A stretch of 64,000 nt of DNA from Bdellovibrio bacteriovorus HD100 (lineage in GTDB: Bacteria; Bdellovibrionota; Bdellovibrionia; Bdellovibrionales; Bdellovibrionaceae): contig NC_005363.1 in the NCBI RefSeq assembly GCF_000196175.1, positions 3,348,001 through 3,412,000 of the forward strand. The letters are read 5' to 3'. Positions 1 through 64,000 of the stretch are shown one piece after another. Position numbers and translations under genes: made by a program. Under the pieces are notes generated by a model. That model had not been told where the DNA came from. It was given only the letters and a program-made list of their open reading frames with translations, and made no database searches. Every line of letters begins with the position of its first letter. Positions within the stretch are counted from its first letter, which is position 1.

Positions 1-63
1 GTCAATGCGGTCAGTTTTGTCGCCGTGAACATCACCAAATTCCAGATCCTGGTGATATCTCAC
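1..63 (-). CDS. Possible 5' end of an unidentified gene, cut by the window edge
   Basis: A minus-strand frame is open from a GTG at 63 to the edge (21 codons, beginning VRYHQDLEFGDVHG). It begins 15 bases after the stop of the ureohydrolase gene on the same strand, as a next operon gene would. No clear Shine-Dalgarno sequence precedes the GTG, and the fragment is too short to assign to a family. Confidence 0.3.
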   Translation of the reverse strand, partial: MRYHQDLEFGDVHGDKTDRID

Positions 64-78
64 GGCGAAAGAAATTAA

Positions 79-1014
79 TTATTTCTTGGTCGGAAACAAG
101 TGCAGCATTTCAAAAAGCGCATCCATACCGGCCAATGCGGTGATGTCGGCGTGGTCAAACGGAGGTGAAATCTCTACCACGTCGCCGCCCACTAAATTTG
201 GAATTTTCAAGGCGCGGAAGATGCGCTGGACTTCATAAGTCGTCAGGCCCCCCGGAACCGGTGTTCCCGTTCCCGGCGCACAGCTGGGATCCAGATTGTC
301 GATGTCATAGCTGATATAGGTCGGTGTTTCGTCAAATGTCGGCAGGGTTTTCAGGAACTCCGTGATCGGCTGATTGCGGATTTCATCCACGGTGATCACA
401 CGAATGCCGTGTTTGTTCACGAAGTTCAGATCATCCCCGCCGGCCAACGGCCCACGAATACCGATCTGTACCATTTTCTTTGGATCCACCAGCCCTTCTT
501 CCACGGCATGACGGGCAAAAGCTCCGTGATGGTATTCCTGACCCCAGGCCGCCGGATAGGTATCCAAGTGCGCATCAAAGTGAATGAACGCCAAAGGCTT
601 GCCGTACTTTTTTCTTAAAGCACGCAACACCGGCAATGTCGTGGAGTGATCCCCACCCACCGCCAGAAAACGTTTGTTGTGACTTAGAACCTCGCCCACA
701 AATTTTTCAATTTTTTCGTAAGTCTGTTTTTGATCAATCGGCACCGTTGGACAGTCGCCGATGTCGGCCACCTTCAGATTTTCAAAGAAATTTTCCATGC
801 GGGTCATATGGAATCCCCGGCCCAAACTGGAAACCTCACGCACTTTCGCCGGAGCAAAACGACCGCCCGGACGGTAAGAAACGCCACCGTCATACGGGAT
901 GCCAAAGATACCAACTTCATAGTCGGCTTCGATAGTGACATACGGCAATCTGAAGAAAGTTTTAATTGCGGAAAAACGCGGGAACTCGCGCCCGCTCAAC
1001 GGTTTGTATTCCAT
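79..1014 (-). CDS. speB: Ureohydrolase, probably agmatinase (arginase family)
   Basis: A 311-residue binuclear manganese hydrolase that would cleave agmatine to putrescine and urea, or a related guanidino compound, in the cytoplasm. The metal ligands are visible: GGDHS (H123), FDAHLD (D147, H149, D151) and SYDIDNLDP (D237, D239), followed by the family signature APGTGTPVPGG. The start is the ATG at 1014, because AGGAG lies four bases upstream; a GTG four codons earlier overlaps that ribosome binding site. Length fits agmatinases (about 300-320). Arginase or formiminoglutamase cannot be excluded from motifs alone, so the substrate is inference while family membership is firm. Confidence 0.85.
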   Translation of the reverse strand: MEYKPLSGREFPRFSAIKTFFRLPYVTIEADYEVGIFGIPYDGGVSYRPGGRFAPAKVREVSSLGRGFHMTRMENFFENLKVADIGDCPTVPIDQKQTYEKIEKFVGEVLSHNKRFLAVGGDHSTTLPVLRALRKKYGKPLAFIHFDAHLDTYPAAWGQEYHHGAFARHAVEEGLVDPKKMVQIGIRGPLAGGDDLNFVNKHGIRVITVDEIRNQPITEFLKTLPTFDETPTYISYDIDNLDPSCAPGTGTPVPGGLTTYEVQRIFRALKIPNLVGGDVVEISPPFDHADITALAGMDALFEMLHLFPTKK

Positions 1015-1091
1015 GGTGCTCCTCACGGACTGAACCAGCCCGGTTACAGCCTTATTCTACCCCCGTGTCGAGCCTTGGGCAATGACGCCCC

Positions 1092-1121
1092 TTGACTCTG
1101 CCTTGGGCTGTTGACTACATT
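1092..1121 (+). promoter_or_regulatory. Possible promoter of mutY
   Basis: TTGACT at 1092-1097 and TACATT at 1116-1121 are spaced 18 bases apart, just ahead of the preferred mutY ATG at 1129. No Shine-Dalgarno sequence precedes that ATG, so transcription starting here would give a very short or absent leader. This is a motif match only. Confidence 0.3.
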
Positions 1122-1128
1122 ACCGCGC

Positions 1129-2112
1129 ATGGCGGCCCAACACGATTACAAGACAGATCACAAGCAACTGACCCAGTGGTACAACAAGAACAAACGTTCC
1201 CTGCCCTGGCGGGAAAATAAAAACCCGTATCGTATCTGGCTTTCGGAAGTCATGTTGCAACAGACCACTGTTGTTGCCGTCATTCCCTACTTTGAAAAAT
1301 TCCTGCAAAAGTTCCCGACCGTTCAGGATCTGGCCAACGCCCCCGAAGCCGACGTGATGGAAGCCTGGGCCGGCCTTGGCTACTATTCCCGCGCCCGCAA
1401 TCTGCACAAGGCCGCCAAGGCGCTGGCCGCCGGTGGTTTTCCAAAAACCGCCGCTGAATTACTGGAGCTTCCGGGCTTTGGCCCTTACACCTCCCGCGCG
1501 GTGGCCAGCATCGCCTTCGGTGAAAAAGTCGGTGTGCTGGACGGAAACGTCATTCGTGTTCTGTCCCGCCGCTATGGCCTGAAACTGGAATGGTGGAACG
1601 GCAAGGGTCGTGATCATCTGCAAAAGATCTCGGACGAGCTGTCCCTGCTGGGGCAGGCGGATGTCGTCAATCAGGGCCTGATGGAGCTGGGTGCGACTGT
1701 GTGCACTCCACAGAAGGTCATGTGCATGCTATGCCCGTGGGCCGCGACTTGTGTGTCCCGCGAAAAAAATCTGGTGGAAAAGCTGCCGCTGAAAAAGCCA
1801 CGCAAAGAATCCGAGGTCTGGGTCTGGAAACCATTGGTCGCGATAAAAAACCAAAAGGTGGCTTTGGTACAGAATGACTATGCGCCCTTCCTGAAAGGCC
1901 AGATGATTTTCCCCGGGGAAATCAGCATGGAAAAAAACAAGCCCAAAGCCTATGATGCCAAACACAACATTACCCATCATGATATCTTTATTCAAATCAC
2001 TGAAAAGAAATCACTGACGGGGAAAAACCTGCAGTGGGTGGATTTGAAAGAATTGAAGAAGGTCAATCCTTCTTCCTTACTCCAGAAAGTACTGCACAAG
2101 GTTAAACTATGA
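1129..2112 (+). CDS. mutY: A/G-specific adenine DNA glycosylase MutY
   Basis: Removes adenine mispaired with 8-oxoguanine, the first step of base-excision repair. The 327-residue protein has the N-terminal catalytic segment LSEVMLQQTT, the helix-hairpin-helix LPGFGPYTSRAVASIAFG, the GPD aspartate in VLDGNVIRVLSR and a complete [4Fe-4S] motif C-x6-C-x2-C-x5-C (CTPQKVMCMLCPWAATC). The C-terminal third is a degraded Nudix-like 8-oxoG recognition domain typical of MutY. ATG 1129 is preferred over a TTG at 1111 because conserved sequence begins after it. Its last four bases (ATGA) start the next gene, indicating translational coupling. Confidence 0.93.
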   Translation: MAAQHDYKTDHKQLTQWYNKNKRSLPWRENKNPYRIWLSEVMLQQTTVVAVIPYFEKFLQKFPTVQDLANAPEADVMEAWAGLGYYSRARNLHKAAKALAAGGFPKTAAELLELPGFGPYTSRAVASIAFGEKVGVLDGNVIRVLSRRYGLKLEWWNGKGRDHLQKISDELSLLGQADVVNQGLMELGATVCTPQKVMCMLCPWAATCVSREKNLVEKLPLKKPRKESEVWVWKPLVAIKNQKVALVQNDYAPFLKGQMIFPGEISMEKNKPKAYDAKHNITHHDIFIQITEKKSLTGKNLQWVDLKELKKVNPSSLLQKVLHKVKL

Positions 2113-3134
2113 AGTGGATGAATCCGGCGATCGTGGCCCTTTGTATTCTTGCAACGGGTTGTTCACATTTGAGTGTCACCAAAGACGTTCTGACTCCGGA
2201 TTATCTGCTGGCCAAAGGCTCCAAACAAATCACGTTCCTGGGTGACAATGATCACCCGCGTTTTTCCGAAGACAACGACAAACTGATTTACACCAGCCGT
2301 GGCCGTTCATCCCACAAAGGCTCGCAGATTTACGAAATGGATCTGGCGAAGAACAAAGAGCGCCGGGTGACGTTCTCTGACGGTGATGCCTTTGATGCGA
2401 TCTATATCAGTGCTTCCGAGATTCTTTATTCCTCCACCACGGATGAAATCAAAGAAAGCCCGCTGCTGAACAAAACCTTCGACAAAGAATATCCTCCGTC
2501 AGATCTGTACATGAGTGATCTTTACGGCACCGAGATTGTGCGCCTGACCCAGCAACCGGGCTATGACGGACAAAGTCTGTTCATGACCCATGCTTTGAAG
2601 CCTGCAATTCTGTTCACCTCCCGCCGTGGTGGCCTGACGGGCATCTATCGTCTGGATCTGAAGAACCTGCCGGTCAGTTTAATCTCTGCAGAAAAAGACA
2701 AAGAAAAACGCTTTGCCACCCTTTCCCCTGACAGCAAACAACTGGTGTGGGTGGAAAAGGATCTGAAAGCCAACACCCAAAGCCTGGTGGCCTTCAAACT
2801 GAATGAAAAGATCCCCGTCGTTCTGAAAAGCCAGGAGGGCGAATACCGCGATCTGCAATTTGCGCCCAGATCCCCGGCCCGTCTGTTTTACAGCATCCTT
2901 CGCAAGGGTGACAAACACTGGCAGCTGGAGGTCTATGACCTGGAAAAGCAATGCACACAGGTCGTATTCAAAGGCCGTGACTCCCTGGCGTCCCCGGTGG
3001 TTTCCAATGAACCCCAAGAGCGTCTGGCATTTACTCGCAGTTTTCAGGACAAGAAACAAATTTACATTGTCGCCTTACCGACGGATTTAGGCCCTTGCCT
3101 GGAAGGCGCCCCTTCAGATACCCTGAAGAAGTGA
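2109..3134 (+). CDS. Exported TolB-like beta-propeller protein, probable lipoprotein
   Basis: A 341-residue protein beginning with a signal peptide that ends in LATGCS, a possible but not ideal lipobox with cysteine 18. The mature part carries TolB/PD40-type propeller repeats of the form ITFLGDNDHPRFSEDNDKL and LSPDSKQLVWVEKD, each built around a predicted turn and a [IL]-Y-x-x-[SR] strand. TolB itself is longer and has an N-terminal D1 domain, which is absent here, so the role in a Tol-Pal system is not supported. The start overlaps the mutY stop by four bases, and the stop overlaps the next start, so the three genes look like one transcript. Confidence 0.65.
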   Translation: MKWMNPAIVALCILATGCSHLSVTKDVLTPDYLLAKGSKQITFLGDNDHPRFSEDNDKLIYTSRGRSSHKGSQIYEMDLAKNKERRVTFSDGDAFDAIYISASEILYSSTTDEIKESPLLNKTFDKEYPPSDLYMSDLYGTEIVRLTQQPGYDGQSLFMTHALKPAILFTSRRGGLTGIYRLDLKNLPVSLISAEKDKEKRFATLSPDSKQLVWVEKDLKANTQSLVAFKLNEKIPVVLKSQEGEYRDLQFAPRSPARLFYSILRKGDKHWQLEVYDLEKQCTQVVFKGRDSLASPVVSNEPQERLAFTRSFQDKKQIYIVALPTDLGPCLEGAPSDTLKK

Positions 3135-3724
3135 GAAATCTGCTTGGTTTGCTGATCCTTTTACCGATGTCTGCCCTGGCGGCGCCTTATCCGGCGACGA
3201 GCTCTTCGGCATTGACCAATCCGGAAAAGGGTCTTTATTTCCTGCACAAGGGTTTCACCCTTAAAACCGAAGGCACATCCTGGGTCCCGGTTGCCACCTC
3301 TGAACAAAGCCTGCTGGACACGGTCCGCTTTGCCGCCAAAGACAACGGCAAAGGAGTCTTGAGCATTCGCACCGACAAGGTGGCTAAAACCGCGTCGCTG
3401 GAGCTTTACACGCGCAAATGGATGCGGGACTACCCGAACTATGGCTTTGAGGTGATCTCGGCCAAGAGTTTCGAATTGAACGGCAGCCCCGCTTTGGTGG
3501 TGGATATGCTTTCCCGCTCCAAGAACAAACAGATCCGTCAGGTGATCCTGAAAAATCAGGACCGCGTGGCGATCATGACCTGCCTGGATGACAAAGCCAG
3601 CTTCAGCAAGTCCCTGCAAAGCTGCAATCAGATCATGAAATCGTTCTCTTGGAATGAAGAGGAAAAAAAGCCGGTAGCGGCTCCCGCTGCCCCTGCTCCA
3701 ACCACTCCGACAACGAAACAATAG
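3131..3724 (+). CDS. Exported protein of unknown function with Pro/Ala-rich tail
   Basis: A 197-residue protein whose GTG start (3131) overlaps the preceding stop (GTGA). This start gives a clean signal peptide, VRNLLGLLILLPMSALAA, cleaved before PYPATSS; an ATG further upstream would put charged residues in front of the hydrophobic core. The middle is alpha/beta without motifs I recognise, and one pair of cysteines (TCLDDKASF and QSCNQIM) could form a disulfide. The tail after residue 175 is low-complexity (KKPVAAPAAPAPTTP). Function unknown; probably periplasmic. Confidence 0.6.
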   Translation: MRNLLGLLILLPMSALAAPYPATSSSALTNPEKGLYFLHKGFTLKTEGTSWVPVATSEQSLLDTVRFAAKDNGKGVLSIRTDKVAKTASLELYTRKWMRDYPNYGFEVISAKSFELNGSPALVVDMLSRSKNKQIRQVILKNQDRVAIMTCLDDKASFSKSLQSCNQIMKSFSWNEEEKKPVAAPAAPAPTTPTTKQ

Positions 3725-3846
3725 CCCCTTTGAAAGCCTTCACTGGCGCGTGTTCCACGTAAGTCCACGTCATTGCGAAGTTTAACCGGCTGAACTTTAG
3801 ACGACCCCATAGAAAAAGGTGAATCGCCTGGCCCCTGTCTTGTGAA

Positions 3847-3874
3847 TTGCCCACTTGTGCTTTAACTCTATTAA
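3847..3874 (+). promoter_or_regulatory. Possible sigma-70-like promoter of the OMP gene at 3894
   Basis: TTGCCC (3847-3852) and TATTAA (3869-3874) are 16 bases apart. The Shine-Dalgarno sequence AAGGTGG follows ten bases after the -10 element, before the ATG at 3894. Upstream lie two CCACGT copies (about 3755-3770). Motif evidence only. Confidence 0.35.
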
Positions 3875-3893
3875 AAATTCGCAAGGTGGATTC

Positions 3894-5021
3894 ATGATTT
3901 CAAAAAGATGGGGCTCGTTGGTTCTTTCTTCCGTTCTTGGTCTTTCTTCAGTGGCCCATGCTGAAGAATTCTGGAAGTTCCAGGATCTGTACTCCGAGAA
4001 CACGCAGCCTGATATCTTCAGTCATAAATATTCTTACAACAACGCCGCTCGCCCGGAAAAACTGGGTGGTGTGATCCACATCCGATTCAAAGACGCCCGC
4101 GATGTTCCTGAAATGTTCAGACAATTCCTTCCAGGTGAAGACTTTGAACGCCCGCGTGGCATCAGCGTTTATCTTGCCGTCACCAACGACTACAACCTGC
4201 TGAATCCAATTGCGGTGGGCGCTGACACTGATGACAACGGTTACACTCATGGATCAAAACTTTCCATCGGTGGCTTCCTGCCGACGGGTCATTACCTGCA
4301 GTTTGATGCGACCTCTGATTTGTACACTCGCGAAATCGAAGGCACTGCCAAACAACTTCCTGACGGTGGCCGTGGCATCGACCAGCACTTCACCAACGAA
4401 AACGTTCTAAAGTTCGTAATCGACAATATCGACAACGCACGCTCGGAAACTTTCTACTGGAAAGCCGAAGCTGGCTGGCAGCAGCTGCAGTCTGATTCCC
4501 GCGGCAACGTTCTGACCGCGGCGACCCAGCAGGACAAATTCCACCAGATGGTGAACAACCTGAAACCAGGTCAGACGAAGACACCTACCTACGTCAGCGA
4601 CGGTCAGAAAACCCGTGATGGCCTGATTATGGGTCTTTATGTTGGTATCGCCAAAGAGTACGTGAACACCAAAAACACCTGCCGTGCCCGTGCGTTCACC
4701 GAACTGGGCGGCCATGGTTCCACCATCGATGGGGCCAGCTACGTGGCTGCCAACGTGGGTGGGGTTTTGTGGTGTCAGGCCGGCCCAAAAACGCTGACTT
4801 ACAGAGCAGAGATCGGTCACAACTCCAAAGGTTTCCAGAATGGTTATCTGGGCTCAGGTTACGTGGATCTGTCCACGGGTAAAAAGAACTGGCGCATTGG
4901 TTTCCGACTGGAACAATCTCACGGAACTTTGCACAACTATCAGACCTACAACGGTCGCAACGTTGAAACCGGCAAAATCGATCCCACTTTCACGATCTAT
5001 TACCGTCACTATTTCCAATAA
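3894..5021 (+). CDS. Outer-membrane beta-barrel protein, resembles the LpxR lipid A deacylase family
   Basis: A 375-residue precursor with signal peptide ending SSVAHA before EEFWKF. AAGGTGG at 3885 fixes the ATG at 3894 and rules out an upstream ATG. The mature sequence alternates polar and aromatic residues and ends IYYRHYFQ, as outer-membrane barrels do. Two segments recall LpxR/DUF2219 proteins: an N-terminal TND (residues 97-99) followed by GADTDDNGYTHGSKLS (109-124), the pattern around the catalytic Asn/Asp and the YTxG turn, and later a histidine in GGHGSTIDG. LpxR removes the 3'-acyloxyacyl chain of lipid A. Barrel and export are well supported; the deacylase assignment is inference. 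A strong terminator follows. Confidence 0.55.
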   Translation: MISKRWGSLVLSSVLGLSSVAHAEEFWKFQDLYSENTQPDIFSHKYSYNNAARPEKLGGVIHIRFKDARDVPEMFRQFLPGEDFERPRGISVYLAVTNDYNLLNPIAVGADTDDNGYTHGSKLSIGGFLPTGHYLQFDATSDLYTREIEGTAKQLPDGGRGIDQHFTNENVLKFVIDNIDNARSETFYWKAEAGWQQLQSDSRGNVLTAATQQDKFHQMVNNLKPGQTKTPTYVSDGQKTRDGLIMGLYVGIAKEYVNTKNTCRARAFTELGGHGSTIDGASYVAANVGGVLWCQAGPKTLTYRAEIGHNSKGFQNGYLGSGYVDLSTGKKNWRIGFRLEQSHGTLHNYQTYNGRNVETGKIDPTFTIYYRHYFQ

Positions 5022-5044
5022 AATTCAAATTTTGATTTGATCTA

Positions 5045-5081
5045 AAGCCAAGACGTCTTCACGACCTCTTGGCTTTTTTTT
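5045..5081 (+). terminator. Intrinsic terminator after the OMP gene
   Basis: A perfect 9-bp stem, AAGCCAAGA (5045-5053) with TCTTGGCTT (5067-5075), is followed by a run of T through 5081. It ends transcription of the OMP gene. Confidence 0.85.
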
Positions 5082-5152
5082 CTTCCGTCCAGTGTCGAAG
5101 GACAGCGTGAATGCCTGTCAAGAAATGATAAAGTAAGGGACGGGAGATCCTG

Positions 5153-5839
5153 ATGAAAATTTCGCTGGCTTTCTTTCTGGTCCTGTTTTCCATGACTGTG
5201 GCAGAGTCCGCCCCAGCAGTAAGCCATTATCAAATCAGCACGGAAGACTATCCCCCTTACAATCACTACGACAAAAACAAATCCATCGTCGGCTTGGCCA
5301 CCAACAAAGTCAGAAAGATCATGGAGACGTCCGGTTTCCAATACGAGATCAGATTGTATCCCTGGCTGCGGGCCTACAACCGGGCTTTGAGCGGTGCCCG
5401 CCACTGTGTTTACTCCACAGCGCGAACAGTGGACCGGGAGGCCTTGTTTCACTGGATCGGTCCTCTGGTCACCGTGGAATGGGCTCTGTTTGCTAAGAGA
5501 GGAACACCTGCGGCCTCAATTAACAAACTGGAAGAAGCCCGGCAATATGTGATTGGTGGTTTGGAAGGTGATGCCTCGTTAAGCGAGTTGAAACGTCAGG
5601 GATTCAAAACAGAGTCTGTCGTCACAAACTGGCTCAACAAAGACAAACTCGAGGGACAAAGAATCCAGCTGTGGATTGATGATCCGGTTTACATCGAGTT
5701 TGAAAAACAAAAGGGCACCGAGTTTTTTGACTACGTCAAAGTCGTTCACATCGCAAGTGTGGACCTTTATCTCGCGTGCAACATCAGCACACCTCTGAAC
5801 GAAGTCGAACTTCTGCATAAATCGGCCGGGGGCTTTTAA
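5153..5839 (+). CDS. Periplasmic amino-acid-type solute-binding protein, short C-terminus
   Basis: A 228-residue protein of the SBP_bac_3 type. A signal peptide (MKISLAFFLVLFSMTVAESA) is followed by the family opening YQISTEDYPPYNHYDKN, a ligand-loop region ACARTVDRE-like (YSTARTVDREALF) and the second-lobe segment WIDDPVYIEFEK. GGGAG six bases upstream supports the ATG. The family normally continues another 20-30 residues after the segment VDLYLACNISTPLNE; here it stops after HKSAGGF. Its stop shares bases with the stop of the convergent fibre gene, suggesting the 3' end was lost. No permease or ATPase genes are adjacent, so it may be an orphan sensor or binding protein. Confidence 0.65.
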   Translation: MKISLAFFLVLFSMTVAESAPAVSHYQISTEDYPPYNHYDKNKSIVGLATNKVRKIMETSGFQYEIRLYPWLRAYNRALSGARHCVYSTARTVDREALFHWIGPLVTVEWALFAKRGTPAASINKLEEARQYVIGGLEGDASLSELKRQGFKTESVVTNWLNKDKLEGQRIQLWIDDPVYIEFEKQKGTEFFDYVKVVHIASVDLYLACNISTPLNEVELLHKSAGGF

Positions 5840-7797
5840 TCCCAGGCCGTAAATCCTGCGGGCGGTCCATAAACCAGCTGACTGGCTCCCGTCAGCAACT
5901 GAATTTTTGTGACCGTATCGTTGGCAATACTGGCCGCCGGGAAGACATCTCCCGCCGGCAAAGATGAAAACTGCCCTTGATAAACGCCGTTCTTATAGTA
6001 CGACAACGTGCCGGCGGCAAAGTCGGCCGCGATCCCCATGACATCGCCCGCAGTCAGAGCAGGTTTGGAGCCGGTGTAAGTGGCGCCGTAAGTAAAACCG
6101 CCCTGAACCTGATACCCGCGCCCAGCGACCGAACTTCCGATATAGGCCCCCGCCAATGTCGCAGCACTGCTGGCCACCCCCACCATGGCCTCGGGGGTTC
6201 CACTTTTGACCTGAACCACCTTGCATTCAAAGTACCACTTGCCACTCGCCTTGCTGCTGTTGCCGCGAACCGAATTCCAAGAACCCCCTGTGCTGGTGAC
6301 ATCTCTAAAACTGTTGGAAAGTACCAGTGCAGAGGCCTTGTCCAGGGGATTCCAGCTCGTATAAAGCGGCGGCACAGTGACACTGTCAATCTGGGTCACC
6401 ACCCAGCCATAGGTGGGATTTTGATATGTAAGAGTCAAAGAGCGCCCTTGCTCTGACTGAATCCAGTCCTTCGCCGCCCCTCCGGAAAAGCGATTCCCGT
6501 TGGGATTGATGGTCAGGGCATTCAGGTTGAAACTCTGACTGTTGTCCACAATCCGCACAACATCATTGGCGCTGGGATTTGCCGGAAGTGTGATCGTAAA
6601 AGGTCCGCCACTGGTGTTGGCAAAAATATGATCACCACCGCTGGCGGTATAGTTGCTGGTTTTTTCAACCCAGGAAACAGTGTTCCCTGCTGGCGGAGCC
6701 TGACTGACCCACGCTGTGCCATTCGAAGTCAGAACTTGGCCACTGGCCCCGGGACTGACAACGGCACTCAGAGAGATGTTCACACACGAAAACTGGTCCG
6801 TCACCGAGCTGTACGAAAGCGTCTGAGCCGCAGTACAGGAGACTGCAGGGAACTGAGCCGCCGCTGTGGCGGTGCGAAGATCCGCCACATTAAGAAAGGA
6901 CGGAACATACTGAGTCCCGCCATCAAAGCGCAGAACCTGACCGGCGGAAGAGGGCGCTGTGGCGCTGACCGGAGTCGTTTGAATTTTGCTCACCAGCGGA
7001 TGAGGGTAGTTTCCACTCAAGTCCCCACCCGCCGCTCCAGCGGGCGCACGCGCATCACTGAAACGAAGATCATTCCCCTGCGCCACTGTTCCTGCAGACG
7101 AACCAAAGGCCACCGACACGGTTTTAATGGTCGTGCCCGAAACACTGATGCCTGTCCCGGCCTGTACATCTGAAATTCCGCCTGCCCCGGCGGCATCCAT
7201 CACACAGCTAAAGTTGCTGCCATCAAAGGTGATAACCTGCCCGGCCAGGCACCCCGCCGCGGGTACATTGTTTTTCTGAACAAAGTCATTGGGTCCCAAC
7301 GATCCCAATTTCGAGGCGGAATGGGCCGTCAAAGAAAAAGGAACGGACCGAATCACGTTCGAAGGACTGATCTGCCTCCAGGCCGTCCCATCATAGAACT
7401 GCACCTTTAGCACACGCACATCGCCGTCCAAAGCCGTGTAAGTCGCGCCCCCGGCACAGGAATGGATGACTGAATTCACAAATGCATCTGAAAGTTTGTA
7501 AAGGGGATCGGCTGGATACTGACGGCCGCCGAGCCCGATGGGAACATCAAAGACTCCCAGGGAGTTGGCCATGTTAATGCCTTCAACCAGCTCCCGATAG
7601 ATCACACAAGTGCCCGTGGGATTGGCGATCTCAAACAAAAACTTCACGTTGTTATGCTCTAAAGGCACGCCGTCAGAGGTCAGAATCCGCCCTTGATAGG
7701 TCAGACTCAAAGGACTGGCCACCGCCACTGGCAGAGCTCCGAAAAACAAGAAAACAAAAACGCCCAGAGTTCTTGAACGAAGTAGAAAGTTCTTCAT
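5836..7797 (-). CDS. MAT-like secreted trimeric fibre/adhesin with phage-tail-type modules and SPRY-like tip
   Basis: A 653-residue protein with a signal peptide (1-28, ending PVAVAS). Residues 30-165 open with LTYQGRI and resemble the shared N-terminal domain of Bdellovibrio MAT fibres. A repetitive stalk follows: GQV[IL] x x [DN]G turns at 186, 286 and 353, GTGISVSGTTI at 214, and the tail-fibre motif GGDLSGNYPHPLV at 257. Residues 376-472 match a module common in phage tail fibres (YTASGGDHIFANTSGGPF then TITLP). Residues 480-650 look like a SPRY/concanavalin-type tip (KWYFECKV, SYYKNGVYQG). The expected role is trimeric surface recognition of prey or other ligands. The stop overlaps that of the solute-binding gene. 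MAT assignment is inference from the domain plan. Confidence 0.75.
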   Translation of the reverse strand: MKNFLLRSRTLGVFVFLFFGALPVAVASPLSLTYQGRILTSDGVPLEHNNVKFLFEIANPTGTCVIYRELVEGINMANSLGVFDVPIGLGGRQYPADPLYKLSDAFVNSVIHSCAGGATYTALDGDVRVLKVQFYDGTAWRQISPSNVIRSVPFSLTAHSASKLGSLGPNDFVQKNNVPAAGCLAGQVITFDGSNFSCVMDAAGAGGISDVQAGTGISVSGTTIKTVSVAFGSSAGTVAQGNDLRFSDARAPAGAAGGDLSGNYPHPLVSKIQTTPVSATAPSSAGQVLRFDGGTQYVPSFLNVADLRTATAAAQFPAVSCTAAQTLSYSSVTDQFSCVNISLSAVVSPGASGQVLTSNGTAWVSQAPPAGNTVSWVEKTSNYTASGGDHIFANTSGGPFTITLPANPSANDVVRIVDNSQSFNLNALTINPNGNRFSGGAAKDWIQSEQGRSLTLTYQNPTYGWVVTQIDSVTVPPLYTSWNPLDKASALVLSNSFRDVTSTGGSWNSVRGNSSKASGKWYFECKVVQVKSGTPEAMVGVASSAATLAGAYIGSSVAGRGYQVQGGFTYGATYTGSKPALTAGDVMGIAADFAAGTLSYYKNGVYQGQFSSLPAGDVFPAASIANDTVTKIQLLTGASQLVYGPPAGFTAWD

Positions 7798-7854
7798 GTT
7801 TTACAATTCGGACTGCCGAGGGCGCCTCTTGAACCCCCGCCAGGGCTATATTCC

Positions 7855-7903
7855 ATCTGGAAAAAGAAAATGTTGCGAGTGTTGCACAAGCAACGCTCGC
7901 AAC
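7855..7903 (-). terminator. Terminator-like hairpin in the leader of the fibre gene
   Basis: A 14-bp stem with one G-T wobble (7872-7885 with 7890-7903, loop ACAA) is followed on the minus strand by ATTTTCTTTTT. It lies about 60-105 bases upstream of the fibre ATG on the same strand, with no minus-strand gene above it. It could attenuate the fibre mRNA or end a short upstream transcript. Confidence 0.65.
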
Positions 7904-8027
7904 CGAAAGATGTCACCCCCGTTGTGGCCTAAACAGGCGCCACACCCCAGGAGCCAATGTATTTGCTTTCTATTCTGGCATATTCCGCGCAATCCCTTGT
8001 TTCGACACAAAAAACAAAGGAGCTTTT

Positions 8028-8369
8028 ATGCGCAAGTTTATCGTTCTAGCGGCCCTGTCCCTGATGTTCTCTGCTACGGCACAGGCCAAACAAAAGGCCG
8101 TTATTATCGTCAGCGCCTACAACGAAATCACCATCATCGACAAGGCGACAAAGATTCCCGCCAATTTTCTTTTCACCGATAAAATCTGCTACACGGGAAC
8201 TCCGGAAGAAGCAGAACAGATCATCCAGAAAACAATCAAGAACAGAACAGGCTTTACACTGGTTGATTTCAGAGCCTGGGACAATTTGGGCAAAATTATA
8301 TTGTTTGCGCAGATCGAAACTGACAGACAGGCGACAGTCGAAATCGTGCTAAAACCTTGCAGCAAATAA
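8028..8369 (+). CDS. Small exported protein of unknown function
   Basis: A 113-residue protein preceded by AAAGGAG at a good distance from the ATG. The signal peptide MRKFIVLAALSLMFSATAQA is cleaved before KQKAVII. The mature 93 residues are mixed alpha/beta with two cysteines (ICYTGT and the C-terminal KPCSK) that may pair in the periplasm. I recognise no family. It is monocistronic: divergent from the fibre gene and closed by a strong terminator. Confidence 0.6.
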   Translation: MRKFIVLAALSLMFSATAQAKQKAVIIVSAYNEITIIDKATKIPANFLFTDKICYTGTPEEAEQIIQKTIKNRTGFTLVDFRAWDNLGKIILFAQIETDRQATVEIVLKPCSK

Positions 8370-8382
8370 ACGACTGAAAAGA

Positions 8383-8420
8383 AAATGCCGGCAACAGTTC
8401 TGTCGCCGGCATTTGTTTTT
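8383..8420. terminator. Bidirectional terminator between the small exported protein and hemB
   Basis: A perfect 10-bp stem, AAATGCCGGC (8383-8392) with GCCGGCATTT (8405-8414), is followed by GTTTTTT on the plus strand and by TTTCTTTT on the minus strand. It serves both convergent genes. Confidence 0.85.
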
Positions 8421-9406
8421 TAATTGCGATTATCGCGAAGCCACTGGGCCATATCCAGGGCGAAGTACGTAAAGATCACATCTGCACCCGCCCGGCGGAT
8501 GGAATAAAGAGTTTCCACCATACCGCGGGTTTCATCCATGATGCCGGCCTTGTGACCGGCCTTGATCAAACTGTATTCACCACTGACATTGTAAGCCGCC
8601 ACTGGCAAGTTGGTGTGGGCTTTCACTTTCGCGATCACATCCAGATAACTCAAAGCAGGCTTCACCATGACCATGTCGGCACCCTCGGCCACATCCAGGT
8701 CAATCTCACGCAAAGCCTCACGCGTGTTACGATAATCCATCTGGTAGGTTTTTTTATCGCCGAATTTTGGCGCCGAATCCAACGCCTCACGGAACGGGCC
8801 ATAGAAGCAGGACGCGTATTTCACCGAGTAAGAAAGAATCCCCGTGTTGGTGAAACCCTCGTTGTCCAAAGCTTCACGAATCGCCCCCACCCGGCCATCC
8901 ATCATGTCCGACGGGGACACGATATCAGCCCCGGCGCGCGCATGAACCAAGGACATCTTCGCCAGCAGCTCAACGGTTTCGTCATTCAGGATTTTGCCGT
9001 TTTCCACCACACCATCATGACCGTCAGAGGAATACGGATCCAAAGCCACGTCGGTGATTAAAGTCACGTCCGGGAACTTGTCGCGAATCATTTTGAGAGT
9101 CGTGGGCATTAAGCCATTCGGATTCAAAGATTCAGTTCCGTACTTGTCTTTTTTGGACTCTGGCAGGGCTGGGAAAAGGTCGAAGGACTTGACCCCCAAT
9201 GCCACGGCTTTTTCGATCAGTTTCAAGGTCAGGTCCGGGCTCAGGCGATAGATCCCCGGCATTGTGGAAATGGCCTGCTGTTGGTCCTTTCCATCCACCA
9301 AAAACAGCGGTAAAACCAGCTGCGATGCACGCAGCTCTGTTTCAGCCACCATTTGGCGCAAAGCTTCTGTCGTACGATTTCTTCTCGGTCTTTGAGTGAG
9401 TTTCAT
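8420..9406 (-). CDS. hemB: Delta-aminolevulinic acid dehydratase (porphobilinogen synthase)
   Basis: Condenses two 5-aminolevulinate molecules to porphobilinogen. The 328-residue protein has both Schiff-base lysines, K196 (SVKYASCFYGPF) and K249 (VMVKPALSYLD). The metal segment reads DVALDPYSSDGHDG, with Asp/Ala/Ser in place of the three zinc cysteines, so this is the magnesium-type enzyme rather than the zinc type. GGAGG six bases upstream fixes the ATG at 9406; a longer reading frame upstream lacks a ribosome binding site. It is transcribed divergently from the rest of the haem genes, sharing a 122-base control region with hemA. Confidence 0.96.
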   Translation of the reverse strand: MKLTQRPRRNRTTEALRQMVAETELRASQLVLPLFLVDGKDQQQAISTMPGIYRLSPDLTLKLIEKAVALGVKSFDLFPALPESKKDKYGTESLNPNGLMPTTLKMIRDKFPDVTLITDVALDPYSSDGHDGVVENGKILNDETVELLAKMSLVHARAGADIVSPSDMMDGRVGAIREALDNEGFTNTGILSYSVKYASCFYGPFREALDSAPKFGDKKTYQMDYRNTREALREIDLDVAEGADMVMVKPALSYLDVIAKVKAHTNLPVAAYNVSGEYSLIKAGHKAGIMDETRGMVETLYSIRRAGADVIFTYFALDMAQWLRDNRN

Positions 9407-9503
9407 AATCGGCCTCCACCCTGGGGTCTTAAATTGGGTCATCTGCTTAAATAACAGGCAGACTTTTGCATGAGCCATGACATTTCGATGACACTTTAAT
9501 GAA

Positions 9504-9520
9504 AGGTTAGTGATAAACCT
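9504..9520. promoter_or_regulatory. Inverted repeat just upstream of hemA
   Basis: AGGTT (9504-9508) and AACCT (9516-9520) flank a 7-base spacer, nine bases before the hemA ATG in the hemA-hemB divergent region. It could be an operator or affect hemA translation; the arms are short. No good Shine-Dalgarno sequence sits in front of hemA. Confidence 0.3.
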
Positions 9521-9528
9521 AATCCTAC

Positions 9529-10437
9529 ATGGAAGATATACTTCTCGTTCACAGAAAATCCAATAGAAACTTCTCTGAAGAATTCGCAGCTCTGCAAGAC
9601 GCCGCGATCTTCAAGACGTGTCTGCGCAAGATCCTTTTCTGCACAGAAATGGAACTGGGCAACTATGCGGATGTGATTGAACCGGAAGACACTGTTCTTC
9701 GTGGCGAAAAGGCACTGAGTCTTTTGCTTGAGATTCTGTGCGGCCTTCACTCCCCGATCGTGGGCGAGACTGAAGTCTTCGGTCAGTTCAAACTTTTCGT
9801 CGATTCCCGCAAACAAATTCAGGACCCCTTGTTCGGAGATCACCAGAAATGGCTGAACTTCATCATGGCGGAAGTGAAGAAAACGCGCGCCCAGCATCTT
9901 GTGGGCCTGGGATCCCAAAGCTACGGCAGTCTTTTGCGTCGCTACACAAAAGACATGGACTCTGTCACCATCTGCGGTTCTGGCCATCTGGCTCAGGAAA
10001 TCCTTCCGTGGCTGGCTTTGAAAAAGTCCGTTCAGGTGATCTGCCGTGAACCTGCAAAAATGCAGGCCTTCGCCGATAAATACGACAATCTTACCATTTC
10101 CACTTACAATGATGCTTTTATTCACGGCGAAGCTTTGGTGATTGCTGCACCACTTACTGATGAGCGCATTGTGGAGCTGATGAACAAACAAGACACTCGC
10201 CCTCACGCGGTCTATGACCTGCGCGGGGAAGCGAACGCCCTTTCGGACATCGTTGCATCGCAATTCTCTCATGTGGGTTTCATGGGTCTTAACAAATTCT
10301 TTGCTGAGATCGAGGAAACCAAAAAAGACACCACCACCAAACTGGAGGCTTTGAAAGCCGCTCTGCTTGAGCGCGCATTGGCCTTCACACAAAGGACAGA
10401 GCTTCGCCCACTTGGTTGGGACGACATATGCGCTTAA
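9529..10437 (+). CDS. hemA: Glutamyl-tRNA reductase, unusually short and divergent
   Basis: First committed step of the C5 haem pathway, making glutamate-1-semialdehyde from glutamyl-tRNA with NADPH. At 302 residues it is far below the usual 410-480. Visible landmarks are a cysteine in KTCLRK (C31) where the family has TCNR, GLHSPIVGETEVFGQ (72-86) matching the GLxSxxxGExxILGQ motif, and a Rossmann segment TICGSGHLAQE (147-157). Part of the N-terminal domain and most of the C-terminal dimerisation helix seem missing. Operon position with hemC and hemL makes the role nearly certain. It overlaps hemC by ten bases. Confidence 0.85.
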   Translation: MEDILLVHRKSNRNFSEEFAALQDAAIFKTCLRKILFCTEMELGNYADVIEPEDTVLRGEKALSLLLEILCGLHSPIVGETEVFGQFKLFVDSRKQIQDPLFGDHQKWLNFIMAEVKKTRAQHLVGLGSQSYGSLLRRYTKDMDSVTICGSGHLAQEILPWLALKKSVQVICREPAKMQAFADKYDNLTISTYNDAFIHGEALVIAAPLTDERIVELMNKQDTRPHAVYDLRGEANALSDIVASQFSHVGFMGLNKFFAEIEETKKDTTTKLEALKAALLERALAFTQRTELRPLGWDDICA

Positions 10438-11936
10438 GAATTTCCGCAAGGAAAAGTGATCTGGCCCGTCTCCAGGCCTACATGGTCGGAGACGCTCTGA
10501 AAGAAAAAAATCCACAGATCGAAATCGACTACCGTTTTCGCGAATCCCTGGGTGATAAGAACCTGACCGATCCTCTTTGGAAGATTCCGGAAAAAGGCGT
10601 CTTCACCGAGGACTTCTTCGGCGAGCTTTTGCGTGATGAAACCGATCTGGTCGTGCACTCCTGGAAAGACCTGCCAACAGAGCACAAATCCGAAACAGTG
10701 ATTGCCGCGACATTGCCGCGTGCGGATCAGCGCGACCTGCTGCTGGTGAAAAAGTCCCATTTCGACAAAATCAAGACCAGCAAAACACTGAAAGTGTTCA
10801 GCTCGTCCCCACGCCGCGAATACAACCTGACAGGGTTCTTCAAAGAACACCTGCCGTTTGGTTTGCAGGACGTAAAATTTGAAAGTGTGCGCGGAAACAT
10901 GCTGACTCGCGTGCGCAAGCTGATTGAGTCCCCGGAAACCGACGGCCTGATCGTGGCCAAAGCCGCCTTTGACCGTTTGTTCTCTGCGACCTTGCCGGAA
11001 TTCCTGGAAGGCCAGCAGCAGCTGCGCCAGTATTTCAACGAACTGAACTGGGTGGTTCTGCCACTGAGTGTGAATCCCAATGCCGCAGCCCAAGGGGCCT
11101 TGGCGGTGGAAGTCCTGAAGTCCCGTCAGGACCTGCAGGATCTTTTGCAGTCCATCCACCATGCTGACACCTTCCATTGCTCCCAAAAAGAGCGTGATGT
11201 TCTTTCCAGCTTCGGCGGCGGCTGCCACCAGAAAATCGGCGTTGCCGTGCTGGCCCGCCCTTATGGTCAAATCACCCTGCTAAAAGGGTTGACTGACGCA
11301 GGCCAGGTTCTGGACAAACGCGAGCTGAAACTGAACAATCCAGCGCCACAATTTGCTGCACAGGACCTGTGGTCTTCTGAAGTGACGGCCGAGCGTGAGG
11401 CCCTTAAAAGCTATCAGATTCCAGCTGGCACCAACGGACTGTTTGTCGCCCGCAGCGAGGCTTGGCCGGCGGACCTGAAGTGGTCTGATTTTGTATGGAC
11501 AGCGGGCCTAAAAACGTGGAAAAACCTCTCTCAAAAAGGTATATGGGTGCACGGATGTGCGGAAAGCCTGGGCGAACAGGAAGAAGCCCTTATGGATATC
11601 CTGGCCGGCAAGAAACTGGCTTGGGCCAAACTGAGCCACGAGGACGGTTACGCTTCTGATCAGGAAAACATGACTCTGGTACCGACCTATACGCTGAAAG
11701 CGCAACAGGAATACCAGAATCTGTCGGGCAAGAAGTTTTACTTCTGGAGCAGCGGCAGTCAGTTCCTGAAAGCGGCCGAACAAGAGCCGGGAATTTTATC
11801 CCAGCACCACGCCTCCGGACCGGGCAACACCCACAAAGTGATCCGATCCTATCTGGAAGAAAACAAGAATTACGATCCCAAACGACTGCATGTCTTTTTG
11901 GATCAGGAAGACTGGAGAAAACAATGCACAAAGTAA
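10428..11936 (+). CDS. hemC: Hydroxymethylbilane synthase fused to a HemD-like domain
   Basis: A 502-residue protein from ATG 10428. Residues 1-300 are Hem[13 protein letters not shown] holds the catalytic aspartate (D81) and [10 protein letters not shown] the cysteine (C266) that binds the dipyrromethane cofactor. HemC normally ends near 310. Residues 310-502 are an extra domain with the size of uroporphyrinogen III synthase (HemD), for example the segments [12 protein letters not shown] and [15 protein letters not shown], which resemble the HemD 'F-x-S-x-x-x' and 'FTS' positions. No other hemD is seen in the operon, so a bifunctional HemCD is the best reading. HemC is certain; HemD is inference, since HemD sequences diverge strongly. 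The stop lies inside hemL. Confidence 0.9.
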
Positions 11937-13204
11937 CTTCTGAAGAACTTTTCCAACGCGCCCTGAAAGTCGCTCCGGGTGGAGTTCACTCCCCGGTTCG
12001 TTCGTTCAAGGGTCTTGACCGCGCTCCGGTCTTCTTCAAAAAAGCCGAAGGTGCTTACCTGACTTCCGTTGAAGACAAAAAATACATCGACTTCTGCCAA
12101 AGCTTTGGCCCGCTGATCCTGGGTCACCTGGATGCGGAAGTGAAGGAAGAAGTTCACCGCATGGTGGACACGGCTTGGACTTTCGGTGCCACTGAAATCT
12201 ATTCCCTGGAGCTGGCGGAATGGATCACCAGCACTTTGCCGTTCATGGAAAAACTGCGCTTTGTATCTTCCGGCACTGAAGCCGTGATGAGTGCTTTGCG
12301 TGTGGCGCGTGCGGCAACAGGTCGCACTAAAATTCTGAAATTTGAAGGCTGCTATCACGGCCACGTCGACAACCTGCTGGTCAAAGCCGGCAGCGGTCTG
12401 GCGGGAACAGCGGCTTCTTCCAGCGCGGGCATCCCGGCGGAAGTGGCGGCTCACACTGTTGTGGCTCCATTGGACGACGAAGCGAAATTGGCTGAAGTGT
12501 TTGCCGCTCAAGGCAAAGACATTGCCGCTGTGATCATTGAACCACTTCCAGCCAACTATGGTCTTTTGGTTCAGCGTCCTGAGTTCCTGAAGAAAGTGGC
12601 TGAACTTTGCGAAAAGAACGGCAGCTTGCTGATCTTTGATGAAGTGATCTCGGGCTTCCGCGTGGGCTTGGGTGGCATGGTTGAAAAAACGGGCATCCGC
12701 CCGGACCTTGTGACCTACGGTAAAATCATCGGTGGCGGCTTCCCTGTGGGTTGCTACGGCGGCAAAGCCGAACTGATGAACATGGTGGCCCCAAGTGGTG
12801 ACGTCTATCAGGCCGGAACTTTGAGCGCGAATCCGATCGGTATGCGTGCGGGTCTGACGACGCTTAAGAAAATGCAGCGTGTGGATGGCTGGAACGTACT
12901 TGAACAAAGAACCAAAAAATTCACTGACGCCATCAAAGCCGGTTTCGTAAAAAAAGGCGTAAACCTTGAGATCAGCCAGGTGGCTTCCTTGTTCTGGATC
13001 CACGGCCCGACGGCAAGTCCGATCCGTTCCATCGACCATATCCCGGCAAACCAAGGTGGCAACTTCAAGAATCTGTTCCTGAAAGCCCTGGATAAAGGTG
13101 TTTATCTGGCGCCAAACGCTTACGAAGTTGGTTTCGTTTCTTTGGCTCACTCTGATGAGCTTTTGGAGCAGGCGGCACAAATTATCGTGGATGCGGCGGA
13201 GTAA
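11924..13204 (+). CDS. hemL: Glutamate-1-semialdehyde 2,1-aminomutase
   Basis: PLP enzyme that makes 5-aminolevulinate. The 426-residue length matches the family. The start region [13 protein letters not shown] is diagnostic, the cofactor aspartate is in [11 protein letters not shown] (D239) and the Schiff-base lysine is K267 in [13 protein letters not shown]. It begins 13 bases inside hemC and its stop TAA directly abuts the ATG of the histidine kinase, so the kinase gene is cotranscribed. Confidence 0.97.
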
Positions 13205-14080
13205 ATGACTAAATCCTTCCTCAAACCCCATATCAAGACGGCATTGGCGATCCTGTGGTTCGCCTTTACCTTCTCGCTGGTGGGTTGGTGGTGGGTTTAC
13301 TTCCTGCTGAAACTCAGCCCTGAAAACGCTTCACTTGAACAGATGAGAACCTCTCACCGCATGTTTGCGTGGGAAGGTTCGATCCTGCTGGCGGCGATCC
13401 TGTTTGGCGGGATTGCTTTGGTGATCTTCACCTACCGCGATCAAAAGCGCCACCAGCGCCTGCGCTTCTTCTTTTCAACGTTCAGCCATGACATCAAAAC
13501 CTCTATCGCCCGTCTGCGCCTGCAGGCCGAAGTGCTGGAAGAGGATTTGAACACAACATCGCATCCGGTGATGAAACGCCTGATCCAGGACATTCAGCGT
13601 CTGGATCTGCAACTTGAAAATTCCCTGCTGCTGGCCAACCTTGAGGCCGGTCAGCTGTTGAAAGAACAGGTGTCTTTAAGTGATCTTCTGTCCAGTCTGC
13701 GCAGTGAGTTTTCCGAACTTACTGTGGAGCTTGAACGCGAAGCCAAAATCCTTGGCGACCGTCGCGCGCTATTAAGTGTTCTGCGCAATCTTCTGCAGAA
13801 TTCAGTCTTGCACGGCAAAGCCACCACGGTGAAAATCCGCGTGCGCCCCCACGGCGAGGGCCACATCGAACTGGTGATCCAGGATGACGGTCTGGGCTTT
13901 AAGGGTATTCTAAAAAAACTAGGCTCCGAGATTCTGATGTCCCAGGATGTGCGCAGCAACGGCATAGGTTTGCTGCTGACAAAACGTCTTCTGGAAAAGA
14001 TGAACGGCGACATCTGGTTTGAATCGAAGGAAAACGAAGGCTTCAAATCCCATATTGAACTTGAAGGGACTTTGCCATGA
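13205..14080 (+). CDS. Membrane sensor histidine kinase inside the haem operon
   Basis: A 291-residue kinase with two membrane segments (about 13-36 and 57-77) enclosing only some 20 periplasmic residues, so it probably senses within or near the membrane or through a partner. The H-box is FSTFSHDIKTSIARLRLQ (phospho-acceptor H95). The ATPase domain has the N-box QNSVLHG, the G1 box QDDGLGFKG and the G2 box SNGIGLLLTKRLLEKM. Start follows the hemL stop without a gap; stop overlaps the response regulator by four bases. Its placement between hemL and hemE suggests control of, or by, haem or precursor level. The signal is not visible from sequence. Confidence 0.9.
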   Translation: MTKSFLKPHIKTALAILWFAFTFSLVGWWWVYFLLKLSPENASLEQMRTSHRMFAWEGSILLAAILFGGIALVIFTYRDQKRHQRLRFFFSTFSHDIKTSIARLRLQAEVLEEDLNTTSHPVMKRLIQDIQRLDLQLENSLLLANLEAGQLLKEQVSLSDLLSSLRSEFSELTVELEREAKILGDRRALLSVLRNLLQNSVLHGKATTVKIRVRPHGEGHIELVIQDDGLGFKGILKKLGSEILMSQDVRSNGIGLLLTKRLLEKMNGDIWFESKENEGFKSHIELEGTLP

Positions 14081-14751
14081 GAAAAATCCTTCTGGTTGAA
14101 GATGACATCTCTTTGGGTGAAACCCTGAATGCACGCCTGCAAAGGGACTATGAAGTTTCCTGGGCAAAATCCTTGAGCGAGGCCTGGTCCCTGTTTTCAA
14201 AAACCAAGGACTATGACCTGGCAATTCTGGACGTGGGCCTGCCTGATGGCAGCGGTTTTGAGCTTGCGGCAAAACTAAAAGCCACCGCTCCCATCCTGTT
14301 CCTGTTCCTGACGGCACAAGCCGATGCGGAATCCCGTCTGCAGGGATTTGAGTTGGGCGCAGAAGAATACATCCCCAAGCCTTTCCATTTGAAAGAGCTT
14401 TTGATTCGCGTAAAGCATGTGCTGGATGCCCATGCCCCGACCCGCGAACTGCAACTGGAATCCTGCGTGGTGAACTTCACGCAGATGTCCGTGACGAAGA
14501 AAACCGGTCAGATTGAGTACCCGCCGGTGACGGATCTGAAGATCCTGCAGCTTTTGATTGAAAAATCACCACGGGTGCTAAGCCGTGATGAAATTATGAA
14601 CGAAATCTGGGGCGTTGATAAAAATCCCAGCCATCGCACTATCGACAACATTATCGTACGCCTGCGCCAGCTTTTGGGCGATGACGGAGAAAAACACATC
14701 CGTTCTGTTCGCGGCGTCGGTTATCAATGGTCCACTGAGGAGGCAACATGA
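14077..14751 (+). CDS. OmpR/PhoB-family response regulator inside the haem operon
   Basis: A 224-residue regulator. The receiver (1-118) has the acidic pair D9-D10, phospho-acceptor D52 in ILDVGLPDGSG, and K101 in IPKPF. The winged-helix DNA-binding domain (about 128-222) has VLSRDEIMNEIWG, the recognition-helix region SHRTIDNIIVRLRQLLG and the closing RGVGYQW. It is coupled by ATGA overlaps to the kinase before it and to hemE after it. It is the natural partner of the kinase. Whether it controls this operon cannot be told from the sequence. Confidence 0.93.
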   Translation: MRKILLVEDDISLGETLNARLQRDYEVSWAKSLSEAWSLFSKTKDYDLAILDVGLPDGSGFELAAKLKATAPILFLFLTAQADAESRLQGFELGAEEYIPKPFHLKELLIRVKHVLDAHAPTRELQLESCVVNFTQMSVTKKTGQIEYPPVTDLKILQLLIEKSPRVLSRDEIMNEIWGVDKNPSHRTIDNIIVRLRQLLGDDGEKHIRSVRGVGYQWSTEEAT

Positions 14752-15767
14752 ACACTTTATTCCACAACGCACTTAAAAGAACTCCTCAGGCTGTTCCACC
14801 CATCTGGTTCATGCGCCAGGCGGGCCGCTATCACAAACACTATCAGGGCATGCGCGCCAATCATTCTTTTGACCAGCTTTGCAAACGCGCGGAGCTGGCG
14901 GCGGAAGTCGCCCGTGGCCCGGTAGCCGAATTTGATTTCGACGTTTCCATCCTTTTCAGCGATATTTTGTATCCGCTGGAAGCTCTGGGCATGGGCTTGG
15001 AATACACCGATCACGGCCCGCAACTGGGTTTCAAACTGACTCCGGAAACCATCGGCACGTTGGGTGGTGTGGAAGAAGCAGTTAAGTTTATGCACTTCCA
15101 GAAAGAAGCCGTGCAAGCGACTCGCGCGGTTCTGCCTTCCAATAAAAGTCTGATTGGCTTTGTGGGCGGTCCTTGGACCTTGTTCGTTTACGCAGTGGAA
15201 GGATCCCACGCAGGTTCTTTGATCCAGTCCAAGAAACTGGCTCCGATGTTCCCGCAGTTCCTGGAAAAGATGTACCCGCTGCTCAAAGAAAACATCCGCC
15301 TGCAACTGGAAGGTGGCGTTGAGATCGTGATGATCTTCGACACCGCTGCCGGCGAAGTTTCACCTCTGTTCTTCCAGGAATGGATCCAGCCGGTATTGGC
15401 CCGTCTGTCTCAGGACTATCCGGGCAAGATCGGTTACTATTCCAAAGGCACCCAGGCGGTGTTCTTCAATGACGCCTTCAAGGCACTGCCATGGGCAGGT
15501 CAGGGCTTCGACCACAGAAATTATCTTCCGGATTGCTTCAACATCCAGAACAAAGGCTTCGTTCAGGGCAACTTCGACCAAAGCTTGCTGTTCATGGATG
15601 AGGCTGACTTCAAAAAGGCGATGCACACCTACCTTGCGCCAATGAAGAACATGAGCAAAGAACAGCGCGCCGGCTGGGTCAGCGGCCTGGGCCATGGTGT
15701 TTTGCCGAAAACTCCTGAAAAGAATGTAAAACTGTTCGTAGATACTGTCCGTGAGGTGCTGTCATGA
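14748..15767 (+). CDS. hemE: Uroporphyrinogen decarboxylase
   Basis: Removes four carboxyl groups from uroporphyrinogen III to give coproporphyrinogen III. The 339-residue protein starts with the family signature PPIWFMRQAGRYHKHY and has the catalytic aspartate segment ILFSDILYPLEALG and the YSKGTQAVF and GLGHGVLPKTPEKNV blocks near the C-terminus. Length matches the family. Overlapping ATGA junctions with the response regulator and with hemN show tight coupling. Confidence 0.97.
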   Translation: MNTLFHNALKRTPQAVPPIWFMRQAGRYHKHYQGMRANHSFDQLCKRAELAAEVARGPVAEFDFDVSILFSDILYPLEALGMGLEYTDHGPQLGFKLTPETIGTLGGVEEAVKFMHFQKEAVQATRAVLPSNKSLIGFVGGPWTLFVYAVEGSHAGSLIQSKKLAPMFPQFLEKMYPLLKENIRLQLEGGVEIVMIFDTAAGEVSPLFFQEWIQPVLARLSQDYPGKIGYYSKGTQAVFFNDAFKALPWAGQGFDHRNYLPDCFNIQNKGFVQGNFDQSLLFMDEADFKKAMHTYLAPMKNMSKEQRAGWVSGLGHGVLPKTPEKNVKLFVDTVREVLS

Positions 15768-17113
15768 TGAAAGATCTGCTGGCTAAATACGACGTACCGG
15801 TTCCCCGTTACACTTCCTATCCGACCGTGCCTTACTGGGAAACCAATCCCACCACGGATCAGTGGGTGCAGCATCTGCGCGCCACTTTGAAAGAAGGCAC
15901 TGGCGGCTGGTCCCTGTACCTGCATATTCCTTTCTGCGAAAGTCTTTGTACTTTCTGCGGTTGCAACAACATCATCACCAAAGACCACAAGCGTGAAACA
16001 CCGTACGTGGATATGGTTTTGAAAGAATGGCAGCTGTATCTGGATCAGGTTCCCGAGCTTTTGGAAAAACCGCTGAAACACATCCACTTGGGTGGCGGCA
16101 CACCGACGTTCCTGTCGGCGGAGGCTTTGACCCAGTTGCTGAAACCGATTCTTTCCCGCGTAAAAATCGATACCCATGATTTTGAAGGTTCCATCGAAGT
16201 GGATCCTCGCCGCACCAATGCGGCTCAGTTGAAAGCTTTGCGAGAGCTGGGCTTCAACCGTGTCAGCATGGGTGTTCAGGATTTCCATCCCGAAGTGCAG
16301 CGTCTGGTAAACCGTATTCAGCCTTTGGAAATCACCCAGAAGCTGACTCAGGACGCGCGCGACATGGGTTATACATCCGTGAACTTTGACTTGATCTATG
16401 GATTGGCTCGCCAGACCCCGGAATCCATCACAGAAACGGCAAAGGCAACCGTGGCTTTGCGCCCGGATCGTATTGCTTTGTACAGCTTTGCCCTGGTTCC
16501 TTGGATCAAGCCGGCGCAGCGTCTGTTTAAGGACGAGGACCTGCCAAAGGCTTCTGAAAAACGCAGACTGTATGAAATCGCCCGTGGCATCCTGATCGAA
16601 GGTGGTTACGTGGAAGTGGGCATGGATCATTTTGCCCTTCCAACCGACAACCTTTGCATTGCGATGAATGAAAAACGCCTGCACAGAAACTTTATGGGTT
16701 ACACCGATCAGCGCACGGATGTATTGCTGGGCATGGGTGTGTCTTCGATCTCTGAAACTCCTTACAGCTTCCATCAAAACGAAAAAGTTCTTCCGCTTTA
16801 TGAAGCGGCTTTGAACGAAGGCCGCCTGCCAACTTTGCGCGGGCACATTTTGACTGAGGAAGACAAAGTCCGTCGTGAGCAGATCTTGAATCTGATGACG
16901 AACTTTGAAGTGCCATTCGTCAGTGAGGCGCAGGAAAACCAATCCAAGGAATTCCTGGCTGAAATGATCAAGGACGAACTGGTTGAGATCAAGGACCACA
17001 AGCTGATGGTGAACGAAGCCGGACGCCCATTCCTGAGAAATGCCTGTGCATTTTTCGATGAGCGCTTGAAAACCAAACAACCACAGACCAAAATCTTCTC
17101 TCAATCCATATGA
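15764..17113 (+). CDS. hemN: Oxygen-independent coproporphyrinogen III oxidase
   Basis: Radical-SAM enzyme making protoporphyrinogen IX. The cluster motif is C58-x3-C62-x2-C65 followed by G-C67 (FCESLCTFCGCNN), the arrangement of true HemN rather than the HemW/HutW paralogues. The length (449) and the HLGGGTPTFL and IDLIYGLARQTPES-like segments (here NFDLIYGLARQTPES) agree. It overlaps hemE by four bases and hemG by four. Use of the oxygen-independent enzyme alongside an FAD-dependent protoporphyrinogen oxidase is notable. Confidence 0.96.
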   Translation: MMKDLLAKYDVPVPRYTSYPTVPYWETNPTTDQWVQHLRATLKEGTGGWSLYLHIPFCESLCTFCGCNNIITKDHKRETPYVDMVLKEWQLYLDQVPELLEKPLKHIHLGGGTPTFLSAEALTQLLKPILSRVKIDTHDFEGSIEVDPRRTNAAQLKALRELGFNRVSMGVQDFHPEVQRLVNRIQPLEITQKLTQDARDMGYTSVNFDLIYGLARQTPESITETAKATVALRPDRIALYSFALVPWIKPAQRLFKDEDLPKASEKRRLYEIARGILIEGGYVEVGMDHFALPTDNLCIAMNEKRLHRNFMGYTDQRTDVLLGMGVSSISETPYSFHQNEKVLPLYEAALNEGRLPTLRGHILTEEDKVRREQILNLMTNFEVPFVSEAQENQSKEFLAEMIKDELVEIKDHKLMVNEAGRPFLRNACAFFDERLKTKQPQTKIFSQSI

Positions 17114-18327
17114 AAACAGTGCATGTAATCGGCGCGGGCTTTGCGGGACTGACAGTGTCCCTGAGGCTCGCCCAAAAAGGCTTTCAGGTAGAACTTTATG
17201 AATCCTCGGACCGTGTCGGGGGATTGCTGGGTACTGACCAGACACCTTATGGCATCGCCGAACGTGCCGCCAACGCCCTGATTCGCACCGAAAAAGCCGA
17301 AGGCCTTTTCAGCGAACTGGGGCTGACTCCCAGTTTTCCCCTGGAGTCCTCTAAAAAACGTTTCCTTTTCCGCAATTCACCGAAGGCATGGCCGCTGACC
17401 TTCCTGGAGACACTGACCCTGATCGGCCGTGTGCTTCCCCGTGTTTTGATCGGCGGAAAAAAAGTCCTGCGCCCTCAGGCCGGAGAAACCCTTCTGAACT
17501 GGGGCGAGCGCAGAATCGGCAAAGCTCCGACAAGATTTCTGCTGGGCCCTGCGATGCAGGGAATTTACGGCAATGAGATCACCCATCTTAGCGCCAGTTT
17601 GATTCTGGGTCCGCTCTTTTCCGGTGCCAAGCGCAGCAAATACAAAGGTCTTCTGACCGGCCCCGGCGGAATGCAGGACCTGGTGGACCATCTGCAAACC
17701 CGACTGCAGGAATTGGGTGTAAAGATTCACCTGAATTCCAATGTGAACCTGGCCTCTCTTGAAGGGCCGGTGGTTCTTGCGACCTCTGCAAAGGCCGCAA
17801 GCGTGCTGCTGGCGGAAAAACATCCTGAATTTTCCAAAGTTCTTTCCAAAATTCAGATGTCTTCACTGATGAGTGTGACCTTGTTCTTCACCAAGGCTCA
17901 GGAAGAATTCAAAGGTTTTGGCTGCCTGATACCACGCGGATTTGATCTGAAGGCCCTGGGGGTTCTGATGAATTCCTATATCTTCAAGGACCGCGACAAA
18001 ACCTACAATGAAACATGGATTCTGGGCGGTCAGCAGGAAGAGGCGTTACTGGATCTTCCTGACAACGAAATTCTGAAACTGCTGGCCGACGAACGCTTCC
18101 GCATTCTGGGCCAGAAAGACACCCTGCTGGATTACCGTATCAACCGCTGGAAAAAGGCTTTGCCATTTTATGATCTTAATCTGGAAAACGCCCTGGCGGA
18201 CCTGGCGGAAGTGCCCGAGCCAGCAGGCTTCTATCTGCATGGAAATTATCTAAGCGGTATTGGATTAAGCAAAATTCTGGAACGCAGCGATTGGATCGCC
18301 GAAAAGATTGCGAGTGAACATGGGTAA
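17110..18327 (+). CDS. hemG: Protoporphyrinogen oxidase, FAD-dependent HemY type
   Basis: Oxidises protoporphyrinogen IX to protoporphyrin IX. The 405-residue protein begins with the dinucleotide fold VIGAGFAGLTVSLRLAQKG and YESSDRVGGLLGT, the amine-oxidase/HemY signature, and ends with LHGNYLSGIGLSKILE, the C-terminal FAD-binding block of the family. HemY proteins are usually 450-470 long, so this one is compact. It fits between hemN and hemH, overlapping each. Confidence 0.9.
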   Translation: MKTVHVIGAGFAGLTVSLRLAQKGFQVELYESSDRVGGLLGTDQTPYGIAERAANALIRTEKAEGLFSELGLTPSFPLESSKKRFLFRNSPKAWPLTFLETLTLIGRVLPRVLIGGKKVLRPQAGETLLNWGERRIGKAPTRFLLGPAMQGIYGNEITHLSASLILGPLFSGAKRSKYKGLLTGPGGMQDLVDHLQTRLQELGVKIHLNSNVNLASLEGPVVLATSAKAASVLLAEKHPEFSKVLSKIQMSSLMSVTLFFTKAQEEFKGFGCLIPRGFDLKALGVLMNSYIFKDRDKTYNETWILGGQQEEALLDLPDNEILKLLADERFRILGQKDTLLDYRINRWKKALPFYDLNLENALADLAEVPEPAGFYLHGNYLSGIGLSKILERSDWIAEKIASEHG

Positions 18328-19327
18328 AAAAGGTCTGTTGCTGATCAATATTGGCAGCCCGAAGTCCTATCAAGTCAACGATGTGAAAAAGTACCTCAGT
18401 GAATTCCTGATGGATGAAGATGTCATCACTCTTCCCTATGTTTTGCGCTGGCCGCTGGTTAATCTTTTGATTGTTCCCCGCCGCGCGCCGTTTTCAGCGG
18501 AAAACTACAAAAAAGTCTGGATGAAAGAAGGCTCTCCGATCGCGGTTTACACCCGCCGATTTGCCGCGCTTTTACAGGAAGAATTGAAAGACCAGTTCGT
18601 GGTCAAAGTCGGCTTGCAGTACAGCGAGCCTTCCGTAGAGTCCGCCCTTAAAGACCTGCAACAAGCCGGTGTCGACGAGATTCTGGTGGCCCCGATGTTC
18701 CCGCAGTATGCCGAAGCCACCAATGGCAGCTCATTCAAGCTGGCCGAGCGCATGGCGAAGAAACTTCACCTGACCGCACCGCTTCGCCGCCTGCCTGCAT
18801 TCTTTGACGACGCCTCTTTCGTCGGGACCTCTGTGAAGCTGGTCGAAGAAACCCTGCAGGACAAAGAAGTCGATCACTATCTGTTTTCATTCCACGGTCT
18901 GCCTGAAAGCCACGTGCGCAAGATCCCTGGCTGCCTGACCACCGAAGACTGCTGTTTTGAGAAAAACGCCTGCGCCAAGAACTGCTATCGTGCCCAGTGC
19001 TTTGCCACTGCGACGGCGATTGCTGAATCTCTCAATCTGGCTCCAAGTCACTGGAGTGTCGCCTTCCAGTCCCGTCTGGGGCGTGCAGAATGGCTGAAAC
19101 CAGCAACAGATCACAGCCTGGAAGTGCTGGCCAAAACCGGCAAAAAGAATATCGCCGTGATCTGCCCGTCTTTTGTGGCTGATTGTATTGAGACCCTGGA
19201 AGAAATCGGCATCGGCGGGCAAGAGACCTTCCACGAACACGGCGGTGACCAGTATTATCTGGTCCCTTGCGTGAACGACAACCCGAAGTGGGTTCAGGGC
19301 TTTGCCGATCTGGTGAAAAGCATCTAA
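18320..19327 (+). CDS. hemH: Ferrochelatase with cysteine-rich insert
   Basis: Inserts ferrous iron into protoporphyrin IX, the last step of haem synthesis. ATG 18320 overlaps the hemG stop by eight bases and gives 335 residues beginning MGKKGLLLINIGSP. The catalytic histidine is H192 in FSFHGLPESH, and the conserved glutamate region is ADCIETLEEI. Between residues 205 and 227 there are six cysteines (205, 211, 212, 218, 222, 227). This is the position where one class of bacterial ferrochelatases, typified by the Myxococcus enzyme, carries internal ligands of a [2Fe-2S] cluster. Its stop overlaps that of lrgB on the other strand. Confidence 0.96.
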   Translation: MGKKGLLLINIGSPKSYQVNDVKKYLSEFLMDEDVITLPYVLRWPLVNLLIVPRRAPFSAENYKKVWMKEGSPIAVYTRRFAALLQEELKDQFVVKVGLQYSEPSVESALKDLQQAGVDEILVAPMFPQYAEATNGSSFKLAERMAKKLHLTAPLRRLPAFFDDASFVGTSVKLVEETLQDKEVDHYLFSFHGLPESHVRKIPGCLTTEDCCFEKNACAKNCYRAQCFATATAIAESLNLAPSHWSVAFQSRLGRAEWLKPATDHSLEVLAKTGKKNIAVICPSFVADCIETLEEIGIGGQETFHEHGGDQYYLVPCVNDNPKWVQGFADLVKSI

Positions 19328-20004
19328 GGAATCAAAGAAAGTATCAAAGGCACAATGATGGCGGTCATCAAACCGTTGAGCGCCATCGCCAGCCCCGCAA
19401 AGGCTCCGGCCATCTCGCCGATCTGAAAGGCCCGGACTGTTCCCAGTCCATGGGCCGCAAGTCCCATCGCAAACCCCTTCACGACCGGATCTTTCACCCG
19501 CACCAGTTTCATCACGGTGGTCGCCACCAAAGCACCCACAATCCCGGTGATCATCACAAAGACTGTCGCCAAAGAAGGAGCTCCCCCGATTTTTTCGGCG
19601 ATGCCCATGGCAATCGGAGTCGTTACAGATTTCGGTGTCAGCGACAACAGCACTTCATGCGGAAGCCCCATAAAGGCCCCGATAAACACCGCGCTTAAAA
19701 TTCCCACGGCCGAGCCAATCACCAAAGCCACCATCAAAGGCACCAGCACCCGGCGCAAACGATCCAGTTGATTATATAGTGGCAAAGCCAAAGCCACCGT
19801 TGCCGGACCCAGCATGAAATGAATCGGTCGGACCGCCTGGAAGTATTCACGATAGGGAATTTTAGCAATCAGCAAAACCGCGATGATCGCAAACATGGAA
19901 ATAACCGGCGGACTTAACAAAGGATTGTCCTTTCCCCACGCACTGATGCGTCGGGAGGCCAGATAAAACCCCAGGGTCATGATCAGGGCCCCCAATTCGA
20001 TCAT
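19324..20004 (-). CDS. lrgB: LrgB-family membrane protein
   Basis: A 226-residue polytopic membrane protein with six or seven hydrophobic segments. The segment LSLTPKSVTTPIAMGIAEKI followed by GGAPSLATVFVMITGIVG is the LrgB/CidB signature. The family works with LrgA and has been linked to control of murein hydrolase activity, cell lysis or small-molecule (for example pyruvate or glycolate) transport. The start overlaps the lrgA stop by four bases. The 3' end overlaps hemH by four bases, leaving no room for a terminator between the convergent genes. Confidence 0.9.
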   Translation of the reverse strand: MIELGALIMTLGFYLASRRISAWGKDNPLLSPPVISMFAIIAVLLIAKIPYREYFQAVRPIHFMLGPATVALALPLYNQLDRLRRVLVPLMVALVIGSAVGILSAVFIGAFMGLPHEVLLSLTPKSVTTPIAMGIAEKIGGAPSLATVFVMITGIVGALVATTVMKLVRVKDPVVKGFAMGLAAHGLGTVRAFQIGEMAGAFAGLAMALNGLMTAIIVPLILSLIP

Positions 20005-20354
20005 GGGGCCCCCTTGGTGCCGACTTTCATCAGTTGATGAAACACGAAGGCGGTCATACCCAAAGTGACAACCGTGCTGATCAGCACCGTCACCACCATG
20101 CCCACACCGTATTTGCCGAAAAGGTCGAAGTATTCAATGACCCCGACGCCTGCCGGAACAAAGAAAAGGGCCAGATGGGCGGTAATGGACCGGCTCAGGA
20201 TTTCGACCTTGTCCTTTAATGAAGGGCGCACCAGCAGGGCTATAAAGAAGAAGACCATGCCCAGAACCGGGCCCGGGATAAAGAGCTTAAACAGGGCCAC
20301 CACGGCTTCCCCGAGCAGCTGGAACACTAATAGGATAACAAAGGCCTGAATCAT
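20001..20354 (-). CDS. lrgA: LrgA/CidA-family membrane protein
   Basis: A 117-residue protein with four predicted membrane helices. QLLGEAVVALFKLFIPGPVLGM, read as the family block GE..... PGPVLGM, and FFVPAGVGVIEYFDLF are diagnostic. ATG 20354 is chosen because the first helix begins directly after it; an upstream GTG would add a polar extension. It is the first gene of a two-gene lrgAB operon lying next to a PBP4-type peptidase gene transcribed the other way, so both neighbours may act on the envelope. Confidence 0.87.
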   Translation of the reverse strand: MIQAFVILLVFQLLGEAVVALFKLFIPGPVLGMVFFFIALLVRPSLKDKVEILSRSITAHLALFFVPAGVGVIEYFDLFGKYGVGMVVTVLISTVVTLGMTAFVFHQLMKVGTKGAP

Positions 20355-20505
20355 GCCCCCGACTGTATCCTCCCCCGTTCGGGCCGTCAATTTGCGGCAC
20401 CCCTGACAAAGACCTGAACAGCTTCATGGTCTCCAAACCATTTAAAGCCATCTCAAGGTGGTACAAATCATGAAATACAGCCAGTGTCTCAAAGGAGAGG
20501 TAGTG

Positions 20506-21810
20506 ATGATTCCAGCTTTGGCCAAAAAAATTCTGCACGTTACTGTTGGTACGCTTCTAGTCAGTTCCGCCGCTTCTGCGAAAGTTTACTTGAATTCCAT
20601 GTGCCATATGGCCGCCAATTCAAAAACCCAGCAGATCCAAGGCGATGACAACAAAGACGACAAGTTCCCTTTGGCTTCAATCTCCAAGGTTGTAACCACC
20701 TTATGGGCTGTAGACCGTCTGGGTCCTGACTATCGCTTCAAAACCAAACTGCATGTCACACCAACTGCCAACGGTTCTTACGATATCCATATCGAAGGCA
20801 GCCGAGATCCACTGTTTGGGCGTAACATGTCCTATTTCCTGATTTCTGAACTAAACCGCATGAAAATCACCAAGATCGAAAAGCTGACTTTCGATGAAAA
20901 CTTCCTGTTGGCGTGGTTGGCGGAAGAAAAGCCGATGATCGGCGGAACGACACCTAAATATGACACCGTTGAACAGCAGGCCTCTATCGTGCGTGCGACT
21001 TTGACGTCCTCTTTTGCGACGGCTATCAGTCCAGGCTATTACACTATTCTGAAAACCAAAGCGGCTCGCATTGGCGTGCAAATGTCCAATCGTCCGAAGA
21101 TTGACGTGCGCACGATCAGTTTTGTGAAAAAAGCTGAGTTCCAGAAAAACGAAAAGTCCACAACGATGGTTTTGATGTCTGCGCCACTGAAAACAATCCT
21201 GAAACGCATGAACAACCAGTCCAACAACTATATCGCCGACAATCTGTACTGGAATCTGGGTGGCACTGAGGCTTTCAATGCTTACATCGCCGGTAAAATG
21301 CAGGCCGACACATCAGATATCGAATTCCACAACGGCTCTGGCAACAACGAAGGTTCTGTCGCCAAACCGGTTTACAATGAAGCCACTTGTGAAATGATGA
21401 TCAAGGTTCTTTACTCTTTGGATAAATCCCTGTCTGCAAAAGGCTACGACCTTTCTGACGTGATGGCGGTTGCTGCGAAAGACAAAGCCTCCACTGTGGG
21501 CAGCTATGGCGGCGTGATGGCTGGTTCAACAACGGCAAAAACCGGAAGTGTCAACAAAGCCAAAACTCTGATGGGATCTGTATCCACTAAGAACGGCGAA
21601 ATCTACTTCGCAGTTCTGATGCACACGGATTATGACAAGTCCCGCTCTGACTGGGGTGTGGCTTCTCAACAGATCAAAAACAAGGTCAGCCAGTTGATCA
21701 ATCAAAACGGCGGACCAAAAGCAATCAAGTACACCGAACAATTGCCATTGCCGTTTGATAAGTATTCTTACCTGACAAAAGCGAACACTATCACGACAGA
21801 GAAGAAATAG
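20506..21810 (+). CDS. dacB: PBP4-type D-Ala-D-Ala carboxypeptidase/endopeptidase
   Basis: A 434-residue class C penicillin-binding protein. AAAGGAGAGG five bases upstream selects the ATG at 20506 over an in-frame ATG at 20470. A signal peptide ends SSAASA. The catalytic motifs are S58-x-x-K61 in PLASISKVV, SNN in NQSNNYIAD, and KTG in TAKTGSVN. The enzyme trims or cleaves peptide crosslinks in periplasmic peptidoglycan. In Bdellovibrio, PBP4 homologues are known to act on the prey wall to round the prey. Whether this copy does so or serves the cell's own wall cannot be read from sequence. Confidence 0.9.
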   Translation: MIPALAKKILHVTVGTLLVSSAASAKVYLNSMCHMAANSKTQQIQGDDNKDDKFPLASISKVVTTLWAVDRLGPDYRFKTKLHVTPTANGSYDIHIEGSRDPLFGRNMSYFLISELNRMKITKIEKLTFDENFLLAWLAEEKPMIGGTTPKYDTVEQQASIVRATLTSSFATAISPGYYTILKTKAARIGVQMSNRPKIDVRTISFVKKAEFQKNEKSTTMVLMSAPLKTILKRMNNQSNNYIADNLYWNLGGTEAFNAYIAGKMQADTSDIEFHNGSGNNEGSVAKPVYNEATCEMMIKVLYSLDKSLSAKGYDLSDVMAVAAKDKASTVGSYGGVMAGSTTAKTGSVNKAKTLMGSVSTKNGEIYFAVLMHTDYDKSRSDWGVASQQIKNKVSQLINQNGGPKAIKYTEQLPLPFDKYSYLTKANTITTEKK

Positions 21811-21817
21811 GTGACGT

Positions 21818-22480
21818 ATGAAAAAATCCTATCTGCTGGCCGCTCTGATCTTTTTCCTCGCGGGCCTTCTGCATGGAACAGCTTTCGCGGCGTCAGGGAA
21901 GTCCAGCAAGGCCTTGAATGAAGCGGCGGAACAAGGTGATCTGGCCAAGGTGAAAAACCTGGTTCAGAAAAACAAGATTGATCTGAACGCTCAGGACGAA
22001 ACCGGCATGACCCCGCTGATGAATGCAGCGATGGGTGGAAATCTGGATATCGTCAAATTCCTGCTTTCCAAAAAAGTGAATCTGGAACTTAAAAACAACG
22101 GCGGCGAAACCGCTTTGGCCTTCGCGGTGACCAACGACGCTTACGATGTGGCTGAAGAGCTAATCAAAGCCGGCGCCAATGTGGACATCATCGTGGCGGG
22201 CGACGAGGGTGACACTCTGTTCATGCGTGCGGCCCAGAACAACAAAAAAACCGCGGAATCCATTCTGGCGAAAAATAAATCGCTAATCAACAAGGCCAAC
22301 ACTCTGGGTGAAACGGCCTTGTTCGCAGTGGCTCGCTACGGCACTCCTGCAGACATCGACTTCCTTATTAAAAAAGGCGCTGATCTAAAACTAAAAAACA
22401 AAAAAGGCCAGACTGCTCTGGACGTGGCAAAAGAAGCCTCCAACCAAGACACGGCAAAAGCTCTCTCCAAAAAGAAATAA
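21818..22480 (+). CDS. Exported ankyrin-repeat protein
   Basis: A 220-residue protein with a signal peptide ending GTAFAAS, followed by about five ankyrin repeats from residue 32 to 218. Typical repeat cores are GMTPLMNAAMGGNLDIVKFLL, which is split here as GMTPLMNAAMGG plus NLDIVKFLL, then GETALAFAV, GETALFAVA and GQTALDVAKEA. Ankyrin stacks bind proteins. It lies seven bases after dacB and is probably cotranscribed, so a periplasmic partner of the peptidase is a fair guess. A shared terminator follows. Confidence 0.85.
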   Translation: MKKSYLLAALIFFLAGLLHGTAFAASGKSSKALNEAAEQGDLAKVKNLVQKNKIDLNAQDETGMTPLMNAAMGGNLDIVKFLLSKKVNLELKNNGGETALAFAVTNDAYDVAEELIKAGANVDIIVAGDEGDTLFMRAAQNNKKTAESILAKNKSLINKANTLGETALFAVARYGTPADIDFLIKKGADLKLKNKKGQTALDVAKEASNQDTAKALSKKK

Positions 22481-22504
22481 GACACAAAGACCCTTTCAGG
22501 GCAT

Positions 22505-22541
22505 AAAAAAAGCCTGCTTCCATAACGGAGCAGGCTTTTTG
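22505..22541. terminator. Bidirectional terminator between ankyrin and helicase genes
   Basis: AAAAAGCCTGCT (22507-22518) pairs perfectly with AGCAGGCTTTTT (22529-22540) around a 10-base loop, with T runs on both strands. It separates two convergent genes. Confidence 0.85.
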
Positions 22542-22567
22542 CTTTTTCAGGGATTTGAAATACCTGA

Positions 22568-24217
22568 TTAAGAGAACAGACGTTTGAAGAATCCTGCGAC
22601 CTTCTGGCCGATGGATTTTTGCGCTGCCATTGGCACACGCTTCTTTGCAGAAGCCCCCTGGCGCGGCTGTTGTTGACCGTGCGGCTTGCGAGCCTGGTCG
22701 TTTCTTGGTTGTCTTTGTTCGCCACGTTTTGCATCGTGAGGACGCTTCGGACCACCCTCTTGTCTTCTTGGACGGCTGTCCGGACGCTGACCGCCACCTT
22801 GAGTCTGCTGAGCACCTGCACCCTGTGCAGATTTCTGCTGACCCTCTGGACGAGGACCGCGATCCTGACGAGGTCCGCGATCACCGCGCTCGCGACGAGG
22901 ACCACGGTCACCTTCACGGCGAGGACCTCTGTCACCACCACGTCCACCTTCACGAGGCGCACGCGCACGGTCCAGAGACTTTGGATAATGACCGTCATAG
23001 CTGGAAGTCATCGGTTTAAAGTCTTTCAGCAACTGGTCGTTTTCCAGATAGCCGATTTCGATTTTGTGTTTCAGATAATCTTCAATGCGACCCAAAGACT
23101 CGATGTCCTTGTCGCCCACCAAAGAAAACGCCTGACCCGTTGTGCCCGCACGGCCGGTACGACCGATACGGTGAACATAGGATTCAGAGTCCATCGGCAG
23201 TTCATAGTTCACAACCATGTCCACGCCTTTGATGTCCAGACCGCGGGCCGCAACATCCGTTGCCACCAGCACGTTCATGTCGTTTTCAGCCTTGAACTGC
23301 TCAATCACGCGGTTGCGCTGAGCCTGGGTCAGAAGGCTTGAAATCGCCATGGCTGGGACACCGTTTTCGACCAGGAACTTCGCGATGCGCTCGACGCTCA
23401 TTTTGAAGTTGGTGAAGATGATGGCTTGTTTTGGATTGTGCACTTTCAGCAAAGACAGAAGATGCTGAGGCTTTTCATCAGAGCCCACGTGGAAGATCTG
23501 GTCTTTCACGTTGTCCGCTTTGGCCTGGTCACGGCTGATGTTGATTTCCACCGGCTCGGAACCGAACTGATAGATGGTGTTCAAAACATCAAAGTTCAAA
23601 GTCGCACTGAACACCAGCAACTGACGCTCACGAGGAACGCGCTGAAGGATGTACTTCATGTCGTCCTTGAAGCCCATATCAAACATTCTGTCCGCTTCAT
23701 CGAAGACGATCGCACGAACCTGTTTCAGGTCCACCAGATGTTCTTTGTACAGATCGATCAAACGTCCCGGAGTCGCCACGATGAATTCAACACCGTTCTT
23801 CAACGCCTCTTTTTGTTTGTCGTAACCTGTACCGCCATAAATCGCGAAACCACGAAGGCCGGAATCAACGCTCAGTTTGTTGATGTTGTCCTGAACCTGC
23901 TCTGCCAACTCGCGCGTGGGAACCAGGATCAATACGAAGTTCTGAGGCTTCCAGTCTTTGTAAGCTCTTTTTTCGATCAGGGCTTTTTGCTCTTCGGTCA
24001 CCTCACCCTGGATCGGGCGGGCTCTGAGGATACGTTCCATCACTGGAATCACGAAAGCAGCGGTTTTACCTGTTCCGGTCTGAGCAAGGCCGGCAACATC
24101 TTTACCGTCCAAAACCGGCGGGATGGCCTGTTCCTGGATCGGCGTGCAATCATCATAGTTCAACTTCTGGATTGCAGATAACAATTGGGAATCTAAATTC
24201 AATTCTGAGAATTTCAA
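22568..24217 (-). CDS. DEAD-box ATP-dependent RNA helicase with long basic tail
   Basis: A 549-residue RhlE/CsdA-like helicase. Motifs in order: Q motif DCTPIQEQAIP, Walker A AQTGTGKT (45-52), Ia PTRELAEQ, DEAD at 173-176 (VFDEADRMFD), SAT at 204-206, RGLDIKG and HRIGRTGRAG. There is an extra stretch of some 25 residues (66-92, EVTEEQKALIEKRAYKDW) between motifs I and Ia. After about residue 415 the protein becomes a low-complexity tail rich in Arg, Gly, Asp, Pro and Gln with repeated DRGPRRE-like units, and it ends in an amphipathic segment VAGFFKRLFS. The tail should bind RNA non-specifically. Likely roles are ribosome assembly or mRNA decay. Confidence 0.95.
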   Translation of the reverse strand: MKFSELNLDSQLLSAIQKLNYDDCTPIQEQAIPPVLDGKDVAGLAQTGTGKTAAFVIPVMERILRARPIQGEVTEEQKALIEKRAYKDWKPQNFVLILVPTRELAEQVQDNINKLSVDSGLRGFAIYGGTGYDKQKEALKNGVEFIVATPGRLIDLYKEHLVDLKQVRAIVFDEADRMFDMGFKDDMKYILQRVPRERQLLVFSATLNFDVLNTIYQFGSEPVEINISRDQAKADNVKDQIFHVGSDEKPQHLLSLLKVHNPKQAIIFTNFKMSVERIAKFLVENGVPAMAISSLLTQAQRNRVIEQFKAENDMNVLVATDVAARGLDIKGVDMVVNYELPMDSESYVHRIGRTGRAGTTGQAFSLVGDKDIESLGRIEDYLKHKIEIGYLENDQLLKDFKPMTSSYDGHYPKSLDRARAPREGGRGGDRGPRREGDRGPRRERGDRGPRQDRGPRPEGQQKSAQGAGAQQTQGGGQRPDSRPRRQEGGPKRPHDAKRGEQRQPRNDQARKPHGQQQPRQGASAKKRVPMAAQKSIGQKVAGFFKRLFS

Positions 24218-24282
24218 GTTTCTATACTCCGGTCTGAAGCTCCCAAACTACTTAGCAGGGAGCCAAATGTCAAAGCAGGCGC

Positions 24283-25098
24283 TTAAAAGCCGCCCACAAA
24301 CAGTTTCACGGCCTCCGAAAAGGCCTGAGGTTGATCTGAGTGGACCCAATGTCCAGCTCCAGGTATTACGACGCCCTTAATCATAGGGTTGCTAGCCAGC
24401 ATTTTGTCGTAGTTCTCCTGACTGAGTTCCTTGGAGTTTCCTCCGCGAACCAGCAGGGTTGGCACTTTCAGGGACTTCACTTCATCCCAGCGGTCGTCTG
24501 TGCGCCCCAGGCGGACAGAGTCCAGAATGCCTTGTTTCGAAAACCGCCAATCCACAGTTCCGTTGGCTTGCTCCACCATATTCGAATAGAAGTAGTTCGC
24601 CATCACCTGGATGTTTTCCCGAGTCTTCGCCGTTTTGACAAAGTCCTCGAAGAAATAGCGCTTGGCCTCGTCTCGGGAGGCAAAAGGGCTGGGAACCAGA
24701 TTCAACAAATACTCGTAATACTCATGGGCCGTGGGATTGGCCTCGGGCCCAATGTCTTCGATCACCAGGTGGGACACATACTCGGGGAATCTGGAAGCAA
24801 AGTTCAGGACGTTACGGCCCCCCATCGAGTGCCCGACCAGAACAAACTTCCCCCACCCCAACTCATCCACAATCTTTTTGAGGTCGTCCGCATAGTCTTC
24901 GGGACTGTAACCCTCGGGCGGCTGGAAGGATCTTCCGTGCCCGCGCTGGTCATAGGCCAAACACCGTTCGGTCGCCTCAATCCCCTGTATGATCCGGCGC
25001 CAGTTCTGCCCATAGCCCATCAGACCATGAACAAAGACCCATTTGCGCCCGTCTTCGGGACCATACAAGAGATGATAGAAATTATTGAGGTAAGACAT
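24283..25098 (-). CDS. Alpha/beta hydrolase
   Basis: A 271-residue single-domain hydrolase. HGLMGYGQNW supplies the oxyanion region, LVGHSMGGRNVL the nucleophile serine (GHSMG), and GAGHWVHSDQP the catalytic histidine near the C-terminus. It resembles the YbfF/ abhydrolase-11 esterase group more than lipases. No signal peptide, so cytoplasmic. Sixty-five bases separate it from the helicase gene on the same strand, and an inverted repeat (GCTCCC with GGGAGC, about 24239-24263) lies in that gap without a T run. Substrate unknown. Confidence 0.85.
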   Translation of the reverse strand: MSYLNNFYHLLYGPEDGRKWVFVHGLMGYGQNWRRIIQGIEATERCLAYDQRGHGRSFQPPEGYSPEDYADDLKKIVDELGWGKFVLVGHSMGGRNVLNFASRFPEYVSHLVIEDIGPEANPTAHEYYEYLLNLVPSPFASRDEAKRYFFEDFVKTAKTRENIQVMANYFYSNMVEQANGTVDWRFSKQGILDSVRLGRTDDRWDEVKSLKVPTLLVRGGNSKELSQENYDKMLASNPMIKGVVIPGAGHWVHSDQPQAFSEAVKLFVGGF

Positions 25099-25223
25099 AT
25101 CCTTTTATACTCCCGGGCGAGGGTGCCGTCATGTTGATTTATTCAAAAGACCCTCAATTATTTCAAGGACTTAAGATCAAAGACTTGTCCTGCCGGTCTT
25201 TTGTTATTCAGGTTTGAATTTTG

Positions 25224-26453
25224 ATGCGAAGGGATGTAGATTCAGCCTCAATGACTGCCCAGCAAAAACCCCAGCTCCACGAGGACTGGATCGACTCCTA
25301 CGCATTAAGAATTGTCCGTAACCTTCAAGACGCCGGTTTTGAAACCTATCTTGTTGGTGGTTGCGTTCGTGATTTGCTTGTTGGGATTCATCCGAAAGAT
25401 TTCGATATCGCCACCAGCGCTCACCCCAATCAGGTGCGCAAAAAAGTTCCAAACGCTTACGTGATCGGCCGTCGTTTCAAGCTGGTGCTTGTTAAGCGGG
25501 GCGATCAACAGTTCGAAGTTGCAACTTTCCGTCGCAATGTGACCCAGGAAGAACTGGCTGATCAGGGTGATGACTCTGTTGAAGGCGACAATTACTTCGG
25601 CACAGTGGAAGAAGACGCCGTTCGCCGCGACTTCACCTGCAACGCTGTCTTCTACGATCCGGGTCAGCACAAGCTGATCGACTATTGCGGCGGCATTCAG
25701 GACATTGAAAACCGCGTCCTGCGCATGATCGGTGACCCGAAGGCGCGTTTCATCGAAGATCCGATTCGTATTTTGCGTGCGATCCGTCTTTCTCACAAAC
25801 TGCATTTCTCGATTGAAACCACCATGCGTGCGGCGATTGCTGAATGCAGCAGTGAACTGAAAAAATCCGTTCTTCCGCGTCGCCGTGAAGAGTGGCTGAA
25901 GTTCCTGCGCCTGAAAGAACCCCACCTGGCTTTCATGGAATTGTTTGACCTGCACATTCTGGAACAGATTCTGCCGGGCCTGCATTCCGTGTTTGTTGAC
26001 GCCCATAAAATGGAAATCTTTGAAATCCACCTGGCGCGTATCAATCTTTCCGGCATCGACAAGAATGATCCGATCGAATTGTTTGCCGGGTTTATGATGG
26101 CCTTCATGAAAGCCCAGTACGGCGAAGAGCCCTGGAATCATGACGACCTTTCCAATGATGCAAAGCTTGCCTACTTCATGCGTGAAGAGATGGGTATCTT
26201 CAAACAAGAGATCGCCATCTTCTTCAAAGCTCTGTATCTGATGCAGGGCCTGCATAAGATTGAAAGCTACAGCCGCAAGGGCGAACGCCGTCAGGCAGCC
26301 TTTGTGATGAACGAGTCCTTCCTGCTGGCGATGAAGCTTGCGAAGATGGATTATTCCCTGTCACCTTCTCAGATGCACTACTGGGAACAGCAGTATGAAA
26401 AGTTCTCGCGTGGACCGGCTCCGCGCCAAAAACCTGAGGAAACCCACCACTAA
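25224..26453 (+). CDS. pcnB: Poly(A) polymerase / tRNA nucleotidyltransferase family protein
   Basis: A protein of about 409 residues with the class II nucleotidyltransferase core: VGGCVRDLLVG, the catalytic carboxylates in PKDFDIATSAHP, and RRDFTCNAVFYD, followed by RMIGDPKARFIEDPIRILRA, read as the family RI..DP..R..EDP.R.LR block. PcnB adds 3' poly(A) tails that promote RNA decay; CCA-adding enzymes share the fold. The long C-terminal helical region and lack of an HD motif favour PcnB. The start is uncertain: ATG 25224 is used, and ATG 25251 is possible, neither with a strong Shine-Dalgarno sequence. A 13-bp hairpin follows the stop. Confidence 0.88.
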   Translation: MRRDVDSASMTAQQKPQLHEDWIDSYALRIVRNLQDAGFETYLVGGCVRDLLVGIHPKDFDIATSAHPNQVRKKVPNAYVIGRRFKLVLVKRGDQQFEVATFRRNVTQEELADQGDDSVEGDNYFGTVEEDAVRRDFTCNAVFYDPGQHKLIDYCGGIQDIENRVLRMIGDPKARFIEDPIRILRAIRLSHKLHFSIETTMRAAIAECSSELKKSVLPRRREEWLKFLRLKEPHLAFMELFDLHILEQILPGLHSVFVDAHKMEIFEIHLARINLSGIDKNDPIELFAGFMMAFMKAQYGEEPWNHDDLSNDAKLAYFMREEMGIFKQEIAIFFKALYLMQGLHKIESYSRKGERRQAAFVMNESFLLAMKLAKMDYSLSPSQMHYWEQQYEKFSRGPAPRQKPEETHH

Positions 26454-26463
26454 GTCCGCTAAG

Positions 26464-26500
26464 GGTCTCAGTTCAAGACATCCACGATTGAATTGAGACC
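26464..26500 (+). terminator. Strong hairpin after pcnB
   Basis: GGTCTCAGTTCAA (26464-26476) pairs over 13 positions (one G-T) with TTGAATTGAGACC (26488-26500). There is no clean T run (GGTCTATTG follows), so it may be a terminator of weak type or an mRNA 3'-end stabiliser. Confidence 0.5.
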
Positions 26501-26552
26501 GGTCTATTGAAGCCACCATTCAAAAGCCTGATAATAAGACAATGTCACCCAG

Positions 26553-26576
26553 CGTGGATTGTCTTAAAAATCCACG
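26553..26576. promoter_or_regulatory. Inverted repeat upstream of the cNMP-binding gene
   Basis: CGTGGATT (26553-26560) and AATCCACG (26569-26576) form a perfect 8-bp inverted repeat with an 8-base spacer, 23 bases before the ATG at 26600. A third ATCCACG lies in the loop of the preceding hairpin (about 26480-26486). It could be an operator or a leader hairpin. Confidence 0.4.
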
Positions 26577-26599
26577 TAAAACAACGGAAGGTTTTTGAT

Positions 26600-27361
26600 A
26601 TGGGACGGAACGACCAAAAGAAGAACACTTTCCTGATTATCAGCGGGGATAAAACCCGGATCCATAAATGCACTGACACCCTCAATCGAAACTTTGAAAA
26701 CTGCTCTGTGTTTCATGGCTCTGAGTGGTTTGAAGCCAAGTACAAGCTGGACAACGTTCATCCCAAAGCGGTGCTGGTGGATGAGTATCTGCCCAAGGGC
26801 TCAGGCTTTGACATCGTCGCCAAAATTCTGAAAGAAAAAAACAACGACGACATTGCGATCATCATCATGTCCTATGTCGCCGACCACGACATCTTCAAAC
26901 ACGAAGTCGCTTCCGGGCGCATTCAGTTTCTGACTGAACCCGACCGCGAAAAAGCCCTGGTCGACTGTGTTTCAAAAATCATTTCCCCGAAAGTCGACAG
27001 CAACCAAGCCCAGTACGAGCTCAAACAACTGCAACCGGGCGACGTGCTGTTTAAAGAGGGCGACATGACCGAGGTCGCCTACATCGTGAAAAAAGGCAGT
27101 CTGCGCGCCTATTCCGAGGGCCCGGACGGAGAAAAGATCATGTTCGGAGAAATTCTGCCCGGCGAATTCGTGGGCGAGATGGGGCACTTCAATCACGAAC
27201 CCCGATCGGCCACGGTGGAAGCCATCACGGAAGTGGAACTGATCGCGATTCCGAATGGCTCGTTGGACAATGTCATCTTTGCGCGCCCCTCGTGGGCAAA
27301 AGCTCTGGTCAAGACCCTGTCACTGCGGCTGAAGAAAGCCAACAAGGCCCTGACCGGCTGA
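26600..27361 (+). CDS. Receiver-like domain fused to a cyclic-nucleotide-binding domain
   Basis: A 253-residue cytoplasmic protein. Residues 8-125 look like a response-regulator receiver, with D61 at the phospho-acceptor position (AVLVDEYLPKGSGF), but the N-terminal acidic pair is reduced to D17. Residues 135-250 are a CRP/PKA-type cNMP-binding domain: LQPGDVLFKEGD, the phosphate-binding cassette VGEMGHFNHEPRSATVEA with the cassette Arg, then a C-terminal helix. No helix-turn-helix follows, so it is not a transcription factor of the CRP kind. It may couple phosphorylation to a cyclic nucleotide. GGAAGG upstream supports the ATG at 26600. Confidence 0.85.
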   Translation: MGRNDQKKNTFLIISGDKTRIHKCTDTLNRNFENCSVFHGSEWFEAKYKLDNVHPKAVLVDEYLPKGSGFDIVAKILKEKNNDDIAIIIMSYVADHDIFKHEVASGRIQFLTEPDREKALVDCVSKIISPKVDSNQAQYELKQLQPGDVLFKEGDMTEVAYIVKKGSLRAYSEGPDGEKIMFGEILPGEFVGEMGHFNHEPRSATVEAITEVELIAIPNGSLDNVIFARPSWAKALVKTLSLRLKKANKALTG

Positions 27362-27365
27362 CAAA

Positions 27366-29471
27366 CTACTTCAGCTTTTCCCAAAGATAGGTGTACTCGA
27401 GAGCGTTCCACAGGATCGCTTGTTCGATGTTCGCGCTGCCTGCGTGGCCGCCTTCCATGTTTTCATAATAGTAAACCGGATGCCCCTGTTCTTTCATACG
27501 TGCCACCATCTTGCGTGCGTGGCCCGGGTGAACGCGGTCGTCCTTGGTGCTGGTCATGATAAACACTTCCGGGTACTTTGCCTCTTTGCTCAGGCGCTGA
27601 TACGGCGAGTATTTCAGAATGGCTTCACGCATCTTTGGATCATCCGGATCGCCGTATTCGGCCATCCAGCTGGCGCCTGCCAGCAGCTTGTGATAGCGAA
27701 GCATGTCCAGCAAAGGCACACCCACAATCACCGCATTGTACAGATCCGGACGCTGCGTGAAGGTCGCCCCCGTCAGCAGACCCCCGTTGGATCGGCCCGA
27801 AATACCCAGATGCTGTGGCGACGTGAAACCGCGTTTGATCAGGTCTTCTGAAATCGCGATGTTGTCTTCGTAAACCTTGTAGCGGTTTTCTTTCAGCACG
27901 GATTGATGCCATGCCGGACCAAACTCACCCCCGCCGCGCAGGTTGGAAATCACATAGACCCCACCCTGTTCCAGCCACACTTTACCGACCGTGCCCAGAT
28001 AACTGGGCTGCATCGGCGACTGGAATCCGCCATACCCGTAAAGCAGCGTCGGATTTTTGCCATCCATCTTGATGTCCGCCTTGGAAGTCACAAAGTACGG
28101 GATCTTCGTTCCATCTTTGCTGATGGCCTCAAAACGCTGGGTCTTCATGCCCTGGTTGTTGAAACGATCCGGAGATTTCTTCAAAAGCTTGAGCATGTTT
28201 TTGCTATCACTCGCATCACCCAGGTAGGTCGATACCGGAGTGAAGAAATCCATGTACTGAGCCAGATACAGATCACTTTCCTCTTCCGTGGAGGTGACAT
28301 AGGCCATGCCGTTTTCACCCAATGGCACGGATTCGGTTTTGAAGGTGTCCTCATTGGTGAAGGTCACTTTTTCGATTTTGGAAAGCACGTTGTCTGTTAC
28401 ATGCAGCATGATGTGGTTTTTGGTTGGATTCATGCCTTGAATGAATCTTTTGTCGGTCGGGACAAAGATCGCCTTCAGGGACGCTTGAGCCTTTTCGCCT
28501 TCGAAGATTTTATCGAATGGCATGAACACGATGCTGCCCGTTTTAAGATTTCCCAGATCAGACTTCAGCTCAAAGAACAGTTTGTTTTTGAAAACACCCC
28601 AGAACTCGGAATCCGTCGGCATCGGCAGACGCGTCTTCACACCCTTGTCATCTTCGTACCAGTTTTCGCTGGAATAGAAGCCAGTGCGGATGGAATGGAA
28701 GACATGTTTGTTGTCGCCGTCCAACTGCACATAGCTGTACACGGACATGTCTGTAGGTTCGCCTTCCATCACCAGCTTGGCCTCGCTGACTGGTGTGCCC
28801 CGCTTCCAGATTTTGGTGATACGCGGGTAACCTGAGTCCGTCATACTGCCCGGACCGAAATCCGTTCCCACATAAACGGTGTTATCGTCCTTCCATTGAA
28901 CATTGCTTTTTGCCTCAGGCAATACAAAGCCGTTCGTCACAAACTGGCGGGTTTTCATATTGAATTCACGCACCACAGTGGCGTCCTTGCCCCCGCGGGA
29001 CAAATAGACCAAAGCTTTTTCGTGAGCCGGTGGCAAAGTCATTGCCCCCTTCCACACCCAGTTTTCATTTTCTTTTTTGGCCAAAGCATCAATATCCAGG
29101 ATCACGTCCCAGTGCGGGTGTGAGGTCATATAGTTCTGCAGGGTGGTTTTTCTCCACAAGCCGCGCACGTGCTTTCCGTCCTGCCAGAAATTATAAAGCT
29201 CGCCATTCTTCAGATGCACAGCCGGCACGCGGTCTTCCGCCAGCATGATCTTTCTTAAGTCATGCTCGATGGTTTTAAAGCGTGGATTTTGTTGAAAGTG
29301 CTCTAGTGTGCGTTTGTTTTCCGCCTTGGCAAACTCCAGGGCTTTTTCGCCTTCCACTTCTTCCAGCCACAAATACGGATCGTGCATGAGGGACTCCTTC
29401 TTGAATTGATTCGTTGTCGTACAAGCCACCAGCAGCAGGGGGCCCAGGATCAAACTTTTGCGGAAATTCAT
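27366..29471 (-). CDS. Prolyl oligopeptidase family (S9) serine peptidase, lipoprotein
   Basis: A 701-residue peptidase with a lipoprotein signal ending LLLVACT (cysteine 17). The first 400 residues after the signal form the seven-bladed propeller that restricts entry to peptides; the C-terminal third is the alpha/beta hydrolase with serine near 561 (GISGRSNGGLL), aspartate near 644 (TKDDRVHPGHA) and histidine near 675 (EGGHAGS). The extended YGYGGFQSPM and NLRGGGEFG blocks are typical of S9A. It should degrade short proline-containing peptides in the periplasm or at the surface, fitting a bacterium that feeds on protein. Convergent with the cNMP gene, four bases apart. Confidence 0.93.
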   Translation of the reverse strand: MNFRKSLILGPLLLVACTTTNQFKKESLMHDPYLWLEEVEGEKALEFAKAENKRTLEHFQQNPRFKTIEHDLRKIMLAEDRVPAVHLKNGELYNFWQDGKHVRGLWRKTTLQNYMTSHPHWDVILDIDALAKKENENWVWKGAMTLPPAHEKALVYLSRGGKDATVVREFNMKTRQFVTNGFVLPEAKSNVQWKDDNTVYVGTDFGPGSMTDSGYPRITKIWKRGTPVSEAKLVMEGEPTDMSVYSYVQLDGDNKHVFHSIRTGFYSSENWYEDDKGVKTRLPMPTDSEFWGVFKNKLFFELKSDLGNLKTGSIVFMPFDKIFEGEKAQASLKAIFVPTDKRFIQGMNPTKNHIMLHVTDNVLSKIEKVTFTNEDTFKTESVPLGENGMAYVTSTEEESDLYLAQYMDFFTPVSTYLGDASDSKNMLKLLKKSPDRFNNQGMKTQRFEAISKDGTKIPYFVTSKADIKMDGKNPTLLYGYGGFQSPMQPSYLGTVGKVWLEQGGVYVISNLRGGGEFGPAWHQSVLKENRYKVYEDNIAISEDLIKRGFTSPQHLGISGRSNGGLLTGATFTQRPDLYNAVIVGVPLLDMLRYHKLLAGASWMAEYGDPDDPKMREAILKYSPYQRLSKEAKYPEVFIMTSTKDDRVHPGHARKMVARMKEQGHPVYYYENMEGGHAGSANIEQAILWNALEYTYLWEKLK

Positions 29472-29536
29472 TGATGTCTCCTGACGGATTTCAGGGACTT
29501 ATTCTAACCGGACGGCGGAATGAAGCAAGAAGGACA

Positions 29537-29567
29537 ATAAAAAAAGCCCGAAGTTTCCTTCGGGCTT
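29537..29567 (-). terminator. Terminator of the cheA-cheR-cheB operon
   Basis: AAGCCCGAAG (29544-29553) pairs perfectly with CTTCGGGCTT (29558-29567) around a 4-base loop. Read on the minus strand it is followed by TTTTTTTATTG, so it ends transcription after cheB. Confidence 0.85.
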
Positions 29568-29597
29568 GGGTAAAACACTTTTTTAAAATTTGCTGGA

Positions 29598-30662
29598 CTA
29601 AGCGGCGTTACGCGTCTGCAGCTGTTTCAGCAGATCCCCTGCGATGCGATCCAGCGGCAGAACTTTGTCTGCGGCCCCCAGCGCCACCGCTGCGGCTGGC
29701 ATGCCGTACACCACGCAGGTTTCTTCATTCTGAGCCACTGTATAGGCACCGGCATTTTTCATTTCTAAAAGCCCTTCAGCGCCGTCCTTACCCATACCGG
29801 TCAGAACAACACCCATGGCATTCTTACCCACGTATTTAGCCACAGACTTCATCAGATAATCCGCCGCGGGACGAACACTGTGCAGGGCCGGGCCCTGATG
29901 CAGCTTTACGTAATAGAAGGCACCACTGCGCGTGATTTCCATGTGATAGTTGCCTGGGGCAATCAACACACGCCCTGGCACAACCTGATCGCCTTCCTGC
30001 GCCTCTTTTACCTCAAACGGGAACATCTTATCCAGATTTTCAGCAAAGGACTTGGTGAAACCCGGTGGCATATGCTGCACCACCAAAGTTCCCGGAATAT
30101 CCGCCGGCATGCCGCTCAGAAAGACTTTCAGGGCTTCAGTACCACCCGTAGAAGAAGCCACCGCCAGCAACTGGTGCGTGGTTCTTGCCAAAGAGGTGCT
30201 GGCCACCTTCTGCACGGGAGCACCCGGATTGGGCACCACTGCTTTGATCGGATTGATGCGGGCTTTCGCCACGGCTTTTACTTTCTCAATGATCGCCGCC
30301 GACAGTGTTTCCAGGGACTGGGACACGTCGATGGACGGCTTTTCCATGATTTCAATCGCACCGGCTTCCAGAGCACGCAGGTAGGTCTCAGAGCCGGTCT
30401 TCGCCAAACTTGAGAAAATGATCGTGCGGGTCGGGAAATGCTGCATGACTTTTTCCAGGAAGCTGATGCCATCCATGCGCGGCATCTCCACATCCAAAGT
30501 CATTACATCGGGCTTAAGTGCCACCAGCTTGTCGCGGGCGATGTAAGGATCTGAAGCGGTGCCCACCACTTCAATGTCGGCGCAGGAGGAAAAGATTTTC
30601 TCCAGCAGCTTTCTAATCACCGCAGAGTCATCAACAATAAGGACACGAATCTTTTGTGCCAT
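29598..30662 (-). CDS. cheB: Chemotaxis protein-glutamate methylesterase CheB
   Basis: Removes methyl groups from chemoreceptors as part of adaptation. The 354-residue protein has a receiver domain with D11-D12, phospho-acceptor D57 (MTLDVEMPRMDG) and K108 (EKPS), a linker of about 25 residues, and a methylesterase domain with S171 (ASSTGGTEAL), H197 (VQHMPPGFT) and D293 (GMGKDGAEG). All catalytic residues are present. It is last in the cheA-cheR-cheB operon, 15 bases after cheR. Confidence 0.97.
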   Translation of the reverse strand: MAQKIRVLIVDDSAVIRKLLEKIFSSCADIEVVGTASDPYIARDKLVALKPDVMTLDVEMPRMDGISFLEKVMQHFPTRTIIFSSLAKTGSETYLRALEAGAIEIMEKPSIDVSQSLETLSAAIIEKVKAVAKARINPIKAVVPNPGAPVQKVASTSLARTTHQLLAVASSTGGTEALKVFLSGMPADIPGTLVVQHMPPGFTKSFAENLDKMFPFEVKEAQEGDQVVPGRVLIAPGNYHMEITRSGAFYYVKLHQGPALHSVRPAADYLMKSVAKYVGKNAMGVVLTGMGKDGAEGLLEMKNAGAYTVAQNEETCVVYGMPAAAVALGAADKVLPLDRIAGDLLKQLQTRNAA

Positions 30663-30677
30663 TAGGGCCTTCTTTAA

Positions 30678-31547
30678 TTAAAGTTTTTGATAAACTGCGC
30701 GAGACATCGGCTTCAAACCTGGATGTTTCACGTTGCCTGATTCGGAGTGCCCCAGAACCAGATAGCCACCCGGCGCCAAACAGGACACCAGATTGTCGAT
30801 CACACGTTTTGTTGTCGGCTCATCAAAATAAATCAGCACGTTACGGCAGAAGATCACATGGAACTTGTGCTGGAACTCGTACTTGGGATTCATCAGATTG
30901 AATGGTGCAAAACGGATCATGTTATGAATCTGATCCTTGGCTCTCCAGTACTCGTCGCCGTCAGCTTTGATTTTCTCAAAGTACTTCGTACGCTGCACAG
31001 GCGGCAGCCCCTGCATCTCGCGTTCCTCATAAGTCCCGGTAGAGGCCTTTTTCAGAACCTGCAGGTCAATATCCGTCGCCAGCAAACGAGGTTTGGCTGA
31101 TGGCATTTCAGGCTGTGCTTCACACGCCGTCATCGCGATCGTGTATGGCTCCTGACCCGTACTGGCCGCCGCACACCACATGCGCAGATCCGCGCCAAAC
31201 TTGCGGTGCAACTCCGGCAGAACGGACTTCAGGAAGTCGAAGTGATTCGACTCACGATAAAAAGACGTCATGTTCGTGGTCAGGGCCGAAATAAATTCAG
31301 ACACCATTTCGTTGCCACCGGATTCAAGCTTGGACCAGTATTCTTCATAGGTCTTCAGGGAATGACGACGCAACAGTTTTACAATTCTATTGCGGATCAG
31401 GGCATGATTCTTTGGTGTCAGTGGCAGATCCACCCCGGCCAGGTCATACATGCGCTCAGCAAACTTCATGAACATTTTGTCCGTAAGTTTGATGTCTTCA
31501 AAGTCATATAGAGCGCCTGTGGCCTCGTTCTTCTTTACAGCGGTCAT
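30678..31547 (-). CDS. cheR: Chemotaxis protein methyltransferase CheR
   Basis: Methylates glutamates on chemoreceptors using S-adenosylmethionine. The 289-residue protein has the small all-helical N-terminal domain (about 20-90), the motif WCAAASTGQEPYTIAM for cofactor binding and the segment FHVIFCRNVLIYFD typical of CheR. Its N-terminal extension is ordinary and no TPR tail is present. The start overlaps the cheA stop by four bases. Confidence 0.96.
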   Translation of the reverse strand: MTAVKKNEATGALYDFEDIKLTDKMFMKFAERMYDLAGVDLPLTPKNHALIRNRIVKLLRRHSLKTYEEYWSKLESGGNEMVSEFISALTTNMTSFYRESNHFDFLKSVLPELHRKFGADLRMWCAAASTGQEPYTIAMTACEAQPEMPSAKPRLLATDIDLQVLKKASTGTYEEREMQGLPPVQRTKYFEKIKADGDEYWRAKDQIHNMIRFAPFNLMNPKYEFQHKFHVIFCRNVLIYFDEPTTKRVIDNLVSCLAPGGYLVLGHSESGNVKHPGLKPMSRAVYQKL

Positions 31548-33595
31548 GCGGCCATTCCTCTTCCATTAGCAACGTTATTTACCAAAGCACCTGGCTCCAA
31601 AATCAAAACCGTACGGCCATCACCCAGGATCGCGGCACCCGCCACTTCCGGGATGTCCTGACCGGTGGTGATTGGTTTTACAACCACCTGCGCCTGCCCC
31701 AGGACGTCGTCCACCGGGAAAGCCATCTGACCAGTCATGGATTCAATGATCACCAGCATGGTTTCCTCACGGCGGGCACTCAAAGAGTTTTCACGGCGTT
31801 GAGCCAACTGCTGGTCTTTTTTGTTCAGACTCCAATTGATAGACCCCAGAGTTTTAGAAACATCAATCACCGGCAACAAGTGACCACGGATGCTGGCCAC
31901 TTTCCCTGCGCCGGAGATGTTCGTGTAGTCCTTTGGAAGGACACGCACGATCTCGCGGATCGAATGAATCGGCAAAATGTAACGAGCGCCATCCAAAGCC
32001 ACAATGATACCGTCAGTGATTGCAGTACTCAGAGGAATTGTCAGACGGAACGTCGTTCCCTGACCGGCCTTGGAGTAAATATTGATCTTACCGTTGATTT
32101 TATCCAGATTGGATTTCACCACATCCAGCCCCACACCACGACCGGACAGATCCGAAATCTTATCCGCAGTCGAGAAGCCCGGATAGAAGATGTATTGGAA
32201 CACCTGTTCATCAGGGATGGACGCCGGGTCCACACCTGCAGGCACAAAGCCTTTTTCAATGGCTTTACCCAGAACCTTGTCACGGTTGATACCACCACCG
32301 TCATCTGAAATATCGATGATAACGTTACCGCCGGATTGTTTCGCCGACACGGTGACTTTGGCCGTTGCGGGTTTACCGCGCTCTTGACGAAGTTCTTTCT
32401 TTTCCACCCCGTGGTCCATCGAGTTACGAACCAAGTGAACCAAAGGGTCCCCCAGAAGCTCGAACACCGTTCTTTCAACCTCGGTTTCTTCACCGATCAG
32501 TTGCAGGTCCACTGGTTTATCCAAAGTCAAAGACACGTCACGCACAATACGCTGAATCTTGATGAACATGGATTTCAGCGGGGTCATGCGGATGCTCAAA
32601 GTTTTTTCATACAATTCACGAACAGCCTTGTCGAGCTGATCAACAATGGCTTCCAGGCGCAGATTCACACCGCTGCGAACTGTTTCGTCATGCACCAGCT
32701 GATTTTTCAATACAACCAGCTCACCCACGGCATCCAGAACCGAATCCACACGACCGGTGTCAACTTTGATGGCGCTGGTCGCATTCTTGGCATTCTTGTT
32801 ATTGCCACCACCACTTCCAGATGCGGCTGCCGCCGCTGCTGGTTTGGCTGCCGCAGCTGGAGCTGCTTTTGCAGCTGGTGCCGAAGCTTCAACCGGTGTT
32901 TCCACCACCTTCAGAACCGGAGCCGTTTTTACTGCCTCTGCTTCCGCCACCGGGGCCGCTTCTGCAATGGCCGTTTTAAGTGCAGCCTCTGCTGCCTCTT
33001 TGGCATGGAATTCAGCCTGATCTTCAGGAGACATTTGAGCCAGCAGTTCAGCCAGCAGATCATGATTAATCAAGTCGTCTTCAGCTCCCGCAGAAGCTTC
33101 CGCCGCAGGTGCCTGGGCAAAGAAGTCATCCGGAGCTTCCACTTTGGGTTCATCTGCGGATGGCGCCGGAGCATGAGCATGCTTGGAGGCTTTCCCGGAA
33201 AGCTGCTCCGTGATCGCAATCAGTTCCGCGGTCAACGCGGATGGATCCCAAGGACCACCCTGTTGCTGCTGAAGGGCCGCCACGCGGTTCTTCAATTCGT
33301 CACCAGATTGCAACAACAAAGATATCACCGTGGAATTCACCAGTTCGGGACGTGATCGCAGAAGATCCAAAAGGTCTTCCATCACATGGGCAAATTTACA
33401 CAAGTCTGCAAGACCGACAGCCGCAGCTCCCCCCTTAACAGAGTGGGCCACCCGAAAAATATCCGTAAGGTCTTTGGCTGGGTCTTCACTGTTTTCCAGC
33501 CTCATCATGTATTCCTCGTACTGCTCCAGCATAAATGCGGACTCATTCAGGAAATCCATTTGTAGTTCTTCAAAGAAAGAATTGTCACCGCTCAT
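31544..33595 (-). CDS. cheA: Chemotaxis sensor kinase CheA
   Basis: Central chemotaxis kinase, 683 residues. P1 (1-110) has phospho-acceptor H51 in FRVAHSVKGGAAAVGL. Residues about 140-275 are an acidic, then Ala/Pro/Val-rich low-complexity linker where many CheAs have a folded P2 docking domain, so P2 seems absent or minimal. P3 dimerisation (about 275-340), P4 ATPase (HLVRNSMDHGVE, DISDDGGGIN, SGRGVGLDVVK) and P5 CheW-like (about 545-675) follow. First gene of cheA-cheR-cheB, divergent from cheW across 266 bases. No cheY, cheD or receptor gene is nearby, so the phospho-target is elsewhere. Confidence 0.96.
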   Translation of the reverse strand: MSGDNSFFEELQMDFLNESAFMLEQYEEYMMRLENSEDPAKDLTDIFRVAHSVKGGAAAVGLADLCKFAHVMEDLLDLLRSRPELVNSTVISLLLQSGDELKNRVAALQQQQGGPWDPSALTAELIAITEQLSGKASKHAHAPAPSADEPKVEAPDDFFAQAPAAEASAGAEDDLINHDLLAELLAQMSPEDQAEFHAKEAAEAALKTAIAEAAPVAEAEAVKTAPVLKVVETPVEASAPAAKAAPAAAAKPAAAAAASGSGGGNNKNAKNATSAIKVDTGRVDSVLDAVGELVVLKNQLVHDETVRSGVNLRLEAIVDQLDKAVRELYEKTLSIRMTPLKSMFIKIQRIVRDVSLTLDKPVDLQLIGEETEVERTVFELLGDPLVHLVRNSMDHGVEKKELRQERGKPATAKVTVSAKQSGGNVIIDISDDGGGINRDKVLGKAIEKGFVPAGVDPASIPDEQVFQYIFYPGFSTADKISDLSGRGVGLDVVKSNLDKINGKINIYSKAGQGTTFRLTIPLSTAITDGIIVALDGARYILPIHSIREIVRVLPKDYTNISGAGKVASIRGHLLPVIDVSKTLGSINWSLNKKDQQLAQRRENSLSARREETMLVIIESMTGQMAFPVDDVLGQAQVVVKPITTGQDIPEVAGAAILGDGRTVLILEPGALVNNVANGRGMAA

Positions 33596-33861
33596 GTGCG
33601 CTCCATACAGATTAGAAAATCACATGAACATATCGGTGATCGAACATCTGAGCTATTTAGACCCTTGGTCCAGAATGAGAATCAATCCACCCTCCGATGT
33701 AAAGAATTAATGAAAGGCCCGACCATTGTCCCGCAATGAGGCGCTAAATATCTGAGAATATTATTTTTTCATGCCAGCGAGAAATTCTCTTAAGTCACCT
33801 TGGTTTTTTCGCGAAGAGTCTGTTGTTAAGATTTTAATCACGACTTTGAAAGGCGTATACA

Positions 33862-34359
33862 ATGAGCGATGTATCTATGAAAGCAAAACCCGGTCAGTAC
33901 CTAACTTTCCAATTGATGGCAGAGCAGTATGGTGTGGCCATTGAAACAGTTCGCGAGATCAATCAGTTCGGCGAAATCACGCCGGTACCACGCACCCCTG
34001 ACTATGTGAAGGGTGTGATGAATCTGCGCGGTAAGATCATTCCGGTGGTCAACCTGCGTATTAAGTTCGGCATGTCTTCACAGGACACGACCCGCGACAC
34101 CTGTATCATTGTCATCGACACTGAAATCGGCCAAGTGGGCATGATTGTGGATTCCGTGAAAGAGGTTGTGGACCTGCAGGAAAACCAAATCGAGCCATCC
34201 CCGGTTCTGGGCAACGAACATGCGATGTCTTTCGTTCGTGGCATGGGTAAAGTCGACAACAAAGTCGTTATCCTTGTGGATATCGTGTCTGCGTTCAATC
34301 AGGACCAGATGGGTCAGATGGCGCAGTTCTCTCACCACGACGAAGCCAAAGCCGCTTAA
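33862..34359 (+). CDS. cheW: Chemotaxis coupling protein CheW
   Basis: A 165-residue scaffold that links chemoreceptors to CheA. YLTFQLMAEQYGVAIETVREI opens the SH3-like fold in two parts, and VKGVMNLRGKIIPVVNLRIKFG is the central family block. IVDSVKEVVDLQENQIEP closes it. Preceded by AAAGG and followed by a strong terminator; monocistronic and divergent from cheA. Pairing with the P5 domain of the neighbouring CheA is the obvious interaction. Confidence 0.96.
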   Translation: MSDVSMKAKPGQYLTFQLMAEQYGVAIETVREINQFGEITPVPRTPDYVKGVMNLRGKIIPVVNLRIKFGMSSQDTTRDTCIIVIDTEIGQVGMIVDSVKEVVDLQENQIEPSPVLGNEHAMSFVRGMGKVDNKVVILVDIVSAFNQDQMGQMAQFSHHDEAKAA

Positions 34360-34383
34360 GAGCTTTTTTAAAAGATTCCAATA

Positions 34384-34423
34384 CAAAACCCGCGGGCTCC
34401 AAGGCCTGCGGGTTTTGCTTTTT
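34384..34423 (+). terminator. Intrinsic terminator after cheW
   Basis: CAAAACCCGC (34384-34393) pairs perfectly with GCGGGTTTTG (34408-34417); CTTTTTAAA follows. Confidence 0.8.
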
Positions 34424-34599
34424 AAAGCCCCCAAAACCATTTAAAAACAGATACTTAGCCAGACCCCCACCCTCGTCCGCTCCGCCAGGTTCCATCTTGG
34501 ACTTGGGCAATTTCTTCACTTTCAGAAATCAAACAATAAAATCAAAGACTTTTCGCTCTAAACGAGATAGCAAGACGCCATTAAACAAAGGACAAAATC

Positions 34600-35004
34600 A
34601 TGAAATCTATCTTTTTTGTGACTGCGATGCTTTTCTCCAGCCTGTCTTTCGCCGGCCAGAGAGTTTTTGACTGCCAAGCTACCAAACTTTCCAAGAGCCC
34701 GGATGTTTCTGAAGATTTCAACATCCAAAAAAACCCAACTGTTCTTCTGATCGAAGACGCGAAGAACTGGTCTTTGAATGTTGGTGATTACTCTGTTTCC
34801 ACTCTGGACAAAAACGGTCCGGCATTGGCAAGAGAATCCAGCGCCGCTTCTGACACTGAAGTTCGTTATGATTTCTGGGTTGAAGCTTCTTACGAATTCG
34901 AACTGGTGATCAACGTTGTAGACCACACTGCCAAAGTTTACTGGTGGGGTCTGGGCGAACAAACCGAAATCGGCACCTTCCAGTGCGAAGTTTCCGTTAA
35001 ATAA
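34600..35004 (+). CDS. Small exported protein of unknown function
   Basis: A 134-residue protein with AAAGGA upstream and a signal peptide MKSIFFVTAMLFSSLSFA cleaved before GQRVFDCQ. Two cysteines (VFDCQAT and TFQCEVSVK) near the two ends of the mature chain probably pair. The pattern of short beta-strands suggests a small beta-sandwich or lipocalin-like fold. I recognise no family. Monocistronic, closed by a terminator. Confidence 0.6.
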   Translation: MKSIFFVTAMLFSSLSFAGQRVFDCQATKLSKSPDVSEDFNIQKNPTVLLIEDAKNWSLNVGDYSVSTLDKNGPALARESSAASDTEVRYDFWVEASYEFELVINVVDHTAKVYWWGLGEQTEIGTFQCEVSVK

Positions 35005-35056
35005 AAAGGTACCTGCTTACATTTGCATAAACGCTGCGTAAATCGGCGTTCATTAA

Positions 35057-35090
35057 AGGCCCTTGGGATTTCCCGGGGCTTTTTTATTTT
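35057..35090 (+). terminator. Intrinsic terminator after the 134-residue exported protein
   Basis: GCCCTTGGG pairs with CCCGGGGC (35059-35079, one bulge or wobble) and is followed by TTTTTTATTTT. The T run reaches into the 3' end of the convergent gene. Confidence 0.7.
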
Positions 35091-35467
35091 CTTTCGCTGA
35101 CGGGATTAAACTTCAGATATAGTCCCCAGGCTTCGATCATCGAGCCGTCTTTAAACAGGCAATAGTCAAACTCGCCACCCTTTTCTGATTTCGCGATGCG
35201 GTTTTCACCGCCGGCATCCAGGCAATATCTGGCGGCAGGATTTCCCGCCAGGGCTTGGGGCAGATTCGCCCGTGGGGCCTGCTTCTGAGCCGCACTCCAA
35301 GCCTCACAGGTCGGAGTCTTTCCCTTAAAACAATCCACTGACAGTTTCAGATTCTGGTATTCTTGGACCTTCAACGGCTTATACACTTTGCCATCATAAA
35401 TCTTCAGATCTGCAAAGGCTGCTGAAGCCACCAAAATCCAAACTGAAATCATCGCAAATATTTTCAT
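35084..35467 (-). CDS. Small exported protein with DUF333-like domain, partner of a papain-like protease
   Basis: A 127-residue protein with signal peptide ending ASAAFA. The C-terminal part (about 78-120) reads NPAARYCLDAGGENRI, then EKGGEFDYCLFKDGSMIEAW, the pattern of DUF333 (NPAxxYCxxxGG ... GxxxxCxFxDGSxCxxW), including both core cysteines. Two more cysteines lie at SVDCFKGKTPTCEAW. Its ATG shares one base with the stop of the protease gene (TAATG), so the two are translationally coupled. An inhibitor, chaperone or substrate-recognition role for the protease is an inference from this coupling only. Confidence 0.65.
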   Translation of the reverse strand: MKIFAMISVWILVASAAFADLKIYDGKVYKPLKVQEYQNLKLSVDCFKGKTPTCEAWSAAQKQAPRANLPQALAGNPAARYCLDAGGENRIAKSEKGGEFDYCLFKDGSMIEAWGLYLKFNPVSERK

Positions 35468-36564
35468 TATTTGTCCTTTGGTTTGTCTGAAAGCCAGGCC
35501 AGCATTTGTTCGGGATATCCCGTATAGTTCAACAGCGTTTCAGCATCAACCCAGCCACCGTTGTAAGTGTCCTGCCACGCCTGCCCCCAGCTGTTATGAA
35601 TATGAACTGCATCATAGCACTTGTTGGCTTTGTCACACATGCGGCGATAACCCGAAATCACCGCCGCATGTTTGTTTCCACCCTCAACGCCCGGAACGGG
35701 ACAGTCATCGGAGTATTTTTCATTCAGACAAATATTTGAAAGCAGTATGGGATGCCCGGCAGACAATTGCTTTTTAATCTCTGCAATAGAGTTCGCATAG
35801 TTCGCCTTCTGCCCCTTCTTGGGAAACAGACTTATCTCAGTGGAGCCCATTCCTTCAAAATAAACACGATTCTTGGCCCGGGCACATTCTTTCGGGGTCA
35901 CCAGTCGATCAAAGAACTTTTCATAGGTCTCTTCGCCGAATGCCTTTAGCAATCTAGCCGGATCTGTGTCGACAGCAAAATCCTTGTCCACTTCGGCCTT
36001 GGCCGTGGCAAAAAAATCAGACAGACAGGTCTGGCAGTTTTGATCAATCTTGCGGTATTCATCGTATTTTTTGCGCAAACGCTTGAACGCCGCCACCTGA
36101 GCCTCGGTCCCCACCTGCGCTCCGCCAATTTTCGTCAGAACTTTATCCAGAGACATGCACTGCTGAGAAGCCGAGTTGCCGACAAACGTTGCCGCCACTT
36201 CCAAAGTGAAAGCCCCCGGACCGCCCTCGCGAATACCACGGTAAGACGACTCGTAGGTATTCTCTCCGTCCGGATCATTTCCAAAGCGTGCCACGTCCAG
36301 CGGGGAAAACACCTCTGAATCCGGCAGATTGTTACAATCCTTTTTTTCGATTCGGCATTTTTCCGCAGTCATGATCGCGGCGGCAGCAAAAGAATAACAA
36401 AGCCCCAAAGTGTCCTGGGACATCACTTTGGGCATCGTGACTTTTTTCTCGGTCTTGGGTTGAACCGAGAAGCCTTCGCCAAAACGCGTGAAGGCCGGCA
36501 TTGTTGCCGCCACTGCTGACTGTCCAAAAATCACAAACACAATCACGCTGGTCAGAAGTTTCAT
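35467..36564 (-). CDS. Exported papain-like cysteine protease
   Basis: A 365-residue protein with signal peptide ending QSAVAA. The full papain tetrad is visible with correct spacing: Q50 six residues before C56 (SQDTLGLCYSFA), H299 (GGNKHAAVISGY) and N324 (HIHNSWGQAW), followed by NGGWV. About 240 residues lie between Cys and His, more than in papain (about 135), so an insertion with five or more cysteines decorates the core. The protease should act in the periplasm or outside the cell. GAGGGG precedes the ATG, and a 14-bp perfect palindrome lies 17 bases upstream. C1-family recognition is strong; substrate unknown. Confidence 0.82.
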   Translation of the reverse strand: MKLLTSVIVFVIFGQSAVAATMPAFTRFGEGFSVQPKTEKKVTMPKVMSQDTLGLCYSFAAAAIMTAEKCRIEKKDCNNLPDSEVFSPLDVARFGNDPDGENTYESSYRGIREGGPGAFTLEVAATFVGNSASQQCMSLDKVLTKIGGAQVGTEAQVAAFKRLRKKYDEYRKIDQNCQTCLSDFFATAKAEVDKDFAVDTDPARLLKAFGEETYEKFFDRLVTPKECARAKNRVYFEGMGSTEISLFPKKGQKANYANSIAEIKKQLSAGHPILLSNICLNEKYSDDCPVPGVEGGNKHAAVISGYRRMCDKANKCYDAVHIHNSWGQAWQDTYNGGWVDAETLLNYTGYPEQMLAWLSDKPKDK

Positions 36565-36580
36565 GAACCCCTCAGAAGTT

Positions 36581-36594
36581 TGGATATATATCCA
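36581..36594. promoter_or_regulatory. 14-bp palindrome upstream of the papain-like protease
   Basis: TGGATATATATCCA is a perfect palindrome 17 bases from the protease ATG. It overlaps a TATATA that could be a -10 element on either strand, so it may be a repressor operator. Confidence 0.35.
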
Positions 36595-36657
36595 TTTTCA
36601 CCGAAGGGATTGACACCTACTAGTGGCAATATCTGTTTACGGACCTTGGACCTGCCA

Positions 36658-36693
36658 ATAAAAAAACCCCACAGCCATTCGACAGTGGGGTTT
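36658..36693 (-). terminator. Terminator of transketolase gene
   Basis: AAACCCCAC (36664-36672) pairs perfectly with GTGGGGTTT (36685-36693). On the minus strand it is followed by TTTTATTGG after the AAACCCC arm; T runs flank both sides, so it may work in both directions. Confidence 0.75.
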
Positions 36694-36752
36694 CATTTTA
36701 TTTCACATTGCCTAACGCAGTGTCGGCCCAAAAACTGCGGGGGGCCCTCCTG

Positions 36753-38786
36753 TTACCAGGCGCCGCTTTTTTGGAAGAAGGTGCCTGTGGTCTCAACGAT
36801 CGCGGACGCATCCACCTTGTGTTTGCGATAAAGGTCCGCCGCCGTGTAAGCACTTTGACCGAACTCCCCATGCACACCCAGGCTTTTCACCTTGAATGTC
36901 ACATCGGCGTTCATCAAGGCGTGAGTCAAAATCTGACCGAAGCCCCCCAGCAACTGATGGTCTTCCACCGTGATCAAGTGGCCTTGAGTTTTTTCCAGAA
37001 CCGTTTTGAAAGTCGCGATGTCCACGTGATTCACACAGGCACAGTTCACAACAACCGCTCCCACACCTTTGGATTCAAGATCTTTCGCAGCTTGCAAGGC
37101 CTGAGGAACCAAAGAGCCTGTTGTCGCAATCGCCACAGACTTCGTTTTACCCGCTGTCGTGTCGGCCAGAACCTGCGCTTTACGCAAGTCATAGGAAGTA
37201 CCAGCCACATAGGTCTTAGGGAAGTTTTCACGCCCCAGGAAGAACACCGCTGAATTCGGAACTTTGCCTTCCTTGCGGGCCTTGGCGAAGTTTTCAATCA
37301 CCGTGTACATCAAAGCGTCGGCTTCTTCACTGCAAGACAGGGAATACACATCCACATGCGGGATGGAAGAAACCATCGCCACATAGCTCAGCGCCTGGTG
37401 GGAAGCCCCGTCCGCCGCATCCTGGAAGCCCGTGTGAGAAAACACCGCAATCACCGGCGCTTCGGACAACGCCCCCATGGTCAAAGGCAACGCCCCTTTG
37501 GTCACACCGAACTGAGCGAAGGTGTCCACCACTGGGATGTAACCCAGTTTCGACAAACCTGCCGCCGTAGAAACCATGTTGGATTCGGCGATACCGACGT
37601 CGAAGGAATCTTGAGGGAATTCTTTACGGAAGCCCGCCACCCCTGTGGAGCCTGGCAGATCCGAAGTCACACTCAGAACCGGGAAGCCGGCTTTGCGTGC
37701 ACGCACCATCGCGGAAGAAATACCGACTTGAATTTTTTCACCGGAATCTTTGACACCACTGGCTTTGATGTCGGCTTCCCATTTGTTCAGTTCGGCAATC
37801 CAGGTGTTGAAAACATCCGGCAACGCCGCGCCACCCAGAATCTCACCCAGGAAGGCTGGCAGCTCCGAAGGGCTTTTCAGAGGGAAACCGTGACCGCCCG
37901 TTGCGGATTCCGCAGTTTTCTTGGTGCCGATACCCTTTACGGTCTTAGCGTGAATAATTACAGGCGCAATCGGGTTGGCTTTCGCCTGCTCGATGGCACT
38001 GACGATCGTGTCGTAACACTTTTGCAGATCATTGCCTTCAGCCAGGTTGATCACATTCCAGCCCAGGTCTTTCAAAGAATTGAAAGTCGGAGTCATGGAG
38101 AAAGATTCCGCATCGATACGCCCGGAAAGTTTCGTGTTGTTATCGCTGATGATCAAAACATAAGGACCCATTTTGCCGGTCTTAGCCAGGCCCGGGATCG
38201 CAGCGAAAGCCTCTTTCGCTTCACCTTCCATGCACGCACCGTCAGAGATCGTGGTCACCGTCACGCGGTTCTTGCCAGAGATCGCCTCGCCCATGGCCAC
38301 ACCTTGAGTTTGCGGGAACGCAGAACCCAAAGGACCGTTGGAGATAAAGACACCTTCCGGGAAGCAGTGAACTTCGCCGTGACCGGTCAGACCGCTTTCG
38401 ATCGAACGGAATTTTTTAAGGCTGTCCAAAGTCAGACCCGCCATTTTGTAATTGGCTTTCAAAGCATACAGACCGTTTTCGCAGTGACCGGCATCATTCA
38501 CGATGTGGAACAGGTCATACCACTGCTTGTTTTCACGAGCCGCCACATCAAACACGTGACCGTGCAGTGCGGACATAAGTTCCGCCAAAGCGGCAGGACC
38601 GCCATAGTGAGAAGCCGCGCCACCAAGGACGGCGTTCATATCCATCAAAGAAACAAGGGCGCGAGTCGCGTTAGGATCGGCCACTGGAATCTGACGTCCG
38701 TCTTTGCTTTTAACAAAGCTTTTGAATTGAGGTTCTTGGGAAGGATTGCCTGCGAGTTTTGTTTTGATCTGAATCGGTTCTGTCAT
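36753..38786 (-). CDS. tkt: Transketolase
   Basis: Thiamine-diphosphate enzyme exchanging two-carbon units between sugar phosphates; it supplies erythrose 4-phosphate, a substrate of the DAHP synthase also encoded in this window. The 677-residue protein has the cofactor motif ISDGACMEGEAKEAF followed by ISDNN, the pyrimidine-domain block DVGIAESNMVSTAAGLS and the C-terminal domain KSLGVHGEFGQSAYTA. The sequence looks nearer to the transketolases of animals than to E. coli TktA in the GDG region, but the length is typical. Divergent from adenosine deaminase with only 37 bases between starts. Confidence 0.9.
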   Translation of the reverse strand: MTEPIQIKTKLAGNPSQEPQFKSFVKSKDGRQIPVADPNATRALVSLMDMNAVLGGAASHYGGPAALAELMSALHGHVFDVAARENKQWYDLFHIVNDAGHCENGLYALKANYKMAGLTLDSLKKFRSIESGLTGHGEVHCFPEGVFISNGPLGSAFPQTQGVAMGEAISGKNRVTVTTISDGACMEGEAKEAFAAIPGLAKTGKMGPYVLIISDNNTKLSGRIDAESFSMTPTFNSLKDLGWNVINLAEGNDLQKCYDTIVSAIEQAKANPIAPVIIHAKTVKGIGTKKTAESATGGHGFPLKSPSELPAFLGEILGGAALPDVFNTWIAELNKWEADIKASGVKDSGEKIQVGISSAMVRARKAGFPVLSVTSDLPGSTGVAGFRKEFPQDSFDVGIAESNMVSTAAGLSKLGYIPVVDTFAQFGVTKGALPLTMGALSEAPVIAVFSHTGFQDAADGASHQALSYVAMVSSIPHVDVYSLSCSEEADALMYTVIENFAKARKEGKVPNSAVFFLGRENFPKTYVAGTSYDLRKAQVLADTTAGKTKSVAIATTGSLVPQALQAAKDLESKGVGAVVVNCACVNHVDIATFKTVLEKTQGHLITVEDHQLLGGFGQILTHALMNADVTFKVKSLGVHGEFGQSAYTAADLYRKHKVDASAIVETTGTFFQKSGAW

Positions 38787-38823
38787 AGGATATAGTTTTA
38801 CTGCCCAGAGCGAGGAACATCAA

Positions 38824-39849
38824 ATGGAAAGGCTCTATTCTCACAATATTCGCGACATCCTGAAAGTGGATCTGCACCGGCATTTGGACTGCTCAGTGCG
38901 TTGGAGCACCATTCTGGAACTGGCTCCGCAAGTCGGTATTCCGCTGGCCCCCACCTCCCAGGGGCAAAAGGATCAGTTTTTGATTACGGGTCCCATGAAA
39001 GACCTGGGTTCGGTGCTCAACAAATTCATGAATGCACAGAAAGTTCTGGCCAGCGAGGAAATCCTGACCCGCGTCGCCTATGAAGCTTGTGAGGACGCCT
39101 TCAATGACGGAGTCCGTCTTCTTGAGTTGCGTTATGCGCCGACCTTCATCGCCGACGGCCACAAATCCCTGACTTTCGAAAAAATCCACCGCTCTTTGCT
39201 AAAAGGCATCGAACAGGCCCGCAAACAATTCCCGATGCTGATCGGTCTGATCTGCATCGTTCAAAGAATCAAGTCCTTTGAGGTTGCGGAAAAAGTTGTG
39301 GATTTCGCCATTGACCATAAAGACAGCTTTTTGGCTCTGGATCTGGCGGACAACGAGGAAGGCTTTGATCCAAAGGTCTTTGCACCGCTTTTCCAAAAGG
39401 CCAAAAAAGCGGGTCTGCGCATCACTGTGCATTCCGGCGAAACTCCGAACCCAGTTTCAGCCAAGTGGGTTCATGACAGCATTGAGATTTTGGGTGCTGA
39501 GCGCATCGGTCATGGCATTCAGATCATCAACGACCCGGCAGTGCTGGAGTTGGTGAAAGACCGCCGCATTCCTTTGGAGATCTGCCCGATCAGCAACTAT
39601 CTGACCCAGTCCTTCCCGACCTACGAGGACCACCCCATCCGCAAACTGATGCAGGCCGGAGTTCTGGTCACCATCAACTCGGATGACCCCGGTGTGTTTG
39701 CCACGACATTGAGTGATGACTACGAAGTCCTTCACCGCGTGCACGGTTTCAGCAAAGAGGACTTCCACAAGTGCAATCAGATCGCGTTTGATGCGAGCTT
39801 CATTCCAGATATTGAAAAGAACCGCATCATGGGGGAATTCTTCGGATGA
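38824..39849 (+). CDS. add: Adenosine deaminase family protein
   Basis: A 341-residue amidohydrolase that would convert adenosine to inosine. Zinc ligands H18 and H20 are in VDLHRHLDCSVR; further motifs are ITVHSGE, AERIGHGIQI, LEICPISNYL and INSDDPGVF with the catalytic Asp pair. The first motif has Cys where most adenosine deaminases have Gly (HLDGS), so a related purine or aminodeoxyfutalosine-type substrate is possible. Aminodeoxyfutalosine deaminase is unlikely to be needed because the classical men genes are present here. Salvage of prey nucleosides fits the likely lifestyle. GAGGAA precedes the ATG. Confidence 0.88.
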   Translation: MERLYSHNIRDILKVDLHRHLDCSVRWSTILELAPQVGIPLAPTSQGQKDQFLITGPMKDLGSVLNKFMNAQKVLASEEILTRVAYEACEDAFNDGVRLLELRYAPTFIADGHKSLTFEKIHRSLLKGIEQARKQFPMLIGLICIVQRIKSFEVAEKVVDFAIDHKDSFLALDLADNEEGFDPKVFAPLFQKAKKAGLRITVHSGETPNPVSAKWVHDSIEILGAERIGHGIQIINDPAVLELVKDRRIPLEICPISNYLTQSFPTYEDHPIRKLMQAGVLVTINSDDPGVFATTLSDDYEVLHRVHGFSKEDFHKCNQIAFDASFIPDIEKNRIMGEFFG

Positions 39850-40427
39850 GCTATGCAGAAGAAATCCTGCATCTGATACGCGAAGACGAAGCCGTGCGCG
39901 AAGCTTTGGCCGCCACGGGCGAATTGTTTCAGGGCTATAACGCCCACATGGAAAAGGTTCATCTGCGCAACGCACGCAAGCTGAACGACCTGATCGTTGA
40001 AAAAGGTTTTCCAACTATTGATCTTGTCGGTGAAGAAGCCTGCACTGCCGCACTCAGAATCATATTGCATGCGATCAGCTGGCCGGAATTCATGCGGATG
40101 CAAGAACCCGTTCTGATGGATCTGGCGAAGAACGGAAAAGTCCCAAAAAGCTATGTCGCCATTCTTATCGACCGCATTCGCTTCTATGAAGGCCGAAAGC
40201 AGGTTTACGGCACCAACGCCGACTGGGACGAAAACGGCATCCTGCGCATCACCGATGTTGAAGATGAAAAGAATCTCAACAAAAGAAGAGCCGAGATGGG
40301 ACTGGATCCCGTGGAAAGCCTGGTGATCACCCCGATGGACGGAGAATATCACCCACCAGACCCTGAAAAAAGACACAAAGAATTCATTGAATGGACCTTT
40401 AAAACCGGATGGAGAAACAATGACTAA
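39846..40427 (+). CDS. DUF6624-like protein of unknown function
   Basis: A 193-residue cytoplasmic protein that overlaps the deaminase stop by four bases. The middle resembles DUF6624: a helical start with NARKLNDLIVEKGFPTIDLVG, then a histidine helix ILHAISWPEFM and the block VAILIDRIRFYEGRKQVYGT, where the last seven residues (G-x-KQ-x-YGT) are the family's best-conserved piece. No function is known to me. Position in an operon between add and ggt suggests a part in nutrient salvage, but that is only context. Confidence 0.6.
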   Translation: MSYAEEILHLIREDEAVREALAATGELFQGYNAHMEKVHLRNARKLNDLIVEKGFPTIDLVGEEACTAALRIILHAISWPEFMRMQEPVLMDLAKNGKVPKSYVAILIDRIRFYEGRKQVYGTNADWDENGILRITDVEDEKNLNKRRAEMGLDPVESLVITPMDGEYHPPDPEKRHKEFIEWTFKTGWRNND

Positions 40428-42153
40428 AACAAAACTTCTTGCACTCTCGATTTCTCTGCTGGCACTGGGATGCCAGTCAACTTCAACCTCGCCAGTGATC
40501 CGCACCGCCAAAGAACGTCCGGATCATTCCACGGCAGAAGCCTTTGGCAGTCAGTACGCTATTTCCACTCAAGGGCGCTATTCAAGCAAAGCTGCCGAAA
40601 GAATGTTTGCTGAGGGCGGAAACATCATCGATGCGGTCGTTGCCGCCTCTTTCACTGTTTCAGTTGAACGCCCACAATCCACGGGCATTGGCGGTGGCGG
40701 CTTTATGTTGTTTCATGAAGCCAAGACCGGCGACACTTACGCGATTGACTTCCGCGAGCGTGCGCCACTGAAAGCGCATCAGAACATGTACATCGGAAAA
40801 GACGGCAAAGCCGATTCAAAACTTTCCCAGGATGGCATTTTGGCTGTGGCCGTTCCGGGCCTGGTTGCAGGTCTGCTGGAGATACATCAGCGCTTCGGCT
40901 CTCTGCCCCTGAAACAGGTCATGCAGCCAGCAATTGAGCTAGCCGAAAGCGGATTTGAAATCTATCCGGAATTCCACCGCGCTCTGGAAAACCGCGCGGA
41001 GGTTCTGGCAAAAGACCCATCCGCCAAAGCCATCTTCCTGACCAAAGACGGCAAGGTTCCAGCACTCGGCACCATGCTGATTCAAAAGGACCTGGCAAAG
41101 ACCCTGAAGCTGATCGCCGCCAAAGGTAAAGACGGCTTCTATAAAGGTCCGGTCGCCCAGTCCATCCTGAAGTATTCCAAAGAACGCAAAGGTCTTTTGA
41201 GCCAGAAAGATTTCAACGACTATCAGGTAAAATGGCGTAAGCCCGTAGAAGGGAAGTTTCACGGATACGAAGTGATCTCGATGCCACCCCCGAGCTCTGG
41301 TGGTGTGCATGTGATTCAGTTCCTGGATTTCCTTGAAAAAGACAATCTGGCAAAGTCAGGACCACTTTCCACCAAGTCCATTCATCTGGCGGCCTCCGCT
41401 TTACAATCCGCATTTGCGGACCGTGCGACTTATCTGGGTGATCCCGAGTTCACTGACGTTCCTGTCAGCGGCCTGCTGTCGGAAAAGTATCTGCAGGAAC
41501 GCCGCTCTGAGGTCCCGGAAAACCGCGCCCGCAAAGCCGGTGAAGTTTCCGCCGGTCGCGCCACGGGTTATGAATCCACGGACACCACTCACATCTCGAT
41601 GATCGATGCGAAAGGTAACGCGGTTGCCACCACCCAGACCATCAACGGCTGGATGGGGGCTGCGGTTGTGGCTCCGGGCACCGGGATCGTTCTGAATAAC
41701 GAAATGGATGACTTCTCGGCGCAAGTGGGAGCTTCCAACTTGTTTGGCGCGATTGGTGGAAAACCCAATGCGATTGCTCCAAAGAAAACCCCTCTGAGCA
41801 GCATGTCGCCGACCATTTTGCTTGAAAACAACAAACCTGTGATGGCCGTGGGCGCTCCGGGCGGCACCCGCATCATCAGCTGTGTGGCGCAGACGATCTT
41901 GAATTACGTCGAGTTCAAGCTGCCCCTGTATGACGCCGTCACGATGGTTCGTTATCACCAACAATGGCAGCCGGATGTGCTGTACGTCGATCCTCCAGGC
42001 CCGAAGCCGGAAGTTTTAAAGCAACTGAATGCCATGGGCTATGATGTAAAAATCGAACCGGTGCCATGTTATGTGATGGCCGTCTCAAAAGAGGGCGACA
42101 AACTGCACGGTGTGGCCGACCCGCGGGACATCGGTATCAGCATCGCCAAGTAA
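40420..42153 (+). CDS. ggt: Gamma-glutamyltranspeptidase, lipoprotein or exported
   Basis: A 577-residue N-terminal-nucleophile hydrolase that cleaves glutathione and other gamma-glutamyl compounds in the periplasm. ATG 40420 has GGAGA upstream and gives a signal peptide ending LLALGCQS, a possible lipobox. The large-subunit motif STGIGGGGFMLFH and RERAPLKA are present. The self-cleavage site is at STDTTHISMID, whose Thr starts the small subunit, followed by LNNEMDDF and PLSSMSPTI, which shape the oxyanion hole. Starts eight bases inside the preceding gene. A short hairpin (ACTCCG 42162, CGGAGT 42175) follows the stop. Confidence 0.95.
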   Translation: MTKTKLLALSISLLALGCQSTSTSPVIRTAKERPDHSTAEAFGSQYAISTQGRYSSKAAERMFAEGGNIIDAVVAASFTVSVERPQSTGIGGGGFMLFHEAKTGDTYAIDFRERAPLKAHQNMYIGKDGKADSKLSQDGILAVAVPGLVAGLLEIHQRFGSLPLKQVMQPAIELAESGFEIYPEFHRALENRAEVLAKDPSAKAIFLTKDGKVPALGTMLIQKDLAKTLKLIAAKGKDGFYKGPVAQSILKYSKERKGLLSQKDFNDYQVKWRKPVEGKFHGYEVISMPPPSSGGVHVIQFLDFLEKDNLAKSGPLSTKSIHLAASALQSAFADRATYLGDPEFTDVPVSGLLSEKYLQERRSEVPENRARKAGEVSAGRATGYESTDTTHISMIDAKGNAVATTQTINGWMGAAVVAPGTGIVLNNEMDDFSAQVGASNLFGAIGGKPNAIAPKKTPLSSMSPTILLENNKPVMAVGAPGGTRIISCVAQTILNYVEFKLPLYDAVTMVRYHQQWQPDVLYVDPPGPKPEVLKQLNAMGYDVKIEPVPCYVMAVSKEGDKLHGVADPRDIGISIAK

Positions 42154-42255
42154 ACTGTCACACTCCGCCTCCACCGGAGTAGGGCGGTCCAGCTTAATTC
42201 TCAGTGGATTTTCATTGTTTGATAATTGCTCTCAATTAATGGATTCCCGTGAAAC

Positions 42256-42282
42256 TTCCCGCTTATCCTGAATAGGCGGGAG
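42256..42282 (+). promoter_or_regulatory. Hairpin that covers the ribosome binding site of a small gene
   Basis: TTCCCGC (42256-42262) can pair with GCGGGAG (42276-42282), masking most of the GGGAGG Shine-Dalgarno sequence of the GTG at 42290. Opening the 7-bp stem would expose the site. Confidence 0.4.
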
Positions 42283-42289
42283 GTGCTCA

Positions 42290-42466
42290 GTGCGTATCGT
42301 CCATTTTGTCTCCGGAACCGAATACCAAAGTGCTCTTTTGTCAGTGGATGCGATGAATCTGCTGCCGGCAATGATGACTAAAACCTACGACACAAAAGAA
42401 CTGGCCAGACTGTGCTGCAAAGCCGGCCTCTGCCCCCTCATCTTTAAAAACAAACTCACCAAATAA
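42290..42466 (+). CDS. Small protein of 58 residues, unknown function
   Basis: GTG at 42290 is preceded by GGGAGG at an ideal six-base spacing. The reading frame has ordinary codons to a TAA at 42466. The product begins VRIVHFVSGTEYQSALL and contains a cysteine cluster LCCKAGLCPL near the C-terminus. No signal peptide or membrane segment. I recognise no family. The strong ribosome site is the main evidence that it is translated; the hairpin over that site suggests control. It lies between ggt and a highly structured element. Confidence 0.5.
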   Translation: MRIVHFVSGTEYQSALLSVDAMNLLPAMMTKTYDTKELARLCCKAGLCPLIFKNKLTK

Positions 42467-42476
42467 GCTAGAAGGT

Positions 42477-42606
42477 CGACTGATCAAAAGTGTGCAGCCG
42501 CAAGGCGGAGGGCTGCCCTCGCAGCGCAGGCGTGCTCCAAGCACGTCGAAGCGAGAAGGCCGCCCGACAACGCAGCCGGATGCGCGCTTTTCATCAGTCG
42601 GGCGGC
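42477..42606 (+). other. Structured intergenic element with two alternative folds upstream of pip
   Basis: Fold A is one long imperfect hairpin. CGACTGAT (42477-42484) pairs with ATCAGTCG (42593-42600) and the stem continues through AAAAG/CTTTT and GTGC-type pairs. An inner stem joins 42510-42522 to 42551-42565, and the apical hairpin is CGTGC-TCCAA-GCACG (42531-42545). Fold B is a perfect 10-bp stem, GCCGCCCGAC (42559-42568) with GTCGGGCGGC (42597-42606), which uses bases of both fold-A stems and so excludes it. The pip ATG is 58 bases downstream. It could be a leader switch, a small RNA, or a REP/MITE-like repeat. Confidence 0.55.
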
Positions 42607-42663
42607 GCATTTTGACTTCGTGGCAGAACTGCGCGAGGCTTTGCTTTTCCAAGCGAGGTGCTT

Positions 42664-43611
42664 ATGCGCGAATTTTATCCAGCTCTAGAGCCTTTCAATA
42701 AAGGCATGCTGAAAGTTTCTGATATTCACACCCTTTACTGGGAAGAGTGCGGCAATCCACAAGGCAAACCTGTGGTGTTCCTGCACGGCGGCCCGGGTGG
42801 AGGTGTTCATCCGGATCATCGTCGTTTCTTTGATCCAAAAGCTTATCGCATAATTCTTTTCGACCAGCGCGGCAGCGGTCAGTCTCTGCCATGTGCAGAA
42901 CTGCGTGAAAACTCCACGTGGGATCTGGTGAAAGACACCGAAACCATTCGTGAAATGCTGAAGATCGACAAATGGGTTGTCTTCGGCGGCAGTTGGGGTT
43001 CGACCCTGGCGCTGGCGTACGCGATCACTCATCCAGAGCGCGTGAAAGCTTTGGTTCTGCGCGGGATCTTCCTGTGCCGTCCGTCTGAAATTCAGTGGTT
43101 CTATCAAGAGGGCGCTTCCCACATCTTCCCGGATGTGTGGGACGAATACCTGAAGCCAATTCCTGAAAATGAACGCCATGACCTGGTGGCTGCGTACTAC
43201 AAACGCCTGACTCACGAAAACGCCGACGTCCGCCTGGAAGCCGCCAAAGCGTGGAGCAAGTGGGAAGCCGCGACCTCCCGTCTGATCGTGGACCCGAAAG
43301 CCGTGGATGAATTCGATGATCCTGAATACGCGTTGAGCTTTGCGCGCATCGAGTGCCATTACTTCACTAACAACGCCTTCTTTAAAACCAACAACTGGCT
43401 GCTGGAAAACGTGGATAAAATCCGCCACATCCCGGGGGCCATTGTTCAGGGCCGCTATGACGTGGTTTGCCCGGCGAAGTCCGCCTGGGAACTGCACAAG
43501 GCCTGGCCCGAGGCAAAATTTACAATCATCCCGGATTCAGGCCACGCCGCTGCCGAGCCTGGAACCCGCTCAGCTCTTATTGAAGCCACAGACAGTTTCA
43601 GAGATCTGTAA
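42664..43611 (+). CDS. pip: Prolyl iminopeptidase
   Basis: Releases N-terminal proline from peptides in the cytoplasm. The 315-residue alpha/beta hydrolase of family S33 has the oxyanion motif FLHGGPGGG, nucleophile S110 in FGGSWGSTLALAYA, aspartate in GRYDVVCP and histidine in DSGHAAAEPG. FDQRGSGQS and the cap segment are those of Pip rather than of general hydrolases. ATG 42664 has GAGG five bases upstream. Together with the S9 peptidase it fits use of prey protein. A 12-bp hairpin follows. Confidence 0.95.
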   Translation: MREFYPALEPFNKGMLKVSDIHTLYWEECGNPQGKPVVFLHGGPGGGVHPDHRRFFDPKAYRIILFDQRGSGQSLPCAELRENSTWDLVKDTETIREMLKIDKWVVFGGSWGSTLALAYAITHPERVKALVLRGIFLCRPSEIQWFYQEGASHIFPDVWDEYLKPIPENERHDLVAAYYKRLTHENADVRLEAAKAWSKWEAATSRLIVDPKAVDEFDDPEYALSFARIECHYFTNNAFFKTNNWLLENVDKIRHIPGAIVQGRYDVVCPAKSAWELHKAWPEAKFTIIPDSGHAAAEPGTRSALIEATDSFRDL

Positions 43612-43620
43612 GACTTTCAA

Positions 43621-43649
43621 AGCCATAGGGGGTTTTTCCCCTTATGGCT
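43621..43649 (+). terminator. Hairpin after pip
   Basis: AGCCATAGGGGG (43621-43632) pairs with CCCCTTATGGCT (43638-43649) with one G-T wobble and a five-T loop. No T run follows, so it may be a weak terminator or an RNA 3' end; it also lies in the leader of the next protease gene. Confidence 0.45.
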
Positions 43650-43698
43650 GATATAAGCATTATCATCTTGTCACGTGGTGCCAAAAAGGGTTTATTCA

Positions 43699-43726
43699 GT
43701 CCCACGAACCACAAACTTTGTGGGAC
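43699..43726 (+). promoter_or_regulatory. Second leader hairpin upstream of the first S1 protease
   Basis: GTCCCAC (43699-43705) pairs with GTGGGAC (43720-43726), 20 bases before the GTG start at 43746. It may affect initiation of the protease pair. Confidence 0.35.
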
Positions 43727-43745
43727 GAAATCCGGGGGGATTTTA

Positions 43746-44570
43746 GTGAAACTGAATAAGTTGCTAATTTCGGGGATCATGGCAAGTCTGGCACTTTCAG
43801 CCTGCGCGCCACAGAAAAACGACTCCAGCATTCTGACATCTGGAGACGGAATCATCGGGGGAACGGAAGTTAAATCCGAAGACTCCATCAGCCAAAGCAT
43901 CGTGGCAGTTTATGACGCCTTCGAGGGTCAAATCTGCACAGGCTCTCTTCTTCCCAACAACATCGTTCTGACAGCCGCTCACTGCATCGGCCTTTTCCAG
44001 GAAGACATGTACGTCTTCTTCGGCACGACAATCACGTCCGCCAGCGAACACCGCAAAGTCGAAAAAATTGAAGTGTCCCAATACTGGGAAAACCGCCGCG
44101 GTGAAGAGTTCGACACGGGTGATATTGCTCTTATCAAATTCTCGGGTGAAGCTCCGAAGGGCTACAAACCAGCCACGTTCCTGACCAGCAGACGCAACAT
44201 CAAAAAGGGCGCGGAGATCGTTCTGGCAGGTTATGGCATCGCTGATGGCAAAACCGGCGATGGCATCGGCACTTTGCGCACCACCAAAGTCAAAATTGAA
44301 AATACCAACTACAGCACCTCTGAATTCCTGGTGGACCAGACTCAAGGCACCGGGGCTTGCCACGGTGATTCCGGAGGGCCTGCGTACCTTGAACAAAACG
44401 GCAAACTGTACCTGATGGGCATCACCAGCCGTGGAGTGAAAGATGACGCCAACGACTGTTCTCAGTACTCGGCTTTCACCAGCACTCTTTACTACAAATC
44501 CTGGATCAACCGCATGGTGACCAGACTTTCCAGTTCTCTGGTTGACCCCAACCAATTGATGACAAAATAG
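43746..44570 (+). CDS. Trypsin-fold serine protease (S1), lipoprotein
   Basis: A 274-residue protein. GTG 43746 has GGGGGGA upstream and gives a lipoprotein signal ending ALSACAPQ (cysteine 20). After a linker, IIGGTEV starts the protease, with H in LTAAHCIG, D in DTGDIALIKF and S in GACHGDSGGPAY. The residue at the bottom of the specificity pocket (six before the serine) is Gly, not Asp, so specificity is unlike trypsin and probably for larger hydrophobic side chains. Whether IIGG marks proteolytic activation, as in eukaryotic zymogens, cannot be seen. It is the first of two tandem paralogues. Confidence 0.92.
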   Translation: MKLNKLLISGIMASLALSACAPQKNDSSILTSGDGIIGGTEVKSEDSISQSIVAVYDAFEGQICTGSLLPNNIVLTAAHCIGLFQEDMYVFFGTTITSASEHRKVEKIEVSQYWENRRGEEFDTGDIALIKFSGEAPKGYKPATFLTSRRNIKKGAEIVLAGYGIADGKTGDGIGTLRTTKVKIENTNYSTSEFLVDQTQGTGACHGDSGGPAYLEQNGKLYLMGITSRGVKDDANDCSQYSAFTSTLYYKSWINRMVTRLSSSLVDPNQLMTK

Positions 44571-44581
44571 TCCGAAGAATT

Positions 44582-45421
44582 ATGAAAACGAAGTTGTACG
44601 TAAGCTCTTTGATCGTTTTGATTCTGTCCGCCTGCGGAGGCTATGAAGCCTCCTACTCCCCGGTTCCGGACGATACAGCCATTGTCGGCGGCACGGTGAC
44701 GGCCAAGGACAATATCATTTCCCAATATGTGGTGCTGATCTATGACAACCCGACAAAAACCTACTGCACGGGTGCCTTGATTTCAAAGCGCCTGATTCTG
44801 ACAGCCGCTCACTGTGTAGGTAAAGGCGCCGAGGGTCTGACTTTGGCTTTCGGCCTGAACCCGCTGGCCGGTCAATACGTCATGAAAAAGGCCCACAAGG
44901 TGGCCACTCACGACAAATACAAAAAGTTAAACTCTACAGAGCGCAATGACATCGCTTTGATCTCGATGAAAGAGGATGCGCCGGCATTCTATCGTCCATT
45001 GACCCTGCCGGATTCCAAATTCCCAATCAGCAAAGACCTGATCTTCACGGCGGCTGGTTACGGGCGCATCTCGGGCAAAAAAACTTCGGCGGATGACACA
45101 CAAGGTTCCGGCAAACTGCGCCACGTGGATCTGACCATCAGTCATTTCAGCAGCGACGAAACTCAGTTTTATATCAATCAGGAAGACGGCAAAGGCATTT
45201 GCAATGGGGATTCCGGTGGTCCGGCCCTGATGCGCTATTCAGGCAAAGATTACGTCGTGGGTGTGGCATCGGCGATTTCCTGGACGGTGCCTGGCGAAGT
45301 CAAAGCCAGCCAGAAAAGCCAGTACATCGACAACAAAGACCTTTGCAAAGACAAATCCATCTACATGAATGTGATTAAATATCGCCAGTGGATTGATGAT
45401 AATTCAAAGAAGCTTCTGTAA
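44582..45421 (+). CDS. Second trypsin-fold serine protease (S1), lipoprotein
   Basis: A 279-residue paralogue of the preceding protease, 11 bases downstream in the same operon. The lipoprotein signal ends LILSACGG (cysteine 18). AIVGGTV starts the protease; the triad is in LTAAHCVG, ERNDIALISM and GICNGDSGGPAL. The pocket residue is again Gly. It has a longer C-terminal loop with an extra cysteine (NKDLCKDKS). Tandem duplication followed by divergence is likely. Its 3' end overlaps menH on the opposite strand by 18 bases. Confidence 0.92.
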   Translation: MKTKLYVSSLIVLILSACGGYEASYSPVPDDTAIVGGTVTAKDNIISQYVVLIYDNPTKTYCTGALISKRLILTAAHCVGKGAEGLTLAFGLNPLAGQYVMKKAHKVATHDKYKKLNSTERNDIALISMKEDAPAFYRPLTLPDSKFPISKDLIFTAAGYGRISGKKTSADDTQGSGKLRHVDLTISHFSSDETQFYINQEDGKGICNGDSGGPALMRYSGKDYVVGVASAISWTVPGEVKASQKSQYIDNKDLCKDKSIYMNVIKYRQWIDDNSKKLL

Positions 45422-46174
45422 AAGCTGACGAATTCTTTCGCCCAGTTCTTTCGGGCTGTCGAACAAAACCCGGTGACTGGAAGAGGGCACTGTTTCAAAG
45501 TGGAACCCCGGAACCTCTTCCGTCAGACGACGGGACATCTCCAGGAACTTTTCATCACGCTCCCCGACCATCCAGATCAGCTTCTGGGTTTGTTTTTCCA
45601 GCAGACCACGCATGTTTTTCTGCTGCGCCAAAGACCACTGTGTCAGCGCCAGGCTCAACGTTTCGCGCGAGTATTCTTTTTCGGACCGCGATGGTTCAGC
45701 CTCGGCCCCGCCAAACACCGGCTGGGCGTTCCAGTTGCGCAAAACCATGTCCCACGGAGCCTTTAAAAATTCCTCAGCCCAATAGGAGTCATTCATCCAG
45801 CGCTGACGCCGTTCTTCAGAAATAGGATCAAAGGAATCGTGCATGTCGTTGAAGCCGGGATTGGTGGACACCAACATGACTTTGTAAAACAGAGCGGGCT
45901 TTTTTTCGAGCGCATGCAGCGCCAGACGACCACCCAAAGAATATCCGACCAAAACATTGCGGGCGGCACTGCCACCACCGTGAATTTCAACCCATCTGAC
46001 AAAGTTTTCCGCCCAGGTCTCGAACGAATGTGTCGGCCCCAAGGAAAGCTCTTTGAAATAGTCTGGTGTAAAGATGCGCAGTCCTTCAGTTTGCGGAAGG
46101 TGCGCCTTTACAAGCGCCCAGTCCGTCGGTCTTCCGAGGAAGCCATGAAGGAAAAAGAGATTCACTCTTTCCAC
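45404..46174 (-). CDS. menH: MenH-type alpha/beta hydrolase (SHCHC synthase)
   Basis: A 256-residue hydrolase. The N-terminal LFFLHGFLGRPTDW and nucleophile S79 in LVGYSLGGRLALHAL match MenH, and the histidine is in SSSHRVLFDSP near the end. MenH eliminates pyruvate from SEPHCHC in menaquinone synthesis. It starts 13 bases inside menD, which settles the assignment among many similar hydrolases. Last gene of menF-menD-menH. Confidence 0.88.
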   Translation of the reverse strand: MERVNLFFLHGFLGRPTDWALVKAHLPQTEGLRIFTPDYFKELSLGPTHSFETWAENFVRWVEIHGGGSAARNVLVGYSLGGRLALHALEKKPALFYKVMLVSTNPGFNDMHDSFDPISEERRQRWMNDSYWAEEFLKAPWDMVLRNWNAQPVFGGAEAEPSRSEKEYSRETLSLALTQWSLAQQKNMRGLLEKQTQKLIWMVGERDEKFLEMSRRLTEEVPGFHFETVPSSSHRVLFDSPKELGERIRQLLQKLL

Positions 46175-47742
46175 AATAAGTCGTACTCCTTCCAGAATTC
46201 CTGAGTGTGTTCCCAGTTAGGACTCAGCTCAATGATCTGATGGTCCGCCAGGTTCAACTCTTTGTTGTCTTCTGGAATAGTATGCCATTTGTCGTAGGAC
46301 CAGTTCCACATCTTTGCCCACGATTCGAAAGAAATCTGGTGTTTGTTTATGAAAATCTCTTTCTTAAACATGCGGTGGAAAATCTGCCCTCCACCGTTGT
46401 TAATCACAACAACGCGGAATTTTTTCGCATCCAGTTGGGAAGTTACCCAAAGTGACGATAAATCATACAGTGCTGTTAAATCTCCAACAAGACACCAGTT
46501 TTCCAGCTCGGGGTGCGCCCAACCCAGGAATGTGGAGATTTGTCCGTCGATACCGTTGGCGCCACGATTGGCCGCCACACGCGCCGGAGGGAAGTCATGC
46601 GAAGAGCTGGAATCCCATTCACGGATCGGCAGCGAGTTTCCAAGATAAACCGACGAGCCCTTCATGCGTTTTGAAATCGCATAGATCATGCCCTGCTCAG
46701 AATCAGGGTATTTATCCAGCAGCTGGCGAATCTGCGTCGCACGGGCCGCGTCCTCGATGTTCACCTTCACGTTTTCGTGATGTGGGTACGAGAACTCCAC
46801 CTGGCTGAGCAAATCCAAAGAATTGCAGTGCTGAACCGGACGGCTCAGACCTGTGAAGTGATTGAAGCTGACAGAGAAAACCGGAAGCTCTTTGTATTTG
46901 TCTTCCAGATCACGCCACACTCGTGCCGTCGGAATACCACCGATGCGCAAGATGGAATCACAAACGCCCATCTCCAAAACACGATGAATCATCTTTTCGC
47001 CGGATCTGATTTCAACATCCTTCAAATCAGGATGTCCACGCAGACTGGAAATACCTTCACAATAAACCGGCGCTTTGTACTGCTTCAGGAAATCCAAAAC
47101 AGTGCCGTAAGCTTTTTCCGGCAGAATCCCCACCATCACCAAAGGTTTGTGGGTGTTGACGAAGGTTTCCATTTCTTTCAGCGTGCCCAGTGGAATTTGC
47201 ACTGGCAGCTTCGTGCGCTCGGAAACGCTTGGAATATGAATTTGCGGAACCGGACCGTCGATCAGCGGTTCTTCAAAGCTGACGTTGACGTGAATGGGTT
47301 TTTTCCAGGACAGGGACTTGAATGACAGGTGCGAGTTTTCGCTGTCCAGATCCAAAGCCACTTCGTTGTAGTAAGAGAAAATACCAACCTGTTCAATCGT
47401 CTGCGGAGCCCCGGAACCACGATAGTGCTTCGGACGATCCGCCGTCACCATGATCAGAGGCAAAGAGGAATACGTGCCTTCAACGGCGGCTGGCAAAAGT
47501 TCCGCCACGGCAGTGCCAGACGTGGTGATCACCGCCACCGGGCGACGGGTGCTGGCAATACGACCCAGGGCAAAAAAGCCTGCGGCGCGCTCTTCAAAGA
47601 AAGAATACACTTTCAGATTCTTGCACTCATCCAGAATGTGAACCATCGGGCTGTTGCGGGCCCCGGCACAAAGAATAAATTCTCTGACCCCGGTGTGCAC
47701 CAGTTCCTGAATGACTTTTGCTGCAAGTTCCATGTTTGTCAT
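46162..47742 (-). CDS. menD: MenD, 2-succinyl-5-enolpyruvyl-6-hydroxy-3-cyclohexene-1-carboxylate synthase
   Basis: Thiamine-diphosphate enzyme that joins 2-oxoglutarate and isochorismate. The 526-residue protein begins with VREFILCAGARNSPMVH, contains TTSGTAVAELLPAAVEG with the cofactor-activating Glu and MVTADRPKHYRGSGAPQTI, and ends with GANGIDGQISTFLG and the cofactor site VVINNGGGQIFHRM. These are all MenD signatures. Overlaps menF by four bases and menH by thirteen. Confidence 0.95.
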   Translation of the reverse strand: MTNMELAAKVIQELVHTGVREFILCAGARNSPMVHILDECKNLKVYSFFEERAAGFFALGRIASTRRPVAVITTSGTAVAELLPAAVEGTYSSLPLIMVTADRPKHYRGSGAPQTIEQVGIFSYYNEVALDLDSENSHLSFKSLSWKKPIHVNVSFEEPLIDGPVPQIHIPSVSERTKLPVQIPLGTLKEMETFVNTHKPLVMVGILPEKAYGTVLDFLKQYKAPVYCEGISSLRGHPDLKDVEIRSGEKMIHRVLEMGVCDSILRIGGIPTARVWRDLEDKYKELPVFSVSFNHFTGLSRPVQHCNSLDLLSQVEFSYPHHENVKVNIEDAARATQIRQLLDKYPDSEQGMIYAISKRMKGSSVYLGNSLPIREWDSSSSHDFPPARVAANRGANGIDGQISTFLGWAHPELENWCLVGDLTALYDLSSLWVTSQLDAKKFRVVVINNGGGQIFHRMFKKEIFINKHQISFESWAKMWNWSYDKWHTIPEDNKELNLADHQIIELSPNWEHTQEFWKEYDLLWKE

Positions 47743-48827
47743 ACTTCAAGCCCCAATATCTTTTTCACGGACAGGCGTTTTTGGAAAAGCTCCCGCCATT
47801 CCCTGTCCAGTTCACTGGCCGCGACCACGCCGCAACCGGAACCAATCATCGCAGAGTCTTGACTCCACTGCAAATTGCGAATGCCGACAAGACACAGAGC
47901 CTCCTCAGCTCCGATAAAAGCAAAAGGACCTCCGAACCAGCGTCGCCCCTGCTGCCCAGGCAGCGCCTTCATCCACGTGTACCCGGCGGAACGTGGCGCC
48001 ACCCCCAGGGCCGGCGTCGGATGCAGGGCCTTGACCAGCTCCACAAAGTTCGGCTGGTTCTGGCAAACCACGCTGATGTCGGTTTTCAGATGATACAGGG
48101 TTGGAAGTTCCAAAATGTAAGGCGCAGACGCCTGCACGGTGCCCCACGCTGACAGGCGTTCTTTCAGATCCTCCACCACCAGGCGGTGCTCAAGCATTTC
48201 TTTTTCGTCACTCAAAAGCGACTCACGCTCGGTGCTTTCGCTTTTCGGGCAGGTGCCCGCCAAAGCCATGGTTTTCAAAACACCTTTGGAAAAATCAAAA
48301 AGTGTTTCCGGCGTGGCCCCCAGCACACCCTCACCGTCTTTCCAGAATCCATAAGCAAACAACGTCGCTGGAGCCTGGGATAATTTTAGCAGCATTTGCG
48401 CACGATCCTGCGCCGTCACCGTCTGATTGGTGCGGGCGAAAACCGCAGGAACGGCCTTCTGAATTTCATTTTTTTCAATGCGGGACTGGATCACGGAAAG
48501 GGCCTCGGCAAAGTCCTCCAGGCGCGGTTCTTCCCAGCGCGCGGTCATTAAGGGCTCCGCAGTACGGGGCTCTTGAGCCAAGTAGACCTCACAAATGCGA
48601 CGCAATTCCTCTGTTGAGAGGGTATAGCGGGCCTTCCCGAACCAGCGGGCCGGGGCCGTCAGATCATAGAAATCGGGGCAAAATACTGAAATTTCGACAC
48701 TATTTGGGGTCGGTTGTGCTGTGAATGGCCCCTCAATGAGAATCCATTGGCTTCCATGTCGCAAGAGGGCCCCTGCCTGCAAAAAGTTTGTAATGCCTTC
48801 GAGCGTTATGCTATTCTGCCGATCCAC
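47739..48827 (-). CDS. menF: Isochorismate synthase
   Basis: Converts chorismate to isochorismate, the entry to menaquinone. A GTG start at 48827, with AGAGGG upstream, gives 362 residues; an open frame continues further back but runs antisense into aroF and does not look like the family. The chorismate-binding core is seen as FAYGFWKDGEGVLGATPETLF, split here into YGFWKDGEG and GATPETLF, then LAGTC, EHRLVVEDLKERL, LHPTPALGVAP and IGSGCGVVAASELDREW. It is shorter than E. coli MenF (about 430) because the variable N-terminal domain is reduced. First gene of menF-menD-menH, divergent from aroF. Confidence 0.9.
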   Translation of the reverse strand: MDRQNSITLEGITNFLQAGALLRHGSQWILIEGPFTAQPTPNSVEISVFCPDFYDLTAPARWFGKARYTLSTEELRRICEVYLAQEPRTAEPLMTARWEEPRLEDFAEALSVIQSRIEKNEIQKAVPAVFARTNQTVTAQDRAQMLLKLSQAPATLFAYGFWKDGEGVLGATPETLFDFSKGVLKTMALAGTCPKSESTERESLLSDEKEMLEHRLVVEDLKERLSAWGTVQASAPYILELPTLYHLKTDISVVCQNQPNFVELVKALHPTPALGVAPRSAGYTWMKALPGQQGRRWFGGPFAFIGAEEALCLVGIRNLQWSQDSAMIGSGCGVVAASELDREWRELFQKRLSVKKILGLEV

Positions 48828-48845
48828 AAAAGGACCCTCTTTTTT

Positions 48846-48859
48846 CAACTTAATAGTTG
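48846..48859. promoter_or_regulatory. Inverted repeat in the menF-aroF divergent region
   Basis: CAACT (48846-48850) and AGTTG (48855-48859) are separated by TAAT, in the 70 bases between the menF and aroF starts. Its centre lies about 25 bases from menF and 45 from aroF, so one regulator could affect both directions. Confidence 0.3.
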
Positions 48860-48897
48860 TGAAAATGTTAAAACAAGGGCGAGAAGAAGTTCGTATT

Positions 48898-49737
48898 ATG
48901 GAAACGCAAACTATGCAAACAAGTCCCTCAACCCAAATTGTCAATGTCGGCGGTTTTGATATCGGGGGACCTAATTTCACCGTGATCGCCGGCCCTTGTT
49001 CTATCGAAAGCCAGGCGCAGTTCATGGAAACCGCTTCCGGCGTAAAAGCCGCTGGCGCACACCTGCTTCGTGGTGGCATTTGGAAAATGCGCACCTCGCC
49101 GACCGCTTTCCAGGGTCTGGGCGCAAACTCTTTCGACATGGTTCGCACTGTTTGCAAAGAACTGAACATGAGCCTTGTGTCCGAAGTGACTGACGTTCGT
49201 CAAATCGAAGAAGTCTACGATATCGTGGAATGCTTCCAGGTCGGATCCCGCAGCATGCAAAACTATGAGCTGCTGAAAGAACTGGGCCGCCAGAAAAAGC
49301 CTGTTTTGTTGAAACGCGGTCTGGCTGCTTACATCGACGAATGGATCAAAGCCTCTGAATACGTCACCAAAATGGGCAACCAGAATGTGATCCTGTGTGA
49401 ACGTGGTATCCGCACTTTCGAAACTGCGACCCGCAACACTTTGGATCTGAATGCCGTGGCTTACGCGAAAAAGAACACACACCTTCCGGTGATCGTGGAT
49501 CCTTCTCACGCGGTGGGCATCCGTGCTTTGGTTCCGGATCTGGCTTACGCAGCAGCGGCTGTGGGCGCCGATGGTATCATCGTTGAAGTTCACCCTCGTC
49601 CGGCAGAAGCTCTGTCCGACGGTATGCAGGCACTGACCCTGAATGACTTCTCTGTGATGATGAAGAAGCTTGATAGAATCCTGACGGCTATCGACCGTCC
49701 ACTGCACAAAGCGCACAAGGCGGAAGTTTATGTCTAA
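48898..49737 (+). CDS. aroF: 3-deoxy-7-phosphoheptulonate (DAHP) synthase, type I-beta
   Basis: Condenses phosphoenolpyruvate and erythrose 4-phosphate, the first step of the shikimate pathway. From ATG 48898 the protein is 279 residues. Motifs: VIAGPCSIES, LRGGIWKMRTSP, SEVTDVRQ, the substrate site KRGLAAYIDEW and NVILCERGIRTFE, and metal ligands in VDPSHAVG and VEVHPRP. This is the KDO8P-synthase-like subclass. There is no fused chorismate mutase or ferredoxin-like regulatory domain, so feedback inhibition through such a domain is absent. It overlaps menG by eight bases, coupling the first shikimate step to the last menaquinone step. Confidence 0.95.
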   Translation: METQTMQTSPSTQIVNVGGFDIGGPNFTVIAGPCSIESQAQFMETASGVKAAGAHLLRGGIWKMRTSPTAFQGLGANSFDMVRTVCKELNMSLVSEVTDVRQIEEVYDIVECFQVGSRSMQNYELLKELGRQKKPVLLKRGLAAYIDEWIKASEYVTKMGNQNVILCERGIRTFETATRNTLDLNAVAYAKKNTHLPVIVDPSHAVGIRALVPDLAYAAAAVGADGIIVEVHPRPAEALSDGMQALTLNDFSVMMKKLDRILTAIDRPLHKAHKAEVYV

Positions 49738-50437
49738 TCACTCTCCAAATCCTGAAATCATCAGAAACATGTTCTCTAAAGTGGCGGCGAACTATGACAA
49801 GGGCAACAACGTCCTTTCCATGGGCATCCATCACCTGTGGAGAAAAAAACTGGTGAAGTACAGCGGCGCCAAAGCCGGTGATCAGGTTTTGGATTGTGCC
49901 ACCGGCACAGGCGACCTGGCGATTGAGTTCAAAAAAACTGTCGGCACGGGTGCTGTGACTGGAACTGACTTCTGCGCAGAAATGCTGATCCCGGCTCCGG
50001 GTAAGGCCAAAGAGCGCGGTTTGGACATCACTTTCGAGCAAGCCGATGTGACCCAGCTTCAATACGCAGACAACAGCTTTGATGTTTGCAGCATCTCTTT
50101 CGGTATCCGCAACGTCGGTGACCCGGTGAAAGCGCTGAAAGAAATGGCGCGTGTCACTCGCCCAGGCGGCAAAGTGATGGTTCTTGAGTTTGGTCAGGTG
50201 AACATTCCGGTGTTCGGTGCTTTGTATAACTTCTATTCCCAGAACATCCTGCCTAAAATCGGCGGCATCGTAACGGGTCAGAAAGAAGCTTACGAATACC
50301 TGCAAAAATCATCTGCGGCGTTCCCTTGCCGTGAAGGTTTCCTGGATCTGATGAAAGAAAGCGGCGCTTATTCCAAAATGGAATACATCACCCTGACCGG
50401 TGGTATCGCTTACATCTATAAAGGCACCGTAAAATAA
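49730..50437 (+). CDS. ubiE: Demethylmenaquinone/ubiquinone methyltransferase
   Basis: S-adenosylmethionine-dependent C-methyltransferase that makes menaquinone from demethylmenaquinone (MenG/UbiE). The 235-residue protein begins with IRNMFSKVAANYDKGNNVLS, split as MFSKVAANYD and NNVLS, then has LDCATGTGDLAIEF for cofactor binding, and FGIRNVGDPVKALKEMARV and VLEFGQVNIPVFG, the signatures of the family. With classical men genes nearby, menaquinone is the likely substrate. Overlaps aroF; the next gene begins three bases after its stop. Confidence 0.95.
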   Translation: MSNHSPNPEIIRNMFSKVAANYDKGNNVLSMGIHHLWRKKLVKYSGAKAGDQVLDCATGTGDLAIEFKKTVGTGAVTGTDFCAEMLIPAPGKAKERGLDITFEQADVTQLQYADNSFDVCSISFGIRNVGDPVKALKEMARVTRPGGKVMVLEFGQVNIPVFGALYNFYSQNILPKIGGIVTGQKEAYEYLQKSSAAFPCREGFLDLMKESGAYSKMEYITLTGGIAYIYKGTVK

Positions 50438-50440
50438 TTT

Positions 50441-51496
50441 ATGAAATTCCTGCTGGGCGTTTTTCTGATGGCAGTGGCTCTTCCCGCAACTGCCGCGGAC
50501 ACCGTATGGTCTGCGGTCTTTGATAAAGCGCGTCCCGCAGTCCCGGTGATCCGCTCTAAAGGCGGCGTTTGTTCCGGCGCCCTGATTTCCCCGACTGAGA
50601 TTTTGACGGCCCGTCACTGTGTTTTTGATCTTCGTCCCATCACAGTTCAATGGCTTGAAAACGACAAGGTCGTGACCCAGCAAACCGCCACGATCAGCCG
50701 CTGGGATAAAGACAATGACATTGCAATTCTGACCCTGGATGCTCCGGCGAAAGCCACACCCCTTAAGTTTGCCAACCTTGCTTCCATTAAAGTGGGCCAG
50801 GAGTGCGCCACGATCGGACACCCTTTCGGCACCAAGCTTGATTTCGATACGAACCTGAACAGCGATATGCTGTTTAACTTCACCAAAGGCATGGTCACGA
50901 AAATCAATTCGGACAAAAACTTTCTGACCGACATGTCCGTGTCCCCGGGGAATTCCGGCGGTGCGGTTCTGAATGATCAGGGTGAAATCATCGGCGTCGT
51001 TTCGGCGAAGTACGTGCGTAAAGCGGCGGGCAGCATTGGGCGCATGATTCATCCGGCGAAACTGGCGATGCTGAAAGACCAGCCGTCGCGCACGTTCACC
51101 TCTCTGGATGCCAAAGCCAGCATTGACTTGAACGTGAAAGAAACCTTCGTCAGCCTTCACCACAACGGCAAAGAAATCAAAGACAATGCCCTGGCTTTGG
51201 ATTTGAGCATCTGGATGCGTGATCGTTATCTGGTCAGTGTTGAACGTTCCGTATCTTCATCCAAAGAAGACATCGAATATCGTGGTTTGGCTGTGGCCTA
51301 TCGCTGGTACTTTGAAACTGCCAACTTCCTGCCGTTCTATGCCGGTGTTGGCTACAAACGCCTGACGTTTAAAGAATACAACGAACGCCACTATGCCATG
51401 CTCTATCTTTCCGGCATGGGCTTTAACATTGAAGCCGGCATGAGCCCGCAGGATTCTTCCGAAACCTTCCTCTCTGTGGGAATCAGTATTTTCTAA
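50441..51496 (+). CDS. Exported trypsin-like protease with C-terminal outer-membrane-barrel-like domain
   Basis: A 351-residue protein. Signal peptide ends LPATAA. Residues 24-205 are a small HtrA-type (S1C) protease with H59 (LTARHCVF), D93 (KDNDIAIL) and S172 (SPGNSGGAV). There is no PDZ domain. Instead residues 225-351 alternate polar and hydrophobic residues in strands (ALALDLSIWM, YLVSVERSV, YRGLAVAYRWYF, FYAGVGYKRLTF, YAMLYLSGMGFNIEAGM) and end FLSVGISIF, the terminal-Phe pattern of outer-membrane barrels. Six to eight strands would fit. This looks like a protease anchored by its own small barrel. The barrel is inference. It starts three bases after menG. Confidence 0.72.
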   Translation: MKFLLGVFLMAVALPATAADTVWSAVFDKARPAVPVIRSKGGVCSGALISPTEILTARHCVFDLRPITVQWLENDKVVTQQTATISRWDKDNDIAILTLDAPAKATPLKFANLASIKVGQECATIGHPFGTKLDFDTNLNSDMLFNFTKGMVTKINSDKNFLTDMSVSPGNSGGAVLNDQGEIIGVVSAKYVRKAAGSIGRMIHPAKLAMLKDQPSRTFTSLDAKASIDLNVKETFVSLHHNGKEIKDNALALDLSIWMRDRYLVSVERSVSSSKEDIEYRGLAVAYRWYFETANFLPFYAGVGYKRLTFKEYNERHYAMLYLSGMGFNIEAGMSPQDSSETFLSVGISIF

Positions 51497-51705
51497 TTAT
51501 TCATGGCCAGCATTCGCCGCTGGTCCTGACGAGGTCCCACCCAAGGGGCCTGCCCGTGTTGTCTTAATACTTCATCATAACGCATGGATTGAATCTGCAC
51601 TTCAGGCTGTGGTGGAGTTGGATCAGGGATATACTTCCTCGTCGGGCATCCCCAGAATGCCAGTCCTACGAACGCCAGCAGTACGAAGAAGATAGCAGGT
51701 TTCAT
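51493..51705 (-). CDS. Small putative lipoprotein
   Basis: A 70-residue protein from ATG 51705 with a hydrophobic leader MKPAIFFVLLAFVGLAFWGC; the cysteine at 20 could be lipidated though the lipobox (AFWGC) is poor. The rest is a Pro/Gln/Arg-rich stretch (PDPTPPQPEVQ). An open frame extends ten codons further upstream without better support. Stop overlaps the protease stop by four bases. I recognise no family. Confidence 0.5.
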   Translation of the reverse strand: MKPAIFFVLLAFVGLAFWGCPTRKYIPDPTPPQPEVQIQSMRYDEVLRQHGQAPWVGPRQDQRRMLAMNN

Positions 51706-51820
51706 GACCCTATTGTCCCCCTGCCGCCCGAACAATTACAGCTGTATTCAGGCACTGGAACTAGATAGAGGTTTTCCCGCCTTTGGATGGGGCTGTTGCA
51801 GAGGAAACTCGCATCAGCTG

Positions 51821-51839
51821 CGCGGGGACGAGCCCCGCG
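51821..51839. other. GC-rich hairpin between two lipoprotein genes
   Basis: CGCGGGG (51821-51827) pairs with CCCCGCG (51833-51839). On the minus strand it follows the stop of the 290-residue lipoprotein gene, but the T run lies before rather than after it, so it is not a standard terminator. It may stabilise the mRNA end or separate the two genes. Confidence 0.4.
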
Positions 51840-51857
51840 ACCGAAAAAAAGTGAAAG

Positions 51858-52730
51858 TTAAGGCGTCGGCGCGCTGTTAAAGCAGATATCTTTAGGCACT
51901 GCTGCTGACGCCGCCGTGCCATCGGCGTATTTCAAGGTGATTTCTCCACCCGTCACACATTGTGTGTTCAAGTTCATCGTGTATCCCGTGGAATGCACGG
52001 ACACCGTCACCAAGCCCTTGCCTTCCGCATACACCTGAACATAACCAGTGATCGCAACATTGGACTCTTCATCCGCTTCAAAGTTCAGCCAGTACGCAAC
52101 ATAGCGATTTGGCAAAGGCGTTGCCGCGATTTTATCGTACCCGCCTTCCTTGAAAGACAAGGTCAGACCCTTGGACATATCCAGATTGGCCTTGAACGAC
52201 TCGTACTCATAGATGTCCGTAGAGCCGTTCTTTTTCATAGAGTAGTCCTCTGAATATGAAAGAGAAGCATTCGCCCAGAACGTACTGTCATCGGAATCAG
52301 TGGAAGTGATGCTTTCGTTGTAAACCCCTTCGTGATCCGGCAGCTCTTCATCGGTGATTGCGCAGTTGGAGATTTTGAAATTCAAACTCGCAAAGAACAT
52401 ATCGTTATCCGCATCGGTCCAGTCGGCCGTCGGCTCTGAGCAATCATACCCACCACGCCCCTGGCGCACAGGTCCCCCGCCCAAAGAAATCATCGAGAAG
52501 CTGTTGATAAAGTTCACCACTTGCGCTTGAGTTCCCGCCGCATCTTCATCCAGAATGGTTCCCAACTCGGCAGCGGTTCCTTTTGCTGCGGTCGGTGGGG
52601 ACGTAATGGTCGGGGTTGGATTGGCCACATCACCGTTGTTGGAGCCGCCGCCTCCACCTCCGCCACCCCCAGAGCAGGCCGCCAAAGCTAACAAAGACGT
52701 CGTCACCATTAATTTAGAAATCAGTTTCAT
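51858..52730 (-). CDS. Lipoprotein with poly-glycine linker, unknown function
   Basis: A 290-residue protein from ATG 52730, preceded by GGGGAG. The lipoprotein signal ends LLALAACSG, followed by a run of nine glycines and a Pro/Thr linker (NPTPTITSPP), which should hold the rest away from the membrane. The body (about 55-290) is acidic and rich in Ser/Thr/Asp with beta-pattern segments and four cysteines (YDCSEP, SNCAIT, TQCVTG, DICFNS) that could form two disulfides. I recognise no domain. Probably exposed in the periplasm or on the surface. Monocistronic, divergent from a two-component pair. Confidence 0.6.
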   Translation of the reverse strand: MKLISKLMVTTSLLALAACSGGGGGGGGGSNNGDVANPTPTITSPPTAAKGTAAELGTILDEDAAGTQAQVVNFINSFSMISLGGGPVRQGRGGYDCSEPTADWTDADNDMFFASLNFKISNCAITDEELPDHEGVYNESITSTDSDDSTFWANASLSYSEDYSMKKNGSTDIYEYESFKANLDMSKGLTLSFKEGGYDKIAATPLPNRYVAYWLNFEADEESNVAITGYVQVYAEGKGLVTVSVHSTGYTMNLNTQCVTGGEITLKYADGTAASAAVPKDICFNSAPTP

Positions 52731-52895
52731 CACTACTCCCCTTGGTTTTGTTAAGCATCACAACCATGCTAAGGGAAGAGTCCCAATTCAAAAATTCAAG
52801 AATATTTCAAACAAAGACTGGTCGGGGAAGAAATCCTATTTTTCACCTCCTATAGTCTTGCAATTGTTTATGGAGCTACATAACGTAATCAGGAC

Positions 52896-53558
52896 ATGCT
52901 CGACAATCTGAACGTACTCGCCATTGATGATGATTTAAATTATCTGCGCAGCCTGAAAACGGCTTTGAGTGGGCAATACAACGTGCTGACGGCAAACGGG
53001 CTTGCTTCGGCGCAAGACGTGTTAAACACTTCTCCGGTATTTGCGATCTTGCTGGACTTGGATTTGGGAACGGAAACGGGGACATCATTGCTGCGAGTCC
53101 TTAACGAAAATCCCTCGCGCGCTCCTGTGATTGTGATTTCCGGCCACGTCAATATCGCCAATGCCGTGGAACTTTTGAATCTGCAGATTTTTGGTTTTCT
53201 GGAAAAACCCGCTCGCCTGGCGGACATTCTGTCGATTCTTGAAAAGTGCCGCAAGCAACGCATCCAAAGCGAGGTGCTGCGTGAGCCTCAATTCACTTTG
53301 CACATCTCCAAGCGACTGGTTGAATACAACGACGAACAACTGACCCTGACTCAGACTCAGACCGACATCGTGTGCCTGTTTCTGAATAAAAAAGGCCTGC
53401 CTATCCAGCGCGAAGAGCTGATTAAGAGCATCTGGGGTGATCGTCACGTCAGTCGCAATGCCTTGGACACTCACTTGCTGAATATTAAAAACAAACTGCC
53501 GCCATTCCGCGATGGCTTGAAGCTGATTCACGGCATGGGTTATTGTTATGAAGGCTAG
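52896..53558 (+). CDS. OmpR-like response regulator
   Basis: A 220-residue regulator with a receiver (1-115: acidic residues in AIDDDLNYL, phospho-acceptor D54 in ILLDLDLGTETG, K in EKPARL) and a C-terminal winged helix (about 128-220) closing with LIHGMGYCYEG. The central segment TQTQTDIVCLFLNKKGLPIQ corresponds to the first helices of that domain. It overlaps the next gene by eleven bases and forms a clear pair with that kinase. AGGA precedes the ATG. Confidence 0.9.
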   Translation: MLDNLNVLAIDDDLNYLRSLKTALSGQYNVLTANGLASAQDVLNTSPVFAILLDLDLGTETGTSLLRVLNENPSRAPVIVISGHVNIANAVELLNLQIFGFLEKPARLADILSILEKCRKQRIQSEVLREPQFTLHISKRLVEYNDEQLTLTQTQTDIVCLFLNKKGLPIQREELIKSIWGDRHVSRNALDTHLLNIKNKLPPFRDGLKLIHGMGYCYEG

Positions 53559-54708
53559 GTCCCATCTGTACCCTTCAGTGCCGATTCTTTTGTTGGCGCT
53601 TGTCTGTCTGTTGACCATCTATCCGGAAGTTTTAAGACTGCCAGAAGAACTGCAGCCGACCTATGTGGCTCTGAAAGTCGGATACGCCCTGCTGGCCGGC
53701 GCTTTTTCCTTCTATTTCCTCCGGATCCGAACACAGCCAGATGACTTCCCGACGCTGATCTTGTTCCTGCTCTGTGCATCCTATTGCCTGATCATGATTT
53801 GGTTTTTACCGCTGTATGAATTTGCCTACATCCAGTGTGCCTTGGGCTGTGCCTTCGTCAAAACCCGTCGTACTTGGATGTTTCCGACGACCTTTGGTCT
53901 GACAGCCTTGGGATACATCATCACCTACCAGATTCAGGATCAACTGCAGTGGCAGATTCCGCCCGCCACCCGCAAAGACTGGGTCCTGACGGTGTTAGTG
54001 TGTTTTGCACTTGCCTGGGTGATCCAGCGCTATGCTGTCAGCGCCAATCGCCGCGACAAGGAAAGACTTTTGCGTCTCAGTCGCATCGGACACGATAGTC
54101 ACCGACTGCTCCACGATGTAAAGGGAATGATCTCATCTCCCCTGATGATTTTTGAGTCCTTAAGTTCGACTCATCAGCGGTGGACGGCCGAGGACTATAA
54201 GAAGCAAATCGGCCAGTTGGCAGAAGAAATGCGCCACGTCCGTGACGTCCTGAAATCCATCAATCAGATTTCCAGATCCTCCAAAGACCCAAGCCCCCTG
54301 TGCATTCGCGCGGCCTTTGCCAGCAACTATCAGATTCTGGAACGCCGTTTGCGCCGGGCCCGGGTTCAACTGCCTGAGGCCCGCACAGTGCTGTCGGACG
54401 AAGGCATTCTGCGCTCGGCCTTCTTTAATCTGTTGCTAAACACAGTGGAAGCTTTTGAAAGAAATCAGACACAGAACCCATACATCGACATTCAGTGGGA
54501 TCAGGACACTTTGATTTATAAGGATAACGCCGGGGCCGCTGACACTGGCACCGATCAGAATGGAAATTCAGGATTGGGACTGGAAGTTTTGCGCGCAGAC
54601 CTTGAAAGCCTGGGCATCGTTCACCGGATCAACATTAAAACCTCAGGGACCACTGTGACCCTGAGGTTTCCGGACTCTGCAGCGACTAGTAATGCCAAGG
54701 GAACTTAG
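53548..54708 (+). CDS. Sensor histidine kinase with multi-spanning membrane domain
   Basis: A 386-residue kinase. Residues 8-165 hold about six hydrophobic segments (for example VPILLLALVCLLTIY and LILFLLCASYCLIMIWFL) with very short loops, a membrane-embedded sensor rather than a periplasmic one. Phospho-acceptor is H189 in LLHDVKGMISSP. The ATPase domain has NLLLNTVEAFERN (N-box), IYKDNAGAAD (a weakened G1) and SGLGLEVLRADLESLG (G2). The 3' end overlaps menB on the other strand by 23 bases. Signal unknown. Confidence 0.88.
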   Translation: MKARSHLYPSVPILLLALVCLLTIYPEVLRLPEELQPTYVALKVGYALLAGAFSFYFLRIRTQPDDFPTLILFLLCASYCLIMIWFLPLYEFAYIQCALGCAFVKTRRTWMFPTTFGLTALGYIITYQIQDQLQWQIPPATRKDWVLTVLVCFALAWVIQRYAVSANRRDKERLLRLSRIGHDSHRLLHDVKGMISSPLMIFESLSSTHQRWTAEDYKKQIGQLAEEMRHVRDVLKSINQISRSSKDPSPLCIRAAFASNYQILERRLRRARVQLPEARTVLSDEGILRSAFFNLLLNTVEAFERNQTQNPYIDIQWDQDTLIYKDNAGAADTGTDQNGNSGLGLEVLRADLESLGIVHRINIKTSGTTVTLRFPDSAATSNAKGT

Positions 54709-55585
54709 AGAAGTCCTTCGGACGCTTTTCCACGAAGGAACCGCGGCCTTCAACAGCCTCTTCGGTTCCATAAGCCAGACGGGTCGCTTCACCCGCAAAG
54801 AGCTGCTGACCCACAAGACCGTCATCAATCATGTTGAAGCCGAACTTCAGCATGCGCATGGCTGTCGGGCTTTTTGAGTTCATTTCCTTGGCCCATTCCA
54901 AAGCCACCTTTTCAAGATCCTTGTGCGGAACCACGGCGTTGACCATGCCCATATCAAAGGCCTCTTGCGCTGAATAGTTGCGCCCCAGGAAGAAGATTTC
55001 CCGAGCCCGCTTCTGACCCACCATGCGAGCCAGGTACGCTGAACCGTAACCAGAATCGAAGCTGGCCACATCCGGATCCGTCTGCTTGAAGATCGCATGC
55101 TCTTGGCTTGCAATCGTCAAATCACACACCACGTGCAAAGAATGACCGCCGCCCACGGACCAGCCGGGAACAACTGCCATCACCACTTTGGGCATGAAAC
55201 GAATCAAACGCTGAACTTCCAGAATGTGCAATCGGCCCAGACGAGCCAGATCCATTTTGCCCTGAGCTTCTTTTTCTTCGTACTTGTAGCCGTCTTTACC
55301 GCGAATGCGCTGATCACCACCAGAACAGAACGCCCAGCCACCGTCTTTCGGGGAAGGACCGTTGCCAGTGATCAAAACCACACCGACGTCTGCGGTGATG
55401 CGGGCGTGCTCCAAAGCTGTGTAAAGCTCATCCACCGTTTGTGGGCGGAAGGCATTGCGCACCTCAGGACGATTGAAAGCAATACGAACCGTGCCCTGAT
55501 CTTTGGCGCGATGATAAGTAATATCCTTGAAATCAAAGCCAGGAACTTCTGTCCACCACTCCGGATTGAAAATATCAGAAACCAT
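54686..55585 (-). CDS. menB: 1,4-dihydroxy-2-naphthoyl-CoA synthase
   Basis: Closes the second ring of menaquinone from o-succinylbenzoyl-CoA. The 299-residue crotonase-fold protein has GGDQRIRGKDGY, VVPGWSVGGGHSLHVVCDL and the active-site segment KQTDPDVASFDSGYGSAYL. D170 in QTD places it with the MenB enzymes that use an aspartate side chain, as in Mycobacterium, rather than bound bicarbonate with Gly in that position, as in E. coli. The C-terminus EKRPKDFSKFPWHY is typical. Last gene of the aro operon, 18 bases after aroC. Confidence 0.95.
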   Translation of the reverse strand: MVSDIFNPEWWTEVPGFDFKDITYHRAKDQGTVRIAFNRPEVRNAFRPQTVDELYTALEHARITADVGVVLITGNGPSPKDGGWAFCSGGDQRIRGKDGYKYEEKEAQGKMDLARLGRLHILEVQRLIRFMPKVVMAVVPGWSVGGGHSLHVVCDLTIASQEHAIFKQTDPDVASFDSGYGSAYLARMVGQKRAREIFFLGRNYSAQEAFDMGMVNAVVPHKDLEKVALEWAKEMNSKSPTAMRMLKFGFNMIDDGLVGQQLFAGEATRLAYGTEEAVEGRGSFVEKRPKDFSKFPWHY

Positions 55586-55603
55586 TTTTACTCCCAGTAA
55601 AGC

Positions 55604-56629
55604 CTATATTCTGTCAGTTTTAGACCACAAATAGTGATCTGCCAACACCAGCCATGTCATCGCCTCAAGAACCGGGATGGCCCGGGTCACAATGCACGGA
55701 TCATGACGGCCCTTTTTTGCCACATCCAGAATGGAGCTTGTGGGCTTGAAAGAAACCCGCAGCAGAATACTTTCCCCGGTGGAAATCCCCCCACGGATGC
55801 CGCCATAAGCGTCCTGCGGCCCCTGATGGAATTGTGTGCCTTTGACTTCGGCGGCTTCAAACCCCAATCCCAATTCAAAGCCATTGGTGGCGCCCACACT
55901 TAAGAAGGCCATGGCCAGATCGGATTTCAATTTATGAAACACCGGTTGCCCCAGATGTGCTGGTGGATTCTGAATCAGAATCTCGGCAACGCCGCCGTGG
56001 CTTTCGCCGTTGTCCTGGGCTTTCTTTAAAAGGTCAGCCACTTCCTGATCGCGGCTGGAGGGAAATCTTGCCTGGAAGGAATCAATGTCCTTTTTGCTGA
56101 CTTCCGCGCGTTCTGCGTCGGTCAAGGTCATCGGACCGATCTGCGAGGCATAACCAATCACCTTGGTTGGCGCACTGACGTGTTTCATCATCATCTGAGC
56201 CACGGAACCCGCCATCACGCGGGAAACCGTCTCACGACCGGAAGACCGACCACCCCCGCGATGATCGCTGTGACCGAATTTATTCCTCCACATGTCATCG
56301 GCATGACCCGCACGCGGGGAATTCTTGATAACAGAATAATCCTGAGATCTTGCATCCTGATTGCGCACGATGATCGCCATCGGCGTGCCCAGGGTTTTGC
56401 CATCGAAAACGCCGCTCAGAACTTCCGGAGCATCCGTTTCCTGACGGCCGGATACAATCTGACCCGAGCCATGATGACCGGGACGACGGCGCTCCAGTTC
56501 TTTTTTCAGAAGTCCTTCATCAAAATTCACTCCGGCTGGACAGCCGTCAATCACCACGCCCAAAGCGGTCCCATGACTTTCACCGAAAGTCGTGATCACA
56601 AAACGGGAACCGAACTGACTTGCACTCAT
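55604..56629 (-). CDS. aroC: Chorismate synthase
   Basis: FMN-dependent trans-elimination giving chorismate. The 341-residue protein has the three family signatures: GESHGTALGVVIDGCPAG near the start, DDMWRNKFGHSDHRGGGRSSGRET, split here as GHSDHRGGGRSSGRET, and the C-terminal VGATNGFELG and GIRGGISTGESI. Length is normal or slightly short. Its start overlaps the aroKDE stop by four bases. Confidence 0.96.
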   Translation of the reverse strand: MSASQFGSRFVITTFGESHGTALGVVIDGCPAGVNFDEGLLKKELERRRPGHHGSGQIVSGRQETDAPEVLSGVFDGKTLGTPMAIIVRNQDARSQDYSVIKNSPRAGHADDMWRNKFGHSDHRGGGRSSGRETVSRVMAGSVAQMMMKHVSAPTKVIGYASQIGPMTLTDAERAEVSKKDIDSFQARFPSSRDQEVADLLKKAQDNGESHGGVAEILIQNPPAHLGQPVFHKLKSDLAMAFLSVGATNGFELGLGFEAAEVKGTQFHQGPQDAYGGIRGGISTGESILLRVSFKPTSSILDVAKKGRHDPCIVTRAIPVLEAMTWLVLADHYLWSKTDRI

Positions 56630-58452
56630 GCGTTCTCCTCGGACTTGCGCCAGAACATTCTTTGTCCTTGCGCCTGGGCTGTGAACATCACAAGCCCGGA
56701 CTGATAATTCGCGCCACAGCGCTGGGCATATTCACGGCCCATGGAATCTTCTTTGTAATTTAAATCAAACACCATCGCTGGATTCCAGTGCGCAGGTGGC
56801 ATCTGGGTTTCCGGTCCGCGCGGTGCCGCCCAGATCACAATCTTGGGCAAAAGGGTTTCGGCATCTTCAGATCCTGCGCGGGGCTTCCCCGTGCGCGAAG
56901 AAATGAAGCTTGCGTGCGGCAGGGCTTTTTCAATCATCTCCAGTACGCCACCCCCGCCCCAGACAAAAATTTCTTTTTGCAGTGGCGCGATCATACCGAC
57001 ACCTTCGATCAGCTCCATAAAGCCCTGATCGTCGGTGGACGTCCCCTGCCATGATTTGGTCTTTTCATTCCAGAAAAGAGTGTTCACGGCCTTTAGATTT
57101 TCATGCTTGCAGACTTTGGCGGCGTTTTCTTTGTGAGGAGACGTGACCGCCGCATAACGAAGCCCCATGCCTTGCACCACCGGGAAGGCCTGATCCCATT
57201 CATCACGGGAAATAGCGACAGCAAAGACCGGCAGGCTTTTTTTATGGAAGAAATCAGAATGCTCTAGCGGAGTAAAGCTGTGACGAACAGGGTCGCCCAA
57301 AACGGCAGCGAAACCTTTCACCACTTCCGGGGTCATCATCCAGGCCCAGAGCGAAGGCTGATCCCCCGCTGTGCCATCCCCTTCGCGCCAGAAATTGATC
57401 AGTTGATGACCTTTTTGCAAACGGCGATACCATTCCCAGCGACCATCCGGGGACCGCGGCAGGAAACTGCGGCGAGAAGGTTCGCCTTGCTGCCATTCAT
57501 GGCCCTTCTTCAGATCACTGAAGGTATCGACCATCGGCGCATATTTCAAATGTGCGGCTTGCTTTTCAAACTGCTGCCACAATTCTTTGCGGGACTCATC
57601 GTGCAAAGACAAAATCAATTTATCAGATGAAATCACCCGCAGAAGATCTTCGGGCGATCCCAGCTCCACCGGCCAGTCAATCCAGGCCACACGGCTTAAA
57701 ACTGCAATCAAAGGCTCCTGCATAAGGGCCTCGGCGTTTTCAGGCTTTGTGCGGAAAGAATAAAGCAGACGCTCGCTGGCCATTTCCTGCACCACGCGCT
57801 GAATCTGCTCAAAAGTCAGCAGATCATCGCGCAGCTCAAACAAACCCACACCTCGGTTCAGGAAGCGGGCTTTGAAAAGCTCCCAGCGTTTCTCAGTCCC
57901 AAAGACTTCAGCTGGGATCGTCACCGCGCCACCGATGTCATGCAGATTGTGAGTCAGAAGAGCTTTTTCAACGGCCATGGCGTGATGGCGATTTTCAAAA
58001 AGACCTTCCGGCATCAGATAGACTTCATCGGCTCGTTCACGATAACGGGCTTCGCGCACAACGGCGCGCTTGTGGAATTCTTCCAGCGGGGACAATTCCG
58101 GGTTCAGGCGTGGGCGGTTTAAGAAGATTCTGCCATCAAGATCGGTGTTACGACGAACCCACAGCACGCGCACGTTTTCTGGGATCACAGACAGATCAAA
58201 GCCCGCCCCCAGCACCAGGAACATCTGCGTGTGGGGCTTTTGCAAAGTCTCAAGGAAAAGCTGGCGCTCCAACTCGCGGAAATAGGCCTCGCCGTGCTCT
58301 AAGAAAAGTTCGGGGATGGTTTTTCCGATTTTTTCTTCGATGGATTCATCCAGGTCAATGATCTCCGCGGATTCGTCTCGCAGGTATATCTGCAGACGCT
58401 TCATCATTTCAGTTTTTCCGGTTCCGCGGTGGCCAACGACGACTGTAATCAT
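56626..58452 (-). CDS. aroKDE: Trifunctional shikimate kinase / type I 3-dehydroquinate dehydratase / shikimate dehydrogenase
   Basis: One 608-residue chain with three enzymes. Residues 1-170 are shikimate kinase: P-loop GHRGTGKT (7-14), D35 in IDLDESIE and R59 in YFRELE. Residues 172-372 are type I dehydroquinate dehydratase: E206 (FELRDD), R234 (SFRTKP), catalytic H284 (LSLHDES) and Schiff-base K303 (LKYAPMVD), closing with GTAGDQPSLWAW. Residues 377-605 are shikimate dehydrogenase: GDPVRHSFTP, catalytic K441 (TSPHKENA), D474 (GTSTDDQGF) and a loosened cofactor loop VWGGGGVLEM. Catalytic residues of all three are present. Domain order equals the C-terminal half of fungal AROM. ATGA overlaps link it to aroA and aroC. 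The residue assignments are from family knowledge. Confidence 0.93.
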   Translation of the reverse strand: MITVVVGHRGTGKTEMMKRLQIYLRDESAEIIDLDESIEEKIGKTIPELFLEHGEAYFRELERQLFLETLQKPHTQMFLVLGAGFDLSVIPENVRVLWVRRNTDLDGRIFLNRPRLNPELSPLEEFHKRAVVREARYRERADEVYLMPEGLFENRHHAMAVEKALLTHNLHDIGGAVTIPAEVFGTEKRWELFKARFLNRGVGLFELRDDLLTFEQIQRVVQEMASERLLYSFRTKPENAEALMQEPLIAVLSRVAWIDWPVELGSPEDLLRVISSDKLILSLHDESRKELWQQFEKQAAHLKYAPMVDTFSDLKKGHEWQQGEPSRRSFLPRSPDGRWEWYRRLQKGHQLINFWREGDGTAGDQPSLWAWMMTPEVVKGFAAVLGDPVRHSFTPLEHSDFFHKKSLPVFAVAISRDEWDQAFPVVQGMGLRYAAVTSPHKENAAKVCKHENLKAVNTLFWNEKTKSWQGTSTDDQGFMELIEGVGMIAPLQKEIFVWGGGGVLEMIEKALPHASFISSRTGKPRAGSEDAETLLPKIVIWAAPRGPETQMPPAHWNPAMVFDLNYKEDSMGREYAQRCGANYQSGLVMFTAQAQGQRMFWRKSEENA

Positions 58453-59624
58453 GCCTTGATACCTATCATGTCCCAGAACTCTGGAAAACTCTTATTGATG
58501 GCCTCGGGGTTTTCAATGGTGATGTCATGGCCTTTTAGCTTCATCAAAGTGGCCGCCATCACCATGCGGTGATCCTGATCGGAATCAAAAGTGATGCCTT
58601 TTTTAAGGCTTTGCTGGGGATTGCCATGAATGATCATGCCATCCGGCAAGACTTCATGGGAAATGCCCAGGCGTTCAAACAAATCAGCAATCTTGGCAAT
58701 GCGATTGCTTTCTTTCGCCGCCAAATGAGGCGCATTGTAAAGCTTGGAGCTGCCGTTGGCCCAACTGCAAAGTACCGCCAGCACCGGGAACAGATCCGGG
58801 GACTGATAAAGATCCCAATTCACCGCACGCAAGCCTGCGCAAGGCTTCACACACAAAGCGCCTTCGACCATTTCTGTTTCGATGTTCATTTGTTTGAAGA
58901 TCTCGACAAAGATACCGTCCGGCTGGGAGCTTTTCACCGGATAGTTCAAAAGTTTGGCTCCGCCCACCAAGGCGCCAGCAGACGCCATGGTGAAGGCCGA
59001 ACTCAGATCGGATTCCACACGGTATTCAAGCTTGCTGATACGCTGGCCGGCCGGGATCAGGTACTTGTTGCCCTGAACCTGCATGCGCATGCCCAGCTCT
59101 TTCAGCATCTGCACGGTCAACTGGAAGTACGATTCAGAAACCTTGTCGCCGACCAGCTCAAATTCCAGATCAAAATCCAAAAGCCAGCAGTTCAGAATTA
59201 ATGCCGAAGCATACTGACTGGATTCAGAGGTGTTTACTTTCAATGGAGTGCGCGGACGCTTCCACCCTTCAGACACCACGAACATTTCGCGATTCTTGAT
59301 TTGGGTTTGCACACCCAACTGAGACAACAGATCCAGTAAACCTTTTTGCGGTCTTTGCAACAGACGAGGTGTGGCCTCTAAAGTATGGACCCCGCGCATG
59401 CGGGACGCCCGAAGCGCCATAAAGCGGAACGTGGTGCCGCCTTCGCCGCAATCAATGCGGCTGCGTTCGCGGATCTCTTTAAGACCTTCACGCATGTGAA
59501 CGACGTCGTCACAATCGGAATGCCCTTGCAGATCCAACACGGGAAAATAGCTTTTTACGATCAAAGCGCGATTGAAAATGGATTTAGAACCAGGAATCTC
59601 GCCCTGAAATCGGAAATCAGCCAT
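58449..59624 (-). CDS. aroA: 5-enolpyruvylshikimate-3-phosphate synthase
   Basis: Transfers enolpyruvyl from PEP to shikimate 3-phosphate. The protein is about 391 residues and starts MADFRFQGEIPGSKSIFNRALIV, shown here in two pieces MADFRFQGEI and PGSKSIFNRAL, the substrate-binding Lys motif. GEGGTTFRFMALRAS stands for the usual GNAGTAMRFL, the glyphosate-region loop; the Gly-Gly is kept. QDHRMVMAATL near the C-terminus is the conserved D-H-R-M block. ATG 59624 overlaps the aroB stop; ATG 59633 is an alternative start. It is 30-40 residues shorter than E. coli AroA. Confidence 0.94.
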   Translation of the reverse strand: MADFRFQGEIPGSKSIFNRALIVKSYFPVLDLQGHSDCDDVVHMREGLKEIRERSRIDCGEGGTTFRFMALRASRMRGVHTLEATPRLLQRPQKGLLDLLSQLGVQTQIKNREMFVVSEGWKRPRTPLKVNTSESSQYASALILNCWLLDFDLEFELVGDKVSESYFQLTVQMLKELGMRMQVQGNKYLIPAGQRISKLEYRVESDLSSAFTMASAGALVGGAKLLNYPVKSSQPDGIFVEIFKQMNIETEMVEGALCVKPCAGLRAVNWDLYQSPDLFPVLAVLCSWANGSSKLYNAPHLAAKESNRIAKIADLFERLGISHEVLPDGMIIHGNPQQSLKKGITFDSDQDHRMVMAATLMKLKGHDITIENPEAINKSFPEFWDMIGIKA

Positions 59625-60129
59625 TGAGTTCATCTTCTTTCTGGCGGCAGACTTCCACCAGGATGTCATCCACACTGACTTCACGCACGACACACTGGCC
59701 GGGCTTTTTTAGGAAAACAAAGCGCAGAACTTCAGACGACGTCTTTTTCTTGTCACTCAGAAGCTGCTTTCTGAATTCACGCAGAACCGATTCTTTGGTC
59801 TGCAGCAATTCATCCCGCACCGGCGACAGCAGATAGCCCATCACAGGCGACAGCATCAGCTTTTCGTATTCAGCAGGTGTGATGATCTTTTTGTGCAAGC
59901 TGAAGCGCAAAGCAAACTCCAGCCCGTAATTGATCGCCACCCCGTGTGGCAGTTCGTACTGGGTTTCCAGCACATGGCCCAAGGTGTGACCCAAGTTCAA
60001 AATATGACGATGACCGGATTTTTCCTCCGGGTCTTTGGCGACAACCTTGTATTTGGCATCAATGGCACTGGAAAGGTATTTCCACAGCACCGCCACATTC
60101 ACTTCGTATCTTTCGACAGATCCCGCCAC
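59617..60129 (-). CDS. aroB: 3-dehydroquinate synthase, C-terminal part (after a frameshift)
   Basis: Open frame for the second half of AroB, about 165 residues. It has the zinc-ligand block ILNLGHTLGHVLE and the second histidine in LPHGVAINYGLEFALR, as expected after the N-terminal half. A GTG at 60129 opens this frame but has no good ribosome site, so the part is better read as a continuation of the upstream frame after a shift of one base between about 60129 and 60099. The two parts together give about 350 residues, the normal AroB length. Overlaps aroA by eight bases. Confidence 0.8.
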   Translation of the reverse strand: MAGSVERYEVNVAVLWKYLSSAIDAKYKVVAKDPEEKSGHRHILNLGHTLGHVLETQYELPHGVAINYGLEFALRFSLHKKIITPAEYEKLMLSPVMGYLLSPVRDELLQTKESVLREFRKQLLSDKKKTSSEVLRFVFLKKPGQCVVREVSVDDILVEVCRQKEDELNG

Positions 60130-60668
60130 AGCGGTCCCCCGGCAATCAAAGCGATCTTAAGAAGTTCGCCAAAACCTTCAAAGGCTCGGGCATTCGGCTG
60201 AGCCATCAGCAACGAACGAGACAAAACAATCTTGTCAGCGGGATAGAAAGTGCCAATCTGGTTTTTCGCTGATCCCACATTCAAAGCGGTCTTGCCACCA
60301 TGAGCAGAATCAATCGCCGAAAGCCAGGTGCTGGGCATATGCACCAGACGAACGCCACGCTTCAGGATGCTGGCAACAAAGCCGCCAAAATCCCCGACAC
60401 TGCCGCCCCCGGCGACCACCACCGTCAAACGCCGGCTGGAAGCGCCTTCACACAGCTTCACGATTTTGGTGATGTGTTCGGGAAAGTTCTGAACGGACTT
60501 AAGAGATTCCCCGGCCTTCACCGGATAACGCAGTGGAAACTGCGCCATCCATTTTTTGAAGGTCTTGGATTTACGAGGCAAGATCTCGTCGTGGATCAAC
60601 AACAGCTCTTCCCCCAGGTCTGCGGGACGAGGCAATTCGGTGGTGAAGAGCAGTGAGCTTTTTTTCAT
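60099..60668 (-). CDS. aroB: 3-dehydroquinate synthase, N-terminal part (before a frameshift)
   Basis: Cyclises DAHP to 3-dehydroquinate, step two of the shikimate pathway. The 189-residue frame has the NAD-binding VVVAGGGSVGDFGGFVAS, the block HMPSTWLSAIDSAHGGKTALN (zinc and substrate site region, shown as STWLSAIDSAHGGKT) and the catalytic Glu in FEGFGELLKIALIAGG. It then stops after WRDLSKDTK, and homology continues in another frame. A one-base deletion, or a two-base insertion, would explain it; the cause may be mutation, sequencing error or programmed frameshifting. The ATG shares one base with the preceding stop (TAATG). Confidence 0.82.
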   Translation of the reverse strand: MKKSSLLFTTELPRPADLGEELLLIHDEILPRKSKTFKKWMAQFPLRYPVKAGESLKSVQNFPEHITKIVKLCEGASSRRLTVVVAGGGSVGDFGGFVASILKRGVRLVHMPSTWLSAIDSAHGGKTALNVGSAKNQIGTFYPADKIVLSRSLLMAQPNARAFEGFGELLKIALIAGGPLWRDLSKDTK

Positions 60669-61084
60669 TATTTTTCTTCTGACAGGTGGGCTTTGGCTTT
60701 ACCGTAGGAATCAGAGATCGCATCCCACGCTTTGCTCATGCCATTTTTCATTTCGCCCCAGGCTTTGCCTGAGCTTTTCTTCATCTTCGCCAGATCTTTC
60801 TTCATTTCTTCCTGCTTTTTTTCCAAAGCTTTGATCTGATCGTTGTACTCAGTTTTTGCTTCGCCGGTTTTCTTGGAGGCAGCTTCTTTCATCTCGGCGA
60901 TTTCTTTTTTCATTTTCGCCAGATTTTCTTCCATGTCTTTTTGGAACTGCTCTTTTTGTTCTTTGGTGTAATCAGCCGCAGCAGTGGCTGCTTCAGCGGT
61001 TTTGGTTTTCACTTCTTCAGCGGAAGTGGCAAAGGATTGGGAAGCCAGGGACAACACTACAAAAGCAGCAGCAATATGACGCAT
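60668..61084 (-). CDS. Exported coiled-coil protein
   Basis: A 138-residue protein with signal peptide ending SLASQSFA. Almost the whole mature chain (25-125) is Lys/Glu/Ala-rich with heptad-like spacing, for example EQFQKDMEENLAKMKKEIAEM, split here as EQFQKDMEENL and AKMKKEIAEM, and predicts a long helix or coiled coil. Such proteins may span or scaffold the periplasm. It has no apparent link to aromatic synthesis although its stop overlaps the aroB start, so it is cotranscribed with the operon. Confidence 0.7.
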   Translation of the reverse strand: MRHIAAAFVVLSLASQSFATSAEEVKTKTAEAATAAADYTKEQKEQFQKDMEENLAKMKKEIAEMKEAASKKTGEAKTEYNDQIKALEKKQEEMKKDLAKMKKSSGKAWGEMKNGMSKAWDAISDSYGKAKAHLSEEK

Positions 61085-61125
61085 AAAAGGTCTCCTTACG
61101 ACGGAGACCAGTTTACAACGGGGCC

Positions 61126-61437
61126 TTATTTTACTTCAACAATATTGAGCTGATGCTGCTCGGCCTTGACGCTGACAGGCTTCTGATTTTTCAGACTTTC
61201 TTCCAGCCTTCTGCGGTAGGTCTCAAAGTTGATGACATCACGATCCAGATAATAGGTTCCGGCTGTTTTCGTAAAGACCACCAGCAGCCCGTTGCCATCA
61301 GCACGGATGCTTTTAACGGTGTCTGCGGTGATGGTGGAGTGTTCACTTGCGACCAAACGGATCGACGGACCCGCCTGTGCCGGATTCAAGCCTGTAAAGA
61401 CGGGTGCCACGAAAGCCACCATAACAAGCCATCTCAT
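61126..61437 (-). CDS. Small exported protein of unknown function
   Basis: A 103-residue protein with signal peptide ending NPAQA, 41 bases upstream of the coiled-coil gene on the same strand. The mature part has no cysteines and mixes short strands with a helix (FETYRRRLEESLKN). I recognise no family. It may be the first gene of the aro operon. Confidence 0.55.
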   Translation of the reverse strand: MRWLVMVAFVAPVFTGLNPAQAGPSIRLVASEHSTITADTVKSIRADGNGLLVVFTKTAGTYYLDRDVINFETYRRRLEESLKNQKPVSVKAEQHQLNIVEVK

Positions 61438-61569
61438 AAATCCTCCCGGTGAATAATTGAGACCTTCTTATATCTTAGCCAAGGTCCCCAGCGAAGACTA
61501 GAGCTTTTACCCTTGCAGGCTTGATATAAAACACCGGGATGGATCTATTTTGGACGCCCCCCGAAGGAG

Positions 61570-62259
61570 TTAAACCAGGTTCCAGTTGATTTCGCCAATA
61601 CCCTTGGATTTCAGATAGGCATTGGTTTTGGAGAAGGGCTTGGTCCCAAAGAATCCGCGGTGAGCGGACAGCGGTGATGGATGCACGGCCTCAAGCACCA
61701 GGTGTTTTTTGCGATCCACGAAGGACGCTTTTTTCTGTGCGTAAGAACCCCACAGAATGAACACAAGATTTTCTTTTTCTTCGTTCAGCACGTGGATGAT
61801 CTTATCGGTGAACTCTTCCCAGCCCTTGCCTTGATGGGCAGCGGCTTTTCCGTCCTCGACTGTCAGCACGGCATTTAGCAACAACACACCTTCTTGAGCC
61901 CACTTGGTCAAGGAGCCACTTTGTGGAATGGTCGCGCCCACGTCGTCGTGAAGCTCTTTAAAGATGTTTCTAAGAGACGGAGGAAAACGAACGCCGTCTT
62001 GCACAGAAAAACAAAGTCCGTGCGCCTGACCAGGGCCATGATAAGGATCCTGCCCGACGATCACCACTTTCACTTTGTCAAAAGGAGTCAGATTCATCGC
62101 CGCGAAGTAGTCATCGCCATGGGGATAAATTGTTTTACCCGCTTTGTATTCAGCAGATAAAAATTTATTCAGCTTCTGCATGCGCTCGGTTTCAAATTCG
62201 AGATGCAGATGCTGCTTCCAAGATGAGTCTAATTTGATTTCTGAGTTAATATTTTCCAT
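61570..62259 (-). CDS. ung: Uracil-DNA glycosylase
   Basis: Removes uracil from DNA. Starting at ATG 62259 the protein is 229 residues, the same as E. coli Ung; open frame extends 33 codons upstream without conserved sequence. Catalytic aspartate is in VGQDPYHGPGQAHGLCF, the uracil-contact segment is LLLNAVLTVEDG, and the histidine loop is HPSPLSAHRGFFG. Family 1 enzyme with all motifs. Monocistronic, divergent from the next gene. Confidence 0.96.
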   Translation of the reverse strand: MENINSEIKLDSSWKQHLHLEFETERMQKLNKFLSAEYKAGKTIYPHGDDYFAAMNLTPFDKVKVVIVGQDPYHGPGQAHGLCFSVQDGVRFPPSLRNIFKELHDDVGATIPQSGSLTKWAQEGVLLLNAVLTVEDGKAAAHQGKGWEEFTDKIIHVLNEEKENLVFILWGSYAQKKASFVDRKKHLVLEAVHPSPLSAHRGFFGTKPFSKTNAYLKSKGIGEINWNLV

Positions 62260-62407
62260 CTCAATCTGACACAGGTCCATGGTCCAGGTTCGGGATTCTA
62301 ATGCAAACCTATTCGATTTCAAATTATTTTTTCGGTGCCAGTCTTCTTGACCAGACAAAATTCGACCCCATTGTTACACTATAACTACGAGGAAAAGGAG
62401 GCCGCCT

Positions 62408-62809
62408 ATGACGACCCTTCTCAACCCCACCATTGAGCTTATTGAGCAAAATCCTGAGGTTAAGTCCTTTATCTACCAGCAGATCGCAGAGTTTGAACAC
62501 TTTGTGACTCCACAGACTGTGGTTGCGGTAGTAGCCCGGGATCCCCGAAAACTTGCGCTCCAGTATGAAACAGACGGGCGCGAATTCACCCGCGAGGGTC
62601 TGAAGAAACTGTATCGTATTGCCATCGTCTTAAACGAGGGCGGCGCGAAGGCAGAGGCTGAAGGCGTCCACGAGGATATCTTCGAAGCCATTAGGCTTGC
62701 TAAAGACAATCTGATGCAAAAGCTGGTGGCGATTCAGGATTCCGTGGTCAGTCAGCAAGACCGAATCATCGAAATCAATCATTACTTGCAACATCCGGTT
62801 CTTCATTAA
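62408..62809 (+). CDS. Conserved cytoplasmic protein of unknown function
   Basis: A 133-residue protein with a very strong ribosome site (AAAGGAGG) six to seven bases before the ATG, so it is probably well expressed. It is mainly helical and charged, with no signal peptide, cysteine or known motif. The upstream region has a good -10 element, TATAAC at 62380-62385, but no clear -35. It is probably cotranscribed with the aldo/keto reductase 29 bases downstream. I do not recognise a family. Confidence 0.6.
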   Translation: MTTLLNPTIELIEQNPEVKSFIYQQIAEFEHFVTPQTVVAVVARDPRKLALQYETDGREFTREGLKKLYRIAIVLNEGGAKAEAEGVHEDIFEAIRLAKDNLMQKLVAIQDSVVSQQDRIIEINHYLQHPVLH

Positions 62810-62838
62810 GATAATGGGGCTTCTGCAAGGAGGCCCCG

Positions 62839-63795
62839 ATGTTCAATCCCAATATGCCTTACCGCAGCGTTGGCCGTTGCGGTCTTAAAATCGGCACCTA
62901 TTCTCTGGGTGGATGGACCACCTTTGGTGGCACCGTCAAAGACTTCACTTCCGTCCGCAGCATTCTGCGCCTGGCTTATGAAGCCGGAATCAATTTCTTC
63001 GACATCGCCGACATCTACGCCAAAGGCGAATCCGAACGCATCATGGGCGGCGCTTTAAAAGATTTCCCCCGCCACGAGCTGGTGATTTCATCAAAAGTCT
63101 TCTGGCCGATGAGTGAAGACATCAACGACAAGGGTCTTTCCCGCAAACACATTCTGGAATCCGTGAACAAGTCTTTGCAACGAATCGGCACGGACTATCT
63201 GGATATTTATTTCTGCCATCGTTATGACCCCGAAACCCCGGTGGAAGAAACCGTGCGCATCATGGATGACCTCATTCATCACGGAAAGATTCTGTACTGG
63301 GGAACCAGCGAATGGACCGCAGAACAGATTCAGGAAGCCATGGATATCTGTGACAAGGGTGGTTACTACAAACCGCAAGTCGAACAGCCCCAATACAACC
63401 TGCTTGTACGCGACAAGTTTGAAACCAATGTGCAACCCAAAGCCCAACAACACGGCATGGGCCTGGTCACTTGGTCTCCGTTAGCGTCTGGCATGCTGAC
63501 CGGAAAATACGACAAAGGCGTCAGCGAAGGACGCCTGTCGCGCATCGACTGGCTGAAGGACACCTTCTATACCGAAAAGAACAGTCAGCGCGTGTGGGAA
63601 CTTAAAGGCATCGCCGACAAACTAGAATGCAGCCGCACGCAGTTGGCACTGGCATGGACCGCCGCCCAACCGGGCGTCAGCAGCGTGATCCTTGGTGCCA
63701 CCAGCATCGAACAACTGCAGGAAAATCTGGGCGCCCTGAAGGTTGAAATCACACCCGAGATCGACAAAGACATTAAAAAGATTTTCGCTTACTAA
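62839..63795 (+). CDS. Aldo/keto reductase
   Basis: A 318-residue NADPH-dependent oxidoreductase. The catalytic tetrad is visible: D and Y in FFDIADIYAKGESERIMGG, shown as FDIADIYAKGESE, K in VISSKVFWP and H in YFCHRYDP. The C-terminal GATSIEQLQENLGAL contacts the adenosine phosphate. It is nearest to the voltage-gated potassium channel beta-subunit-like group of aldo/keto reductases. The ribosome site AAGGAGG (62827-62833) partly pairs with GGGGC (62816-62820), a possible mild control of translation. A terminator follows. Confidence 0.93.
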   Translation: MFNPNMPYRSVGRCGLKIGTYSLGGWTTFGGTVKDFTSVRSILRLAYEAGINFFDIADIYAKGESERIMGGALKDFPRHELVISSKVFWPMSEDINDKGLSRKHILESVNKSLQRIGTDYLDIYFCHRYDPETPVEETVRIMDDLIHHGKILYWGTSEWTAEQIQEAMDICDKGGYYKPQVEQPQYNLLVRDKFETNVQPKAQQHGMGLVTWSPLASGMLTGKYDKGVSEGRLSRIDWLKDTFYTEKNSQRVWELKGIADKLECSRTQLALAWTAAQPGVSSVILGATSIEQLQENLGALKVEITPEIDKDIKKIFAY

Positions 63796-63806
63796 TGAGA
63801 CACACC

Positions 63807-63835
63807 GAAAGGCTGCTGCCCCCCCGCAGCCTTTT
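63807..63835 (+). terminator. Terminator after the aldo/keto reductase
   Basis: AAAGGCTGC (63808-63816) pairs perfectly with GCAGCCTTT (63826-63834), followed by TCCCTT. The T run is short. Confidence 0.7.
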
Positions 63836-63889
63836 CCCTTCACTGCTATTTGACTGTACCCGCCGCACTCAATCTTTCAGAATAGATCA

Positions 63890-64000
63890 ATGATCAAGCG
63901 ACTTAAAGCATTCTTAATGTACATCTTGGTATTTGTAGGCGGAATCTTGGCAGCTTGGGCCTTTTGGTTAGAACCAAGCTCTCTCACCACCCAAAGATAT
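63890..64000 (+). CDS. Start of a membrane-anchored protein, possibly a metallophosphoesterase (cut by the window end)
   Basis: ATG 63890 opens a frame of 37 codons to the edge: MIKRLKAFLMYILVFVGGIL, then AAWAFWLEPSSLTTQRY. One membrane helix followed by a W-L-EP-x-x-L-x-T-x-R pattern is how many YkuE-like metallophosphoesterases begin, but no catalytic motif is inside the window. TTGACT at 63850-63855 could be a -35 element. Confidence 0.5.
   Translation, partial: MIKRLKAFLMYILVFVGGILAAWAFWLEPSSLTTQRY

Follow-up and report, generated by a model that had tools for sequence, protein, structure and literature searches.

A MAT-family protein and probable surface fibre of Bdellovibrio bacteriovorus HD100 with a collar and a SPRY tip related to phage tail proteins

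The reading frame at 5836-7797 of the window (the whole 64,000-nt stretch of the HD100 chromosome analysed here, 3348001-3412000 of the contig) raises the question of what a predatory bacterium does with a protein that starts as one of its own surface fibres and ends in modules of phage-tail type, and how such a protein came to lie at this locus. A sequence-only reading had described the product as a MAT-like fibre with phage-tail modules and a SPRY-like tip. The frame was found where that reading had placed it, and the description was confirmed overall. Our analysis makes it probable that the gene encodes a short MAT-family fibre of the cell surface, with a neck and a tip made of phage-tail modules.

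The features of the gene and its surroundings are collected in Table 1. The stop codon of the gene overlaps that of the neighbouring solute-binding protein (SBP) gene in the sequence TTAA, while on its other side lie a 113-aa gene (8028-8369) and then a hem cluster. Further along the window, at 20458-21810, a peptidase S13 (PBP4-type) gene is probably Bd3459. Gene counting from this presumed landmark would put the MAT gene at about Bd3445. No paper naming Bd3443-Bd3448, the estimated range of tags, was found in the literature searched.

Table 1. Positions in the window of the MAT-family gene, its parts and its flanks
Feature	Position	Strand	Basis and details
Whole MAT-family gene, NS74 type	5836..7797	-	653 aa; ATG at 7797, stop at 5836; ORF, NF053851 and Pfam scan
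Signal peptide, residues 1-28	7714..7797	-	Read from sequence; helix 2-20 in model
MAT N-terminal anchor domain, residues 29-165	7303..7713	-	NF053851; identity to the MATs of the genome; pLDDT
Stalk, residues 166-372	6682..7302	-	Motif counts; strand pairs in low-confidence model; DNA repeat D2
Collar module, residues 373-470, T4 gp10 / CBA120 TSP4 XD1-type	6388..6681	-	TSP4 7rfv match; profile search
SPRY tip, residues 477-653	5839..6369	-	PF00622; structure model; Ash2L SPRY match
Inserted segment (approximate) relative to the two closest species	5824..7892	.	Limits of flank homology
Convergent neighbour, family 3 solute-binding protein	5153..5839	+	PF00497

In order to place the protein in a family, its N-terminus was examined directly. 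Judged from sequence, residues 1-28 read as a Sec signal peptide (MKNFLLRSRTLGVFVFLFFGALPVAVA-SP), in line with the signal peptide noted earlier. The NCBIfam model NF053851 (Bdello_MAT_N) scores 219 bits over residues 16-176, where its cut-off is 60. This result confirms the LTYQGRI domain noted earlier and membership of the MAT family, and it clearly contradicts one of the two outcomes that had been named beforehand as speaking against the assignment, a domain without similarity to other MAT N-domains. Alignment with 13 other MATs of the genome gave identities of 51-65% and many invariant residues. Of the limits first given to the domain, residues 30-165, the similarity stands, while the confident beta domain is limited to about residues 32-149, with pLDDT of about 77-93 in the full-length monomer model. 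That model is poor as a whole (pLDDT 49, pTM 0.30) and unusable beyond the N-domain; a fold search with it gave no match at E < 0.001, as expected from its low confidence. No PDB relative of the N-domain has been reported (PMC10769870). A weak match to the start of the domain, 37% over 59 residues, was seen outside Bdellovibrionota in Larkinella humicola (L211).

HD100 has been reported to possess 21 MATs, 13 with an S74 peptidase-chaperone (S74 MATs) and eight NS74 MATs (PMC10769870). We found exactly 21 Bdello_MAT_N domains above the cut-off on the contig of 3,782,950 bp and 13 S74 domains in the genome, each of which could be assigned to one MAT by position, leaving eight MATs without S74. 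The gene is an NS74 MAT, since a Pfam scan detected no S74 in it and it lies outside the 13 S74 loci. The lengths of Bd1334, Bd2133, Bd2439, Bd2734, Bd2740 and Bd2872 fit six of the eight non-S74 frames. Matched by count and lengths only, the gene is almost certainly one of the eight published NS74 MATs and, given the same total and the same 13/8 split, very probably stands in Supplementary Table 1 of that paper. The main text neither names it nor contains the term SPRY, and none of the six MAT structures described there is this protein (PMC10769870). The longest of the eight, a 1,959-aa NS74 MAT at about 682400-688300 of the contig (L073), is likewise not named in that main text.

With the six named NS74 MATs the protein shares a signal peptide, the N-domain, stalk motifs and a non-S74 tip of known adhesive fold, and its size is near that of Bd2740 (627 aa) and Bd2872 (626 aa). 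Unlike them, it has a SPRY domain as its tip rather than a TNF-like domain, a C-type lectin or a novel sandwich, and it possesses an XD1 collar, for which the genome yielded no second copy. Among the genomes compared, its insertion is confined to the HD100 lineage.

The stalk is short and bears repeats. GQV-turns occur three times, at residues 186, 286 and 353, compared with 0.07 expected from composition shuffles, which upholds the repeated turns read earlier; two of them are also seen as DNA repeat D2, and strand pairs at 187-200, 287-301 and 325-340 lie at or near the turns in the low-confidence full-length model. The motif GGDLSGNYPHP occurs once, where shuffles give 0.05 for GDLSG-type motifs, and residues 257-272 of the stalk read GGDLSGNYPHPLVSKI. 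The motif had been taken as a sign of a phage tail fibre. Its presence holds, but it is not specific evidence for such an origin since it is common in MAT stalks: GQV and GDLSG motifs are regular in most complete MATs of this and other Bdellovibrio genomes, and each checked MAT read past its N-domain contains 1-4 GDLSG-type copies.

The relationship to phages lies instead in the two modules beyond the stalk. Using phmmer, we found that residues 381-469 match the tailspike TSP4 of phage CBA120 (7rfv) with an E value of 5e-6, which identifies the YTASGGDHIFANTS module of the sequence-only reading. Antibody and nanobody chains that matched alongside TSP4 (E 0.003-0.3) are most likely chance hits. 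A collar profile of 34 sequences matched TSP4 residues 95-174 at 4.4e-16, the proximal subunit of a long tail fibre at 2e-9 and T4 gp10 at 8e-9, and the Pfam domain T4_gp9_10_N was found in 12 of the 34 members. The collar is thus homologous to solved XD1 domains, to that of CBA120 TSP4 by phmmer and profile and to that of T4 gp10 by profile, and the profile relates it also to the T4-type long-tail-fibre proximal subunit. In TSP4 the XD1 domain is trimeric, seems to serve as a spacer and has a fold in common with T4 gp9; glycan-binding domains of XD1 fold are known in two bacterial metalloproteases (PMC8825819). In phages XD1 is a spacer of the baseplate or tail fibre; in the MAT, a bacterial fibre, the collar comes directly beneath the tip. 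At least 552 stretches in viral contigs encode the collar (IMG/VR, alignment query); unlike this query, a single-protein pattern scan of viral contigs found no relatives. In named phages the collar is often inside proteins annotated as tail-fibre or structural.

The C-terminus, first described as lectin-like, proved to be a SPRY domain. Residues 520-629 match PF00622 with about 41-44 bits (cut-off 26.3), and the domain is the only SPRY in the genome. A model of the tip built with 45 viral homologues reached a pLDDT of 92.1 and a pTM of 0.89. Its best solved match is the SPRY domain of Ash2L (Z 27.9, rmsd 1.4 Å over 170 residues), followed by those of RanBP9/10, DDX1, TRIM and SPSB proteins. 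According to this predicted structure the tip is a true SPRY fold, and most SPRY core residues are kept. The likeness to Ash2L and RanBP9/10 is one of fold (Z about 26-28); these are eukaryotic intracellular peptide binders only about 22-24% identical to the tip. In a viral library the fold search returned B30.2/SPRY domains and phage tail-fibre proteins, and at sequence level identities of 29-37% link the tip with proteins of Xanthomonas phage DoCa1, Acidovorax phage ACP17, Burkholderia phages FLC6/FLC8 and Methylophilales phage MEP301. In IMG/VR, at least 468 viral stretches code for relatives of the tip; a single-protein pattern scan of genome contigs for the tip found no relatives.

The structural SPRY proteins of these phages (DoCa1_20, ACP17, MEP301 gp16 and FLC6 gp1) have the signature SSGKWYFE, DVxGxAxD, YKNGVxQG and PPxGxxAW in common with the tip but do not carry a MAT N-domain. 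In DoCa1, whose tail module closes with a gene for a 983-residue protein, the SPRY domain stands at the C-terminal end of that protein, as in the MAT. In most of the best viral relatives it is internal to larger structural proteins, many of them of a LamG-SPRY type of roughly 800 aa, and it lies within 25 residues of the C-terminus in 16 of the 74 best. SPRY domains of jumbo phages have been described as tail-fibre-associated and of lectin fold (PMC7824862). Five large SPRY proteins, apparently not MATs, were seen in a genome of the same family and another genus (G015; L054-L058); they resemble the phage LamG-SPRY structural proteins, and at least one has a TAT-like signal and LamG-like repeats. 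Other Bdellovibrio MATs (L202, L203, L206 and L207) end in further tips, with the endings ECSN and QYWR.

The phage relationship claimed for both modules is therefore borne out by their viral relatives and by the collar profile. We also asked how often collar and tip occur together. The joined cassette is present in two of 291 Bdellovibrionota genomes, HD100 and G050, a second Bdellovibrio species; because it is this rare, it is not a core predation factor. These are also the only two of 61 genomes of the family with the tip at high identity (57% in G050). The G050 protein (L067) is a MAT of 1,471 aa that ends in the cassette, and residues 164-653 of the HD100 protein align with its residues 938-1471 at 39.6% identity (E 2e-106). 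It also carries the MAT N-domain, and its collar and SPRY tip are 55% and 57% identical to those of HD100, but it has about 770 more stalk residues and lies at another locus among other neighbours. The region concerned (G050:C4:414437-420159) contains two MAT genes head to head, one of them SPRY-tipped. None of the viral relatives examined has collar and SPRY in one protein, and the two may therefore have come together within Bdellovibrio or in a phage not yet sampled; PHROG 8859 does span part of both (residues 374-599, E 0.001). Mixed fragments of collar and SPRY were misaligned by MAFFT, and consequently the domains were handled separately. The tip cassette probably comes ultimately from phage tail proteins and was probably moved between MAT stalks by recombination.

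The locus was also compared across the genus, with one genome per species. The MAT gene is missing from all 20 syntenic genomes, in which the surrounding genes are kept. In the two species nearest to HD100, with hemB 97-98% identical, the SBP gene directly adjoins the 113-aa gene, forming a near-intact empty site, and homology to HD100 ends at 5823 and restarts at 7893 (G006) or 7911 (G034). The segment between, about 2.07 kb, holds the MAT gene alone, and the last residues of the SBP differ from those of the sister species. The simplest reading of these alignments is that a single gene, together with roughly 100 bases of DNA upstream of it, was inserted in the HD100 lineage, which would have changed the end of the SBP. 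At the ends of the insertion we found no mobile element and no clear target or attachment repeat, only weak repeats of 14-33 nt with 73-93% identity. That the gene arose by copying a different MAT of this genome was rejected, as DNA matches were limited to pieces of 74-337 bp at 65-77% identity in a comparison that did not include five of the MATs. MAT number varies from 3 to 30 per genome across the genus, which indicates that gain and loss are frequent. The flanking SBP and 113-aa genes, too, are restricted at this position to HD100 and the two species nearest to it.

Location on the predator surface and variable tips have been demonstrated for several MATs (PMC10769870). By analogy with the family, the protein would be exported and held on the surface by its N-domain, with three chains winding into one fibre and the XD1 collar acting as a trimeric spacer; the trimeric state of XD1 in phage TSP4 lends such a trimer indirect support. 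The outward loops of the SPRY domain could then bind an epitope of some prey, be it protein, peptide or glycan, and HD100 would have one more specificity among its adhesive fibres. Most likely the protein is a trimeric fibre that serves in prey recognition and owes its tip to phages, and we infer that the tip binds a prey ligand.

A different partner can be imagined for the tip. It might bind something on the side of the predator or of the fibre, such as another MAT, an outer-membrane protein or a deposited vesicle, and act in handling inside the bdelloplast rather than in recognition. The most similar SPRY domains of known structure bind peptides (Ash2L-RbBP5, RanBP9-DDX4, SPSB2), in its crystal the Bd2133 tip had bound a peptide from an adjacent copy of the fibre, and some MATs move to a vesicle in prey (PMC10769870). 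However, the phage relatives have their SPRY domain on tail or virion proteins, and the tip is strain-restricted, as prey specificity would predict; we regard a predator-side partner as unlikely.

It is less likely still that the gene is a recently acquired MAT that is silent or decaying. It is missing from relatives, and a scan of 7700-8100 found no sigma-70-like promoter, which is weak evidence, but the frame is open over 653 codons, most SPRY core residues are retained and the protein ends in the family-typical PPAGFTAW. That a phage or prophage tail-fibre gene became stranded here without a function for the predator is very improbable. The phage-type collar and SPRY modules and the lineage-specific insertion could be read that way, yet the insert of about 2.07 kb holds one gene, and the signal peptide, the full MAT N-domain and the chromosomal flanks (SBP, 113-aa gene and hem cluster, with no phage genes) led us to reject a prophage remnant. 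We retain prey recognition as the preferred function of the fibre.

In experiments on this function, glycan arrays used by themselves might overlook the ligand of the tip, since its nearest SPRY relatives of solved structure have peptides or proteins as partners. The gene is a reasonable candidate for a knock-out since Bd2740 and Bd2872, short MATs of similar size, have reported effects on predation (PMC10769870). Redundancy is expected, and a phenotype may be hard to see because published deletions of single MATs had no or small effects (PMC10769870).

The MAT family itself was already described (PMC10769870). New here are a SPRY tip and an XD1-type collar that are each single-copy in the genome and abundant in viral contigs, the recurrence of the cassette on one other MAT in 291 Bdellovibrionota genomes, and 20 syntenic genomes without the gene. 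According to an earlier proposal, predator fibres become diverse through the swapping of tips, drawn mainly from structures of the same strain (PMC10769870). The present gene is a case of tip swapping backed by comparative genomics, through the relatives lacking it, a cassette at an unrelated locus and phage relatives for both modules. We suggest, tentatively, that strains gain prey specificities by swapping phage-tail collar and tip cassettes onto MAT N-domains, and that this gene is a recent event of this kind whose SPRY domain might recognise a protein epitope rather than a sugar and open prey that the nearest relatives handle less well. HD100 and those relatives offer a natural presence/absence comparison for the effect of one tip on prey range, and the SPRY domain, familiar above all from immune and signalling proteins of animals, joins the folds used by a bacterial predator.

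Follow-up and report, generated by a model that had tools for sequence, protein, structure and literature searches.

HssRS is a haem-sensing two-component pair of Gram-positive bacteria. It has an OmpR-type regulator, lies beside the exporter genes hrtAB and responds to toxic haem by exporting it. The closest described relative of the locus studied here is the HemK/HemR pair of Leptospira. Louvel et al. (2008; PMC2266917) reported that L. biflexa needs this pair, there called Hklep/Rrlep, to grow when neither hemin nor 5-aminolevulinic acid (ALA) is supplied. They stated its linkage to hem genes in pathogenic Leptospira and, as "data not shown", also in B. bacteriovorus, and placed the L. biflexa pair away from the hem genes. 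Imelio et al. (2024; PMC11426443) gave the name HemKR and the hem-box, and reported the HemR binding motif after Morero et al. (2014). In their account, ALA, not iron, shuts off phosphorylation of L. biflexa HemR through the phosphatase activity of HemK, and ALA could not be told from later products as the signal. The HemR targets named there for L. biflexa include hmuO and exbB1, and cover uptake and haem oxygenase genes. The hemA operon was reported without significant change in the L. biflexa hemKR knockout (PMC11426443), which indicates that other control exists. Since Louvel et al. stated the linkage in B. bacteriovorus, the embedding of the pair is already published, and both the arrangement and the HemKR system are known. 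In the literature collection searched, no paper names both Bdellovibrio and HemR. This study adds the operator with its phased promoter, the pattern of loss, the sensor residues and a likely transfer.

The window, that is the whole stretch of DNA analysed, comprises 64,000 nucleotides of B. bacteriovorus HD100; searches of the HD100 genome covered its single contig of 3,782,950 bases. A sensor histidine kinase gene, here hemK (13205..14080), and an OmpR-type response regulator gene, here hemR (14077..14751), sit on the plus strand between hemL and hemE. The hemL stop codon TAA ends at 13204 and the kinase ATG begins at 13205, with 0 bases between them. The kinase and regulator genes share 4 bases (14077-14080), as do the regulator gene and hemE (14748-14751). 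These junctions, already described in the first-pass annotation, make cotranscription of the pair with the haem operon very likely. The plus-strand order is hemA-hemCD-hemL-kinase-regulator-hemE-hemN-hemG-hemH. The first gene, hemA (glutamyl-tRNA reductase, 9529..10437), was assigned by PF05201, and hemCD (10428..11936, start read from sequence) by PF01379. The latter encodes porphobilinogen deaminase with a C-terminal extension at the position of uroporphyrinogen synthase in L. interrogans, and a bifunctional homologue is annotated in locus L139. Homologues are also annotated in L139 for hemL (glutamate-1-semialdehyde aminomutase, 11924..13204; PF00202, Aminotran_3), hemN (radical-SAM coproporphyrinogen oxidase, 15764..17113; PF04055) and hemG/hemY (FAD-type protoporphyrinogen oxidase, 17110..18327; PF01593). 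Uroporphyrinogen decarboxylase is encoded by hemE (14748..15767; PF01208, URO-D) and ferrochelatase by hemH (18308..19327; PF00762). The divergent hemB (porphobilinogen synthase) occupies 8420..9478 on the minus strand. PF00490 matches from residue 29 of this ORF, and the true start of hemB probably lies about 70 bases inside it.

The kinase matched the Pfam domains HisKA (6.4e-8) and HATPase_c (1.3e-16), and the regulator matched Response_reg (1.5e-19) and Trans_reg_C (4.2e-18), with D52 aligned with the phospho-acceptor. In L. interrogans the order is hemA-hemCD-hemB-hemL-HK-RR-hemE-hemN. The regulator between hemL and hemE there (HemR) was 52% identical to the window regulator over 225 columns, and the stretch RTIDNxIVRLRQ in the recognition helix was the same in both. 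The kinase was 35% identical to L. interrogans HemK, with H95 and T99 aligned and the T four residues after the H. Among 33 regulator-like matches in the HD100 genome, the best paralogue reached 32% identity. In a plasmid collection of 72,556 records, which includes two L. interrogans replicons carrying this operon, the kinase had 3 matches and was at least 80% covered in the two L. interrogans records only. The same two records were the top regulator matches (52%); the best other among the matches listed was 37%. The closest solved structure to the regulator was the receiver domain 4q7e_A (2.4e-36), followed by a match at 1.3e-25. In B. bacteriovorus strain kdesi (L276) the kinase was 94% identical. 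The pair is orthologous to Leptospira HemK/HemR. The two systems share the hemL-hemE position (L. interrogans), the operator before hemA, the aligned H, T and D residues, and two membrane segments with a short loop. The view in the first-pass annotation that known haem-responsive systems adjoin exporters and do not lie inside biosynthesis operons is wrong, because L. interrogans HemK/HemR lies between hemL and hemE.

In promoters activated by PhoB/OmpR-type regulators, direct half-sites with an 11-bp phase occupy the -35 region, ahead of the -10 element. A site of the same layout, with a different half-site sequence and regulator, precedes hemA in the window. The predicted HemR operator, a hem-box TGACA-N6-TGACA at 9478..9493 on the plus strand, matches the published Leptospira motif exactly and lies 51 bp before the hemA ATG; the hem-box of L. 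interrogans is at -53. A third half-site, TGAAA (9500..9504, plus strand), is in 11-bp phase with the box, may contribute to binding, and is present mainly in the genus Bdellovibrio and a few family members. A -10-like element, TAAACC (9514..9519, plus strand), lies 36 nt from the box start by column alignment of 59 promoters, from which 20 same-genus loci (L108-L127) were left out. In this alignment, 46 of the 59 promoters had a TA...T hexamer whose first base fell exactly 36 nt from the box start, and 7 matches began one base earlier. The final T was present in 86% of the promoters and is missing from the window element. Between box and -10, no other block was equally conserved in the 59 promoters. 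The geometry is that of an activator replacing the -35 element. In the HD100 genome the box with the phased TA occurred once, at hemA, and the controls gave 0. The composite site was found in 33 of 39 genomes; among the matches listed there were 41, against 9 for a reversed control pattern.

Of 93 loci with hemL, 67 carried an exact box no more than 500 bp ahead of the first hem gene recognised; the loci are related, not independent, and span families whose hemL is 52-60% identical to that of the window. Elsewhere on the same strand of the 93 loci, 6 exact boxes occurred in 1.40 Mb, and 4 of these 6 were also before hemA. In the other 26 loci the stretch searched contained no exact box. Eleven of them run off the contig before or near hemA (L083, L094, L096, L099, L106, L229, L231, L255, L265, L266 and L268), and five score 9/10 (L073, L098, L235, L236 and L246). 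In four the exact box ahead of hemA falls outside this stretch (L104, L251, L253 and L254), and two have a 9/10 box further upstream (L249 and L250). Three HemKR loci with upstream sequence present (L241, L262 and L264) had no box of at least 9/10 near the operon; hemA was not recognised in L241. In L257, a hem operon without HemKR, no box was found on that strand. An operator is predicted genome by genome.

We believe it highly probable that the pair is a self-regulating HemK/HemR feedback switch, which activates hemA to hemH including hemKR and shuts down once tetrapyrrole precursors abound. The short membrane kinase HemK would phosphorylate HemR at D52 under low tetrapyrrole supply. Phosphorylated HemR would bind the hem-box in place of a -35 element and activate the operon from hemA through hemCD, hemL, hemK, hemR, hemE, hemN and hemG to hemH, which would give more haem synthesis and more HemK/HemR. 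With plentiful ALA or a later product, HemK would become a phosphatase (T99), HemR would be dephosphorylated and the operon would fall back. This model builds on the observed orthology, gene order, operator sequence and spacing, and joint loss with the pathway. Phosphotransfer, direction of control and off-signal are carried over from L. biflexa and would hold by analogy; we infer that autoregulation is positive and that the regulon in the HD100 genome is mainly local. The incomplete -10 of the window, the three HemKR loci with no box near the operon and the hemA operon that did not change significantly in the L. biflexa knockout speak against the model. The first-pass annotation had suggested that the pair may monitor haem or a porphyrin intermediate. 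That it controls haem synthesis and responds to haem or a precursor is very probable in view of the orthology to Leptospira HemK/HemR, the hem-box before hemA and the ALA shut-off in L. biflexa. What seemed an oddity becomes a known system, which now takes in, beyond one group of spirochaetes, a whole phylum of predators and related bacteria.

The arrangement is conserved. A kinase match of at least 70% over nearly the full length was found in 20 of 23 other genomes of the genus, and the order hemL-kinase-regulator-hemE was kept wherever the fetched contigs were intact, which argues that the arrangement is not due to chance. Within the genus no case of the pair outside a hem operon was found, so the refuting case named in the first-pass annotation did not arise; L. 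biflexa, which does carry the pair elsewhere, belongs to another phylum. The order hemL-hemK-hemR-hemE was present in 91 of 98 fetched Bdellovibrionota loci, which were picked mainly by regulator match, so that the count tells where the regulator sits; of the other 7 loci, 6 are interrupted by the end of a contig and L257 lacks the pair. L257, picked by hemE in genome G030, reads hemB-hemL-hemE-hemN, with hemE following hemL and no two-component pair between them. No ferrochelatase match was found in G030. Across the phylum, the regulator had a match at 1e-31 in 262 of 368 genomes; most of the 262 were counted without inspection, and the weak matches among them include paralogues.

Thirty members of the order were selected for a regulator match that was weak or, at 1e-30, absent. 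No hemE match was found in 19 of the 30. In these 19 genomes, which also lack a close regulator match, hemH was found in none and hemL was missing from 18; the exception is a hemL stretch that lies at the end of a contig in G069 (79% complete). In G008, a genome of the same genus (95% complete), pathway and pair are both lost. A divergent hemE (28-32% identical) was present in 8 of the 30, with the regulator directly beside it in all 8. Lineages that lost haem synthesis have lost HemKR too, and the pair therefore does not persist in lineages that need to import haem. Several Bdellovibrionaceae genomes more than 90% complete, one of them of the same genus, had no match to hemL, hemE or hemH (G008, G044, G045, G046, G048, G053, G054, G055, G059, G062, G064, G070, G079 and others). 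These are apparent haem auxotrophs and perhaps live on prey haem.

Other possible targets of HemR were searched. The HD100 genome has 5 exact boxes. Two inspected boxes adjoin genes without evident haem link, as does one further box, and a wider regulon in this genome was set aside. In 6 of the 7 loci examined (L187-L192, six Bdellovibrio genomes), a lipoprotein gene with mlaE after it has an exact box 84-86 bp upstream. It was rejected as a HemR target because the box overlaps a perfect palindrome, mostly lacks a phased -10 and is absent from HD100. In HD100 (L193), a GC-rich inverted repeat occupies this promoter region. In genome G012 (L158/L205) a di-haem cytochrome c peroxidase gene has an exact box 69 bp upstream; of 21 homologous loci scanned, that of G012 alone had a box, and a shared target was rejected. 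Haem oxygenase (PF01126) had no match in the HD100 genome and drops out as a target here. It was found in 3 of 39 genomes searched, with no 9/10 box in those loci. The system here differs from that of Leptospira in that HD100 lacks a haem oxygenase gene, no counterpart of the L. biflexa targets hmuO and exbB1 was found, and no second target proved to be conserved.

The pair could instead detect toxic or external haem, such as that of prey, in the manner of HssRS, control mainly detoxification or uptake, and ride along in the operon. Both are haem-related two-component systems with an OmpR-type regulator, a likeness drawn from description; an HrtAB exporter was not found next to the pair, whose neighbours are haem-synthesis genes. 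The uptake and haem oxygenase targets reported for L. biflexa HemR (PMC11426443) and the peroxidase box of G012 would fit this reading. However, the composite site occurs in HD100 only at hemA, haem oxygenase is absent from this genome, the peroxidase box is confined to one of the 21 homologous loci scanned, and the pair is lost where haem synthesis is lost. We consider an external-haem detector very improbable. The tie to prey haem proposed in the first-pass annotation likewise found no support, as the pair follows the capacity to make haem and is gone in the 19 relatives without hemE. OmpR-type pairs are common, as the 33 regulator-like matches in HD100 illustrate, and an unrelated pair might have come to lie here neutrally or by chance. 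But the order is kept in 91 of the 98 loci and in Leptospira, and the operator is conserved, which makes chance placement scarcely credible.

Two hydrophobic stretches of the kinase (~10-34 and 55-76) flank a short polar loop, in line with the very small loop described in the first-pass annotation, and Pfam showed no HAMP and no sensor or ligand-binding domain. An AlphaFold2 model of the monomer, of moderate confidence (mean pLDDT 71) and used for helix layout only, has a helix at 3-36, a short turn, and a helix at 44-114 running through the second membrane segment to H95. Across 93 kinases, WW ends the first membrane segment in 89 and a single W in the remaining 4, M...E precedes the second segment in 92, and the loop between varies in length and sequence. 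In the window these residues are W28 and M53...E57. Louvel et al. reported that L. biflexa HemK with residues 31-62 replaced still supported growth (PMC2266917). That replacement kept WW, and the printed primers show that the M...E position was removed. Growth scores the kinase-on state and the known signal is an off-signal, so this test leaves room for sensing through M...E, and we infer that such a role is compatible with it. A pair that controls the hem operon but reads a non-tetrapyrrole cue (redox state, oxygen, iron or membrane state) would also suit a kinase with no ligand-binding domain and, near its loop, strong conservation of W28 and M53...E57 only; a sensor within the membrane could read many cues. 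Imelio et al. cite a rise of L. interrogans hemK/hemR with peroxide and could not separate ALA from later products (PMC11426443). They also found, against this reading, that it is ALA and not iron that stops HemR phosphorylation in L. biflexa, and the pair is conserved with the pathway and lost with it. We therefore think such a cue unlikely and prefer the feedback switch driven by tetrapyrrole supply. The residues around the short loop and the natural operon without HemKR offer handles on the HemK signal.

The regulator tree (87 rows; 15 near-copies omitted, long outgroup branches) grouped four Leptospiraceae beside L229, L230, L231 and L233 (97/96), inside Bdellovibrionota. A concatenated hemL-HK-RR-hemE tree (52 rows, FastTree) gave the same sister group to L. 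interrogans (0.983). Both trees sampled Bdellovibrionota and Leptospiraceae, and they agree on the Leptospira sister group with an unsure root. As in L. interrogans, hemCD is followed by hemB and then hemL in L230, L231 and L233; the L229 sequence ends after hemB. The position of Leptospira HemR inside Bdellovibrionota and the shared hemB position suggest that the operon passed with its regulator into Leptospiraceae. We offer, as a tentative proposal that is possible rather than probable, that operator, phased -10, HemK, HemR and hem enzymes arose in Bdellovibrionota and moved as a block to the ancestor of Leptospiraceae, and that HemK detects tetrapyrrole status in or at the membrane via the conserved W28 and M53...E57 positions on either side of its variable loop. 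If the transfer is true, a pathway crossed from one phylum to another together with its sensor, regulator and promoter. A contig scan with two short sensor-motif patterns, too narrow to exclude other phyla, gave 27 stretches, of which 10 belong to relatives: 4 to Leptospiraceae and 6 to Bdellovibrio or related bacteria.

The layouts differ in detail. In the window hemB is divergent, whereas in L. interrogans it lies inside the operon, and hemH ends the operon here. Linkage of the pair to the hem genes is not strictly required, since L. biflexa carries the two separately. On the minus strand at 19324-20390, two small membrane proteins, which by eye resemble LrgA/LrgB, are encoded convergently with hemH.
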